A stretch of DNA of 41,223 bases from positions 1 through 41,223 of the forward strand of contig JBBKAW010000044.1 in the NCBI GenBank assembly GCA_037722135.1, read 5' to 3'. The position numbers and the translations under genes were made by a program. Of this stretch, positions 1-41,223 are shown one piece after another. The stretch is from Aquificaceae bacterium (GTDB lineage Bacteria; Aquificota; Aquificia; Aquificales; Aquificaceae). The notes below the pieces were generated by a model, which searched no databases, had not been told where the DNA came from, and saw nothing but the letters and a program-made list of their open reading frames with translations. Each line of letters opens with the position of its first letter. The first letter of the stretch is position 1.

Positions 1-187
1 CCTTACCCTCTGAGCCTACCGCCTCTGAAAGGTATGGCAGGTAAAAGCCTGCACCAGTGCCCACATCAAGCACCTTCATACCTTTTCTTAACCCAAACTC
101 CCTTAGGACCTTCTGGGGGTCAAAGAGCTCAAGCCTGCTGGGGTCGTCAAGTTTTTGCAGTTTTGAGGGGTCAAATTTATGTCCCAT
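1..187 (-). CDS. SAM-dependent methyltransferase, N-terminal part (runs off the window)
   Basis: Only the first 62 codons lie in the window; the gene continues past position 1. The translation starts MGHKFDPSKLQKLDDPSR and contains the motif I loop VLDVGTGAGFYLP (about residues 39-51), the glycine-rich SAM-binding loop of class I methyltransferases. The region before the loop (a short 'PSRLELFDP' helix) resembles small UbiE/ArsM-like enzymes, but the substrate cannot be told. The ATG lies 8 bases beyond the uvrB stop on the same strand, so it is probably co-transcribed with uvrB. What I see: start codon, SAM loop and spacing. What I infer: class I methyltransferase of unknown target. Confidence 0.75.
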   Translation of the reverse strand, partial: MGHKFDPSKLQKLDDPSRLELFDPQKVLREFGLRKGMKVLDVGTGAGFYLPYLSEAVGSEGK

Positions 188-195
188 GAGAAAGA

Positions 196-2187
196 TTATA
201 TTAGCTTTAGAAGTTCTCTGAGCTGTTTTATCTCGTCTCTTAGCTTTGCAGCCTTTTCAAACTCCCACCTTTTGGCACATTCCCACATCTCCTTTTCCAA
301 CTTGCTTATCCTTTCTATTAGGTCTTCCTCTGAGGATATGCCCTTGGGTAGCTTTAGGGGGAGCTTTACATAGTCCAGCTCCTCTATAGCCAAAAGCTCC
401 TTTATAGGCTTTACTATACTCTTTGGAGTTATGCCATGCTCTTGGTTGTATTTCTCTTGAAGCTGTCTTCTTCTGTTTGTCTCTTCTATTGCCCTTCTCA
501 TAGACTCTGTAATCCTGTCCGCATAAAGGATAGCTTTGCCGTTGATGTTTCTCGCAGCGCGTCCTATGATTTGGATTAGGGAGGTATAGCTTCTGAGAAA
601 GCCTTCCTTGTCCGCCTCAAGTATGGCAACAAGGGAAACCTCTGGCAGGTCAAGCCCCTCCCTTAGTAGGTTAACACCCACTATAACCTCAACAGTGCCT
701 TCTCTTAGCTCCTTTACCACCTTTGCCCTTTCTATGGCGTCAAGGTCTGAGTGCAGGTATTTTGCCCTTATGCCTCTTTCGTTTAGATACTCGGAGACCT
801 CCTCCGCAAGCCTTTTGGTAGTAGTCAAAACCAAAGCCCTTTCACTTCTCTTTCTCCTTTCTTGAATTTCCCTTATTAAGTCTTCAAGCTGGTTTCTTGT
901 GGGACGCACTTCCACCACAGGGTCAAGAAGCCCAGTAGGTCGGACAATCTGCTCCACTATTATACCTTTACTCCTTTGGACCTCCCAATCTCCAGGGGTT
1001 GCGGACATGTATATAACTTGGTTGAGCTTTTGCAGGAACTCCTCAAACTTAAGAGGTCTATTGTCAAGAGCGGAAGGAAGTCTCCAGCCGTATTCTACAA
1101 GTTTTTCCTTTCTTGAACGGTCTCCGTTATACATAGCCCTTATTTGAGGAATAGTCACGTGGGATTCATCCACTATAAGCAGAAAATCCTCAGGAAAATA
1201 GTCAAGAAGGGTAAAGGGTGGCTCTCCCGGTTTTCTACCATCAAAGTATCTGGAATAGTTTTCTATTCCCTTACAATGTCCAAGTTCCCTTATCATCTCT
1301 ATATCGTGCATGGTTCTTTGATAGAGCCTTTGAGCTTCCACAAGTTTTCCATTAGCCTTAAACCACTCAACCCTTTCCTTTAGGTCCTTCTCAATCTCTC
1401 TTAGGGCTTCCTCTATGGTATCCCTTGGTGCCACATAGTGGCTTGCGGGAAAGAGAACAACCTTTTTAAGGTCTTTTATCTTATGTCTGTTTAAGGCATC
1501 CATTAAGCTAATGGAGTCTATTTCGTCATCCCAAAACTCAATCCTTATAAGCTGGTCTTCCATATCTGAAGGGACAACCTCAAGGGCGTTGCCTTTTACA
1601 GCGAAGGTTGCCCTCCTTATGGCATAGTCGCTCCTTTCGTAGCCTATCTCTACCAGCTTCCTTGTGAGTTTACTTAGGCTATACCTCTGCCCCACCTCAA
1701 GAGATATCCTCAAGGAATAGTAAGCCTCCGGTGAGCCAAGACCGTATATGCAAGAGACAGAGGCAACCACTATAACATCCCGTCTTTCAAGAACCGATAC
1801 GGTGGCGGAATGCCTGTATCTCTCAAGAATCTCATTTATGCTCGCATCCTTTTCTATGTAGAGGTCTTTTTCTGGTATGTATGCCTCTGGCTGATAGTAG
1901 TCGTAATAGGAAATGAAGTATTCTACTGCGTTTTCTGGAAAGAGCTCCTTTAGCTCCCTGTATAGCTGTGCAGCGAGTATCTTGTTATGAGCTATTATAA
2001 GGGTAGGCTTGTTATACTTCTCTATTACATTGGCTATAGTAAAGGTTTTGCCTGTGCCGGTGGCACCCAAAAGCACCTGCTCCTTTACTCCAGACTCCAA
2101 GTTTTCAAGAAGTTCTTTTATAGCCTTTGGTTGGTCTCCTGCAGGCTTAAGAGAAGTTTTCATACAAAAACCAGTAAGCGCTTTCAT
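196..2187 (-). CDS. uvrB: UvrABC nucleotide excision repair helicase subunit UvrB
   Basis: UvrB receives damaged DNA from UvrA, opens the strands with its ATP-driven beta-hairpin and recruits UvrC. The 663-residue product has the expected length. It shows the N-terminal PAGDQPKAI box, Walker A GATGTGKT, the Tyr-rich beta-hairpin ([12 protein letters not shown]), the helicase DEAD-like box DESH, motif V/VI ([23 protein letters not shown]) and a C-terminal UVR domain (last about 40 residues, [15 protein letters not shown]) that pairs with UvrC. Two starts are possible: ATG 2187, or ATG 2163, which gives the more usual N-terminus. Neither has a Shine-Dalgarno. A TAAATT hexamer 7 bases before 2187 suggests a nearly leaderless message and favours the first. 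The methyltransferase follows after 8 bases. Confidence 0.97.
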
Positions 2188-2355
2188 ATCCTATAATTTA
2201 GCATCACAGAAGTAAGATAGCTATATCACCTGACTGAAAAATTTTAATAGCCTCCGCATCAGAAAATGCACAAGAGAGATGTAGATACTAACTATAACCT
2301 GGAAAGATTTCTCTCTAAGAATAACAGTAAAAAGACCTGGAGAAACATACACAGC

Positions 2356-3255
2356 TTAACTTTCTCTGTATACCAACTTCTTTATGAAGTTTTCTATACT
2401 ACCAACGCTATCCCAGCCCTTTACAAACTTTAAGACCTTTTCAAGTTCAACCTCTGCCCTTTCTTTCGTCTTTTTCACTCCACCGAGTTTCAAAACAATA
2501 TCTCTGAGTTTTTTATGCTCCCTTTTGTAAAAGAGCTGTTTTTCTTCTTCATTCAGTTTATCAAGCACGCTAAGGAGAGGGTAGGTGCATTTTCCTTCCG
2601 CAAGGTCGGAGCCCACAGGCTTACCTATTTTCTCTTCAATGCCCTCATAATCCAGAGCATCATCAATGAGTTGAAATGCCCTACCAGCAAGAATACCTAT
2701 TTGATAAAAATCCCAGTAGTCTTTTCTTCCAGCCATAAGAGCTCCAACTGCCATACAAGCTCCAAAGAGTGCACCTGTTTTATAGTCTATTATTCTAAAG
2801 TAGGTCTCTTGGTCAATAATCTTCCCAAGGCTTCCAAGTTCAAGAAGCTGTCCCTGAGACATTTTCATCACCGCATCACTAAGGACCTGTATGCTTTCAA
2901 GATTTCCATACTGTGCGTATAGAGAAAGTGCCTTTGCATACATGTAATCACCTGTTAATACGCATGCTTGATTGCCAAAGACAAGGTTTGCACTCCTTTT
3001 GCCTCTTCTTGTCTGTGCGCCATCCACCACATCGTCATGAAGCAAGGAAGCTACATGCACATATTCAATGCCTACTGCCAGAGGAATAACCCTTTCCACA
3101 TCACCACCCAAAGCTTCACATACCATGATGGTAAGAAGAGGTCTTACGCCCTTTCCACCCGAGGATATGATGTATGACCCTATATCATATACTTCTCTTA
3201 CCTCTGGCTCAAGATAAGATAATATTCTTTCTCTTATATCCTGTGTGCTTATCAT
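2356..3255 (-). CDS. Trans-isoprenyl diphosphate synthase, long-chain (quinone side-chain) type
   Basis: This enzyme extends allylic diphosphates with isopentenyl diphosphate; in this kind of organism the product most likely becomes the menaquinone-type side chain. The 299-residue protein carries the first Asp-rich motif as LLHDDVVD (about residues 72-79), the GKRSAN/GDYMYAKA segment after it, and the second Asp-rich motif LIDDALDYEG. GKPVGSDLAEGKCTYPLL is the conserved basic loop near the C-terminus. A compact DDxxD without the extra residues of short-chain type II farnesyl synthases argues for a long-chain (IspB/HepT-like) product, but chain length cannot be read securely. It follows the thioredoxin-reductase-like gene by 24 bases on the same strand, yet has its own TATACT hexamer 10 bases before the ATG and no Shine-Dalgarno. 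Confidence 0.9.
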   Translation of the reverse strand: MISTQDIRERILSYLEPEVREVYDIGSYIISSGGKGVRPLLTIMVCEALGGDVERVIPLAVGIEYVHVASLLHDDVVDGAQTRRGKRSANLVFGNQACVLTGDYMYAKALSLYAQYGNLESIQVLSDAVMKMSQGQLLELGSLGKIIDQETYFRIIDYKTGALFGACMAVGALMAGRKDYWDFYQIGILAGRAFQLIDDALDYEGIEEKIGKPVGSDLAEGKCTYPLLSVLDKLNEEEKQLFYKREHKKLRDIVLKLGGVKKTKERAEVELEKVLKFVKGWDSVGSIENFIKKLVYRES

Positions 3256-3265
3256 AGGCTAAAAT

Positions 3266-3271
3266 AGTATA
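3266..3271 (-). promoter_or_regulatory. Putative -10 element (TATACT) for a near-leaderless prenyl synthase transcript
   Basis: On the minus strand TATACT ends 10 bases before the ATG at 3255, which would place transcription start about 4 bases before the start codon. No ribosome binding site is visible. No convincing -35 is present, and read-through from the upstream gene is possible. Confidence 0.3.
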
Positions 3272-3279
3272 AAACAGCT

Positions 3280-4251
3280 TTACCACTGGGCGGTAATTTT
3301 TGTCTTTTTGTTAAGGTATTTATCCACCGCAAGTGCAGCCTTTACTCCATCTGCTGCGGCTATAACCGCCTGCTTTATATTGTTGCAGAGCACATCTCCT
3401 GCGGCAAAAACACCTGGGACCGAGGTCATCATCTCTTCGTTAACTACTATACATTGGTCTCCTGTCATCTCCACCTGGTTCATCAAAAAGTCTACAGAAG
3501 GCTTGTTGCCACCAAGAAAGATAAAAACACCGTCTACCTGTAATAGTTTTTTCTCCTTAGTGTCTATGTTTTGAACCCAAAGTCCTTCCACAAGAGAAGT
3601 GCCCACTATCTCCAAGACTCTGTGATGCAAAAGGATTTCTACCTTTGGGTTGAATTGTATTTCGGAAACTATCTCTCGTGGTGCTTTTATCCTGCTTGAG
3701 GGCACAACCAAATATATCTTACTTGCAAAGCGAGCTATAAACTCGGTCTCCTCAAGAGCGTAGTCATCATCCCCTATGACCGCTACTGGTTTACCTTTGA
3801 AAAAGGCAGCGTCGCAGACTCCACAGTAGGACACACCCCTGCCAAGAAACTCTTCTTCACCCTTATACTTGTTTGTTCTTTCCATGGCACCAGAAGCTAT
3901 TATTACCGCTCTGCCCCTAAACTCTCTTCCATCTATGGTGTAGACCTTTTTTATTTCACCAAGAAGGTCTGTGGCTATCACCTTGCCTCTTACAAATTCA
4001 GCACCAAAGGCTTTAGCATGCTCGCGTATGAGCTTTAAAAGTTCATAACCGGATATGGGTCCCCTTATGCCTGGATAGTTCTCTATTTGCTGGGTTACTC
4101 CAAGTGCTCCATCCGCTTCAGCCCTATATAGAACCAGTGTGGAAAGCCCTGCCCTTGCGGTATAAATGGCTGCGGACGAACCTGCAGGACCAGCACCTAT
4201 TATAACAACATCATAAATCTTATCCGTGCTAAAGTCCAAAGTTAGCTCCAT
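3280..4251 (-). CDS. Thioredoxin-reductase-like flavoprotein lacking the usual NADPH motifs
   Basis: The protein is homologous to low-Mr thioredoxin reductases (323 residues, usual length). It has the FAD Rossmann motif GAGPAG (19-24), the redox pair CGVC (143-146) and the C-terminal FAD segment AAGDV (283-287). The second Rossmann fold is odd. The canonical GGGxSA (GGGNTA in E. coli) reads GDDDYA (160-165), and the arginine motif HRRxxxRA that grips the NADPH phosphate reads VPSSRIKA (183-190). Thioredoxin reductases lacking these motifs are known; some use ferredoxin instead of NADPH (clostridial FFTR type) and others have no proven donor. Downstream of the peroxiredoxin gene with a 48-base gap and its own AGGAGG, it probably supports peroxide reduction. 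Electron donor is inference; thioredoxin reductase fold is secure. Confidence 0.85.
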   Translation of the reverse strand: MELTLDFSTDKIYDVVIIGAGPAGSSAAIYTARAGLSTLVLYRAEADGALGVTQQIENYPGIRGPISGYELLKLIREHAKAFGAEFVRGKVIATDLLGEIKKVYTIDGREFRGRAVIIASGAMERTNKYKGEEEFLGRGVSYCGVCDAAFFKGKPVAVIGDDDYALEETEFIARFASKIYLVVPSSRIKAPREIVSEIQFNPKVEILLHHRVLEIVGTSLVEGLWVQNIDTKEKKLLQVDGVFIFLGGNKPSVDFLMNQVEMTGDQCIVVNEEMMTSVPGVFAAGDVLCNNIKQAVIAAADGVKAALAVDKYLNKKTKITAQW

Positions 4252-4299
4252 TTTTTATCCTCCTAAATTTAAAATATATCCCCCTGCAGGGGGGAGCTC

Positions 4300-4899
4300 T
4301 CAAGTTTGAAAAGCTTCATAAACTCTTCCTACGAGCTCTTGAGAAGGCTTGAGAGTTTTATCTCCTTCTTTCCACTTTGCTGGGCATGCTTCATCTGGAT
4401 GACTCATAAGGTAGGCGTTTGCCTTCATCTTTCTTACAAGTTCTTCCGCATTTCTTCCCACGTTATAGAAGTTTACTTCAGAGCCGACGAGAATACCATC
4501 TGGGTTTATTATGAAAGTCCCCCTTAGAGCAAGCCCCGTGTTCTCATCATAAACTCCAAAAAGCCTTGAAACCTTCCCTGTAGGGTCCGCACCCATAAGG
4601 TATTTCACCTTCTCAAGGAGTTTTTCCGTCTTTTGCCAAGCGAGGTGTGTATACTTTGTATCTGTGGAAACAGATATTACCTCCACACCCATTCTTTGGA
4701 GTTCCTCATAGTAATCTGCGAGGTCCGCAAGCTCTGTGGGACATACAAAGGTAAAGTCCGCAGGATAGAAAAATAGCACTACCCATTTCCTTTCTTTGAG
4801 AAGGTCTTCTAAAGAAACCTTTCCAAAGCTGTGGGTTTTGGGGTCGTAAACCTCCATCTCAAAGTTCGGAACCTTCTGTCCTACCTTCAAAGCTTCCAT
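4300..4899 (-). CDS. Typical 2-Cys peroxiredoxin (AhpC/Prx1 type)
   Basis: Reduces hydrogen peroxide and organic peroxides at a reactive thiol. The peroxidatic Cys is C53 in ADFTFVCPTE (the PxxxTxxC motif), the resolving Cys is C172 in DEACPAKW, and the conserved Arg-containing LRGTFIINPDG strand is present. At 199 residues it matches the AhpC/Prx1 class, which forms decamers. It opens a minus-strand unit followed by a thioredoxin-reductase-like gene, the likely recycling partner directly or through thioredoxin. A GGAGG lies just before the ATG, and a good promoter with an overlapping dyad lies in the 175-base divergent gap to mutS2, so the gene is probably regulated, perhaps by oxidative stress (inference). 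Confidence 0.95.
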   Translation of the reverse strand: MEALKVGQKVPNFEMEVYDPKTHSFGKVSLEDLLKERKWVVLFFYPADFTFVCPTELADLADYYEELQRMGVEVISVSTDTKYTHLAWQKTEKLLEKVKYLMGADPTGKVSRLFGVYDENTGLALRGTFIINPDGILVGSEVNFYNVGRNAEELVRKMKANAYLMSHPDEACPAKWKEGDKTLKPSQELVGRVYEAFQT

Positions 4900-4931
4900 G
4901 TCTTACCTCCTTTTCAGTTTTGTTATTGAAT

Positions 4932-4959
4932 ATTATAACTACATGCAAATTTTTTGCAA
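4932..4959 (-). promoter_or_regulatory. Putative sigma-70-type promoter of the peroxiredoxin gene
   Basis: Read on the minus strand: -35 TTGCAA (4954-4959), 16-base spacer, -10 TATAAT (4932-4937). It lies 33 bases before the peroxiredoxin start, with a GGAGG between. The -35 sits in an inverted repeat (next entry), which would suit repression by a bound regulator. Confidence 0.55.
4944..4958. repeat. Short inverted repeat overlapping the peroxiredoxin -35 element
   Basis: TGCAAA, three bases, TTTGCA: a perfect 6-base dyad. It may be an operator. A related ATGCAA/TTGCAT dyad with a wider gap occurs in the sqr/petA intergenic region. A 6-base dyad in AT-rich DNA can arise by chance. Confidence 0.35.
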
Positions 4960-5059
4960 GATGATAGAAATCATAACTGCTATCTCTAAGCCATAAGGCA
5001 AAGGAGAGGGCAACAGGGCTATAGGCTTCAGACTTGAGTTTTGGCAATAGGAAAGCTAC

Positions 5060-5065
5060 TAAAAT
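5060..5065 (+). promoter_or_regulatory. Putative -10 element (TAAAAT) for leaderless mutS2
   Basis: TAAAAT ends 9 bases before the mutS2 ATG, predicting a leader of about 3 bases. No Shine-Dalgarno precedes the ATG. A TTGAGT at 5034-5039 is 20 bases away, too far for a standard -35. Confidence 0.35.
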
Positions 5066-5074
5066 ATTTTACTG

Positions 5075-7336
5075 ATGAGAGATAGAGACCTTATAAGGCT
5101 TGAGTTTTTTCAGGTTTTGGAAAGGATAAAAACACACGCTCGTTCAAAGGCGACAGAACGCTACATTGACCAAATAAGACCCATCAAAGACGCAACGCTC
5201 CTTAGGGAAGAGATTAACCTCCTGGAAGACTTCCTTAAAATTTCACACAGGCTTTTAATATACCCTTTTGAAGATGTGGAAGACCTTATAAAGAAAACTA
5301 CCATAAAAGATTACGCCCTTAGTGTAGAAGAAGCCCTCTCCCTTTTAAAGGTCATAAAACTTATTAAGGAAGTCAGGCGCTCTCTTGGTGAAGTGGTGCA
5401 AAACTACAAGACTCTTGTCCCCCTCGTAAAAGGCTTACATCTCTTTAATAGCCTTGAAACCCTTATTGAATCTACCATAGACCCGAGGGGCTTTGTAAAG
5501 GATTTTGCCAGTGAAGACCTCAGAGAAATAAGACAAAAGATAAGGGATACGGAGAAGGAAGTGTTAAAAAGGTTAGAGGCGGTTCTTTCAAGACCTGATG
5601 CGGACAGGATATTTTCTGATAAGTTCGTGGCTTATAAAAACGGCAGGTATGTCCTACCAGTAAGGACTACAGAGGTCAAAAGGATTATAGGTGTGGTTCA
5701 TGGGACTTCTTCCTCTGGCTATACAACCTATGTAGAACCTCAAAGCGTTATAGACCTTAACAATAGACTCATAACTTTGCGAGAGGAGGAAGAGGAAGAG
5801 GTAAAAAGGATACTTAGGAAATTATCTTCCATGATAGGTGAACAGGCACAAAGACTCATGGAAGCCTTCAAGACCTTAGTGAAGGTAGACTATCTAAAGG
5901 CGTTAGCGGAGTTTTCTGAGTCCTATGGAGGTAAGTTTCCGAAGATAGGAGACCACATAGAGCTTCTTGGAGTGAAACATCCTCTATTGGTGTTTCTAAA
6001 GGAAGAGGTGGTTCCTATTGATATAGTAATAAAAGAAAAGAAAGGTCTTGTGTTAACAGGACCTAATACGGGTGGTAAAACCGTAGCTCTCAAAACCCTC
6101 GGACTTTGCTGTCTTCTTTTCCAATCCGCTATACCTATACCTGTGCAGGAAGGCACACTACCAGTTTTTGAGAATATCTTCGTAGATATAGGAGATGAAC
6201 AAAGCATAGAGCAGAGTCTTTCTACCTTTTCCTCTCATATTACAAACATAGCCGAGTTTTTACCATACGTAAATAGTAAAAGTCTTGTGCTCCTTGATGA
6301 ACTTGGTGCAGGAACAGATCCGGTGGAAGGCTCAGCCCTCGGAATTGCTATTCTTGAATACCTCAAAGAAAAGAACTCCTTTGTGCTCGTTAATACCCAT
6401 CACACACCTATAAAGGTTTATGCTCTAAACTCCAGCTACTACACACCAGCTACTACTCTCTTTGATAAAGAAAGCCTTAAACCCCTTTACAAAATAGTCT
6501 ACGATGCGGTAGGTGAAAGTATGGCTCTTTTTGTAGCACAAAGATGTGGTTTACCGCAGGAACTTATAGAAAAGGCGAAAAGGTTTTTACCTGTTGGTTT
6601 TGAGGAATATTTCACCGCAAGAGAAATCCTTGAAGGCTACATAAAGGAGTATCATGAGAAGTTAGGAAAACTGCAGGAGGAAAAGGAAAGACTTGAAAAA
6701 TTAGCTATAGAGCAAGAAGCTATGCTAAAAGAGCTTGAAAACAGAAAAAGGGAGGAAATAAGAAAAGCGGTGGAGGAGGTGAAAAAACGTTTTGAAGAGT
6801 TTCTCCTTGAAGCAGAAAAGCATATGAGAAGCCTTAAGGATAGGCAGAAACTAAGAGAACTCTTTAGAGAGAAGATAGAGAGCGTTTACATAAAAGAACA
6901 AGAAGAGGCTATAAAGGTTGGTGATTGGGTGGATATGTTTGGGTCAAAGGGTAAGGTGCTTGAGATAAAGGATGATAGAGCGTGCGTCGTATCTGGGAAT
7001 GTAAAGGCTTGGGTGAGGCTTTCGGAGCTTAAAAGAATAGAGCAACCACCCGAAGAGGAACAACCTAAGAAGGTCTATGAGATAAGAAAGAGTTTACCGT
7101 CGGAGATAAACCTTATAGGCTTTAGTGTTCAGGAAGCCCTTACAAAACTTGAGCTGTTCCTTCAAGAGGCTCACAGCATGGGTATAAAGGTAGTAAAGGT
7201 CATCCATGGGTATGGAACCCTTAAAAAGGCGGTTCAGGAATTCCTTTCCTCTTCACCTCTTGTGGTTTTTCACAGAGAGGGATACCCAAAGGAGGGAGGT
7301 GCTGGGACCTCCCTCGTATACCTAAGCAGGGATTAA
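5075..7336 (+). CDS. mutS2: Endonuclease MutS2 (MutS-family ATPase with Smr domain)
   Basis: MutS2 is a MutS paralogue without the mismatch-recognition domain; it is tied to suppression of homologous recombination and, in some bacteria, rescue of collided ribosomes. The 753-residue protein has the MutS core and clamp, Walker A GPNTGGKT (about 329-336), the DELGAGTDP Walker B/signature region (about 408-416), a long Glu/Lys coiled coil (about 520-620), a KOW-like stretch and a C-terminal Smr domain (about 675-753). The Smr motifs are altered: LDLRG is INLIG (about 677-681) and HGxGTGxLR is HGYGTLKKA (about 710), so nuclease activity is uncertain. No Shine-Dalgarno is present; a TAAAAT lies 9 bases upstream. 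Its TAA stop interlocks with the convergent sqr stop in a shared TTAA. Confidence 0.95.
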   Translation: MRDRDLIRLEFFQVLERIKTHARSKATERYIDQIRPIKDATLLREEINLLEDFLKISHRLLIYPFEDVEDLIKKTTIKDYALSVEEALSLLKVIKLIKEVRRSLGEVVQNYKTLVPLVKGLHLFNSLETLIESTIDPRGFVKDFASEDLREIRQKIRDTEKEVLKRLEAVLSRPDADRIFSDKFVAYKNGRYVLPVRTTEVKRIIGVVHGTSSSGYTTYVEPQSVIDLNNRLITLREEEEEEVKRILRKLSSMIGEQAQRLMEAFKTLVKVDYLKALAEFSESYGGKFPKIGDHIELLGVKHPLLVFLKEEVVPIDIVIKEKKGLVLTGPNTGGKTVALKTLGLCCLLFQSAIPIPVQEGTLPVFENIFVDIGDEQSIEQSLSTFSSHITNIAEFLPYVNSKSLVLLDELGAGTDPVEGSALGIAILEYLKEKNSFVLVNTHHTPIKVYALNSSYYTPATTLFDKESLKPLYKIVYDAVGESMALFVAQRCGLPQELIEKAKRFLPVGFEEYFTAREILEGYIKEYHEKLGKLQEEKERLEKLAIEQEAMLKELENRKREEIRKAVEEVKKRFEEFLLEAEKHMRSLKDRQKLRELFREKIESVYIKEQEEAIKVGDWVDMFGSKGKVLEIKDDRACVVSGNVKAWVRLSELKRIEQPPEEEQPKKVYEIRKSLPSEINLIGFSVQEALTKLELFLQEAHSMGIKVVKVIHGYGTLKKAVQEFLSSSPLVVFHREGYPKEGGAGTSLVYLSRD
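7292..7315 (-). terminator. 9-bp perfect hairpin beyond the sqr stop, inside mutS2
   Basis: GAGGGAGGT (7292-7300) pairs with ACCTCCCTC (7307-7315) around a 6-base loop. For sqr transcripts it begins 18 bases past the stop, the usual place for an intrinsic terminator, although only a short CTTT follows rather than a T-run. It lies within the Smr-coding end of mutS2, so protein constraint is an alternative reason for the sequence. Confidence 0.4.
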
Positions 7337-8625
7337 CATGGATGACCTGGTGAACCCGAACAGTCAGCACAAAGATGTATAGGATGAACCTTTAGGAAAA
7401 GCCCGAGTCCTTTTTCTTCAAACCATGGTGCTACATCTCCATGTTTTACCTTTCGCATGAAGTATTTTTCAAAAGCGGACTTTATGTAGTGCATTATGAC
7501 ACCCTTCTTGTAAAGAACCCTTGACCTTGGGGGAATCACTGGAGAGGCAAAGAATCCTATGGCGTCGCCACCCAAGTCTGCGACGCATATGGCGGATAGC
7601 TCCGGTGCATACCTGTCTGGGTTGTTTCTAATGTCGTTAACTATATTATGGGCTACTGCGAGAGCCATCTGCTCTATCATCATACCCGTTTTTGGTGCAC
7701 CTGTGGGTATGGGTGTTTGCTCTACTGGAGGTATGGCGGTAACAACTCCAACTCCGAAGATGTTTTTATAGGTGGGGTTTTGGAAGCATTTGTTTACTAT
7801 AACCATCTTGTTAGCAGGGTTTGCCACTTTGTCCCCTGCAGACTGAACTACCTCTGGTCCCATAAACCTTGGCATGAGCATGGAGAGCTTTGCAGGAGCT
7901 TCGTAGGTCTTGCCTTCAAGGTCTTCGTATATTACCTTATCAGGCTCTACCTTTGTTATCTTCACGTTTGCTACCCACTTTATGCTCCTTTCTTCCATAA
8001 GGTCTTCCATAAGCCTTCTGGAAGGTCCAACACCACCAAGACCTAAATGTCCCACATAAGGTTCAGAGGTTATGTAGGTTATAGGGACCTTGTGTCTTAT
8101 ACCCCTCTTTTTAAGCTCATGGTGTAGCATAAAGGCAAACTCATAAGCGGGACCAAAACAGCTAACACCGGGTATAGCACCAACCACTACAGGTCCAGGG
8201 TTTCTGTAAAACTCCTCAAGTTTTTTGTTTAGTTCCATAGCATGCTCTGCGGTGCAGACAGAAGTAGAATACTGTTCTTGACCTTCTACACCGAAAACCA
8301 GTTTGGGACCCGTTGCTATCACAAGGTAGTCATATTCTATAGTCTTGCCACCCTTTGTCTTTACCTTGTTGGCTTCTGGGTCAATGCTCTCTGCATCCTC
8401 GTTTATGAAGTCTATACCGTGCTTTGGAAGCAGACCTACCAACGGGATGCTTATGTCTTCAAACCTTCTCCATCCTAAGGCAAGGTGAGGATAAGAGGGC
8501 GTAAAGCCAAAATAGGGCCTTCCCGAGATGACCGTGACTTTAAGGTTTTTGTCCAACTTTTTCAGGTCGTAGGCGGTGGCTATTCCTCCTATACCGCCAC
8601 CAATTATCACTACATGCTTGCTCAT
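7333..8625 (-). CDS. sqr: Sulfide:quinone oxidoreductase
   Basis: Membrane-bound flavoprotein that oxidises sulfide to polysulfide/sulfur and passes electrons to the quinone pool. The 430-residue protein has the N-terminal FAD motif GGGIGG (9-14), the three conserved redox cysteines C124 (STSVC), C156 (GVSCFG) and C347 (SAICVAD), and the internal ATGPKLVFG segment. These cysteine positions match those established for the A. aeolicus enzyme, and much of the sequence closely resembles it as I remember it. The tail ends in a Cys-rich CADCSGSPGHPC, also like Aquifex. No membrane-spanning helix is seen, as expected for a monotopic enzyme with an amphipathic C-terminus. It is divergent from petABC, which would reoxidise the quinol. 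An AGGAGG precedes the ATG. Confidence 0.96.
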   Translation of the reverse strand: MSKHVVIIGGGIGGIATAYDLKKLDKNLKVTVISGRPYFGFTPSYPHLALGWRRFEDISIPLVGLLPKHGIDFINEDAESIDPEANKVKTKGGKTIEYDYLVIATGPKLVFGVEGQEQYSTSVCTAEHAMELNKKLEEFYRNPGPVVVGAIPGVSCFGPAYEFAFMLHHELKKRGIRHKVPITYITSEPYVGHLGLGGVGPSRRLMEDLMEERSIKWVANVKITKVEPDKVIYEDLEGKTYEAPAKLSMLMPRFMGPEVVQSAGDKVANPANKMVIVNKCFQNPTYKNIFGVGVVTAIPPVEQTPIPTGAPKTGMMIEQMALAVAHNIVNDIRNNPDRYAPELSAICVADLGGDAIGFFASPVIPPRSRVLYKKGVIMHYIKSAFEKYFMRKVKHGDVAPWFEEKGLGLFLKVHPIHLCADCSGSPGHPC

Positions 8626-8666
8626 AGCACAACCTCCTGAGTTTTATAGGTAGTAGCTTAATAATT

Positions 8667-8695
8667 ATTATAAGATATATGCAAAATGTTGTACA
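8667..8695 (-). promoter_or_regulatory. Putative sqr promoter
   Basis: Minus strand: TGTACA (8690-8695, four of six matches to TTGACA), 17-base spacer, TATAAT (8667-8672). It lies about 41 bases before the sqr ATG, leaving room for the AGGAGG. Confidence 0.45.
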
Positions 8696-8707
8696 GGTCA
8701 AACAAAA

Positions 8708-8726
8708 ATGCAAGGAAGGTTTGCAT
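8708..8726. repeat. ATGCAA / TTGCAT dyad between sqr and petA
   Basis: ATGCAA (8708-8713), 7 bases, TTGCAT (8721-8726). A further ATGCAA lies at 8679-8684 beside the sqr -10. The dyad is between the two divergent -10 elements and could bind a shared regulator of the sulfide/bc1 genes. Confidence 0.35.
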
Positions 8727-8752
8727 ACTACATTACCAAAAAGTATTTCTGA

Positions 8753-8758
8753 TATAAT
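8753..8758 (+). promoter_or_regulatory. Putative -10 element (TATAAT) of petABC
   Basis: A consensus TATAAT lies 40 bases before the petA start, followed by AGGAGG at 8786-8791. The -35 region at the right distance is poor, which could mean activator dependence. Confidence 0.45.
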
Positions 8759-8798
8759 TAAAAAGTGTAAGTTATGCACTATGTCAGGAGGTAATGTC

Positions 8799-9317
8799 AT
8801 GGAGACCTCAAGAAGGGACCTTTTAGGTCTCGCCATAGGCGGTTTAGGAGTAGTAGGAGTCCTTGGGGTTCTATACCCGCTTGTTAAAACCCTTGCACCA
8901 AGTGAAGCTTCTCTTGCGGGTGCTGTGGTGGAAGTGGACGTGGCTTCAATTCCCGAAGGACAGGTAAGGGTTGTCTCATGGAAAGGCAAACCTGTCTTTG
9001 TGGTCAAACTCCCTCAGGACTTCCAGTGGGCAGGTAAAACAAGGGAAGACAAAAACGCCAAGCTACTTCAGGGTCAAGATGCCTATGCAGTAGTAGCAGT
9101 TTGCACCCATCTTGGCTGTGTTCCTCTATGGAAACCTCAAGGTGAAGCAGGCTTTAACTATCCTGTTTTTCATTGTCCCTGTCATGGTGGGTTCTATTCT
9201 CCGTGGGGTGATGTTGTAGCTGGACCTCCTCCAAGACCCCTATACGTGCCTCCACAAAAGAGAGATGGTGATAAGTTAGTAATAGGTGAACCTGGGTTTG
9301 TAAAGGAACTTACATAA
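8799..9317 (+). CDS. petA: Rieske iron-sulfur subunit of cytochrome bc1
   Basis: Carries the [2Fe-2S] centre that takes the first electron from quinol and hands it to cytochrome c1. I chose ATG 8799 (172 residues) rather than an upstream in-frame codon because AGGAGG sits 7 bases before it. The N-terminus reads SRRDLLG then a hydrophobic stretch (about 9-32), a twin-arginine-type uncleaved anchor. Cluster motifs are CTHLGC (102-107) and CPCHGG (126-131): C102, H104, C126 and H129 bind the cluster, and C107 and C128 form the conserved disulfide. The GPPPRPL proline loop follows. It is the first gene of a three-gene bc1 operon divergent from sqr. Confidence 0.95.
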   Translation: METSRRDLLGLAIGGLGVVGVLGVLYPLVKTLAPSEASLAGAVVEVDVASIPEGQVRVVSWKGKPVFVVKLPQDFQWAGKTREDKNAKLLQGQDAYAVVAVCTHLGCVPLWKPQGEAGFNYPVFHCPCHGGFYSPWGDVVAGPPPRPLYVPPQKRDGDKLVIGEPGFVKELT

Positions 9318-9329
9318 GGAGGTATAAAC

Positions 9330-10541
9330 ATGCTTGGAAGGATTGGTAGATGGATTGATGAAAGAGCACATATTTCTGAGCTATGGCAGTCTCAGATGGT
9401 GGACTATAGAGTCCCCAAGAACCTTACATTCCCCTATGCCTTTGGTATAATGGCACTTGTTGCTTTTGTCATTCAGGTTATTTCCGGTATATTCCTCACC
9501 ATGTATTATCAACCAAACGTCCATACCGCCTTTGACAGTGCCAACTATACCATAATGAAGGAAGTTCCCTTCATGTGGCTTATAAGGCACGTGCACGCAG
9601 CGGGAGCTAACTTCTTCCTTGCAATAGTATACCTCCATATATTCACTGGCATATACTACAACGCCTACAAAAAGCCAAGAGAGCTAACCTGGATAGTAGG
9701 TTGGCTCATATACTTTGTTCTAATCACTACAGCCCTTACAGGATATCTCTTGCCTTGGGGACAGCTCTCCTATTGGGGCATGGTGGTCACAGCAGAAATA
9801 CCTACATCCATAGACTCTGCTCCCCTGATAGGTAATCTAAAGATAGGAGAAACTATTTCCATATGGATGAAAGGTGGATATGAAATAGGACAGATAACTC
9901 TTGGAAGGTTCTTTGGTCTTCACATATGGCTTTTGCCACTTATACTTCTGCTTCTTGTGAGCATTCACCTCTATTTGGTGCGTGCTGCGGGCATATCCAA
10001 CCCAGAGGGAAGAGAGATAGACAAGAAAAAAGAAGGAGTGCCTTTCCACCCCTACATGACCCTCAAAGAAGGTGCGTATGTGATGGGATACCTTGCGGTG
10101 TTCTTCTTCTTTGTCTTCTTCTACATGCACCACTTCTTGCCACCAGACAACTACGACCCTGCAGACCCATTTAAGACACCAGAGCACATAGCTCCAGAGT
10201 GGTATCTGCTTGCCTACTACACCATATTTAGGTCCATACCAGACAAGTTCCTCGGTTTTGTAGCCTTTAACCTTACCCTTATTTTCCTTCTTATACTACC
10301 TTTCCTTGACTTTTCTCCTCTAAGGAGTGCAAGGAATAGACCTCTCTTCTTTATAATGTTTATAGTGCTTGTAATTTCTTCTATGGCTCTTACCATACTT
10401 GGCACTATGCCTCCCACACCTACCAACGCACTGCTTGGTCTTATATTCACTGGAGGTCTTTTTGCTTTCTTCCTCTCTCTACCAATAATCTCCATCATAG
10501 AGTGGCGTTTGTATAAAGCAAAAGGAGGTGAAAAGCAATGA
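9330..10541 (+). CDS. petB: Cytochrome b of the bc1 complex
   Basis: Membrane core of the bc1 complex, with the quinol oxidation and quinone reduction sites. At 403 residues it is a full-length, unsplit cytochrome b with about eight hydrophobic helices. Haem-ligand histidines are H89 and H103 (spacing 14) in helix B and H198 and H213 (spacing 15) in helix D. The 15 spacing in helix D is a b6-like trait; mitochondrial-type bc1 has 14. The quinol-site motif PEWY is present in HIAPEWYLL. GGAGG precedes the ATG, 12 bases separate it from petA, and its stop overlaps the petC start by four bases, so the operon is translationally coupled. Confidence 0.96.
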   Translation: MLGRIGRWIDERAHISELWQSQMVDYRVPKNLTFPYAFGIMALVAFVIQVISGIFLTMYYQPNVHTAFDSANYTIMKEVPFMWLIRHVHAAGANFFLAIVYLHIFTGIYYNAYKKPRELTWIVGWLIYFVLITTALTGYLLPWGQLSYWGMVVTAEIPTSIDSAPLIGNLKIGETISIWMKGGYEIGQITLGRFFGLHIWLLPLILLLLVSIHLYLVRAAGISNPEGREIDKKKEGVPFHPYMTLKEGAYVMGYLAVFFFFVFFYMHHFLPPDNYDPADPFKTPEHIAPEWYLLAYYTIFRSIPDKFLGFVAFNLTLIFLLILPFLDFSPLRSARNRPLFFIMFIVLVISSMALTILGTMPPTPTNALLGLIFTGGLFAFFLSLPIISIIEWRLYKAKGGEKQ

Positions 10542-11170
10542 TAAAGACTGTGTTCTTTACGGTTATCACAGTTCTCTTTTTCTACATAATATGGATAAAC
10601 AACATTTTTGCTCCTCACAAGCGTTATGAAATGCCTGCACAGTATGCAAGGATAGCTGACGATGTGAAGAGCTATGCAAAAGAAGGTAAACAGCTCTTTG
10701 AACTATACTGTCAGGCATGCCACTCTGTCAGGTATGATGGAGTGTATATAAGCTCCGTGCAAGCAAACCCTAAACTCCAAACACTTCAAGAAAAGTATGG
10801 AAAGGTGCTTCCAAGAGATGTATACGAAGCGGTATTTTATGAAGACCTAATGGCTTTGAAAGAATCCTTTGGTAAAGTGCCACCAGACCTCTCCACCATA
10901 TATTTAGTTAAAGGTAAAGAATATCTCTTCGCCTTCACTCTTGAGCCTGATAAAGTCATACCTGGCACCTCCATGCCAGCGGTTGTGGCAGGAATGCCCG
11001 AGGAGACCGCAAAAATAATAGCTTACCTTAAATCTGTGGCTGAGCCTCCTCCAGAGGAGAAAAACAAGAGGGTTCTTATGGGTGTTGGCACAATAGCCTA
11101 TTTTGTGGTTATGGGAGTTCTCCTTTGGATATGGAGAGGCAGAATACTCAAGAGGATGGGTTTGCACTAA
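10538..11170 (+). CDS. petC: Cytochrome c1-type monohaem subunit of the bc1 complex
   Basis: Accepts electrons from the Rieske centre and passes them to soluble cytochrome c. The 210-residue protein has one c-type haem site, CQACH (C58, C61, H62), a likely sixth-ligand Met in PGTSMPAV (about residue 146), an N-terminal hydrophobic segment (3-24) and a C-terminal membrane anchor (about 178-198). A single CxxCH separates it from the dihaem c1 proteins of epsilon-proteobacteria. It overlaps petB by four bases (ATGA). The last 23 bases overlap the convergent endonuclease III-like gene, and a strong hairpin follows 17 bases after the stop. Confidence 0.92.
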   Translation: MIKTVFFTVITVLFFYIIWINNIFAPHKRYEMPAQYARIADDVKSYAKEGKQLFELYCQACHSVRYDGVYISSVQANPKLQTLQEKYGKVLPRDVYEAVFYEDLMALKESFGKVPPDLSTIYLVKGKEYLFAFTLEPDKVIPGTSMPAVVAGMPEETAKIIAYLKSVAEPPPEEKNKRVLMGVGTIAYFVVMGVLLWIWRGRILKRMGLH

Positions 11171-11798
11171 TACAAAAGCTATTCAAAGGACACTCCCCAC
11201 ATAGGGGGGTGCTCCTGCAATACCTCTTTGCATGCTCATCTATGAGCGCATGGAATTCCTTATAAATTTCAATTTCCTTAGGTAGGTTCTCCTCGAAAAA
11301 CTTCTTAAGCTTTTCGTAGTTCATATCAATCCCCATAAACCTCTTCATAAATCTCTGAGTATACTTGTCTATAACAAAGCTTAGTCTATCACCTGCATAG
11401 AGTAGTATGGTATCCGCTGTTTCTGGTCCTATGCCCTTTATTCGTAGCAGTTCTTCCCTTGATAGGGTTTTTACCTTGTCTGTAGGGTCTATAAGCTCAG
11501 CTACCCTTTTTAATCTAATGGATTTCTGATTGTAAAAACCAGAGGGTTTAATAAGTTCTTTTAACCTTTCCATATTGACCTTTCTCACGAATTCAAGAGA
11601 GAGCTCACCATATCTTTTCAAGTTCTCTAAGGCTTTTTCCACATTCCTCCAGCTTGTGTTTTGAGTAAGCACCGCACCAATTATTATCTCATCCCTGGGG
11701 TCTGTGCCTTTACTTTTATGGTATTGAATATCCACTGGCCACCATCCTTGAAAGTGGTAAAGGTCAAGTAAAAGTTCGTATAATTTCAACAACCTCAT
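11148..11798 (-). CDS. Endonuclease III-related HhH-GPD protein with [4Fe-4S] cluster (COG2231-like)
   Basis: A DNA glycosylase-fold protein of 216 residues. It has the family signature TQNTSWRNVEKAL (45-57), a helix-hairpin-helix IKGIGPETADTIL (120-132), the catalytic Asp D144 (FVIDKY) and four C-terminal cysteines C194, C200, C203, C209 (C-x5-C-x2-C-x5-C) for a [4Fe-4S] cluster. The residue equal to the catalytic Lys120 of E. coli Nth (GRKTA) is Glu126 (GPETA), so it should lack lyase activity and act, if at all, as a monofunctional base glycosylase, like MagIII-type 3-methyladenine glycosylases. Its 5' end overlaps the kinase-like gene by 35 bases. The lesion is not known from sequence. 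Confidence 0.85.
   Translation of the reverse strand: MRLLKLYELLLDLYHFQGWWPVDIQYHKSKGTDPRDEIIIGAVLTQNTSWRNVEKALENLKRYGELSLEFVRKVNMERLKELIKPSGFYNQKSIRLKRVAELIDPTDKVKTLSREELLRIKGIGPETADTILLYAGDRLSFVIDKYTQRFMKRFMGIDMNYEKLKKFFEENLPKEIEIYKEFHALIDEHAKRYCRSTPLCGECPLNSFCISANPSS
11187..11216 (+). terminator. Strong hairpin 17 bases after petC, inside the opposing gene
   Basis: AGGA+CACTCCCC (11187-11198) pairs with GGGGGGTG (11204-11211) and, past one bulged C, TCCT (11213-11216). The loop is ACATA and one pair is G-T. The position suits termination of petABC but no T-run follows, so it may be Rho-dependent or an mRNA 3' stabiliser. The same bases encode the Fe-S cysteine region of the minus-strand gene. 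Confidence 0.45.
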
Positions 11799-12351
11799 CG
11801 TATACCTTCTCTCCTTTTGAATATCTTCTTCCTAAATCTATCGCCTTTTCCTTTTCAAGGAAGCCCTCTCTTACCAGCAGTTGGAGGAACTGTGTAAGGT
11901 TATGCAACTTTTGGGACTTTTGGCTACCCCTTTCAAAATCAAGCATATAGACTTCTCCATCCTCACCTAAAAGGACATTCTTGTCAAGGCTATGAAACTC
12001 ATCCTTGTTTATACCAAGAGAGTCCAAAAGCTTAATGAGCTCCAATACTTTCAGATAAACCCTTGCCTTTTCCTTAGGAGAAAGCTTTTTCTTTTGAAGA
12101 GGAACACCTTCAATAAAAGGATATACTATAAAGTCCTTTCCACAAAAAAGAACTTGTGGAAAACCTCTATATCCCAAGAGCCTTTTTAATATCTCACATT
12201 CTTTTTGTATAGCGTAAACTCTTTCTTGGTCTTTGGCTACCTTTATGGCTACCCTTTGCCCTTTCCATACACCTCTATAGACATACCCTCTCCAACCTTT
12301 GCTAAAAAGTTCAAGCCCTTCCACTTCCTTTTTAAACTCCTCAAACTTCAC
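11764..12351 (-). CDS. Small predicted Ser/Thr protein-kinase-like protein (COG2112/RIO-like)
   Basis: About 195 residues if started at GTG 12351, where its reading frame overlaps the end of the preceding gene; a longer in-frame start up to 12444 is possible but would lie inside that gene. A glycine-rich loop (SKGWRGYVYRGVWKG), the ATP-anchoring Lys in VAIKVAK, the Glu of helix C (KECEIL), a catalytic-loop equivalent HSLDKNVLL (normal HRDxxxxN) and a metal-binding DFERG in place of DFG are visible. This compact arrangement is typical of archaeal/thermophile predicted kinases. The target is unknown; a small-molecule kinase is possible. It sits between a metal-chaperone gene and the endonuclease III relative in an overlapping operon. 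Confidence 0.7.
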   Translation of the reverse strand: MKFEEFKKEVEGLELFSKGWRGYVYRGVWKGQRVAIKVAKDQERVYAIQKECEILKRLLGYRGFPQVLFCGKDFIVYPFIEGVPLQKKKLSPKEKARVYLKVLELIKLLDSLGINKDEFHSLDKNVLLGEDGEVYMLDFERGSQKSQKLHNLTQFLQLLVREGFLEKEKAIDLGRRYSKGEKVYDEVVEIIRTFT

Positions 12352-12553
12352 CAACGACCCTATAGCCCCACTCTTCCACTGCGGACTTAAGGACATGAAA
12401 AGGTATTTCCTTTTCCATATGGACCTGCACCTTACCCTCTTCAAGGCTTACCTCAACATGGGAGACACCTTCGATGGAGTATATTGCCCTCTTTACACTC
12501 TCCACACAATGTGCACAGGTCATACCTTCAACCTTTAGCGTTTTTCTCATCAT
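12341..12553 (-). CDS. Heavy-metal-associated (HMA) domain protein, copper-chaperone-like
   Basis: A 70-residue single-domain protein with the ferredoxin-like HMA fold. The metal site is GMTCAHC near residues 10-16, and the pattern VEGMTC...V.......GV..VEVSL..GKV is standard for CopZ/MerP-like proteins that carry Cu(I) or another soft metal. No metal-pumping P-type ATPase is in the window, so its partner is elsewhere. It lies 22 bases after mobA and its 3' end overlaps the start of the kinase-like gene. ATG 12553 and ATG 12550 are equally possible starts. Confidence 0.88.
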   Translation of the reverse strand: MMRKTLKVEGMTCAHCVESVKRAIYSIEGVSHVEVSLEEGKVQVHMEKEIPFHVLKSAVEEWGYRVVGEV

Positions 12554-12575
12554 ACTTTCTAATATAAGGCATCTC

Positions 12576-13169
12576 CTATGTATCCGAGTAGCCTATAGCT
12601 TTTATTATATTATTGGCATCCGTCCTTGTGTTCATGTTCAGAAAGGACAAAAGGGTAGGGTCGTATTCTAAAACCTCTCCTTCAGCAATCTCCTTATATG
12701 GAAACCTTTTTACAAAGTCCAACACTTTTTCACCACCCGCTTTTATATATAGCTTTAACTCTGGCAGGACCTGTTTGTAATAAACTGCAAAAAGAGGATA
12801 GAGCTTTCCGTTTATATTAAAAAGGGTTATGGGAGGATTTGCTCTTCTCAGCAGAAGGCTCACTACTTCCTTCTTTATAAGTGGCATGTCCCCAGCTACG
12901 ATGAGAGCCTTATCTCCTTTTAAGTTTTCCAACGCTGTATAGAGCCCTGCAAGAGCAAATTGTTTTTCAATCACATCCTTAACTACTTCCACTTCCTTTA
13001 AAAAAGAAAACTTTTCTTTATCCTTTACCACTAAACACAGCCTTCCGCATACGCCCCTTAAGGCTTCGAGCGTATACTCTATAACCCTCTTCCCACCTAT
13101 CTGATAGAGAAGTTTGTCTTCGCCAAATCGTCTACTTAGACCACCTGCAAGCACGAAGCATTCTATCAT
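12576..13169 (-). CDS. mobA: Molybdenum cofactor guanylyltransferase
   Basis: Adds GMP to molybdopterin to make the bis-MGD cofactor of enzymes such as formate dehydrogenase, nitrate reductase or polysulfide reductase. The 197-residue protein opens with the nucleotidyltransferase signature FVLAGGLSRRFGEDK (Mo-GTP binding, residues about 5-19) and has the metal-binding ALIVAGDMPLI segment (about 94-104). Its length and order fit MobA. Its ATG overlaps the end of the upstream lytic transglycosylase gene by four bases (ATGA). No molybdoenzyme is encoded here. Confidence 0.9.
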   Translation of the reverse strand: MIECFVLAGGLSRRFGEDKLLYQIGGKRVIEYTLEALRGVCGRLCLVVKDKEKFSFLKEVEVVKDVIEKQFALAGLYTALENLKGDKALIVAGDMPLIKKEVVSLLLRRANPPITLFNINGKLYPLFAVYYKQVLPELKLYIKAGGEKVLDFVKRFPYKEIAEGEVLEYDPTLLSFLNMNTRTDANNIIKAIGYSDT

Positions 13170-14104
13170 TCTCTTATTATAAGTTTTGCACCGTTTGGAA
13201 GTCTTTCAACCCTATCTTTTGTATTATGCTCCTTCGGTATGTATACATATGTCCCTGCAGGAACCACTTCACTTCTTATGTGAGGGTTTAGGTCTCTAAA
13301 GGTGCTTACCCTTAAGTTTTTTTCTGCGAGTATCTCCTCAACTAATGTATCCCTTTCCACAAGCCTTCTGTCCACACTTATACCCTCAACCCTAACAGAC
13401 AGACCATATTTCTCGGGGTCTCTTGCAAGAAGCAATACTGCAAAAAAGGCAGGAACATAGTTTCTTGTCTCATCTGGCAAGAACCTCTGTGTTATCCAAA
13501 AATCTACACCACCTGTCCTTCTTGCCACACAACCCTCACCACAATTATAAGCGGCGAGTGCAAGCTCCCAGTTTCCAAACATGTTGTATAGGTCTTTTAG
13601 ATACCTCATAGCTGCGTCCGTAGCCTTGACCACGTCAAATCTTTCGTCCACAAACTGGTCAACTCTTAGCCCATATCTTCTTGCGGTAGATGGAATAAAC
13701 TGCCAGAGCCCTGCTGCACCGGACCTTGAAACTGCAAAGTTGTTAAAAGCACTCTCTATAACAGGCAATAATGCAAGCTCTTCGGGAAGACCATGTTTCT
13801 GCACAATGGGTTTTATTATGGGCATATAGTAGTTTGCTCTTTGCAAGGCTAATTCAAAGGACCTTCTATTTCTAAGGTAGTAATCTATAAACCTCTTTAT
13901 CTCTTCTCTATCTGGTATAGGTATGCCAAAGGTTTTTGCCTCTTCTTCTATGAACCTCTCTTCTTCCTCTGTAAAGTAAAAACTTCCCCTTTGCACGAAA
14001 CTTACTTGATGCTCTACCTTTGGCATCACCGCTTGCCTTACAGTAGGAGTGCAAGAGCTCAGTAAGACACACGATAGCCAAAGGAGTAAACCCCCCTTTT
14101 TCAT
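13166..14104 (-). CDS. Membrane-bound lytic murein transglycosylase lipoprotein (SLT/MltD-like)
   Basis: Cleaves peptidoglycan glycan strands with 1,6-anhydro product formation, acting from the inner face of the outer membrane. The 312-residue protein starts with a basic n-region, a hydrophobic core and a lipobox-like LLSSC (Cys18). The SLT domain (about residues 95-215) shows the catalytic Glu in PVIESAFNNFAVS, then the GLWQFIPSTARRYGL and ALAAYNCGEG motifs. A C-terminal region may carry one degenerate LysM-like repeat (residues about 255-300). It heads a minus-strand operon. TATAAT lies 8 bases before the ATG without a Shine-Dalgarno, predicting a leader of about 2 bases. It is divergent from rlmN with only 49 bases between. 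Confidence 0.92.
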   Translation of the reverse strand: MKKGGLLLWLSCVLLSSCTPTVRQAVMPKVEHQVSFVQRGSFYFTEEEERFIEEEAKTFGIPIPDREEIKRFIDYYLRNRRSFELALQRANYYMPIIKPIVQKHGLPEELALLPVIESAFNNFAVSRSGAAGLWQFIPSTARRYGLRVDQFVDERFDVVKATDAAMRYLKDLYNMFGNWELALAAYNCGEGCVARRTGGVDFWITQRFLPDETRNYVPAFFAVLLLARDPEKYGLSVRVEGISVDRRLVERDTLVEEILAEKNLRVSTFRDLNPHIRSEVVPAGTYVYIPKEHNTKDRVERLPNGAKLIIRE

Positions 14105-14112
14105 AGGTTTTT

Positions 14113-14118
14113 ATTATA
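14113..14118 (-). promoter_or_regulatory. Putative -10 element (TATAAT) for the leaderless transglycosylase operon
   Basis: Minus-strand TATAAT ends 8 bases before the ATG at 14104; transcription would begin about 2 bases before the start codon. No -35 at 16-18 bases is recognisable. Confidence 0.4.
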
Positions 14119-14137
14119 CAATTGTTGCGGTCAAGGT

Positions 14138-14143
14138 TATAAA
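14138..14143 (+). promoter_or_regulatory. Putative -10 element (TATAAA) for leaderless rlmN
   Basis: TATAAA ends 10 bases before ATG 14154. There is no Shine-Dalgarno. It sits back to back with the divergent TATAAT inside a 49-base gap, so the two promoters must overlap. Confidence 0.35.
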
Positions 14144-14153
14144 TTTATACACT

Positions 14154-15197
14154 ATGCGCGTGCTTACGTCCTTCAATTTAACAGAGTTAAGGGACATCTT
14201 CAAAGAGCTTGGGCTTGAGCCATATAGGGCAAATCAGGTCCTTGACTGGGTTTATAAAAAGTTCGAAACAGACTTCCAGAATATGACAAACCTTTCAAAG
14301 GCACACAGGAATATGCTTTCCGAGCATTTTAAAGTGCATACCCTTGAACTCGTTGGTAAAGTGCCTGCGGAAGACTCGGTAAAGTATATATTTAGGACCG
14401 AAGATGGTCATCTCATAGAGACGGTTCTCATATTTGAAAGAGACCATTTAACACTTTGTGTATCTTCTCAAGTTGGTTGTGCGGTAGGATGCAAGTTTTG
14501 TGCCACTGCAAAGGATGGGCTTTTGAGAAACCTGACAACCTCCGAGATAATTGACCAGTATCTCCTCGTGCAAAAAGAGACACCAAACAAAATAAGGAAC
14601 GTGGTCTTTATGGGTATGGGTGAACCCTTGGCAAACTATGAAGCAGTCCGAAAGGCTGTAGAGATAATGGTAAGCCCATGGGGTATAGACCTCTCCAAAA
14701 GGAGGGTTAGTATATCCACAAGCGGTCTTGTCGCTCAGATAAGAAGAATGGCGCAGGACCCTCTCATGAAAGAGCTAAACCTTGCGGTTTCTATAAACGC
14801 ACCCTCTCAAGAACTTAGAGAAACCCTTATGCCCATAAGCAAAACCAACAGCCTTAAGGAGATTCTTCAAGCTCTTATAGAATTCCCTTATCCTCCCGAC
14901 AGGAGAATAATGCTTGAATATGTTCTGATAAAAGGATTAAACGATTCACCCAAACAAGCAGAAGCTTTAGCCAAACTTATAGCTCCTTATAGGAGGAAAT
15001 TTAAAGTTAACTTAATCCCTTACAATCCAGACCCATCCATCCCCTTTGAAAGACCATCTATGGAAAGCGTATACGCCTTTCAAGAGGTGCTAAGGAAACA
15101 CCACATAGCCACCTTTATAAGATTTAGCAAGGGTATTGAGGTTTTTGGAGCATGCGGACAACTAAGGAGCAGAAGACTTGAACTTATGGTAAAATAA
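14154..15197 (+). CDS. rlmN: Dual-specificity 23S rRNA/tRNA adenine-C2 methyltransferase RlmN
   Basis: Radical-SAM enzyme that methylates C2 of A2503 in 23S rRNA and A37 of some tRNAs. I start it at ATG 14154 (347 residues); an in-frame extension to 14049 would run through the neighbouring transglycosylase gene. The radical-SAM cluster is CAVGCKFC (C-x3-C-x2-C) inside CVSSQVGCAVGCKFCATA, followed by GMGEPLANY and SISTSGLV. The C-terminal Cys of GACGQLRSR forms the covalent methyl intermediate with a second Cys. Length and motif order are typical. lepB follows five bases later. Confidence 0.95.
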   Translation: MRVLTSFNLTELRDIFKELGLEPYRANQVLDWVYKKFETDFQNMTNLSKAHRNMLSEHFKVHTLELVGKVPAEDSVKYIFRTEDGHLIETVLIFERDHLTLCVSSQVGCAVGCKFCATAKDGLLRNLTTSEIIDQYLLVQKETPNKIRNVVFMGMGEPLANYEAVRKAVEIMVSPWGIDLSKRRVSISTSGLVAQIRRMAQDPLMKELNLAVSINAPSQELRETLMPISKTNSLKEILQALIEFPYPPDRRIMLEYVLIKGLNDSPKQAEALAKLIAPYRRKFKVNLIPYNPDPSIPFERPSMESVYAFQEVLRKHHIATFIRFSKGIEVFGACGQLRSRRLELMVK

Positions 15198-15201
15198 AAG
15201 G

Positions 15202-15885
15202 GTGCAGGCAGTTCCCAAGTGGTTCAAAGAGCTTATAGTAGTTATAATAGTGGTTCTTTTTATTAGGGCTTTTTTCGTTCAGGCTTACAACATACCGTCG
15301 GGTTCTATGAAACCCACCCTTCTTGTAGGCGACTTTATACTTGTAAACAAGCTTGTTTACAGATTTTCTGAACCTCAAAGAGGAGATATAGTGGTCTTTA
15401 AGTGGCCCGAGAACCCAAGAATAGACTTCATAAAAAGGATAATAGGTATGCCTGGAGATACCCTTGAGATAAGAGGTGAAAGAGTCTTTATAAATGGTCA
15501 AGAATTACCCTTGAAGTTTGTGAAAGAGGTTTTTGAGGATGGAAATCTAAAGCTTATCTATGAAGAAACACTTCCCAATGGAGTAAAGTACCACATAGCC
15601 CTTTACCAAAACCCTTTTATCCAAAGAAAGGATGTCTATTATGCCAAAATACCTGAAGGATACTACTTTGTGATGGGAGACAACAGAGACAACAGTGAGG
15701 ACAGCAGATATTGGGGACTTCTGCCAAGGGAAAATATAGTGGGGAAGGCTTTTGTGGTTTACTTTTCTGGAGATATACCTCCTCTTGACAGCACAGATGT
15801 AAGTATATTTACTGGCTTTAAACAACTTTTTCTTGCTCTGCTAAACCCGAGATTTGAAAGGATAGGCAAGCCTCTTATATGGTAA
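15202..15885 (+). CDS. lepB: Signal peptidase I
   Basis: Removes signal peptides from Sec- and Tat-exported proteins at the outer face of the cytoplasmic membrane. The 227-residue protein has one N-terminal membrane segment (about 10-28), the catalytic Ser in NIPSGSMKPTL, the general-base Lys in DFIKRIIGMPGD, and box E GDNRDNSEDSRYWG. The start is GTG 15202, four bases after the rlmN stop, with only a weak AAAGG before it, so coupling to rlmN is likely. Its end overlaps the convergent minus-strand gene by 11 bases. Confidence 0.95.
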   Translation: MQAVPKWFKELIVVIIVVLFIRAFFVQAYNIPSGSMKPTLLVGDFILVNKLVYRFSEPQRGDIVVFKWPENPRIDFIKRIIGMPGDTLEIRGERVFINGQELPLKFVKEVFEDGNLKLIYEETLPNGVKYHIALYQNPFIQRKDVYYAKIPEGYYFVMGDNRDNSEDSRYWGLLPRENIVGKAFVVYFSGDIPPLDSTDVSIFTGFKQLFLALLNPRFERIGKPLIW

Positions 15886-17581
15886 TGGAAATGCCCGCAG
15901 TATGAAGGTAGTTTATTGCTTTCTTTATAACAGCAGGGTTTGTGTCCTTTGCATACATAAGGCTTAATATAAGAGAGGGTATATCCTCTGGGTCCACAAA
16001 AGGCTCTACTATCTTGTTGTCTTCCATGTATACAAAGCTACCCAGTCCCTCAAGTAAGCTTTGAAATTCCTGTGCTTCTAAGTTGTTTCTGAGAAAAGTC
16101 AAGAGACCGTTGCAAGCTTCCAAAAACACTTGGCTATCTCTGACCTCAGGAACCGCCAAAATCCCACTCTCCAATTTATCAAATATCTCTCTTATTCTGT
16201 CTTTTGAGTGTATGGGATTTCCAAACATTGGTAGTATGGTATTTATTTCTTCCCTATTAATACGCTTCAGAGATCTGTTGAGAAGGTCTTGCGAAGGTAT
16301 GATAAGGTTTGCATACACAAGCACATCTTCTGTATCTACATCCTCTAAGGGATTAAGCTCTTCATAAGTGCAAAAAGAACTCAGGAAGCTACCGGTAAAC
16401 AGAAAACCTTTACTTTCTTCCAATACTGCAAAACTGCCTTTTTCAGGAAGAAAGGGCAAAGACAGAAACCTTAGAACATCTCCTGTGGCTAACCTAAGCC
16501 TTTTGTTGGGAAAGGTTTCAAAAGTCCTTATTCTTGCCTGCGGAATACCAAGAGTCCTTAATCGTTGAGCAATGCTAAGGGAGGTTATCACAAAAGCCTT
16601 TTGGTTAGACTGTAAGAAATTTACAATTCCTGAACAATCATCCACACCAGAGCTGAGCACCACCACCGCCTTTACCGCTTCTACAGTGCCAACCACTTGT
16701 TCCAGCTTTGACCTTATAAGAACATAATCTTGGACCGTGCCTATGTTTATAAGCACTGGGACTTTTATGTTATCCCTTTCGTATATACGTAAATATGCGT
16801 TTCTTTGAATTAGCCCATACCTCTGAGGAGAACCTACCCAGAAAAGCCCATGAGATATTTCTATGGGCTGACTTAAATCAAGGACAGGCTTTGTTGGAGG
16901 AACCCTTTCTACCCCTAAAGCGGGTTGTGAAATAGATGGCTTTGGCGTATAACCATACACAAGACTGGAGAAGAGCTCCCAGTTGTCTTTGTATTTATAG
17001 TTAATAACAGCCTTTTCTTTTTGATAGATATCCAGTTTGATTTTTACGTCTTTTGAGAACAAATCAGACAAATCTTCTATTCTACAACTGCAACCTTCTA
17101 TGATACCCTTGTATATGTATATACCGCAGGCTTTTCCTTCACCCTCTATTATGAGCACTGAAGTGATGCCTTTACGCAAAAGTTTAATTAATAAATTCAT
17201 AGGACCTAATCTTGACAAGGATGCGGTATCTTGTGGGTCCTTGCTTAGCCTAACTACTTTGGTTAAAAGCTCTATTGGATTGAAGGGAAGAACTTCGTAG
17301 TTAACTTCCTTTAGTCCATATTTTAATAATTTCTCAGCTTCTTCATAGCTTTCTACAAACAGAATGGGCATTATATATTTCCCGAGCTCCAGTAGCTTGA
17401 ACCAGAAATCTATATCTTCTTCTGGCATTATTATTACCTCAGGTTCTGACACTTTCAAGAGTTCAAGGGCTTTTTCCTCATCAAAGGCTATGAGGAGTTT
17501 ATGTCCAGTTATATTAAATATGTCCGCAAGAAGAGAAAAGTATTGCTTCTTTTTGTCTAAAAGCATACAAAAAACACCCAT
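15875..17581 (-). CDS. Pseudo-receiver + PATAN/DUF4388-like + metal-less flavodiiron/beta-lactamase-fold protein
   Basis: A 568-residue protein of apparently binding rather than catalytic nature. Residues about 6-110 look like a response-regulator receiver, but the phospho-acceptor position in PEVIIMPEED is not the usual Asp and the conserved Lys in the KPF motif is Leu (VLPFNP). Residues about 121-210 resemble the PATAN/DUF4388 module. Residues about 240-475 follow the flavodiiron/ODP beta-lactamase fold (ISHGLFWVG, RNAYLRIY), with HxExDHxG degraded to SSGVDDCSG (310-318) and the later Asp of SGDAFG to Ser (TGSFLSS). A GGGAGG supports ATG 17581. It shares one base with the upstream stop (TAATG). 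The domain calls after the first are inference; function is unknown. Confidence 0.65.
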   Translation of the reverse strand: MGVFCMLLDKKKQYFSLLADIFNITGHKLLIAFDEEKALELLKVSEPEVIIMPEEDIDFWFKLLELGKYIMPILFVESYEEAEKLLKYGLKEVNYEVLPFNPIELLTKVVRLSKDPQDTASLSRLGPMNLLIKLLRKGITSVLIIEGEGKACGIYIYKGIIEGCSCRIEDLSDLFSKDVKIKLDIYQKEKAVINYKYKDNWELFSSLVYGYTPKPSISQPALGVERVPPTKPVLDLSQPIEISHGLFWVGSPQRYGLIQRNAYLRIYERDNIKVPVLINIGTVQDYVLIRSKLEQVVGTVEAVKAVVVLSSGVDDCSGIVNFLQSNQKAFVITSLSIAQRLRTLGIPQARIRTFETFPNKRLRLATGDVLRFLSLPFLPEKGSFAVLEESKGFLFTGSFLSSFCTYEELNPLEDVDTEDVLVYANLIIPSQDLLNRSLKRINREEINTILPMFGNPIHSKDRIREIFDKLESGILAVPEVRDSQVFLEACNGLLTFLRNNLEAQEFQSLLEGLGSFVYMEDNKIVEPFVDPEDIPSLILSLMYAKDTNPAVIKKAINYLHTAGISITI

Positions 17582-17829
17582 TAATAAACCTCCCTCTTTT
17601 GAGCTGCTACTTTTAGAAGTCTTAACTGCTCTCTGAGAATGTTCATTGCTTGCACCAACATGAAAAAGGCGTGTTCCACATTTAAAAGTGCGGACTGGAA
17701 GGATAGGTCGTCTTCAAGAAGCCTTAGCTCTCTAAACCTTCTGTAAAACTCATCCACCTCTGTGCCAAAATTTAGAAGAGCTTTAATGGTTTCTTCTGAG
17801 AGTTCTAAAGCGGGTTTTTTTGTATCCAT
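17581..17829 (-). CDS. Small helical protein of unknown function
   Basis: 82 residues, predicted almost wholly alpha-helical, acidic at the N-terminus, Leu-rich with heptad-like spacing (LRLLEDDL, ALLNVEHAFFMLVQAMNIL). There is no signal peptide, cysteine or known motif. The start overlaps the end of the phosphohexomutase-like gene by 25 bases and the stop overlaps the next start, so it is translationally coupled on both sides and is probably a partner of one of those proteins. I do not recognise the family. Confidence 0.6.
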   Translation of the reverse strand: MDTKKPALELSEETIKALLNFGTEVDEFYRRFRELRLLEDDLSFQSALLNVEHAFFMLVQAMNILREQLRLLKVAAQKREVY

Positions 17830-18206
17830 ATATTACCTACCTCCTCTCCTTCTGACCTTGGCATATTATACCTACTAAATAGTATAGATTCAACCATTTT
17901 AAGCTCATAGTCCTGCAGGTTCTCTATCCATAGTCTCGCCTTTCCTTCTTCGATGGTATGTTTTAGAATTATATCACCATTTTCTTGCGTATATACATCA
18001 CCACCACCCGCCATAAAGCCCACCGCTACAGAAAGCGTAACAAAGCTCAAAGTATCCACTTTCATCTTGGGTTTTTCAATATTCCTGCTTACCTTAAGGT
18101 AAGTGCAAAGTGCAAGACCAACTCTCATGAGGTTTTCTGGAGTAAAGGGGAATAGTCCCACTTTCCCCTGCAGACAATTTTCCTCAAACAACTTCCTTGA
18201 GTGCAC
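17805..18206 (-). CDS. Phosphohexomutase domain-I remnant (catalytic loop absent)
   Basis: 133 residues starting at GTG 18206, which has a GGAGG nine bases before it, inside the end of tlyA. The segment LFEENCLQGKVGLFPFTPE followed by NLMRVGLALCTYL matches the opening of phosphomannomutase/phosphoglucomutase domain I (family form FGTxGIRGKxG...TPE...LGxAxGxYL). The later VAVGFMAGGGDVY resembles the GlaaGxdV strand. The GRDxR motif is replaced by MKVDTL, and the phosphoserine loop TASHNP is not there. Full enzymes have about 450 residues in four domains; this has part of one. I infer a non-catalytic sugar-phosphate-binding or structural protein. Homology is by eye and should be held lightly. 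Confidence 0.55.
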   Translation of the reverse strand: MHSRKLFEENCLQGKVGLFPFTPENLMRVGLALCTYLKVSRNIEKPKMKVDTLSFVTLSVAVGFMAGGGDVYTQENGDIILKHTIEEGKARLWIENLQDYELKMVESILFSRYNMPRSEGEEVGNIWIQKNPL

Positions 18207-18960
18207 CTTCTACCACCTCCTCTAAGTTTTCTATAGCTTTTAGATGCTTTCCTGAAAGAAGAAAAAACTCTTCATTACCTTTCGCACCTTTTGGCTTTGA
18301 CTTTATTATTCCAGCTATATTAAAACCTAAGGAAGTTAGGAACTTTGCAACCTTTAGCACAGCCTTCTTTTTCTCCTCCTCTTCTCTAACTATTCCTTTC
18401 TTTACCTTCTCAGGACCAACTTCAAACTGTGGCTTTACTAATACCAGAAAAACTCCCTCTTCCTTTAAGAATTTTATCACGTGAGGAATCAACTTTGTTG
18501 CAGATATGAAGGAAACGTCCATCACTATTATGTCTACAAGCTCTGGTATATGCCTTTCTGTAAGTTCTCTCGCATCTGTTTGTTCATAAAGCACCACTCT
18601 TGGGTCTGACCTTAGCTTTGGGTCCATTTGACCCTTTCCCACGTCCACTGCGTATACCTTTTTTGCACCATGCATAAGAAGGCACTGGGTAAAGCCTCCC
18701 GTAGAAGAGCCAACATCAAGTGCTACCGCATCTTTTACATCAAGTCCAAATCTCTGAATAGCCCACTCTAACTTATAGCCACCTCTGGATACATACTTAG
18801 GAGGCTCTTTAACTTCTACGGTCTGTCCTTCTTTTATCCTTGTCCCGGGTTTTGTAATAGGTCTGCCATCCACATACACAAGCCCTGCCATTATTATGGC
18901 TTGAGCCTTTTCTCTACTGGAGACATAGCCCTTTTCAACCAAATACTGGTCAAGCCTCAA
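18184..18960 (-). CDS. tlyA: TlyA-type rRNA 2'-O-methyltransferase (S4 + FtsJ-like)
   Basis: TlyA-family enzymes methylate ribose 2'-OH of cytidines in 16S and sometimes 23S rRNA. The 258-residue protein has an N-terminal S4 RNA-binding domain ([19 protein letters not shown], residues 1-60) and a Rossmann methyltransferase domain with SAM loop ALDVGSSTGGFTQ (about 79-91) and the catalytic Lys/Asp region (DVSFISATK, LVKPQFEVG). The start appears to be TTG 18960, overlapping the yggT stop (TTGA), which suits coupling. Its role fits the ribosomal operon it sits in. The older name 'haemolysin' is not supported. Confidence 0.9.
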   Translation of the reverse strand: MRLDQYLVEKGYVSSREKAQAIIMAGLVYVDGRPITKPGTRIKEGQTVEVKEPPKYVSRGGYKLEWAIQRFGLDVKDAVALDVGSSTGGFTQCLLMHGAKKVYAVDVGKGQMDPKLRSDPRVVLYEQTDARELTERHIPELVDIIVMDVSFISATKLIPHVIKFLKEEGVFLVLVKPQFEVGPEKVKKGIVREEEEKKKAVLKVAKFLTSLGFNIAGIIKSKPKGAKGNEEFFLLSGKHLKAIENLEEVVEGALKEVV

Positions 18961-19196
18961 AGTCTAAAAAGATGCTTTATGAAATAGAGTATAAAGAGAA
19001 GAACAAGAGGAGAAAAGTCAAAGCCACCAATGGGTGGAAGAACTCTTCTTATAGGCTCAAGAAGGGGCGATATGAGACTGTCTAACATTTCGTAAAGTTT
19101 GCTTTCTCTAACCTTTGGTATCCACGAACCTATGGCATGGATAAAAACCAACAGTATAAGCAAGTTTATGAGGAAAGATAAAAATCCCTTTATCAT
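18957..19196 (-). CDS. YggT family membrane protein
   Basis: 79 residues with two hydrophobic segments (about 4-24 and 58-78) separated by the family signature ([20 protein letters not shown] and [15 protein letters not shown]). YggT proteins are small inner-membrane proteins of unclear role, linked to osmotic or cell-division functions in other bacteria. This one has only one YggT repeat, as in Gram-positive and cyanobacterial forms. The start overlaps the rplQ stop by four bases and the stop overlaps tlyA. Confidence 0.85.
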
Positions 19197-19549
19197 TCTA
19201 CAAGCTCAAGGATAGCAAGCTCGCATCCATCACCTTTTCTTCTTTCAGGCAGTTTTATTATCCTTGTGTAGCCTCCATTCCTGTTTTCAAACCTTGGAGC
19301 AACTTCCTCAAAAAGCCTTTTAATCACCTTTCTATCAGGTAGGAGGGAAAGAGCGTGCCTTCTGGCGGATAGATCTCCCCTTTTACCAAGGCTTATAAGC
19401 TTTTCCACAAAGGGTCTTACCGCCTTAGCCTTTTGGAGGGAAGTTTCTACTCTCTCTTCCATTATGAGTGCCCTTGCAAGAGACCTGTAAAGTGCAAGCC
19501 TTTGTTCCTTTGTTCTATCAAAGTGTTTTTTCTTTACCCTGTGCCTCAT
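19193..19549 (-). CDS. rplQ: 50S ribosomal protein L17
   Basis: Large-subunit protein near the exit tunnel. 118 residues, with the family start [20 protein letters not shown] and the internal [12 protein letters not shown]. It is the last ribosomal gene of the merged spc/alpha cluster, five bases after rpoA, in the usual bacterial order rpsD-rpoA-rplQ. Confidence 0.98.
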
Positions 19550-19554
19550 CTCCT

Positions 19555-20508
19555 TTACCTCCTGCTTTCTATGTCCATACCCAAGTGAAGTCCCATTTGT
19601 TTTAATGCTTCTTTAATCTCGTTTATCGCTTTTCTACCCACATTCTTTGTAGCCTTTAGGTCTTCTTCTGTAAGCTTTACCAGGTCTCCTATAGTGGATA
19701 TGCCCATCCTCTTTATGGAATTGAGCGCCCTTTGAGAAATATCAAGCTCTTCTATGGGAAGGCTCAGCTTTTCTACAAACTCTTCTGTTACACCCACAGG
19801 CTCTTCCACAACTGGAATTTCAAAGGATATATTCTCAAGCAGTGTGAAGTTTTTCACTATTAAACCTACCGCCTCTTTTATGACTTCATCAGGTGTCTTT
19901 GTGCCATCTGTGTAAACTTCCATTATAAGTCTGTCGTAGTCACTCCTTTTTTCTACCCTTGTTTTTTCCACCCTAAAGGCAACTTGGCGAACTGGTGAAA
20001 AGTCCGCATCCACCAATATCCATCCAGTTTCTCCAAGAACTTCCATTTCCTCAGTGGGGACGTATCCAAAGCCCCTTTCAATCCTTAGCTCTATATTTAT
20101 CTCCTTATCTGGGCTTGTTATAGTTAGTATCTTTTGCTCGGGGTTTACTATCTCTACGTTGGGGGGAAGGCTTATATCCTTTGCGTATACCACACCCTCT
20201 CCCTTCTTTTTAAGATATAGGACTTCCACGTCAGAATTGTGGAGCTTAAATCTAATCCTTTTGAGGTTTGCTATTATTTCAATGGTATCCTCTTGAACAC
20301 CTTCTATGGCGGAAAACTCATGATAAACACCGTATATCTTTACCGCAGTTAAGGCAACCCCTTGTATGGAAGAGAGCAAGGTCCTTCTAAGGGAATTGCC
20401 TATGGTTATACCAAAGCCTCTTTCTAATGGTTCCACAACAAAGCGACCATATGTCTTTGTCCTCTCTTCCCAATAGACCTTAGAAGGAAAAAGAAACTCT
20501 CTAAGCAT
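19555..20508 (-). CDS. rpoA: DNA-directed RNA polymerase subunit alpha
   Basis: The alpha dimer scaffolds RNA polymerase. 317 residues: N-terminal assembly domain (1-230) with [20 protein letters not shown], linker, and C-terminal domain (about 250-310) with the helix-hairpin-helix [20 protein letters not shown] that contacts UP elements and activators. The usual alpha-CTD length is kept. A GGAGGTTAAG precedes the ATG. It sits between rpsD and rplQ as in most bacteria. Confidence 0.98.
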
Positions 20509-20521
20509 ACTCTTAACCTCC

Positions 20522-21151
20522 TTAAACTCTTGAATAGAACTCTATTACGTATTGGAGATTTATAGGAACTTCCAACTGAATGTCTCTTGGAAGGTCTACC
20601 ACTTTCCCTCTGAAGTTCTCCTTATCTAATTCAAGCCAAGGTGGTATGCTTCTTGGGTCCACGTTTTGTAGGTTTTCCAAAAGCTGTGGTATATCCCTTG
20701 AGGAGGGCTTTACCTCTATTACGTCTCCCACCTCAACCCTGTAGGAGGGTATGTCCACCTTCTTACCATTTACTAAAAAGTGCCCATGCACTATCCATTG
20801 TCTTGCCTGCCTTCTGGTGCAGGCAAAACCTAACCTATAGACTACATTATCAAGTCTTCTTTCCAAGAGTTGGAGAAGAACCTGTCCTGTGTTCCCTTTG
20901 GAGCGGGATGCCTCGTCAAAATATCTTTTGAACTGCTTCTCTCTTAGACCTCCATAAAGAAACTTGAGCTTTTGTTTTTCCATAAGTCTTATGCCGTATT
21001 CGGTAAGCTTTCTTCTTCTACCCTTTATCCTTCCGTGCTGACCGGGTGGAAAGTTTCTTCTGGCTAAGATTTTTGGTGCACTCTTTTTACCCGATACAAC
21101 CACCCCAAATCTTCTATCTATCCTTACCAGAGGTCCTATATACCTACCCAT
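20522..21151 (-). CDS. rpsD: 30S ribosomal protein S4
   Basis: Primary 16S rRNA-binding protein and, in E. coli, the autoregulator of the alpha operon. 209 residues, with the S4 domain (ERRLDNVVYRLGFACTRRQAR) in the middle. The N-terminus has no CxxC zinc pair, so it is the zinc-free form. It lies between rpsK and rpoA. Confidence 0.98.
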   Translation of the reverse strand: MGRYIGPLVRIDRRFGVVVSGKKSAPKILARRNFPPGQHGRIKGRRRKLTEYGIRLMEKQKLKFLYGGLREKQFKRYFDEASRSKGNTGQVLLQLLERRLDNVVYRLGFACTRRQARQWIVHGHFLVNGKKVDIPSYRVEVGDVIEVKPSSRDIPQLLENLQNVDPRSIPPWLELDKENFRGKVVDLPRDIQLEVPINLQYVIEFYSRV

Positions 21152-21154
21152 GCC

Positions 21155-21541
21155 TTAAACCCTCCTCTTGGCTGGTGGTCTGCATCCATTATGAGGTATG
21201 GGCGTCACATCCCTTATTGCTTTTATCTTTATACCAGCGGCGTATATGGCTCTGAGAGCGGACTCTCTTCCTGCACCTGCTCCTTTTATCCTAACTTCCG
21301 CTTCTTGAAGTCCATACTCTTGCATAGCCCTCTTTGCCGCCTTTTGTGCTGCAAGCTGTGCTGCATAGGGCGTGCTCTTCCTCGTTCCCTTAAAACCTAC
21401 AGTGCCACCGCTTTCCCAAACAAGGACGTTGCCCTGCTTATCGGTTATGGTTACTATGGTGTTGTTAAAAGTGCTAAGTATGTGAACTATACCTTCTGTT
21501 ACGGTTCTTTTTTGTTTTTTAGGTTGTTGCCTTCTCGCCAT
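21155..21541 (-). CDS. rpsK: 30S ribosomal protein S11
   Basis: Platform protein of the small subunit. 128 residues from ATG 21541; a TTG three bases upstream is in frame, but AGGAGG is spaced for the ATG. Motifs [15 protein letters not shown] and the C-terminal [13 protein letters not shown] are diagnostic. The rpsD start follows within four bases. Confidence 0.97.
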
Positions 21542-21552
21542 CAATTACCTCC

Positions 21553-21933
21553 TTACTTTACTATCTTTTTCTTAGTTCCACCAACGGTTTTTCTTTTACC
21601 CTTTCTGGTTCTTGCATTGGTCCTTGTTTGCTGACCTCTTACTGGCAAACCCTTTGCATGCCTTATACCTCTATAACATCCCATGTCTATGAGCTTTTTA
21701 ATGTTCATTTGAACTTCCCTTCTGAGGTCACCTTCCACGGTGTAGTTTTGCTCTATAAACTTCCTTATGGTATTTAACTCTTCTGGTGTTAACTCTCCAA
21801 GCCTTTTGGTGCAGGGTATACCGGTTTTCTCACATATCTCCCTTGCCCTTGACCATCCTATGCCATAAAGGTATGTAAGGGCAACCTCTAACTTTTTTCC
21901 ATCAGGAAGGTCAACACCCGCTATCCTTGCCAT
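21553..21933 (-). CDS. rpsM: 30S ribosomal protein S13
   Basis: Head protein of the small subunit that contacts the P-site tRNA and L5. 126 residues with the conserved [19 protein letters not shown] start, [19 protein letters not shown] core and a basic [11 protein letters not shown] tail. AGGAGG lies before the ATG, and the gene order rpmJ-rpsM-rpsK is standard. Confidence 0.98.
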
Positions 21934-21944
21934 CTTCTACCTCC

Positions 21945-22061
21945 TCAATTACCCTGTCTTTGTTTGTGCTTTGGGTTTTCGCATATTACCATAACTCTTC
22001 CCTTTCTCCTTATCACCTTACACTTGTCGCATATGGGTTTAACAGAGGGCTTTACCTTCAT
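21945..22061 (-). CDS. rpmJ: 50S ribosomal protein L36
   Basis: A 38-residue gene in the gap between infA and rpsM, easily missed because of its size. The translation begins [19 protein letters not shown] and ends [12 protein letters not shown]. It has the C-x2-C...C-x4-H zinc ribbon (C11, C14, C27, H32), so it is the zinc-binding form. GGAGGTAAGC precedes the ATG. The position between infA and rpsM is the normal bacterial one. Confidence 0.96.
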
Positions 22062-22098
22062 GCTTACCTCCTTGTAAGCTAAAAATTATAGCACAAAA

Positions 22099-22330
22099 TC
22101 ATCCTCTGTATATTATTCTTCCTCTTGTGAGGTCATAGGGGGATAGCTCCACCTTAACCTTGTCGCCGGGTAGTATCCTGATAAAGTGTATCCTCATTTT
22201 ACCAGACACATGGGCAAGCACTTCATGTCCCGTTTCCAACCTTACTTTAAACATGGCATTAGGCAGAGCCTCTATGACCTCACCCTCAAGCACTATACCC
22301 TTTTCCTTTTGTTTTTCTTCTCCCTTCTTC

Positions 22331-22338
<8 letters not shown>
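22099..22338 (-). CDS. infA: Translation initiation factor IF-1
   Basis: Small OB-fold protein that blocks the A site during initiation. 79 residues, with the core [18 protein letters not shown] and [19 protein letters not shown], ending at RGRIIYRG. It carries a Lys/Glu-rich N-terminal extension of about 14 residues ([13 protein letters not shown]) beyond the usual 'AKKDVIEVEG' opening. The start overlaps the map stop by eight bases. Confidence 0.97.
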
Positions 22339-25038
<2,700 letters not shown>

Positions 25039-25045
<7 letters not shown>

Positions 25046-25488
25046 TTTATCTCCTCACAGCTTCCACCAACTGCTTCTATCTTCTGCCTTGCGGACTGAG
25101 AGAAGGCGTGAGCTTTTACTTTGAGTGGCTTGGTGAGTTCTCCGTCTCCGAGCACTTTTACTGGCATACCCTTCTTCACAAGCCCCTTTTGAAGGAGAAG
25201 CTCTGGAGTTATCTCTTGACCTGCATCAAAGTATTTCTCTAAGGTCTTGAGGTTTACTACCGTATACTCCACCCTGTTTACAGGTTTGAAACCTCTTTTT
25301 GGCACCCTTTTGTGAAGCGGTGTTTGTCCACCTTCAAACCATGAAGGGAGCTTTCTGTCTCCAGACCTTGACTTCTGACCCTTATGACCCCTTCCACAGG
25401 TTTTACCACGTCCAGAGCCTATACCCCTTCCTACCCTTTTTCTTTCCCTTACCGCTCCTTCGTTGGGTGCAAGCTCGTGCAGTTTCAT
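25039..25488 (-). CDS. rplO: 50S ribosomal protein L15
   Basis: Large-subunit assembly protein. 149 residues with the Gly/Arg-rich N-terminal tail ([19 protein letters not shown]) and [15 protein letters not shown]. It overlaps rpmD at its start by four bases and secY at its end. Confidence 0.97.
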
Positions 25489-25670
25489 TCCTCTACCTCC
25501 TCTACCTGAAGAAGATGAATTGCTTTACGTATATTGCCTCTTACCATAGGATTGTCCTCAAGCAAAACCACTTGACCCACCTTCCTTAGCCCAAGGCTTT
25601 TTACCGCCTTTATTTGAGCTTCTGACTTTCCCGCAAGACCTCTAACAAGCTTTACTCTGAGCTTTGCCAT
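25485..25670 (-). CDS. rpmD: 50S ribosomal protein L30
   Basis: 61 residues, the short bacterial form: [19 protein letters not shown] and [20 protein letters not shown]. It lies between rpsE and rplO as usual. Many thermophiles and some bacteria lack L30; here it is intact. Confidence 0.95.
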
Positions 25671-25681
25671 GGTTTGCCTCC

Positions 25682-26269
25682 TTATGGGATACGCAGGTCT
25701 CTTGCGTAGATGTTATATCGCTTTCTTAGCACTTCTATATCTATGCCCCTTGCTTTTGCCACTTCTTCTATGGACCTTAGCTTGAGAAGTGCGTCAAAGA
25801 CTGCCCTTACCACATTGTTGGGGTTTGTGCTTCCTTGGAGCTTGGTAAGCACGTCTGTGTAGCCTGCTAATTCAAAGATGGGTTTTGCAGCACCACCAGC
25901 CACTATACCCGTTCCACGCCTTGCAGGCATAACCTTTATCATAGTAGGACCATAATGTCCTATCACGTCGTGTGGGACAGTGCCGTTTTCTATTGGCACT
26001 CTTATTATGTGCTTTTTCCCATCCTCTATAGCTTTGGCTATTGCTATTGGCACTTCCCTTGCCTTTCCGAGCCCAAAGCCTACAAAACCTCTCCTGTCTC
26101 CTACTATCACCAGGGCACTAAAGGAGAACCTCTTTCCACCCTTTGTAACCCTCGTGGTCCTCCTTGCATAAATGAGTCTCTCTTCTATTTGGAGCTGGTC
26201 TTCAAGCTCCGCTATACCCTGCTCTTTTCTTTTCTTGTCAATTAAACTTTCAATAGATACGCCACCCAT
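25682..26269 (-). CDS. rpsE: 30S ribosomal protein S5
   Basis: Decoding-fidelity and helicase-region protein. 195 residues, with the S5 N-domain (KGGKRFSFSALVIVGDRRG) and the C-domain (ARRGTGIVAGGAAKPIFELAG). The N-terminal extension of about 20 residues is slightly longer than in E. coli. Confidence 0.97.
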   Translation of the reverse strand: MGGVSIESLIDKKRKEQGIAELEDQLQIEERLIYARRTTRVTKGGKRFSFSALVIVGDRRGFVGFGLGKAREVPIAIAKAIEDGKKHIIRVPIENGTVPHDVIGHYGPTMIKVMPARRGTGIVAGGAAKPIFELAGYTDVLTKLQGSTNPNNVVRAVFDALLKLRSIEEVAKARGIDIEVLRKRYNIYARDLRIP

Positions 26270-26280
26270 CTTTGCCTCCT

Positions 26281-26658
26281 TTAGAATTCAAGACCAAGTT
26301 CTCTGCATTTATCTGCAAAAGCCTTTATCTTTCCGTGGTAAAGGAAACCACCTCTATCAAAAACCACCTTTTTTATACCCTTCTCCATAGCCCTTTTGAC
26401 AAGGAGCTCCGCAACCTTTTGCACGTCCTGTATAGACTTTCCACCCCTTTTGCCTGTTAGTTGAACATACTCACGGTCTATAGAGGAAGCGGAGACTAAA
26501 GTCCTTGATTGTCCTCCAGAATCATCAATAATCTGTGCGTAGAAGGCATTAAGACTTCTGTAGACACACAACCTTGGTCTTTCAGGAGTTCCAGATATCT
26601 TCTTCCTTATTCTTTTGTGTCTCCTTTCCCTTTTCTCATGTCTATTTAGCTTTGCCAT
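26281..26658 (-). CDS. rplR: 50S ribosomal protein L18
   Basis: Binds 5S rRNA. 125 residues; [21 protein letters not shown] is the conserved RNA-binding strand and [17 protein letters not shown] the C-terminal signature. AGGAGG precedes the ATG. Confidence 0.97.
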
Positions 26659-26669
26659 ATTTCACCTCC

Positions 26670-27224
26670 TTACTTTTTACCACCCTTACCCTTTCCAGCA
26701 GCCTTTCCTGCCTTTAGTCTGAGAACTTCACCTTCGTACCTTATACCTTTACCCTTATATGCATCGGGTTTTTTGAAGGCTCTTATTTGAGCACACACCT
26801 GACCTACCCTGGCTTTGTCTATACCACTTACATATATTTTGTTTTCCTTGACCTCTATCTTCACGTCTGGGGGAATAGGGTAAATCACAGGGTGAGAAAA
26901 TCCAAGATTAAGCTCTAAGTTATTACCCTTGACCGCAGCCCTATAACCAAGACCCACCACCTCAAGCACCTTTGTGTAGCCTTCAGTAACCCCTTTTATC
27001 ATGTTTCTGATAAGTGCTGCAGTGGTGCCATGCATAGCCCGATGAAAGGGTAGGTCTGTGGGTCTTTCTACCCTTATGGTGTTGCCTTCCAGCCTTACAC
27101 TTATGTCCGGATGGAGCTTCATAGACAGCTTGCCCTTTGGTCCTTCAACCCTAATTTCACCCTCTTGGATGCTTACCTTAACACCTGCGGGAATTTCAAT
27201 TGGTTTCTTGCCTATTCTTGACAT
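26670..27224 (-). CDS. rplF: 50S ribosomal protein L6
   Basis: Sits near the factor-binding site. 184 residues with two L6 repeats, the start [17 protein letters not shown] and the C-terminal [20 protein letters not shown]. The Gly/Lys tail ([12 protein letters not shown]) is normal. Confidence 0.97.
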
Positions 27225-27233
27225 GTCCGCACC

Positions 27234-27638
27234 TCACCAAACATATGCTATTAATTCTCCACCTTTACCAAGTTTCCTTGCATCGTGGTCTGTAATAATG
27301 CCAGCGTCTGTGGAAAGTATAGCTATACCAAGACCCTTTTGCACGTAAGGTATCTTATGCTTTGGAACGTATACCCTCCTTCCAGGTTTGGAAACCTTCT
27401 TGATTTCAGAAATGACACTTTTCTCCTTTTTAGGGTCAAGGTATTTAAGGTGTATCCTTAGTGTGTACTGTGTGCCTTTTTTGTTTTCCTCAAGCCTTTC
27501 CCAGTCCCTTATATAACCCTCCTTTTTAAGGAGCTCCAAAATAGCCTCTTTTAGTTTTGAGGAGGGTGTATCCACGTAGTCTTTCCTTCTTCTTATGGCG
27601 TTCTTTATCGCAGAAAACATATCCGCTACTGGGTCCAT
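27234..27638 (-). CDS. rpsH: 30S ribosomal protein S8
   Basis: Primary 16S rRNA binder and, in E. coli, the translational repressor of the spc operon. 134 residues, MDPVADMFSAIKNAIRR at the start and YVPKHKIPYVQKGLGIAILST in the C-domain. It lies between rpsN and rplF. Confidence 0.97.
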   Translation of the reverse strand: MDPVADMFSAIKNAIRRRKDYVDTPSSKLKEAILELLKKEGYIRDWERLEENKKGTQYTLRIHLKYLDPKKEKSVISEIKKVSKPGRRVYVPKHKIPYVQKGLGIAILSTDAGIITDHDARKLGKGGELIAYVW

Positions 27639-27649
27639 CTTCTACCTCC

Positions 27650-27838
27650 TTACCAACTTGCTTTTCTAATACCTGGGATTTCACCCCTAAGGGCGAGCTC
27701 TCTAAAGCAAAGCCTACACATACCAAATTGTCTTATAAAACCTCTTGGTCTACCACACAAAGGACATCTGTTTTTCTGTCTTACCACATATTTAGGGAAG
27801 TGAAGCACATCCTTTGCAACTTTTGCTTTCCTTGCCAT
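27650..27838 (-). CDS. rpsN: 30S ribosomal protein S14, zinc-binding type
   Basis: 62 residues, the short type-Z form. [20 protein letters not shown] gives two Cys pairs that bind zinc. This is the form usual in thermophiles and Gram-positives, as opposed to the roughly 100-residue zinc-free form of enterobacteria. It begins one base after the rplE stop. Confidence 0.97.
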
Positions 27839-27839
27839 A

Positions 27840-28409
27840 TTAACCTCCTACACTTCTTATGGGAAGCCCCAGCAAAGAAAGAAGCCAAAAGGCTTCCTCG
27901 TCTGTTTCTGCTGTGGTATGAATTATAATATCCATACCCCTTATGGCATCCACCTTCTCATAGTCTATCTCCGGAAAGACTATCTGCTCTGCAATACCAA
28001 AGGCGTAGTTTCCTCTGCCATCAAAGGACCTTGGATTGAGACCTTTAAAGTCCTTCACCCTTGGCAGTGCAACACATATAAGCTTATCTAAAAAGTCCCA
28101 CATCCTTTCCTTTCTGAGGGTTACCTTTAGACCCACCGGCATACCCTTTCTAAGCTTAAAACCAGCCTCAGATTTCTTTGCCCTTCTAATTGCAGGATGC
28201 TGACCAGTTATAGCCCTGAGGTCCTCTATAGCCCTTTCAAGGTATTTTATGTCGTTAACCGCTTCACCAACACCCATGTTAACCACTATCTTGACTATCT
28301 TTGGCACTTCCATTGGGTTTTTGTAGCCAAAGCGGTTTATGAGCTGTGGAACAACTTCTTCCTTATACTTTCTGTAAAGTCTTGGAACATACTTGGTTTC
28401 TACGCTCAT
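27840..28409 (-). CDS. rplE: 50S ribosomal protein L5
   Basis: Binds 5S rRNA and the P-site tRNA elbow. 189 residues with [35 protein letters not shown] and the C-terminal [14 protein letters not shown]. The start overlaps the rplX stop by four bases. Confidence 0.97.
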
Positions 28410-28762
28410 GCTCTAACCCTCGCTTTTTCTCTTATGAGGTCAATATTTTCGTTGCATTTCTTACAGTATCTGTATTTTCTTAGGACCTCTCCTTCCACCA
28501 CCGTCCTTATTCCAACCCTTGTAGGTTTCCCACATTTTGGACAGATAAGCATAACGTTGCTGATGTGTATAGGAGCTTCTATTTCGTATATTCCACCTTC
28601 TCTTACGTTGGGAATTCCCTTTACATGTTTTTTCACAAGGTTTACATTCTTTACTATAACCCTGTTTTCTTCTCTGAGGACTTTTATTACTTCTCCTGTT
28701 TTACCCCTTTCCTTTCCTCTTAGGACAACCACTGTATCACCCTTCTTTATCTTATGAGCCAT
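28406..28762 (-). CDS. rplX: 50S ribosomal protein L24
   Basis: Assembly-initiator protein. 118 residues from ATG 28762, which shares one base with the rplN stop (TGATG); a GTG three bases earlier is in frame but lies inside rplN. The KOW motif is [20 protein letters not shown]. The C-terminal half has a zinc-ribbon pattern (CPKC and CKKC), common in thermophile L24. Confidence 0.96.
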
Positions 28763-29127
28763 CACACTACCTCCGGAGCAAGAGATGCCAATTTGGTAAA
28801 ACCTCTGTTTCTAACCTCTCTGGCTATGGGTCCAAGTATACGGGTCCCAAGAGGTTCTCCATACTGGTTTAGAAGGACTACCGCATTGTCGTCAAACTTT
28901 ATATAGCTACCGTCTGGGCGCCTCACTTCCTTTTTCGTTCTAACCACTACAGCTCTGTATACCTTGCCTTTCTTTGCAGGGCTATTGGGTGCTGCCACTT
29001 TTACAGTAACAGTCACTACATCACCCAAGGTTGCATACTTTCTTGGTGCATAGGGTATACCTATTATCTGAACCTTTTTAGCTCCTGAATTATCCGCCAC
29101 GTTTGCATAACTCTGCCTCTGCAACAT
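28762..29127 (-). CDS. rplN: 50S ribosomal protein L14
   Basis: Bridges the two subunits. 121 residues from ATG 29127, supported by the GAGGTGG before it and the standard opening [17 protein letters not shown]; an in-frame GTG lies nine bases upstream. It is the first gene of the cluster here. The S10-operon genes that usually precede it (rpmC, rpsQ) are missing, and the next gene is a divergent ATPase. Confidence 0.97.
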
Positions 29128-29205
29128 GGTTTCCACCTCTACTACAATCTAAGAATTATACAACAAGTTAGCCCCTACTTATGGGACTTCCAGCTAAGGC
29201 TTACC

Positions 29206-29235
29206 ATTTTAACCTAAATTATAGCTTTTTGTCAA
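29206..29235 (-). promoter_or_regulatory. Promoter of the rplN-rplQ ribosomal operon
   Basis: Minus strand: perfect -35 TTGACA (29230-29235), 18-base spacer, -10 TAAAAT (29206-29211). Transcription would begin near 29199, leaving a leader of about 72 bases before rplN. A second TATAAT at 29155-29160 lies within this leader without a good -35. No other strong promoter is seen inside the cluster, so this may drive the whole run from rplN into the tail genes. Confidence 0.65.
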
Positions 29236-29293
29236 GAGGTAAAATAAAGGCACGAATGGCTAAGAAAAGCCCTAAAAGTTCTTTGTTGAGTAT

Positions 29294-29299
29294 TATACT
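29294..29299 (+). promoter_or_regulatory. Putative -10 element (TATACT) for the leaderless ArsA-type gene
   Basis: TATACT ends 8 bases before ATG 29308, predicting a leader of about 2 bases. No Shine-Dalgarno and no clear -35. Confidence 0.35.
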
Positions 29300-29307
29300 T
29301 ATAGGTT

Positions 29308-30498
29308 ATGAGAGTTATCCTCTTTTCCGGCAAGGGTGGAGTAGGCAAGACTACAATTTCCGCAGCAACCGCCTATAAGCTGTCAACTCTTGGCTATAAG
29401 ACTATAGTGGTTTCTCTTGACCCAGCTCACAGTCTGGGAGATGCCTTTGATATTCCAGAGGAAGAAAAGACCAAAGCAAAGGGACTACCTATAAAGATTT
29501 CTGAAAACCTATACATACAGGAGATAGACATACAGGAAGAGGTGGACAGATATTGGGGAGATGTTTATAGGTTTTTGGAGCTTCTTTTCAATACCACCGG
29601 GCTTGACCAAGTAGTATCCGAGGAGCTTGCCATACTGCCGGGTATGGAGGAGGTCACCAGCCTTCTATATGTAAACAAATACTACAAAGATGGAGAGTTT
29701 GACGCCTTGGTGCTTGACCTACCGCCTACTGGCGAGTCCTTGCGCTTTGTGTCCATGCCTACAGTGCTTAAGTGGTATATGAGAAAGATATTTAACGTGG
29801 AAAGGACTATACTCAAAGTGGCAAGACCTGTAGCACGACGCCTTACCGATGTCCCCATACCCGATGACGAATACTTCAAAGCCCTTGAAAATTTCTACGA
29901 AAAGCTAAAGGGAGTGGACGAGCTTCTTGTTGACCCCGAGATAACCTCTGTAAGGCTTGTGGCAAACCCAGAAAAGATGGTTCTCAAAGAAAGCCAGAGA
30001 GCCTTTATGTATTTTAACCTGTTTGGGGTAAACGTGGATGCGGTGGTGGTCAACAAGGTTTTACCACCTTTTGTGGAAGACTGCGAGCACTTTTCAAAAT
30101 GGGTGCTAACACAGAAAAAACATCTTGAGGATATGCATGCCCTCTTTCATCCAGTTCCAGTCTTTACAGTTCCACTTATGGAGGATGAAATAGTAGGTGA
30201 AGAAAGATTGAAAATACTCTCTGACCTTATATATGGTGATACAGACCCCATAAGAGTTTTCCACAAGGAAAAGCCCTATGAGTTTATAGAGCAAAATGGA
30301 GATTATATGATAAAACTTAAGGCACCCTTCCTCACAAAGGATGGTTTGTCTGTCCTTAAAAGCGAAGGTGAGATAGTTATCCGGTGGAGAAACTTCAAGA
30401 GCCACATACTCCTACCAAGAAAGCTCAGAGACTACGAGCCAGTGGGTGCAAAGATTGAAGAAGGCTATTTGAAGGTCTTTCTCTCAAAGGCTACTTAG
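29308..30498 (+). CDS. ArsA/Get3-family ATPase
   Basis: A 396-residue deviant-Walker ATPase. GKGGVGKTTISAAT (9-22) is the P-loop with the signature second Lys, SLDPAHSLGDAF is switch I and VLDLPPTGESLRF (about 136-148) is switch II. The single ATPase domain is followed, after about residue 315, by a small beta-rich C-terminal domain like the HSP20-like tail of bacterial ArsA homologues. There is no CxxC dimer zinc motif as in eukaryotic Get3 and no arsenite-binding Cys set; the only Cys is in FVEDCEHF. No ars genes are near. I infer a Get3-like client-binding or assembly ATPase, not an arsenite pump. It is divergent from the ribosomal operon. Confidence 0.88.
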   Translation: MRVILFSGKGGVGKTTISAATAYKLSTLGYKTIVVSLDPAHSLGDAFDIPEEEKTKAKGLPIKISENLYIQEIDIQEEVDRYWGDVYRFLELLFNTTGLDQVVSEELAILPGMEEVTSLLYVNKYYKDGEFDALVLDLPPTGESLRFVSMPTVLKWYMRKIFNVERTILKVARPVARRLTDVPIPDDEYFKALENFYEKLKGVDELLVDPEITSVRLVANPEKMVLKESQRAFMYFNLFGVNVDAVVVNKVLPPFVEDCEHFSKWVLTQKKHLEDMHALFHPVPVFTVPLMEDEIVGEERLKILSDLIYGDTDPIRVFHKEKPYEFIEQNGDYMIKLKAPFLTKDGLSVLKSEGEIVIRWRNFKSHILLPRKLRDYEPVGAKIEEGYLKVFLSKAT

Positions 30499-31173
30499 AA
30501 ATTCCTTTATTCTTTTTAGGTCCTCCACAAACTCCTTTTCTCCACTGGGGTTTCTAAGGATGTAAGCGGGATGGTATGTAAGGAAGACTTTTATTCTTCT
30601 GTTGTATGGATATTCAAAAAATTGACCTCTATACTTGGATATGGGTAGAGATTTTCCTAATATTCCCTCAAGGGCGGTCGCACCAAGACAAACTATCAGC
30701 TTTGGGTTTATTATCTCTATCTCCTTTCTAAGGTAGGGTAGGCAGGTTTGCATTTCCTTTGGAGTAGGCTTTCTATTGCCGGGCGGTCTGGACTTTACCA
30801 CGTTGGTTATGTATACTTCCTCTCGTCTTAGACCCACCTCTTGGAGTTTTTGATTTAAATACCTTCCCGCTCTACCCACAAAGGGTCTTTTCTGTTGGTC
30901 TTCTTCTTCTCCCGGTGCTTCGCCTACAAAGACCACAGGCGAATAGGGATTCCCTTCCCCAAAGACATAACCGCTTGCCCCCTCGTAGAGGATGCACTTT
31001 CTCTCTTCCTCAAGTTTTCTATACAAAGCCTTCAACATTTCCTCTTTGCTCTGGGTAGGTTCTTTGAGCTTTTGTGAAGGCTCTACCTGACTTTGCGGAG
31101 CTTCTTTTTCTATATACAAAACGTCAAAGCCAATTTCTATAAGAGACCTTATAGTATGCTTCAAAGTCTTCAT
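30484..31173 (-). CDS. Family-4 uracil-DNA glycosylase with incomplete Fe-S ligand set
   Basis: Removes uracil from DNA, important where heat speeds cytosine deamination. In this 229-residue protein the catalytic motif is GEAPGEEED (84-92), followed by RPFVGRAGRYL and the C-terminal TYHPAYILRNP. Family-4 enzymes bind [4Fe-4S] through four Cys (14, 17, 85 and 101 in the Thermus enzyme). Here the first is Glu57, the second is C60, the third is Ser128 (VVKSRPP instead of VVKCRPP) and the fourth is C144, so two of four are gone. An N-terminal extension of about 45 residues precedes the domain. The start overlaps the exported Cys-rich gene by four bases and the stop overlaps the ArsA-type gene by 15. 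Confidence 0.88.
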   Translation of the reverse strand: MKTLKHTIRSLIEIGFDVLYIEKEAPQSQVEPSQKLKEPTQSKEEMLKALYRKLEEERKCILYEGASGYVFGEGNPYSPVVFVGEAPGEEEDQQKRPFVGRAGRYLNQKLQEVGLRREEVYITNVVKSRPPGNRKPTPKEMQTCLPYLRKEIEIINPKLIVCLGATALEGILGKSLPISKYRGQFFEYPYNRRIKVFLTYHPAYILRNPSGEKEFVEDLKRIKEFLSSL

Positions 31174-31409
31174 CTTTTAAAGAGGTCTTCAAGCCAAGAC
31201 CTTTCAAAGCACTTTACGCCTTCTTCATAACTTTGGCTCTTTTCTAAACAGCTTCTTATACCATCAAGCCTCTTTAAACCAAGATTTTTGCATATACTCC
31301 AAAAGTATCTACAGTATTCCTTATCCTTTAAAGGATTGCTTTCGCACTTTCGCCCTTCTGAGGCGTAAGCAAGGTAAATGGCAAAGAAAGACAAGAGAAA
31401 GAGCCTCAT
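31170..31409 (-). CDS. Small exported Cys-rich protein of unknown function
   Basis: 79 residues from ATG 31409, which overlaps the nuoF stop as ATGA. A signal peptide is clear (MRLFLLSFFAIYLAYA, likely cleaved near residue 16). The mature part of about 63 residues is charged and has five cysteines (22, 33, 40, 54, 67), an odd number. I do not recognise the family. It is coupled on both sides, to nuoF and to the uracil-DNA glycosylase. Confidence 0.65.
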   Translation of the reverse strand: MRLFLLSFFAIYLAYASEGRKCESNPLKDKEYCRYFWSICKNLGLKRLDGIRSCLEKSQSYEEGVKCFERSWLEDLFKR

Positions 31410-32683
31410 GCTCCTAATTTTACTTGCTTTCTGTATTTTTCCCATTCTTGTGGAAACTTCTGCATAGCTTGACGAATTAGCCTACCTGCAACTGCACCAA
31501 GACCACAGATAGAAGTGGGCTGTATGTGTGAGTTCACAAACTCAAAGCCTACCCATTCTCTTTCATCCGCTTCGTAGTGCACTATCTTCTCAAGGAGATT
31601 AGCCTGTTCATAAGTGCCAACCCTACAGGGCGTGCATTGACCACAGCTCTCATGAGCGTAAAACTCTGCTACCCACAGGCAAGCTTGGACTATATCGTCT
31701 TCTTCTGTCAGGACTATAACCGTTCCCGTCCCGCCAAAGCCAAAGGGCGAGTAGTCCATGGGTGTGTCTAACTCCTCTGCGGAAAAACAGTCAAGGGCTC
31801 CGGAGAATACTGCCTTAATCTTCTTGTTTCCAATAGTTCCTCCCGCATACTTGAAGATAACTTCTCTGAGGGTGGTGTTCATGGGGAGCTCATAGACCCC
31901 TGGCTTTTTCACTTTTCCACTTACAGGAAAGAGCTTGGGACCCGGATAGTCGCTTGGTCCTATGTAGCGATACTCTTCCCAACCCATACCCACTATGAGA
32001 GGAATGTTGCAAAGGGTTTCCACGTTGTTTACCACAGTAGGTCTTCCCCAAAGACCATATTGAACAGGAAAGGGTGGTTTTATCCTTGGAAAGCCTCTCT
32101 TACCTTCAAGAGATTCAATGAGTGCACTCTCTTCTCCGCATATGTAGGCACCTGCACCTCTTGCCACATAAATCTCAAGGTCAAAGCCAGAGCCCAGTAT
32201 GTTTTTCCCAAGAAAACCCTTCTTCTTTGCCTCCTCTATGGCATCCCTGAGGATATAGTATCCCGCAGGATACTCACCCCTTATGTATATGAAAGCCTCA
32301 TTTGCCCCTATGGCGTAGGCAGAGATTATCATACCTTCTATGAGAAGGTGTGGGTCTCTTTCTATGAGTATTCTGTCCTTGAAGGTGCCGGGTTCAGATT
32401 CGTCCGCATTGCATATGAGATATCTCGGTGCTGGGTTTTGAACCGCAAACTTCCACTTTCTACCTGTGGGAAAGCCTGCACCTCCTCTGCCCCTGAGCTG
32501 GCTTTTGTCCACCCAGTCTATTATCTCCTCAGGTTTCATGTTAAGTGCTTTTTCCAAAGCCTGATAGCCACCGTCTTTTAGATAATCCTCTATGGTGTGA
32601 ACTCTTGGCTTTTTAGCCCTTTTTAACAAAAGGTTAAGCGTTGTTTCTGCGTATATTTCAGGTATAACGGGATAGGATCTCAT
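31406..32683 (-). CDS. nuoF: NADH-quinone oxidoreductase subunit F (NuoF-type)
   Basis: Binds NADH, FMN and the N3 [4Fe-4S] cluster at the tip of the complex I arm. 425 residues from ATG 32683, which has a GGAG seven bases upstream; an in-frame TTG at 32704 is less likely. Motifs: GRGGAGFPTGRKW (FMN/NADH), GEESALIESLEGKRGFPR (NADH), and SCGQCTPCR plus a later Cys in TSICGLGAVAG for the cluster. Only nuoE accompanies it, so the rest of complex I must be elsewhere. A soluble NAD-linked hydrogenase or formate dehydrogenase module is an alternative. The 5' end overlaps nuoE by 26 bases. Confidence 0.93.
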   Translation of the reverse strand: MRSYPVIPEIYAETTLNLLLKRAKKPRVHTIEDYLKDGGYQALEKALNMKPEEIIDWVDKSQLRGRGGAGFPTGRKWKFAVQNPAPRYLICNADESEPGTFKDRILIERDPHLLIEGMIISAYAIGANEAFIYIRGEYPAGYYILRDAIEEAKKKGFLGKNILGSGFDLEIYVARGAGAYICGEESALIESLEGKRGFPRIKPPFPVQYGLWGRPTVVNNVETLCNIPLIVGMGWEEYRYIGPSDYPGPKLFPVSGKVKKPGVYELPMNTTLREVIFKYAGGTIGNKKIKAVFSGALDCFSAEELDTPMDYSPFGFGGTGTVIVLTEEDDIVQACLWVAEFYAHESCGQCTPCRVGTYEQANLLEKIVHYEADEREWVGFEFVNSHIQPTSICGLGAVAGRLIRQAMQKFPQEWEKYRKQVKLGA

Positions 32684-33128
32684 GTAGCTTCTCCTTTGAT
32701 TCAAATTTATAGGTGTCGTTATCTACCATGAAACAAGGTGCCTCTGAGCATGCACCTATGCATTGCACCCCTATGAGCTTAAACCTTCCATCCCTTGTGG
32801 TCTCACCTAAGGAGATGCCAAGTAGCTCCCTTAAGGCATTTAGCACCTTGTTAGAGTTCATAAGATTACACACAACGCTTACACAAACCCTTATCCTATG
32901 TCTTGCAGGTTCTCCCCTGTCAAACATATCGTAGAAGGAGACCACATTTTCCACGTGGCTTAGTGGCACTTCCAAGAGTTTTGCCACCTCCTCCAAGGCA
33001 AAAAAGGGTATATGTCCGTAGTAGTCTTGGACTTCATGGAGACAAAGCAACACCGCCTGTTCCTTTCTTGGAAAATACTCCACATGTTCCCTTAGCTTTT
33101 CCATTAGTTCCTGTGGCAAGACACTCAT
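32658..33128 (-). CDS. nuoE: NADH-quinone oxidoreductase subunit E (NuoE-type)
   Basis: A 156-residue thioredoxin-fold [2Fe-2S] protein that pairs with NuoF. Cluster Cys are in CVSVVC (C-x4-C) and CIGAC (C-x3-C). The N-terminal helical domain (residues 1-75, KEQAVLLCLHEVQDYYGHIP) is standard. The ATG shares a base with the mqnD stop (TAATG). Confidence 0.93.
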   Translation of the reverse strand: MSVLPQELMEKLREHVEYFPRKEQAVLLCLHEVQDYYGHIPFFALEEVAKLLEVPLSHVENVVSFYDMFDRGEPARHRIRVCVSVVCNLMNSNKVLNALRELLGISLGETTRDGRFKLIGVQCIGACSEAPCFMVDNDTYKFESKEKLHEILSRYT

Positions 33129-33970
33129 TAGTCTTTCACCTCGTCGCTGAATATCACTTCTGGCATATTAGCTTCTATTATATTCCTTTCTATTCCCATC
33201 TGTAGCAAAAGTCTTACCGCACGCCTGCCATCCTCTCCATAATCTAAGGTTCTGTGGTTTACATACATGCTTACAAACCTGTTGGTTCTTTCTGTGTCTT
33301 CTTTTATATCCCTTGCATACTCTCTGGCAAAGCTTAGGGCTTCTTCCCTATGCTGTAATGCATACTCTATACTCCTTCTCATTAACCTCTCCATCTTCCT
33401 TATTATCTCAACACCGAGGTCTTTTCTTATAATATTGCCACCAAGAGGAAGCACAAGATTGGTCTTCTCCATCCACCATTGACCCAGGTCAACAACCTTT
33501 TTTAGACCCCTATCTTGATAACTAAGCTGTCCTTCATGTATAACAAGCCCTGCGTCCACTATACCCTCCGCAACCGCATCTAAGACCTTGTCAAAAGGGA
33601 AAAGGACTTCCTCGAAGTCTGGTTCGTAGAGCTTTAGGACAAGATATGCAGTGGTAAGCCTTCCTGGAATTGCGACCCTTTTACCCCTTAAGTCTTCTAA
33701 ATGCTCCTTGGCGACCACTATAGGTCCGTAGCCTTCTCCCACACTTCCACCACTGGGTAGCACCAGATATTTGTCTGCCACATAAGGATAGGCATGAAAG
33801 GATATGGCGGAGACCTCATAAGTCCCTTTTAGAGCTTCCCTATTAAGGGTTTCAATGTCCGCAAGCACATGCTCAATCTCCAAACCCTCTGTGTCTATCT
33901 TGCCAGCGGTCAGAGCATAAAACATAAAGGCATCGTCCGAGTCAGGGCTGTGGGCTATCCTTATCCTCAT
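33128..33970 (-). CDS. mqnD: 1,4-dihydroxy-6-naphthoate synthase (futalosine pathway)
   Basis: Converts cyclic de-hypoxanthinyl futalosine to 1,4-dihydroxy-6-naphthoate in menaquinone synthesis. 280 residues of periplasmic-binding-protein fold. [14 protein letters not shown] (8-21) is the family N-terminal signature and [10 protein letters not shown] includes the catalytic His. It is closest to MqnD; the related MqnA is the main alternative and differs in the N-terminal motif. This shows menaquinone is made by the futalosine route, as known in Aquificales. AAGGAG precedes the ATG, and the start overlaps lpxD by 29 bases. Confidence 0.88.
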
Positions 33971-34940
33971 GCCTTTTCTCCTTAAAGAGTTCTGGCAGTT
34001 TTAAAATATAGGCGTAAATTCTTTTCCATTTAGACCACTCCATAGCTGGAATACTTCCACCGTATACCTTTCCACCTTCAAGGCTCTTTGATACCCCCGC
34101 CTTTGCAGATACAACAGCACCATCTCCTATCTCCACATGGTCTGCCACACCCACCTGTCCTGCCAAGACTACTCCCTTGCCTGTCCTTACACTACCAGAA
34201 AGTCCCACTTGGGACACTATAATATTACCCTCACCTATCTTGCAGTTGTGTCCTATCTGCACCAAGTTATCTATCTTGGTATTTTCGCCTATAATTGTCT
34301 GGTCTATAAGAGCCCTATCTATGCAGGTGTTTGCACCTATCTCCACACGGTCTTGGATGACTACTTTACCTATGTGGTTTAGCTTAAAAACGCCCTCTGG
34401 ACCCACATAGTAGCCAAAGCCGTCCGCACCTATAACAGAACCACTATGAATCCTCACACCCTCACCTATCACACAGTAGGGATACACATGAACTCCGCTG
34501 AAAAGCACGCTGTTTTTGCCTATCCTCACACCTTCCCCTATGTAGCAAAAGGGATAAACCTTTACCCCATCCTCAAGCACCACATTCTTCCCCAAATAAA
34601 CGAAGGGTGCCACATACACATCCTTCCCTAACTTTACACCCTCTTCTATGTAAGCCTTATCGGATATGCCAGAGGGATGTCTCTCTTGGTAGAAGTAAGA
34701 CAAAAAGCGTGCAAGGGCAAGCCTCACGTTTTTAACCCTTATGTATGTGGGAAAGTCAATGCTCTGAGATACCACTGGGACTATTTGCATACCCTTTAAA
34801 TCCTCCAAAACCTTTACGTCTTGCAGAAAGACAAGCGTCCCCTTTTTTGGATTTTCTGGTGATGATATACCCTCTACCTCCATATGAGGGTTTCCAACAA
34901 CTTCACCCTCTAAAAGCTTTGCAAGGTCTAAGAGCTTCAT
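33942..34940 (-). CDS. lpxD: UDP-3-O-acylglucosamine N-acyltransferase
   Basis: Third step of lipid A synthesis, which implies an LPS-bearing outer membrane. 332 residues: N-terminal uridine-binding domain (1-100), then left-handed beta-helix hexapeptide repeats (about 105-290, e.g. [16 protein letters not shown]) with the catalytic His in [14 protein letters not shown]. The C-terminal helix with [14 protein letters not shown] is present. It overlaps ompH by four bases; the ompH-lpxD order is common in Gram-negatives. Confidence 0.95.
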
Positions 34941-35422
34941 CTTTGCTGGTCTAACCTTTGGATTACCTCCGCAGTTATGTCTATCTCCGCAGACCTGTAT
35001 ATGAATACAGTGCAGTCAATAACACCTGTAAAGCCTTCCCTCTTTGCTATGTCTTCGGATATTTTCCTTACTCTTGATACTATCTCTCCTTCTAACTTTT
35101 CCCTCATCTCCGCAATTTCTCTTTGTGCCTTTTGCTGTAGTTCTATTCCTTCAGCTTCCACTCTCTGATATTCCCTTATCCTCTGTTCTCTTACATTTTG
35201 AGCTATTCCCCTGCTTTCTATCTGTTTTCGAAGGTCTTCAAGCCTCTTGTTTATCTGGTCAAGCTGTTTTTGATACTCTTCCACTTTGGCTCTTAGCTGA
35301 GATTCCTTGTCCTTTACAAGCTGGGATTCTGAAAGAATCCTATTTGGGTCAATGCAAGCAAACTTTTGCTGGGCAAAGCTAAAACCAGAAAAGAGGGCAA
35401 CTACAAGAAGAGCTTTTTTCAT
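34937..35422 (-). CDS. OmpH/Skp-like periplasmic chaperone
   Basis: Holds unfolded outer-membrane proteins in the periplasm. 161 residues from ATG 35422, chosen because AGGAGG is eight bases upstream; in-frame Mets at 35428 and further up are too near or before the site. Signal peptide [18 protein letters not shown] (cleaved after SFA). The mature part has the jellyfish-like long coiled coil (about 40-130; [18 protein letters not shown]) and a short beta core. It is followed directly by lpxD. Confidence 0.88.
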
Positions 35423-35458
35423 AACCATAACCTCCTTACTAAAAAGCATACCACTAAA

Positions 35459-35704
35459 TTAGGCAGACGTGTAAAGTTTTGAATGGAACTCTCCGTATCT
35501 TTTGTCTACCCTACCCACATGACCATAAAGCCATCCTGTAAGTATTGCTAAGGCTTGTCTTGCCTGCTTTTTATCCTGCATCTCCTTATCCAATTTGGTA
35601 AAAAGGTTTGCAAGAGTGTTTATCCTGTCCACTATGCCTTGATGCTGGTCATCCATTTCCTTTACGCCCGTATACAAGTCTGGAGTAAGCTCCATATACC
35701 TCAT
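35459..35704 (-). CDS. Mini haemerythrin-like protein with helices A and D joined
   Basis: 81 residues with an AAGGAG before the ATG. The first half matches helix A of bacteriohaemerythrins (YTGVKEMDDQHQGIVDRIN; H21 is the helix-A ligand). The second half matches helix D (GWLYGHVGRVDKRYG; H62-x4-D67 equals the H117/D122 pair of the Methylococcus protein). Helices B and C with the HxxxE and HxxxH ligands are absent, so only three of seven iron ligands remain. Normal length is about 130. A clean open frame with its own ribosome site suggests a kept gene, not recent decay. A dimer could rebuild a four-helix bundle (inference). It sits between clpX and ompH. Confidence 0.7.
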   Translation of the reverse strand: MRYMELTPDLYTGVKEMDDQHQGIVDRINTLANLFTKLDKEMQDKKQARQALAILTGWLYGHVGRVDKRYGEFHSKLYTSA

Positions 35705-35716
35705 GACTCATCTCCT

Positions 35717-36955
35717 TTATACCGCTTCTTTCATTATGTATATAGGCTTTAGCTTGTCTTTTACTACTTGTGCATTTACAAGCACCTTTTTCACATCACG
35801 CTTAGAGGGTATTTCAAACATCACATCAAGCATTATCTCTTCCATGATAGCCCTAAGACCTCTTGCACCAGTTTTCCGTCTTATAGCTTCTCTTGCTATT
35901 TCCACCAGTGCATCCTCTGTAAACTCAAGTTCTACACCTTCCATTTCAAAAAGCTTCTTATACTGCTTAACAAGTGCATTTCTTGGTTCAACAAGCACCC
36001 TTATTAGCTCTTCCTCTGTTAGCTCATCAAGGACCGCAATTACAGGAAGCCTGCCCACAAACTCTGGTATGAGCCCATAGTGTATAAGGTCATCTACTTC
36101 CACAAAGTGGAGTGGGTTTTCTCCCTTGTCAAACTTTCTTATCTCCGCCTCAAAGCCTACCACAGACTTTCCAAGTCTTCTTTTTATTATGTCTTCAAGC
36201 CCCACAAAGGCACCACCGCAGATAAAGAGAATGTCTGTGGTGTCTACCTGTATGAACTCTTGGTGAGGGTGCTTTCTTCCTCCCTGTGGTGGCACGTTGG
36301 AGATGGTCCCCTCTATTATCTTCAAGAGGGCTTGTTGAACGCCTTCGCCAGAAACGTCTCTCGTTATAGAAGGGTTTATACCTGTCTTTTTTGCTATCTT
36401 GTCTATTTCGTCTATGTATACAATGCCTCTTTGTGCAGCTTTTACGTCATATCCGCAATTTTGCAAAAGCCTTACAAGGACGTTTTCCACATCCTCACCC
36501 ACATAGCCTGCTTCTGTAAGGGTGGTTGCATCGGATATGGCAAAGGGCACGTCTAATATCTTTGCCAGAGTCTTTGCCAGTAGAGTTTTTCCAGAGCCAG
36601 TGGGACCTATCAGTAATATATTGCTTTTTTCCACTTCCACGTCGTCAAGATTGAGACCGAGTTCCTTCGCCCTTATTCTCTTGTAGTGATTGTATACCGC
36701 CACAGAGAGAACCTTTTTGGCTCTTTCTTGACCTATAACATATTGGTCAAGCTGTCTCTTTATTTCTTCAGGTGTTGGAATTTCCCTTGAAAAGCTGTAG
36801 CTGAGGTGCTTTTTCTGCTCCTTTATTATGTTGTTGCATACCTCTACACACCGGTCGCATATAAAGGTGTCGTTTGGTCCTGCTATCAGCACCAAAACTT
36901 CGCTCTGAGACCTTCCACAAAAAGAGCAGTGGTTTACTTGCCTTTTCCTTGACAT
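35717..36955 (-). CDS. clpX: ATP-dependent Clp protease ATP-binding subunit ClpX
   Basis: AAA+ unfoldase that feeds ClpP. 412 residues: N-terminal zinc domain (CSFC and CDRC, residues 9-37), Walker A GPTGSGKT, Walker [11 protein letters not shown], pore loop GYVGED, and the [14 protein letters not shown] sensor-2 region. A ClpP-binding IGF-type loop should follow Walker B; here [14 protein letters not shown] carries VGF. It starts one base after clpP, in the standard tig-clpP-clpX order. Confidence 0.97.
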
Positions 36956-36956
36956 T

Positions 36957-37553
36957 TTAGCTCCTTTTTTCTATAACTTTGTCCACTATACCGTATTCCA
37001 TAGCCTCATATGCGGACATAAAATAGTCCCTTTCCACATCCCTTTCTATCTTCTCTAAGGGCTGTCCTGTGTGTTTTGCAAGGATTTCATTGAGCATGTT
37101 CTTTATCCTTCTTATCTCCTCCGCATGGATTATTATATCCGTTGCTTGACCCGATATGCCTCCGAGAGGTTGGTGTATCATTATCCTTGCGTGAGGCAGT
37201 GCATATCTTTTACCCTTTGCACCCGCAGCGAGCAAAACCGCACCCATAGATGCTGCTTGACCAAGGCATATGGTAACCACGTCAGGCTTTATGTATTGCA
37301 TGGTGTCGTATATTGCCATGCCTGCAGTGACAGACCCACCGGGTGAGTTTATATACATGTATATGTCCTTTTCTGGGTCTTGAGCTTCAAGAAAAAGAAG
37401 CTGAGCAACAATGAGGTTAGCCACATGGTCATCTATGGGGAAACCGAGCAAAACTATTCTATCTTGCAGGAGCCTTGAGTATATATCGTAAGCCCTTTCA
37501 CCTCTCGGAGTTTGCTCAATTACTATAGGAACAAGCTGGTCAAGTATTCTCAT
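36957..37553 (-). CDS. clpP: ATP-dependent Clp protease proteolytic subunit ClpP
   Basis: Serine protease barrel. 198 residues with the catalytic Ser in [16 protein letters not shown], His in [14 protein letters not shown], and Asp later in the [15 protein letters not shown] region. The N-terminal propeptide is short. It overlaps the end of tig by 14 bases. Confidence 0.97.
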
Positions 37554-38835
37554 TTTTCTCCTCCTTCTTCTCTTCTATCTCCTTTACTACCGCCTTTGAA
37601 ATTATGTCTTCAAACGCCTTTTCTCTCTTTATGTCCTCCTCAAGGACTGGCAGTAGGTTTTCCCTTTCCAAAAACTCCCTCATTTCTTCTGCCGTGCGTT
37701 CATAAGCTTGTGCCAAGGCTTCTATCCTTTGCTGGATTTCTTCATTGCTAACCTCTATGTTTTTTTGTTGAGCGTATTTATCTAAGATGTATCTTAGCTT
37801 TATGTTAAAGACCGCTTGTGGTGTTAGCTCTTGAGCTATAGCTCTGTAATCCAGATACTTAGGGTCTATACCCCATTGAGATAGCTCCCTTACCCTTCTT
37901 TCCACAAGGTGTGATAGCTCCCTTTGAAGGAGTGTTTGAGGTATCTCAAACTCGTGGAGCTGAACTAACTTTATGGCTACCGCATCCGATATCATAGCCT
38001 TTTTTAAGTTTTCTAAGTTGGCTTTTACCTCTTGCCTTATCTTCTCCTCCGCTTCTGTCCAGGTCTCACCAAGTCCGAGCTCCTTCGCAAAGTCATCGTT
38101 TAACTCTGGAAGCACTTTTTCCTTTACACTCTTCACGGTGATTTCTACCCTTGCCTTTCCAGCGGGTTTACCTTCCACATCGTAAAGGGTTAAATCCTCA
38201 AGCACAAAGCTATCGCCTTCCCTTTTGCCTATAAGCTCCTTCTCTATCTCTTCCCTAAAGGTCTTTGTGCCGATAACTCCAGAAGTTTCTCCTTCTGTGG
38301 ATTCTCCACTCTCTAACTCTTGAACCTTGTATTCCACAACTACTAAGTCTCCTTCCTTTACCTCTCTTTCCACGGGTTCCCAAACTACGTGCTCTTGCCT
38401 TATTTCCTCTATCCTCTGCTTTACGAGGTCTTCACTGAACTCAAGCTTTTTTATCTCCACCTCAAGACCTTCTACTTTTTGCAATTCAAACTCAGGAGGC
38501 ACTTCAAAGTATACGCTGTAGCTTAGTCTTTGCTCTTTTTCTTCTAACTCCACCTTTTCAAGGTATATGTCCGCCACAGGCTTTAGTCCACTTGCTTGTA
38601 TTGCACTTGCCAAAGTGGCGTTTGCTACCTTTTTACCTACCTCTTCTTTTATGTATTCCCTAAACTTGGCTCTTATAATCCAAAGGGGTGCTTTACCTTT
38701 TCTAAAGCCTTCCACTTCCGCATTCTCTTTAAGGTAGTTGTATACCTCATCAAGTGCGGACTTTACCACATCACCTTCCACTTCCACTTTAAGGTTTTTA
38801 AAAAGTCCTTGTCTATCCTCTACGCTTACCTTCAT
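37540..38835 (-). CDS. tig: Trigger factor
   Basis: Ribosome-bound chaperone with peptidyl-prolyl isomerase activity. 431 residues from ATG 38835, five bases after GGAGG; an in-frame GTG at 38841 is within that site. N-terminal ribosome-binding domain with [15 protein letters not shown] (the usual GFRxGKxP signature), central FKBP-like PPIase domain (about 155-240), C-terminal helical arms. It begins 19 bases after the tRNA-Leu gene and is probably co-transcribed with it. Confidence 0.95.
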
Positions 38836-38854
38836 ACACACCTCCTATTTTTTT

Positions 38855-38941
38855 TGGTGCGGGTGGAGGGAGTCGAACCCTCACGGGCGTAAGCCCACAG
38901 GATCCTAAGTCCTGCGCGTCTGCCAGTTCCGCCACACCCGC
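38855..38941 (-). tRNA. tRNA-Leu (anticodon UAG)
   Basis: An 87-base cloverleaf on the minus strand with the 3' CCA encoded. The acceptor pairs GCGGGTG with CACCCGC, the discriminator is A, the anticodon loop is CTTAGGA flanked by GCAGGA/TCCTGT, and the T-loop is GGTTCGACTCC. The long variable arm with its own stem (GGGC TTAC GCCC) marks a class II tRNA. Anticodon UAG reads CUN Leu codons. It lies 13 bases after a TATAAT and 19 bases before tig, so it heads the tig-clpP-clpX operon. Confidence 0.96.
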
Positions 38942-38954
38942 TCAAGAATACAAA

Positions 38955-38981
38955 ATTATAACCTGCTTTTGGTCAATTCAA
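38955..38981 (-). promoter_or_regulatory. Putative promoter of the tRNA-Leu / tig operon
   Basis: Minus strand: -10 TATAAT (38955-38960) and TTGAAT (38976-38981) with a 15-base spacer, slightly short. It is 13 bases from the tRNA 5' end. Confidence 0.45.
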
Positions 38982-38997
38982 CCTTTTACAAAAGCCC

Positions 38998-39003
38998 TAT
39001 ATT
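38998..39003 (+). promoter_or_regulatory. Putative -10 element (TATATT) for the leaderless Fe-S protein gene
   Basis: TATATT ends 10 bases before ATG 39014. No Shine-Dalgarno and no -35 at the right distance. The weakest hexamer of this set. Confidence 0.25.
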
Positions 39004-39013
39004 TACATGGACT

Positions 39014-40207
39014 ATGGAGAAGTTTATAGAGATGCCTCTTGACCTTGCTCAAAAGTGCGTAAAATGTGGACTTTGTAAGTCCGTATGCCCCACATATCCA
39101 TACATACAAGAGGAGGCTGGCTTTGCACGTGGAAGGCTTGCCCTTGCGGAGATGGTGGTAAAGGGAGAGCTACCCCTCTCTGAAGAGGTTGCCAAGCAAT
39201 GGGACCAGTGTGCCATGTGTAGAAGATGTGAGTGGATATGTCCCAATAACGTGGAATATAAGGAGATTTTGGTCCATGCAAGAGATATGCAAAGGGAAAA
39301 TTTGGGACAGGGAATGGTAAAAAGTCTTGGTCTGAAGTCTTTGGAGCTCTTGCAGTCAAAGGCAGGTAGAAAGGTGTTAAAACTGGCTGGTAAACTTCTT
39401 AGTCCCTTGCCTTTTGGAGAGATAAAAACGCCCTTTCCCACCGGTGCGGTGAAGTTTATGCCAAAGCCTACTGCAGAGGCTTTTGGACTAAGAGGTAAGG
39501 TCTTTAAGGCTCAGGAAGAAAAGGGAAAGCTCCTTTTTTTCACAGGCTGTATGATAGATGCCTTTTATGGAAAGACGGGTGAGAACGTCATAAGGCTAAT
39601 GAACAAAGCAGGCTACACGGTGGTTGTCCCAGAGGATATAAAGTGCTGTGGTGCACCCCATTACTACTCTGGAAACCTTCCTGCCTTTGAGAGATTAAGA
39701 GACCATAACCTCAAAGAGATGGAAAAGTATGAGTTTGACGCAGTGGTGGTTGCCTGTCCCACATGTGGTGGAGCTTTGCAGGAAGACTATAAACTGCAAA
39801 AACCCGTCTACGACTTTGCGGAAATAGTCTTCAAAAGCCCTTTGAAATTCAAAGGCTCTGGAAAAAGGCTTACCTTCCACGTGCCCTGCCACTCTTATAG
39901 TGCCATGAAAACAAGCGACAAGGTCTTCTACGGTGTAATGGAAAGGATTGAAGGTGACGAAGTGAGAAAGGCGGAAAAGGACAAGTCTTGCTGTGGCTTT
40001 GCAGGGCTCTTTTCCATAACAAACCCCAAAATGTCAGACCAAATACAGAAGGAAAAGGTCCAAGACCTTCAGAAAACTCAAGCGGATGTGGTGCTTACCA
40101 CCTGCCCAGGCTGTGTGCTTAATTTAAAGGATGGAGTTAAAAAACACAAAACTGGACAGGAGGTCTTGCATTTGGCGGACTATCTGGCACAAAACCTTGA
40201 GGATTGA
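39014..40207 (+). CDS. Fe-S oxidoreductase with two [4Fe-4S] motifs and two CCG domains (GlcF/HdrB-like)
   Basis: 397 residues from ATG 39014; longer in-frame starts would enter the divergent promoter. N-terminal clusters: CVKCGLCKSVCP and CAMCRRCEWICP (C-x2-C-x2-C-x3-CP). Two cysteine-rich CCG domains follow: CCGAPHYYSG...CPTCGG and CHSY...CCGFAGLF...CPGC. This is the layout of the iron-sulfur subunit of glycolate oxidase (GlcF), lactate-utilisation and glycerol-3-phosphate dehydrogenase GlpC proteins. No flavin subunit (GlcD/GlpA) is near, so the substrate is open. galE follows after 14 bases that contain a TATAAT. Confidence 0.85.
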   Translation: MEKFIEMPLDLAQKCVKCGLCKSVCPTYPYIQEEAGFARGRLALAEMVVKGELPLSEEVAKQWDQCAMCRRCEWICPNNVEYKEILVHARDMQRENLGQGMVKSLGLKSLELLQSKAGRKVLKLAGKLLSPLPFGEIKTPFPTGAVKFMPKPTAEAFGLRGKVFKAQEEKGKLLFFTGCMIDAFYGKTGENVIRLMNKAGYTVVVPEDIKCCGAPHYYSGNLPAFERLRDHNLKEMEKYEFDAVVVACPTCGGALQEDYKLQKPVYDFAEIVFKSPLKFKGSGKRLTFHVPCHSYSAMKTSDKVFYGVMERIEGDEVRKAEKDKSCCGFAGLFSITNPKMSDQIQKEKVQDLQKTQADVVLTTCPGCVLNLKDGVKKHKTGQEVLHLADYLAQNLED

Positions 40208-40209
40208 TA

Positions 40210-40215
40210 TATAAT
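40210..40215 (+). promoter_or_regulatory. Putative -10 element (TATAAT) for leaderless galE
   Basis: A consensus TATAAT ends six bases before ATG 40222, so the predicted transcription start is the A of the ATG itself. No Shine-Dalgarno is present. The element lies in the short gap after the Fe-S gene. Confidence 0.45.
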
Positions 40216-40221
40216 TGCACT

Positions 40222-41208
40222 ATGCGAATATTAGTAACGGGAGGAGCAGGCTATATAGGCTCTCATATGGTAAAGCTCTTAGGTGAGAGGGGATACCAAG
40301 TCCTTACTGTAGACAACCTCTCAGATGGCAACCCTTGGGCGGTGCTATACGGAGACCTCAAGGTGGTAGACCTTCTCAACTACAAAGCCCTTGAGGAAGT
40401 CCTGCTTGAGTTTAAGCCGGAAGCGGTTATTCACTTTGCTGCAAAGGTAAAAGTCCCAGAAAGCGTTAGAAAGCCACTGCTATATTACGAGAACAACTTT
40501 CTGGGAACTCTCAACCTTCTTCAGGCTATGCAAAGAGCTGGGACGCAGTATCTCATATTTTCATCCACCGCTGCAGTTTATGGCATACCAGATAAAGTCC
40601 CAGTAAAAGAGGATGACCCAACAAAGCCTATTAATCCCTACGGCTGGAGCAAGCTATTTACAGAGCAGGCAATAAAAGACTTCTCCTATACCACAGGCTT
40701 AAAGTATGCCATCCTCAGGTATTTCAACGTAGCGGGTGCAGACCCAGAGGGAAAGATAGGACAAGTAAGCAAAGAACCAACACATCTCATTCTAAGAGCA
40801 GTAAAGACTGCAACTGGGCAGTTTCCCTACATGGAGGTCTTTGGAACAGATTATCCAACACCTGACGGGACGTGCATAAGAGACTACGTGCATGTTATGG
40901 ACCTATGCGAGGCTCATTTAAAGGCGTTAGACTATCTAAGGAGTGGAGGGCAAAGCGACGTCTTTAATGTGGGATATGGTAGAGGATACTCGGTGCTTGA
41001 AGTAGTGCAAAAGGTAAAAGAGGTCTCTGGTGTGGATTTTGAGGTGAGATACGCACCAAGGCGCGAAGGAGACCCACCCATGCTCGTAGCGGATAGTCAA
41101 AAGGCAAGACAAATTCTTGGTTGGAAACCTCAATATGATAACTTGGAGTTCATCATAAAAACCGCCTTAGACTGGGAAAAATCCTATATTTATTCCAATG
41201 GAACTTGA
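40222..41208 (+). CDS. galE: UDP-glucose 4-epimerase
   Basis: Interconverts UDP-glucose and UDP-galactose for surface polysaccharide synthesis. 328 residues from ATG 40222, which gives the normal opening MRILVTGGAGYIGSHMV with the NAD Rossmann motif GGAGYIG; an upstream in-frame ATG at 40204 would add six residues. Catalytic Ser-Thr in FSSTAAVYG and the YxxxK pair in NPYGWSK are present, followed by LRYFNVAGADPEG and the nucleotide-sugar site near GTDYPTPDGTCIRDYVHV. The same fold serves UDP-GalNAc or UDP-glucuronate epimerases, but the motifs fit GalE best. Confidence 0.92.
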   Translation: MRILVTGGAGYIGSHMVKLLGERGYQVLTVDNLSDGNPWAVLYGDLKVVDLLNYKALEEVLLEFKPEAVIHFAAKVKVPESVRKPLLYYENNFLGTLNLLQAMQRAGTQYLIFSSTAAVYGIPDKVPVKEDDPTKPINPYGWSKLFTEQAIKDFSYTTGLKYAILRYFNVAGADPEGKIGQVSKEPTHLILRAVKTATGQFPYMEVFGTDYPTPDGTCIRDYVHVMDLCEAHLKALDYLRSGGQSDVFNVGYGRGYSVLEVVQKVKEVSGVDFEVRYAPRREGDPPMLVADSQKARQILGWKPQYDNLEFIIKTALDWEKSYIYSNGT

Positions 41209-41223
41209 AATCCTGGAAAAGCT
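41198..41223 (+). CDS. Start of a further gene (partial, cut by the window end)
   Basis: ATG 41198 opens a frame MELEILEK that overlaps the last 11 bases of galE and runs off the window. Overlap of this kind is usual here, so a coupled downstream gene is likely, but eight residues are too few to identify. Confidence 0.35.

Follow-up and report, generated by a model that had tools for sequence, protein, structure and literature searches.

Di-iron four-helix bundles have often been proposed to derive from duplicated two-helix hairpins, and to our knowledge natural intermediates between such hairpins and the bundles are scarce. The Due Ferri designed proteins are helix-loop-helix dimers with a di-metal site. 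Encapsulated ferritin (EncFtn) has two-helix subunits, which associate into a four-helix bundle and create a symmetric di-iron site where the two partners of the dimer meet (PMC5012862). With respect to the haemerythrins, a survey of the family noted four sequences that 'lack a helical segment', and in one of its two search routes it dropped sequences under 100 amino acids (PMC2556348). These sequences are a precedent for the loss of a helix, and the available sections of the survey describe neither the architecture reported below nor its maintenance by selection. Our literature search, which covered open papers, retrieved no two-helix haemerythrin and no such form kept by selection.

The window analysed here is a stretch of 41,223 nucleotides from an Aquificaceae bacterium (contig JBBKAW010000044.1, positions 1 to 41,223; genome G000 in the following). 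It contains a short haemerythrin-like gene, termed mini-haemerythrin or mini, in the following arrangement:

35459 to 35704, minus strand: mini-haemerythrin gene, 81 codons plus stop, with the ATG at 35704 and the TAA ending at 35459
35712 to 35716, minus strand: ribosome-binding site AGGAG, recognised from the sequence
35717 to 36955, minus strand: clpX, upstream of the mini gene, with AAA_2 and ClpX zinc finger domains
34937 to 35449, minus strand: ompH/skp-like gene, downstream of the mini gene (PF03938, E 1.4e-25)

The first-pass annotation had described an intact 81-residue haemerythrin-like frame with a good ribosome site in the order clpX-this-ompH. All of this was borne out: the frame is intact on the minus strand (which had not been stated), the domains of both neighbours were confirmed, and the AGGAG is located 7 bases 5' of the ATG and directly 3' of the clpX stop codon. 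The same ribosome site is present in G013, a sister species from the same genus of hot-spring bacteria with a one-contig genome, and is degraded in a remnant of the gene in G006. Assembly error in the window was considered and ruled out, as the one-contig genome of G013 carries the same gene. The secreted form of the ompH/skp-like product probably starts at 35422, and lpxD, named from its ORF sequence, follows 3' of this gene. A tRNA gene (38858-38941, minus strand) is located just 5' of the tig-clpP-clpX-mini-ompH-lpxD cluster. A search for RNA elements or terminators at the mini-haemerythrin locus gave nothing significant.

The mini product matches the NCBIfam bacteriohaemerythrin family with E = 8.1e-10, indicating homology beyond chance, and its scores stay under the curated full-length cut-offs, with 38.9 bits versus 84 for NF033749, 35 versus 51.75 for TIGR02481 and 21.3 versus 25.3 for the Pfam haemerythrin family (PF01814; E 4e-4). 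It shares with bacteriohaemerythrins a homologous helix A, back of helix C and helix D as well as the GW..H....DK.Y motif. As had been proposed from the sequence, the ligand-equivalent residues H21 (helix A), H62 and D67 (both helix D) are kept, and they align with ligand columns that are invariant across 10 full-length haemerythrins. Also correct was the claim that the helices carrying HxxxE and HxxxH are gone: helix B, which bears a His and a Glu ligand, is absent, as is the HxxxH motif from helix C, so that three of the seven ligands of the complete set (H, HxxxE, HxxxH, HxxxxD) are present by alignment and four are missing. With 81 residues and two predicted helices, in contrast to about 135 residues and four helices in the full-length family, the product would not form a single-chain four-helix bundle. 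All ten A and D residues that are invariant in the 10 full-length haemerythrins are retained, including not only the ligands but also W58, K68, Y70 and N29, while 13 of 26 less conserved (80–90%) columns are kept. The helix-A part is in addition weakly similar to proteins of 427–463 amino acids found in many Aquificaceae (L028, L029, L031, L032; E 0.005–0.09), a similarity which may be due to chance.

The nearest full-length relative is the 135-residue haemerythrin of G011, an uncultured Aquificaceae MAG (L006 1480-1887, minus strand), which is 57–58% identical to mini in each half and possesses all ligand motifs. It served as the reference for the deletion, the parts of which are as follows:

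35612 to 35704, minus strand: codons 1-31, front of helix A, 58% identical to G011 residues 1-31
35642 to 35644, minus strand: codon of H21, within the helix-A segment
35474 to 35611, minus strand: codons 32-77, back of helix C and helix D, 57% identical to G011 residues 85-130
35519 to 35521, minus strand: codon of H62, within the C/D segment
35504 to 35506, minus strand: codon of D67, within the C/D segment
35606 to 35614, minus strand: junction region of the deletion, lacking 53 codons in frame, close to an LxL common to helices A and C of G011

The two matched halves directly adjoin in mini, but in G011 residues 32-84 lie between them. Mini thus lacks exactly 53 residues with the frame kept, namely the end of helix A, all of helix B and the ligand-bearing front of helix C. 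The junction of mini reads ATA AAC ACT CTT GCA AAC CTT TTT ACC AAA TTG, while in G011 helix A reads ATA AAC ... TTA GAC CTT and helix C reads TTA AAG CTT TTT ACC CAA TTA. From this comparison, the deletion connects helix A with the rear half of helix C at the LxL that both share. The first-pass annotation had spoken of helices A and D being fused; the front of A and all of D are indeed present, but the first helix is an A/C chimera. Within it, H21 occupies the position of full-length residue 74, one turn before H77, the first His of HxxxH. The hydrophobic directions of the A part and the C part differ by 34 degrees (at 100 degrees per residue) or by 6 degrees (heptad), from which it follows that the splice preserves the core face. 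Of 12 deletion lengths around 53, only 3 keep this face within 30 degrees. An unbroken 4-3 core pattern runs through the junction (M17, H21, I24, I28, L31, F35, L38, M42).

The G011 gene lies 3' of nadK instead of clpX, in a MAG that is 65% complete and from which no clpX was recovered, the sole match being a weaker relative. In a tree based on the columns of helices A and D, the minis of G000 and G013 group with G011 with support of 100/99, apart from the full-length haemerythrin of G000 itself. An origin of mini from this paralogue was therefore rejected. The paralogue is intact, has 134 residues (L003 1495-1899, equivalent to contig C49 3687-4091) and is flanked by a recN/endonuclease pair on one side and a macro-domain gene on the other; G013 and G006 have orthologues of it in the same position. 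In the order, haemerythrin genes look broken by frameshifts, stops or truncation in G017, G022 (L094), G056 (L083) and G042 (L095), suggesting frequent loss, and some of these cases could be assembly errors. The G017 member of the subfamily (L007, about 1270-1680) is a multiply broken pseudogene.

The short form that the earlier annotation had suggested seeking between clpX and ompH of related genomes does occur in G013, but clpX directly precedes ompH in 10 of the 11 other genus members with a readable locus. The remaining one, the next-nearest genome G006, has only a deleted remnant just after clpX (L035), of which the start ATGA..TACATGGAGCTTA.TCCA is recognisable and nearly all else is gone. 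No third mini copy was found among 136 genomes of the phylum, and none in plasmids or viral contigs; a wider search of genome contigs yielded only full-length or partial haemerythrin matches. The mini gene is a lineage-specific insert in an operon that is conserved in the genus. Since mini is absent or a remnant in most genus members, the argument for function that had been drawn from the conserved operon falls away, and the substitution pattern takes its place.

G000 and G013 are 91.1% identical in DNA over 15 kb, followed by G006 with 86–88% and G010 with about 80%. The 81-codon gene of G013 occupies the same locus, has the same junction and is 91% identical to that of G000 at the amino acid level. 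The deletion is hence at least as old as the 7.7% DNA divergence of the two copies. The earlier annotation had named a deletion confined to this genome, with full-length genes in close relatives, as a sign of recent decay; the closest relative, however, shares the deletion at this very locus, and its helices are conserved. The two copies are not separated by any indel or stop, and the ribosome sites are intact in both. In detail, 10 of the 19 changed codons are synonymous, on which two-sequence comparison the whole estimate of selection is based. The helices (codons 17-38 and 49-74) account for 9 synonymous and 0 amino acid changes, the ends and the turn for 1 synonymous and 9 amino acid changes. 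Under neutrality, nine synonymous changes out of nine in the helices would arise with a probability of roughly 1e-6 to 1e-5; comparing the helices with the ends and turn gives a Fisher p = 1.2e-4. As these helix limits were chosen after the data had been seen, the figures for the whole gene are safer: its dN/dS is 0.20 (NG86) to 0.34 (YN00), and so few amino acid changes arise in simulations with P of 0.004–0.04. The dN/dS of the neighbouring genes (0.05–0.15, NG86) is below the 0.20 of mini. We regard this pattern as strong evidence that the mini gene of G000 and G013 yields a translated product under purifying selection, in line with the retained short form proposed earlier. The synonymous divergence from G013 is uneven among the neighbouring genes (32658-35449 versus 35717-38841), with about 0.1 for ompH and up to 0.7 for tig, as if recombination had occurred.

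It is improbable that mini is a decaying gene in which the in-frame deletion killed a haemerythrin and the frame stayed intact by luck or because of its short age. Such decay would be compatible with the mere fragment at the G006 locus, the broken haemerythrins of the order including the multiply broken G017 subfamily member, and the longer branch of mini in the tree (0.53 versus 0.32 for its full-length relative). On the other hand, the deletion is older than the divergence of G000 and G013, which are 91% identical in DNA, and both frames, both ribosome sites and all helix residues have since remained intact without an indel, the helices accumulating synonymous changes only. The broken frames and the lack of purifying selection of a pseudogene are thus not seen in mini, which probably has a new job and is not dying.

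For the structure of the product, AlphaFold2 predicted a hairpin with helices 15-39 and 45-80 from 12 related rows (mean pLDDT 86.6, pTM 0.72) and a similar one with helices 8-41 and 46-79 from the single sequence (pLDDT 84.5). A structure unlike helices A and D, which the first-pass annotation had taken as a sign against its reading, was obtained in neither prediction; the mini product is predicted to be a helical hairpin in which the A/C chimeric helix is followed by helix D. H21 and H62 are on the core side, no more than about 60 degrees away from the hydrophobic face, and D67 is at about 90 degrees. A fold search of solved structures with this hairpin returned no significant match, only weak and unspecific hairpins, the best haemerythrin having an E of 2.2.

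The 53-codon deletion is shown by the sequence comparison; with regard to the order of events, we infer that a full-length gene like that of G011 was inserted between clpX and ompH in the ancestor of G000, G013 and G006. An in-frame deletion between short segments of similar sequence in the helices A and C would then have removed helix B and the front of C. The resulting mini gene has been kept by selection in G000 and G013 and lost in G006. In a thermophile, the exposed apolar face of the hairpin would be expected to lead to self-association or to the binding of a partner. The exposed heptad cores of two hairpins might pack as a homodimeric four-helix bundle, in which both turns would lie at the same end and the native haemerythrin topology would be restored. 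Two H21, two H62 and two D67 would then be brought to roughly the same level of the bundle, where they could form a symmetric di-metal site.

A hairpin made by deletion and kept by selection, most likely as a homodimer with a rebuilt metal site, is the best overall explanation of these data, and we put it forward tentatively, at somewhat less than an even chance. The specific claim that a half-size haemerythrin arising from one in-frame deletion rebuilds a homodimeric metal site of four His and two Asp is more doubtful, though a serious possibility. Points against the overall explanation are that mini is dispensable, given its loss in G006 and its absence from other members of the genus; that haemerythrin genes are broken fairly often in the order; and that the hairpin, with four of the seven iron ligands missing, has no significant match among solved structures.

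Nearly as likely as the homodimeric metal site is a metal-free hairpin that binds a partner, be it the full-length haemerythrin of the cell, a Clp component or some other protein. In that case the retained His and Asp would serve for packing or be leftovers. The loss of the ligands and the lack of an evident second metal-binding motif would be explained in this way, as would the conservation of invariant residues beyond the ligands; furthermore, G000 still encodes a full-length haemerythrin, and the ribosome site of mini directly follows clpX. However, H21, H62 and D67 are strictly retained, and the tie to Clp is one of gene position, with most relatives having a clpX that lacks this neighbour. 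The least probable of the alternatives, at slightly lower probability even than decay, is a self-paired hairpin with a structural zinc or no metal, providing stability or a scaffold in a thermophile; the amphipathic helices and the heptad continuing through the junction would suit it, but it overlaps with the preferred homodimer explanation.

If the homodimeric metal site is correct, evolution would here have run the proposed path from two hairpins to a four-helix di-metal bundle in reverse. A single traceable deletion reduced a known oxygen-binding protein of four helices to one of two, and the result is under selection. With the full-length G011 gene, the minis of two species and the G006 remnant available, it becomes testable whether half a haemerythrin can persist as a dimer and which metal chemistry it retains. 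The model for the proposed dimeric site is EncFtn, in which the subunit likewise has two helices; mini resembles it in that its subunit is predicted to be a hairpin whose ligands face the core. The proposed likeness is one of working: EncFtn differs in belonging to the ferritin superfamily, in its Glu/His ligands and in being an encapsulin cargo. The Due Ferri proteins have other ligands and are designed, whereas mini is natural.
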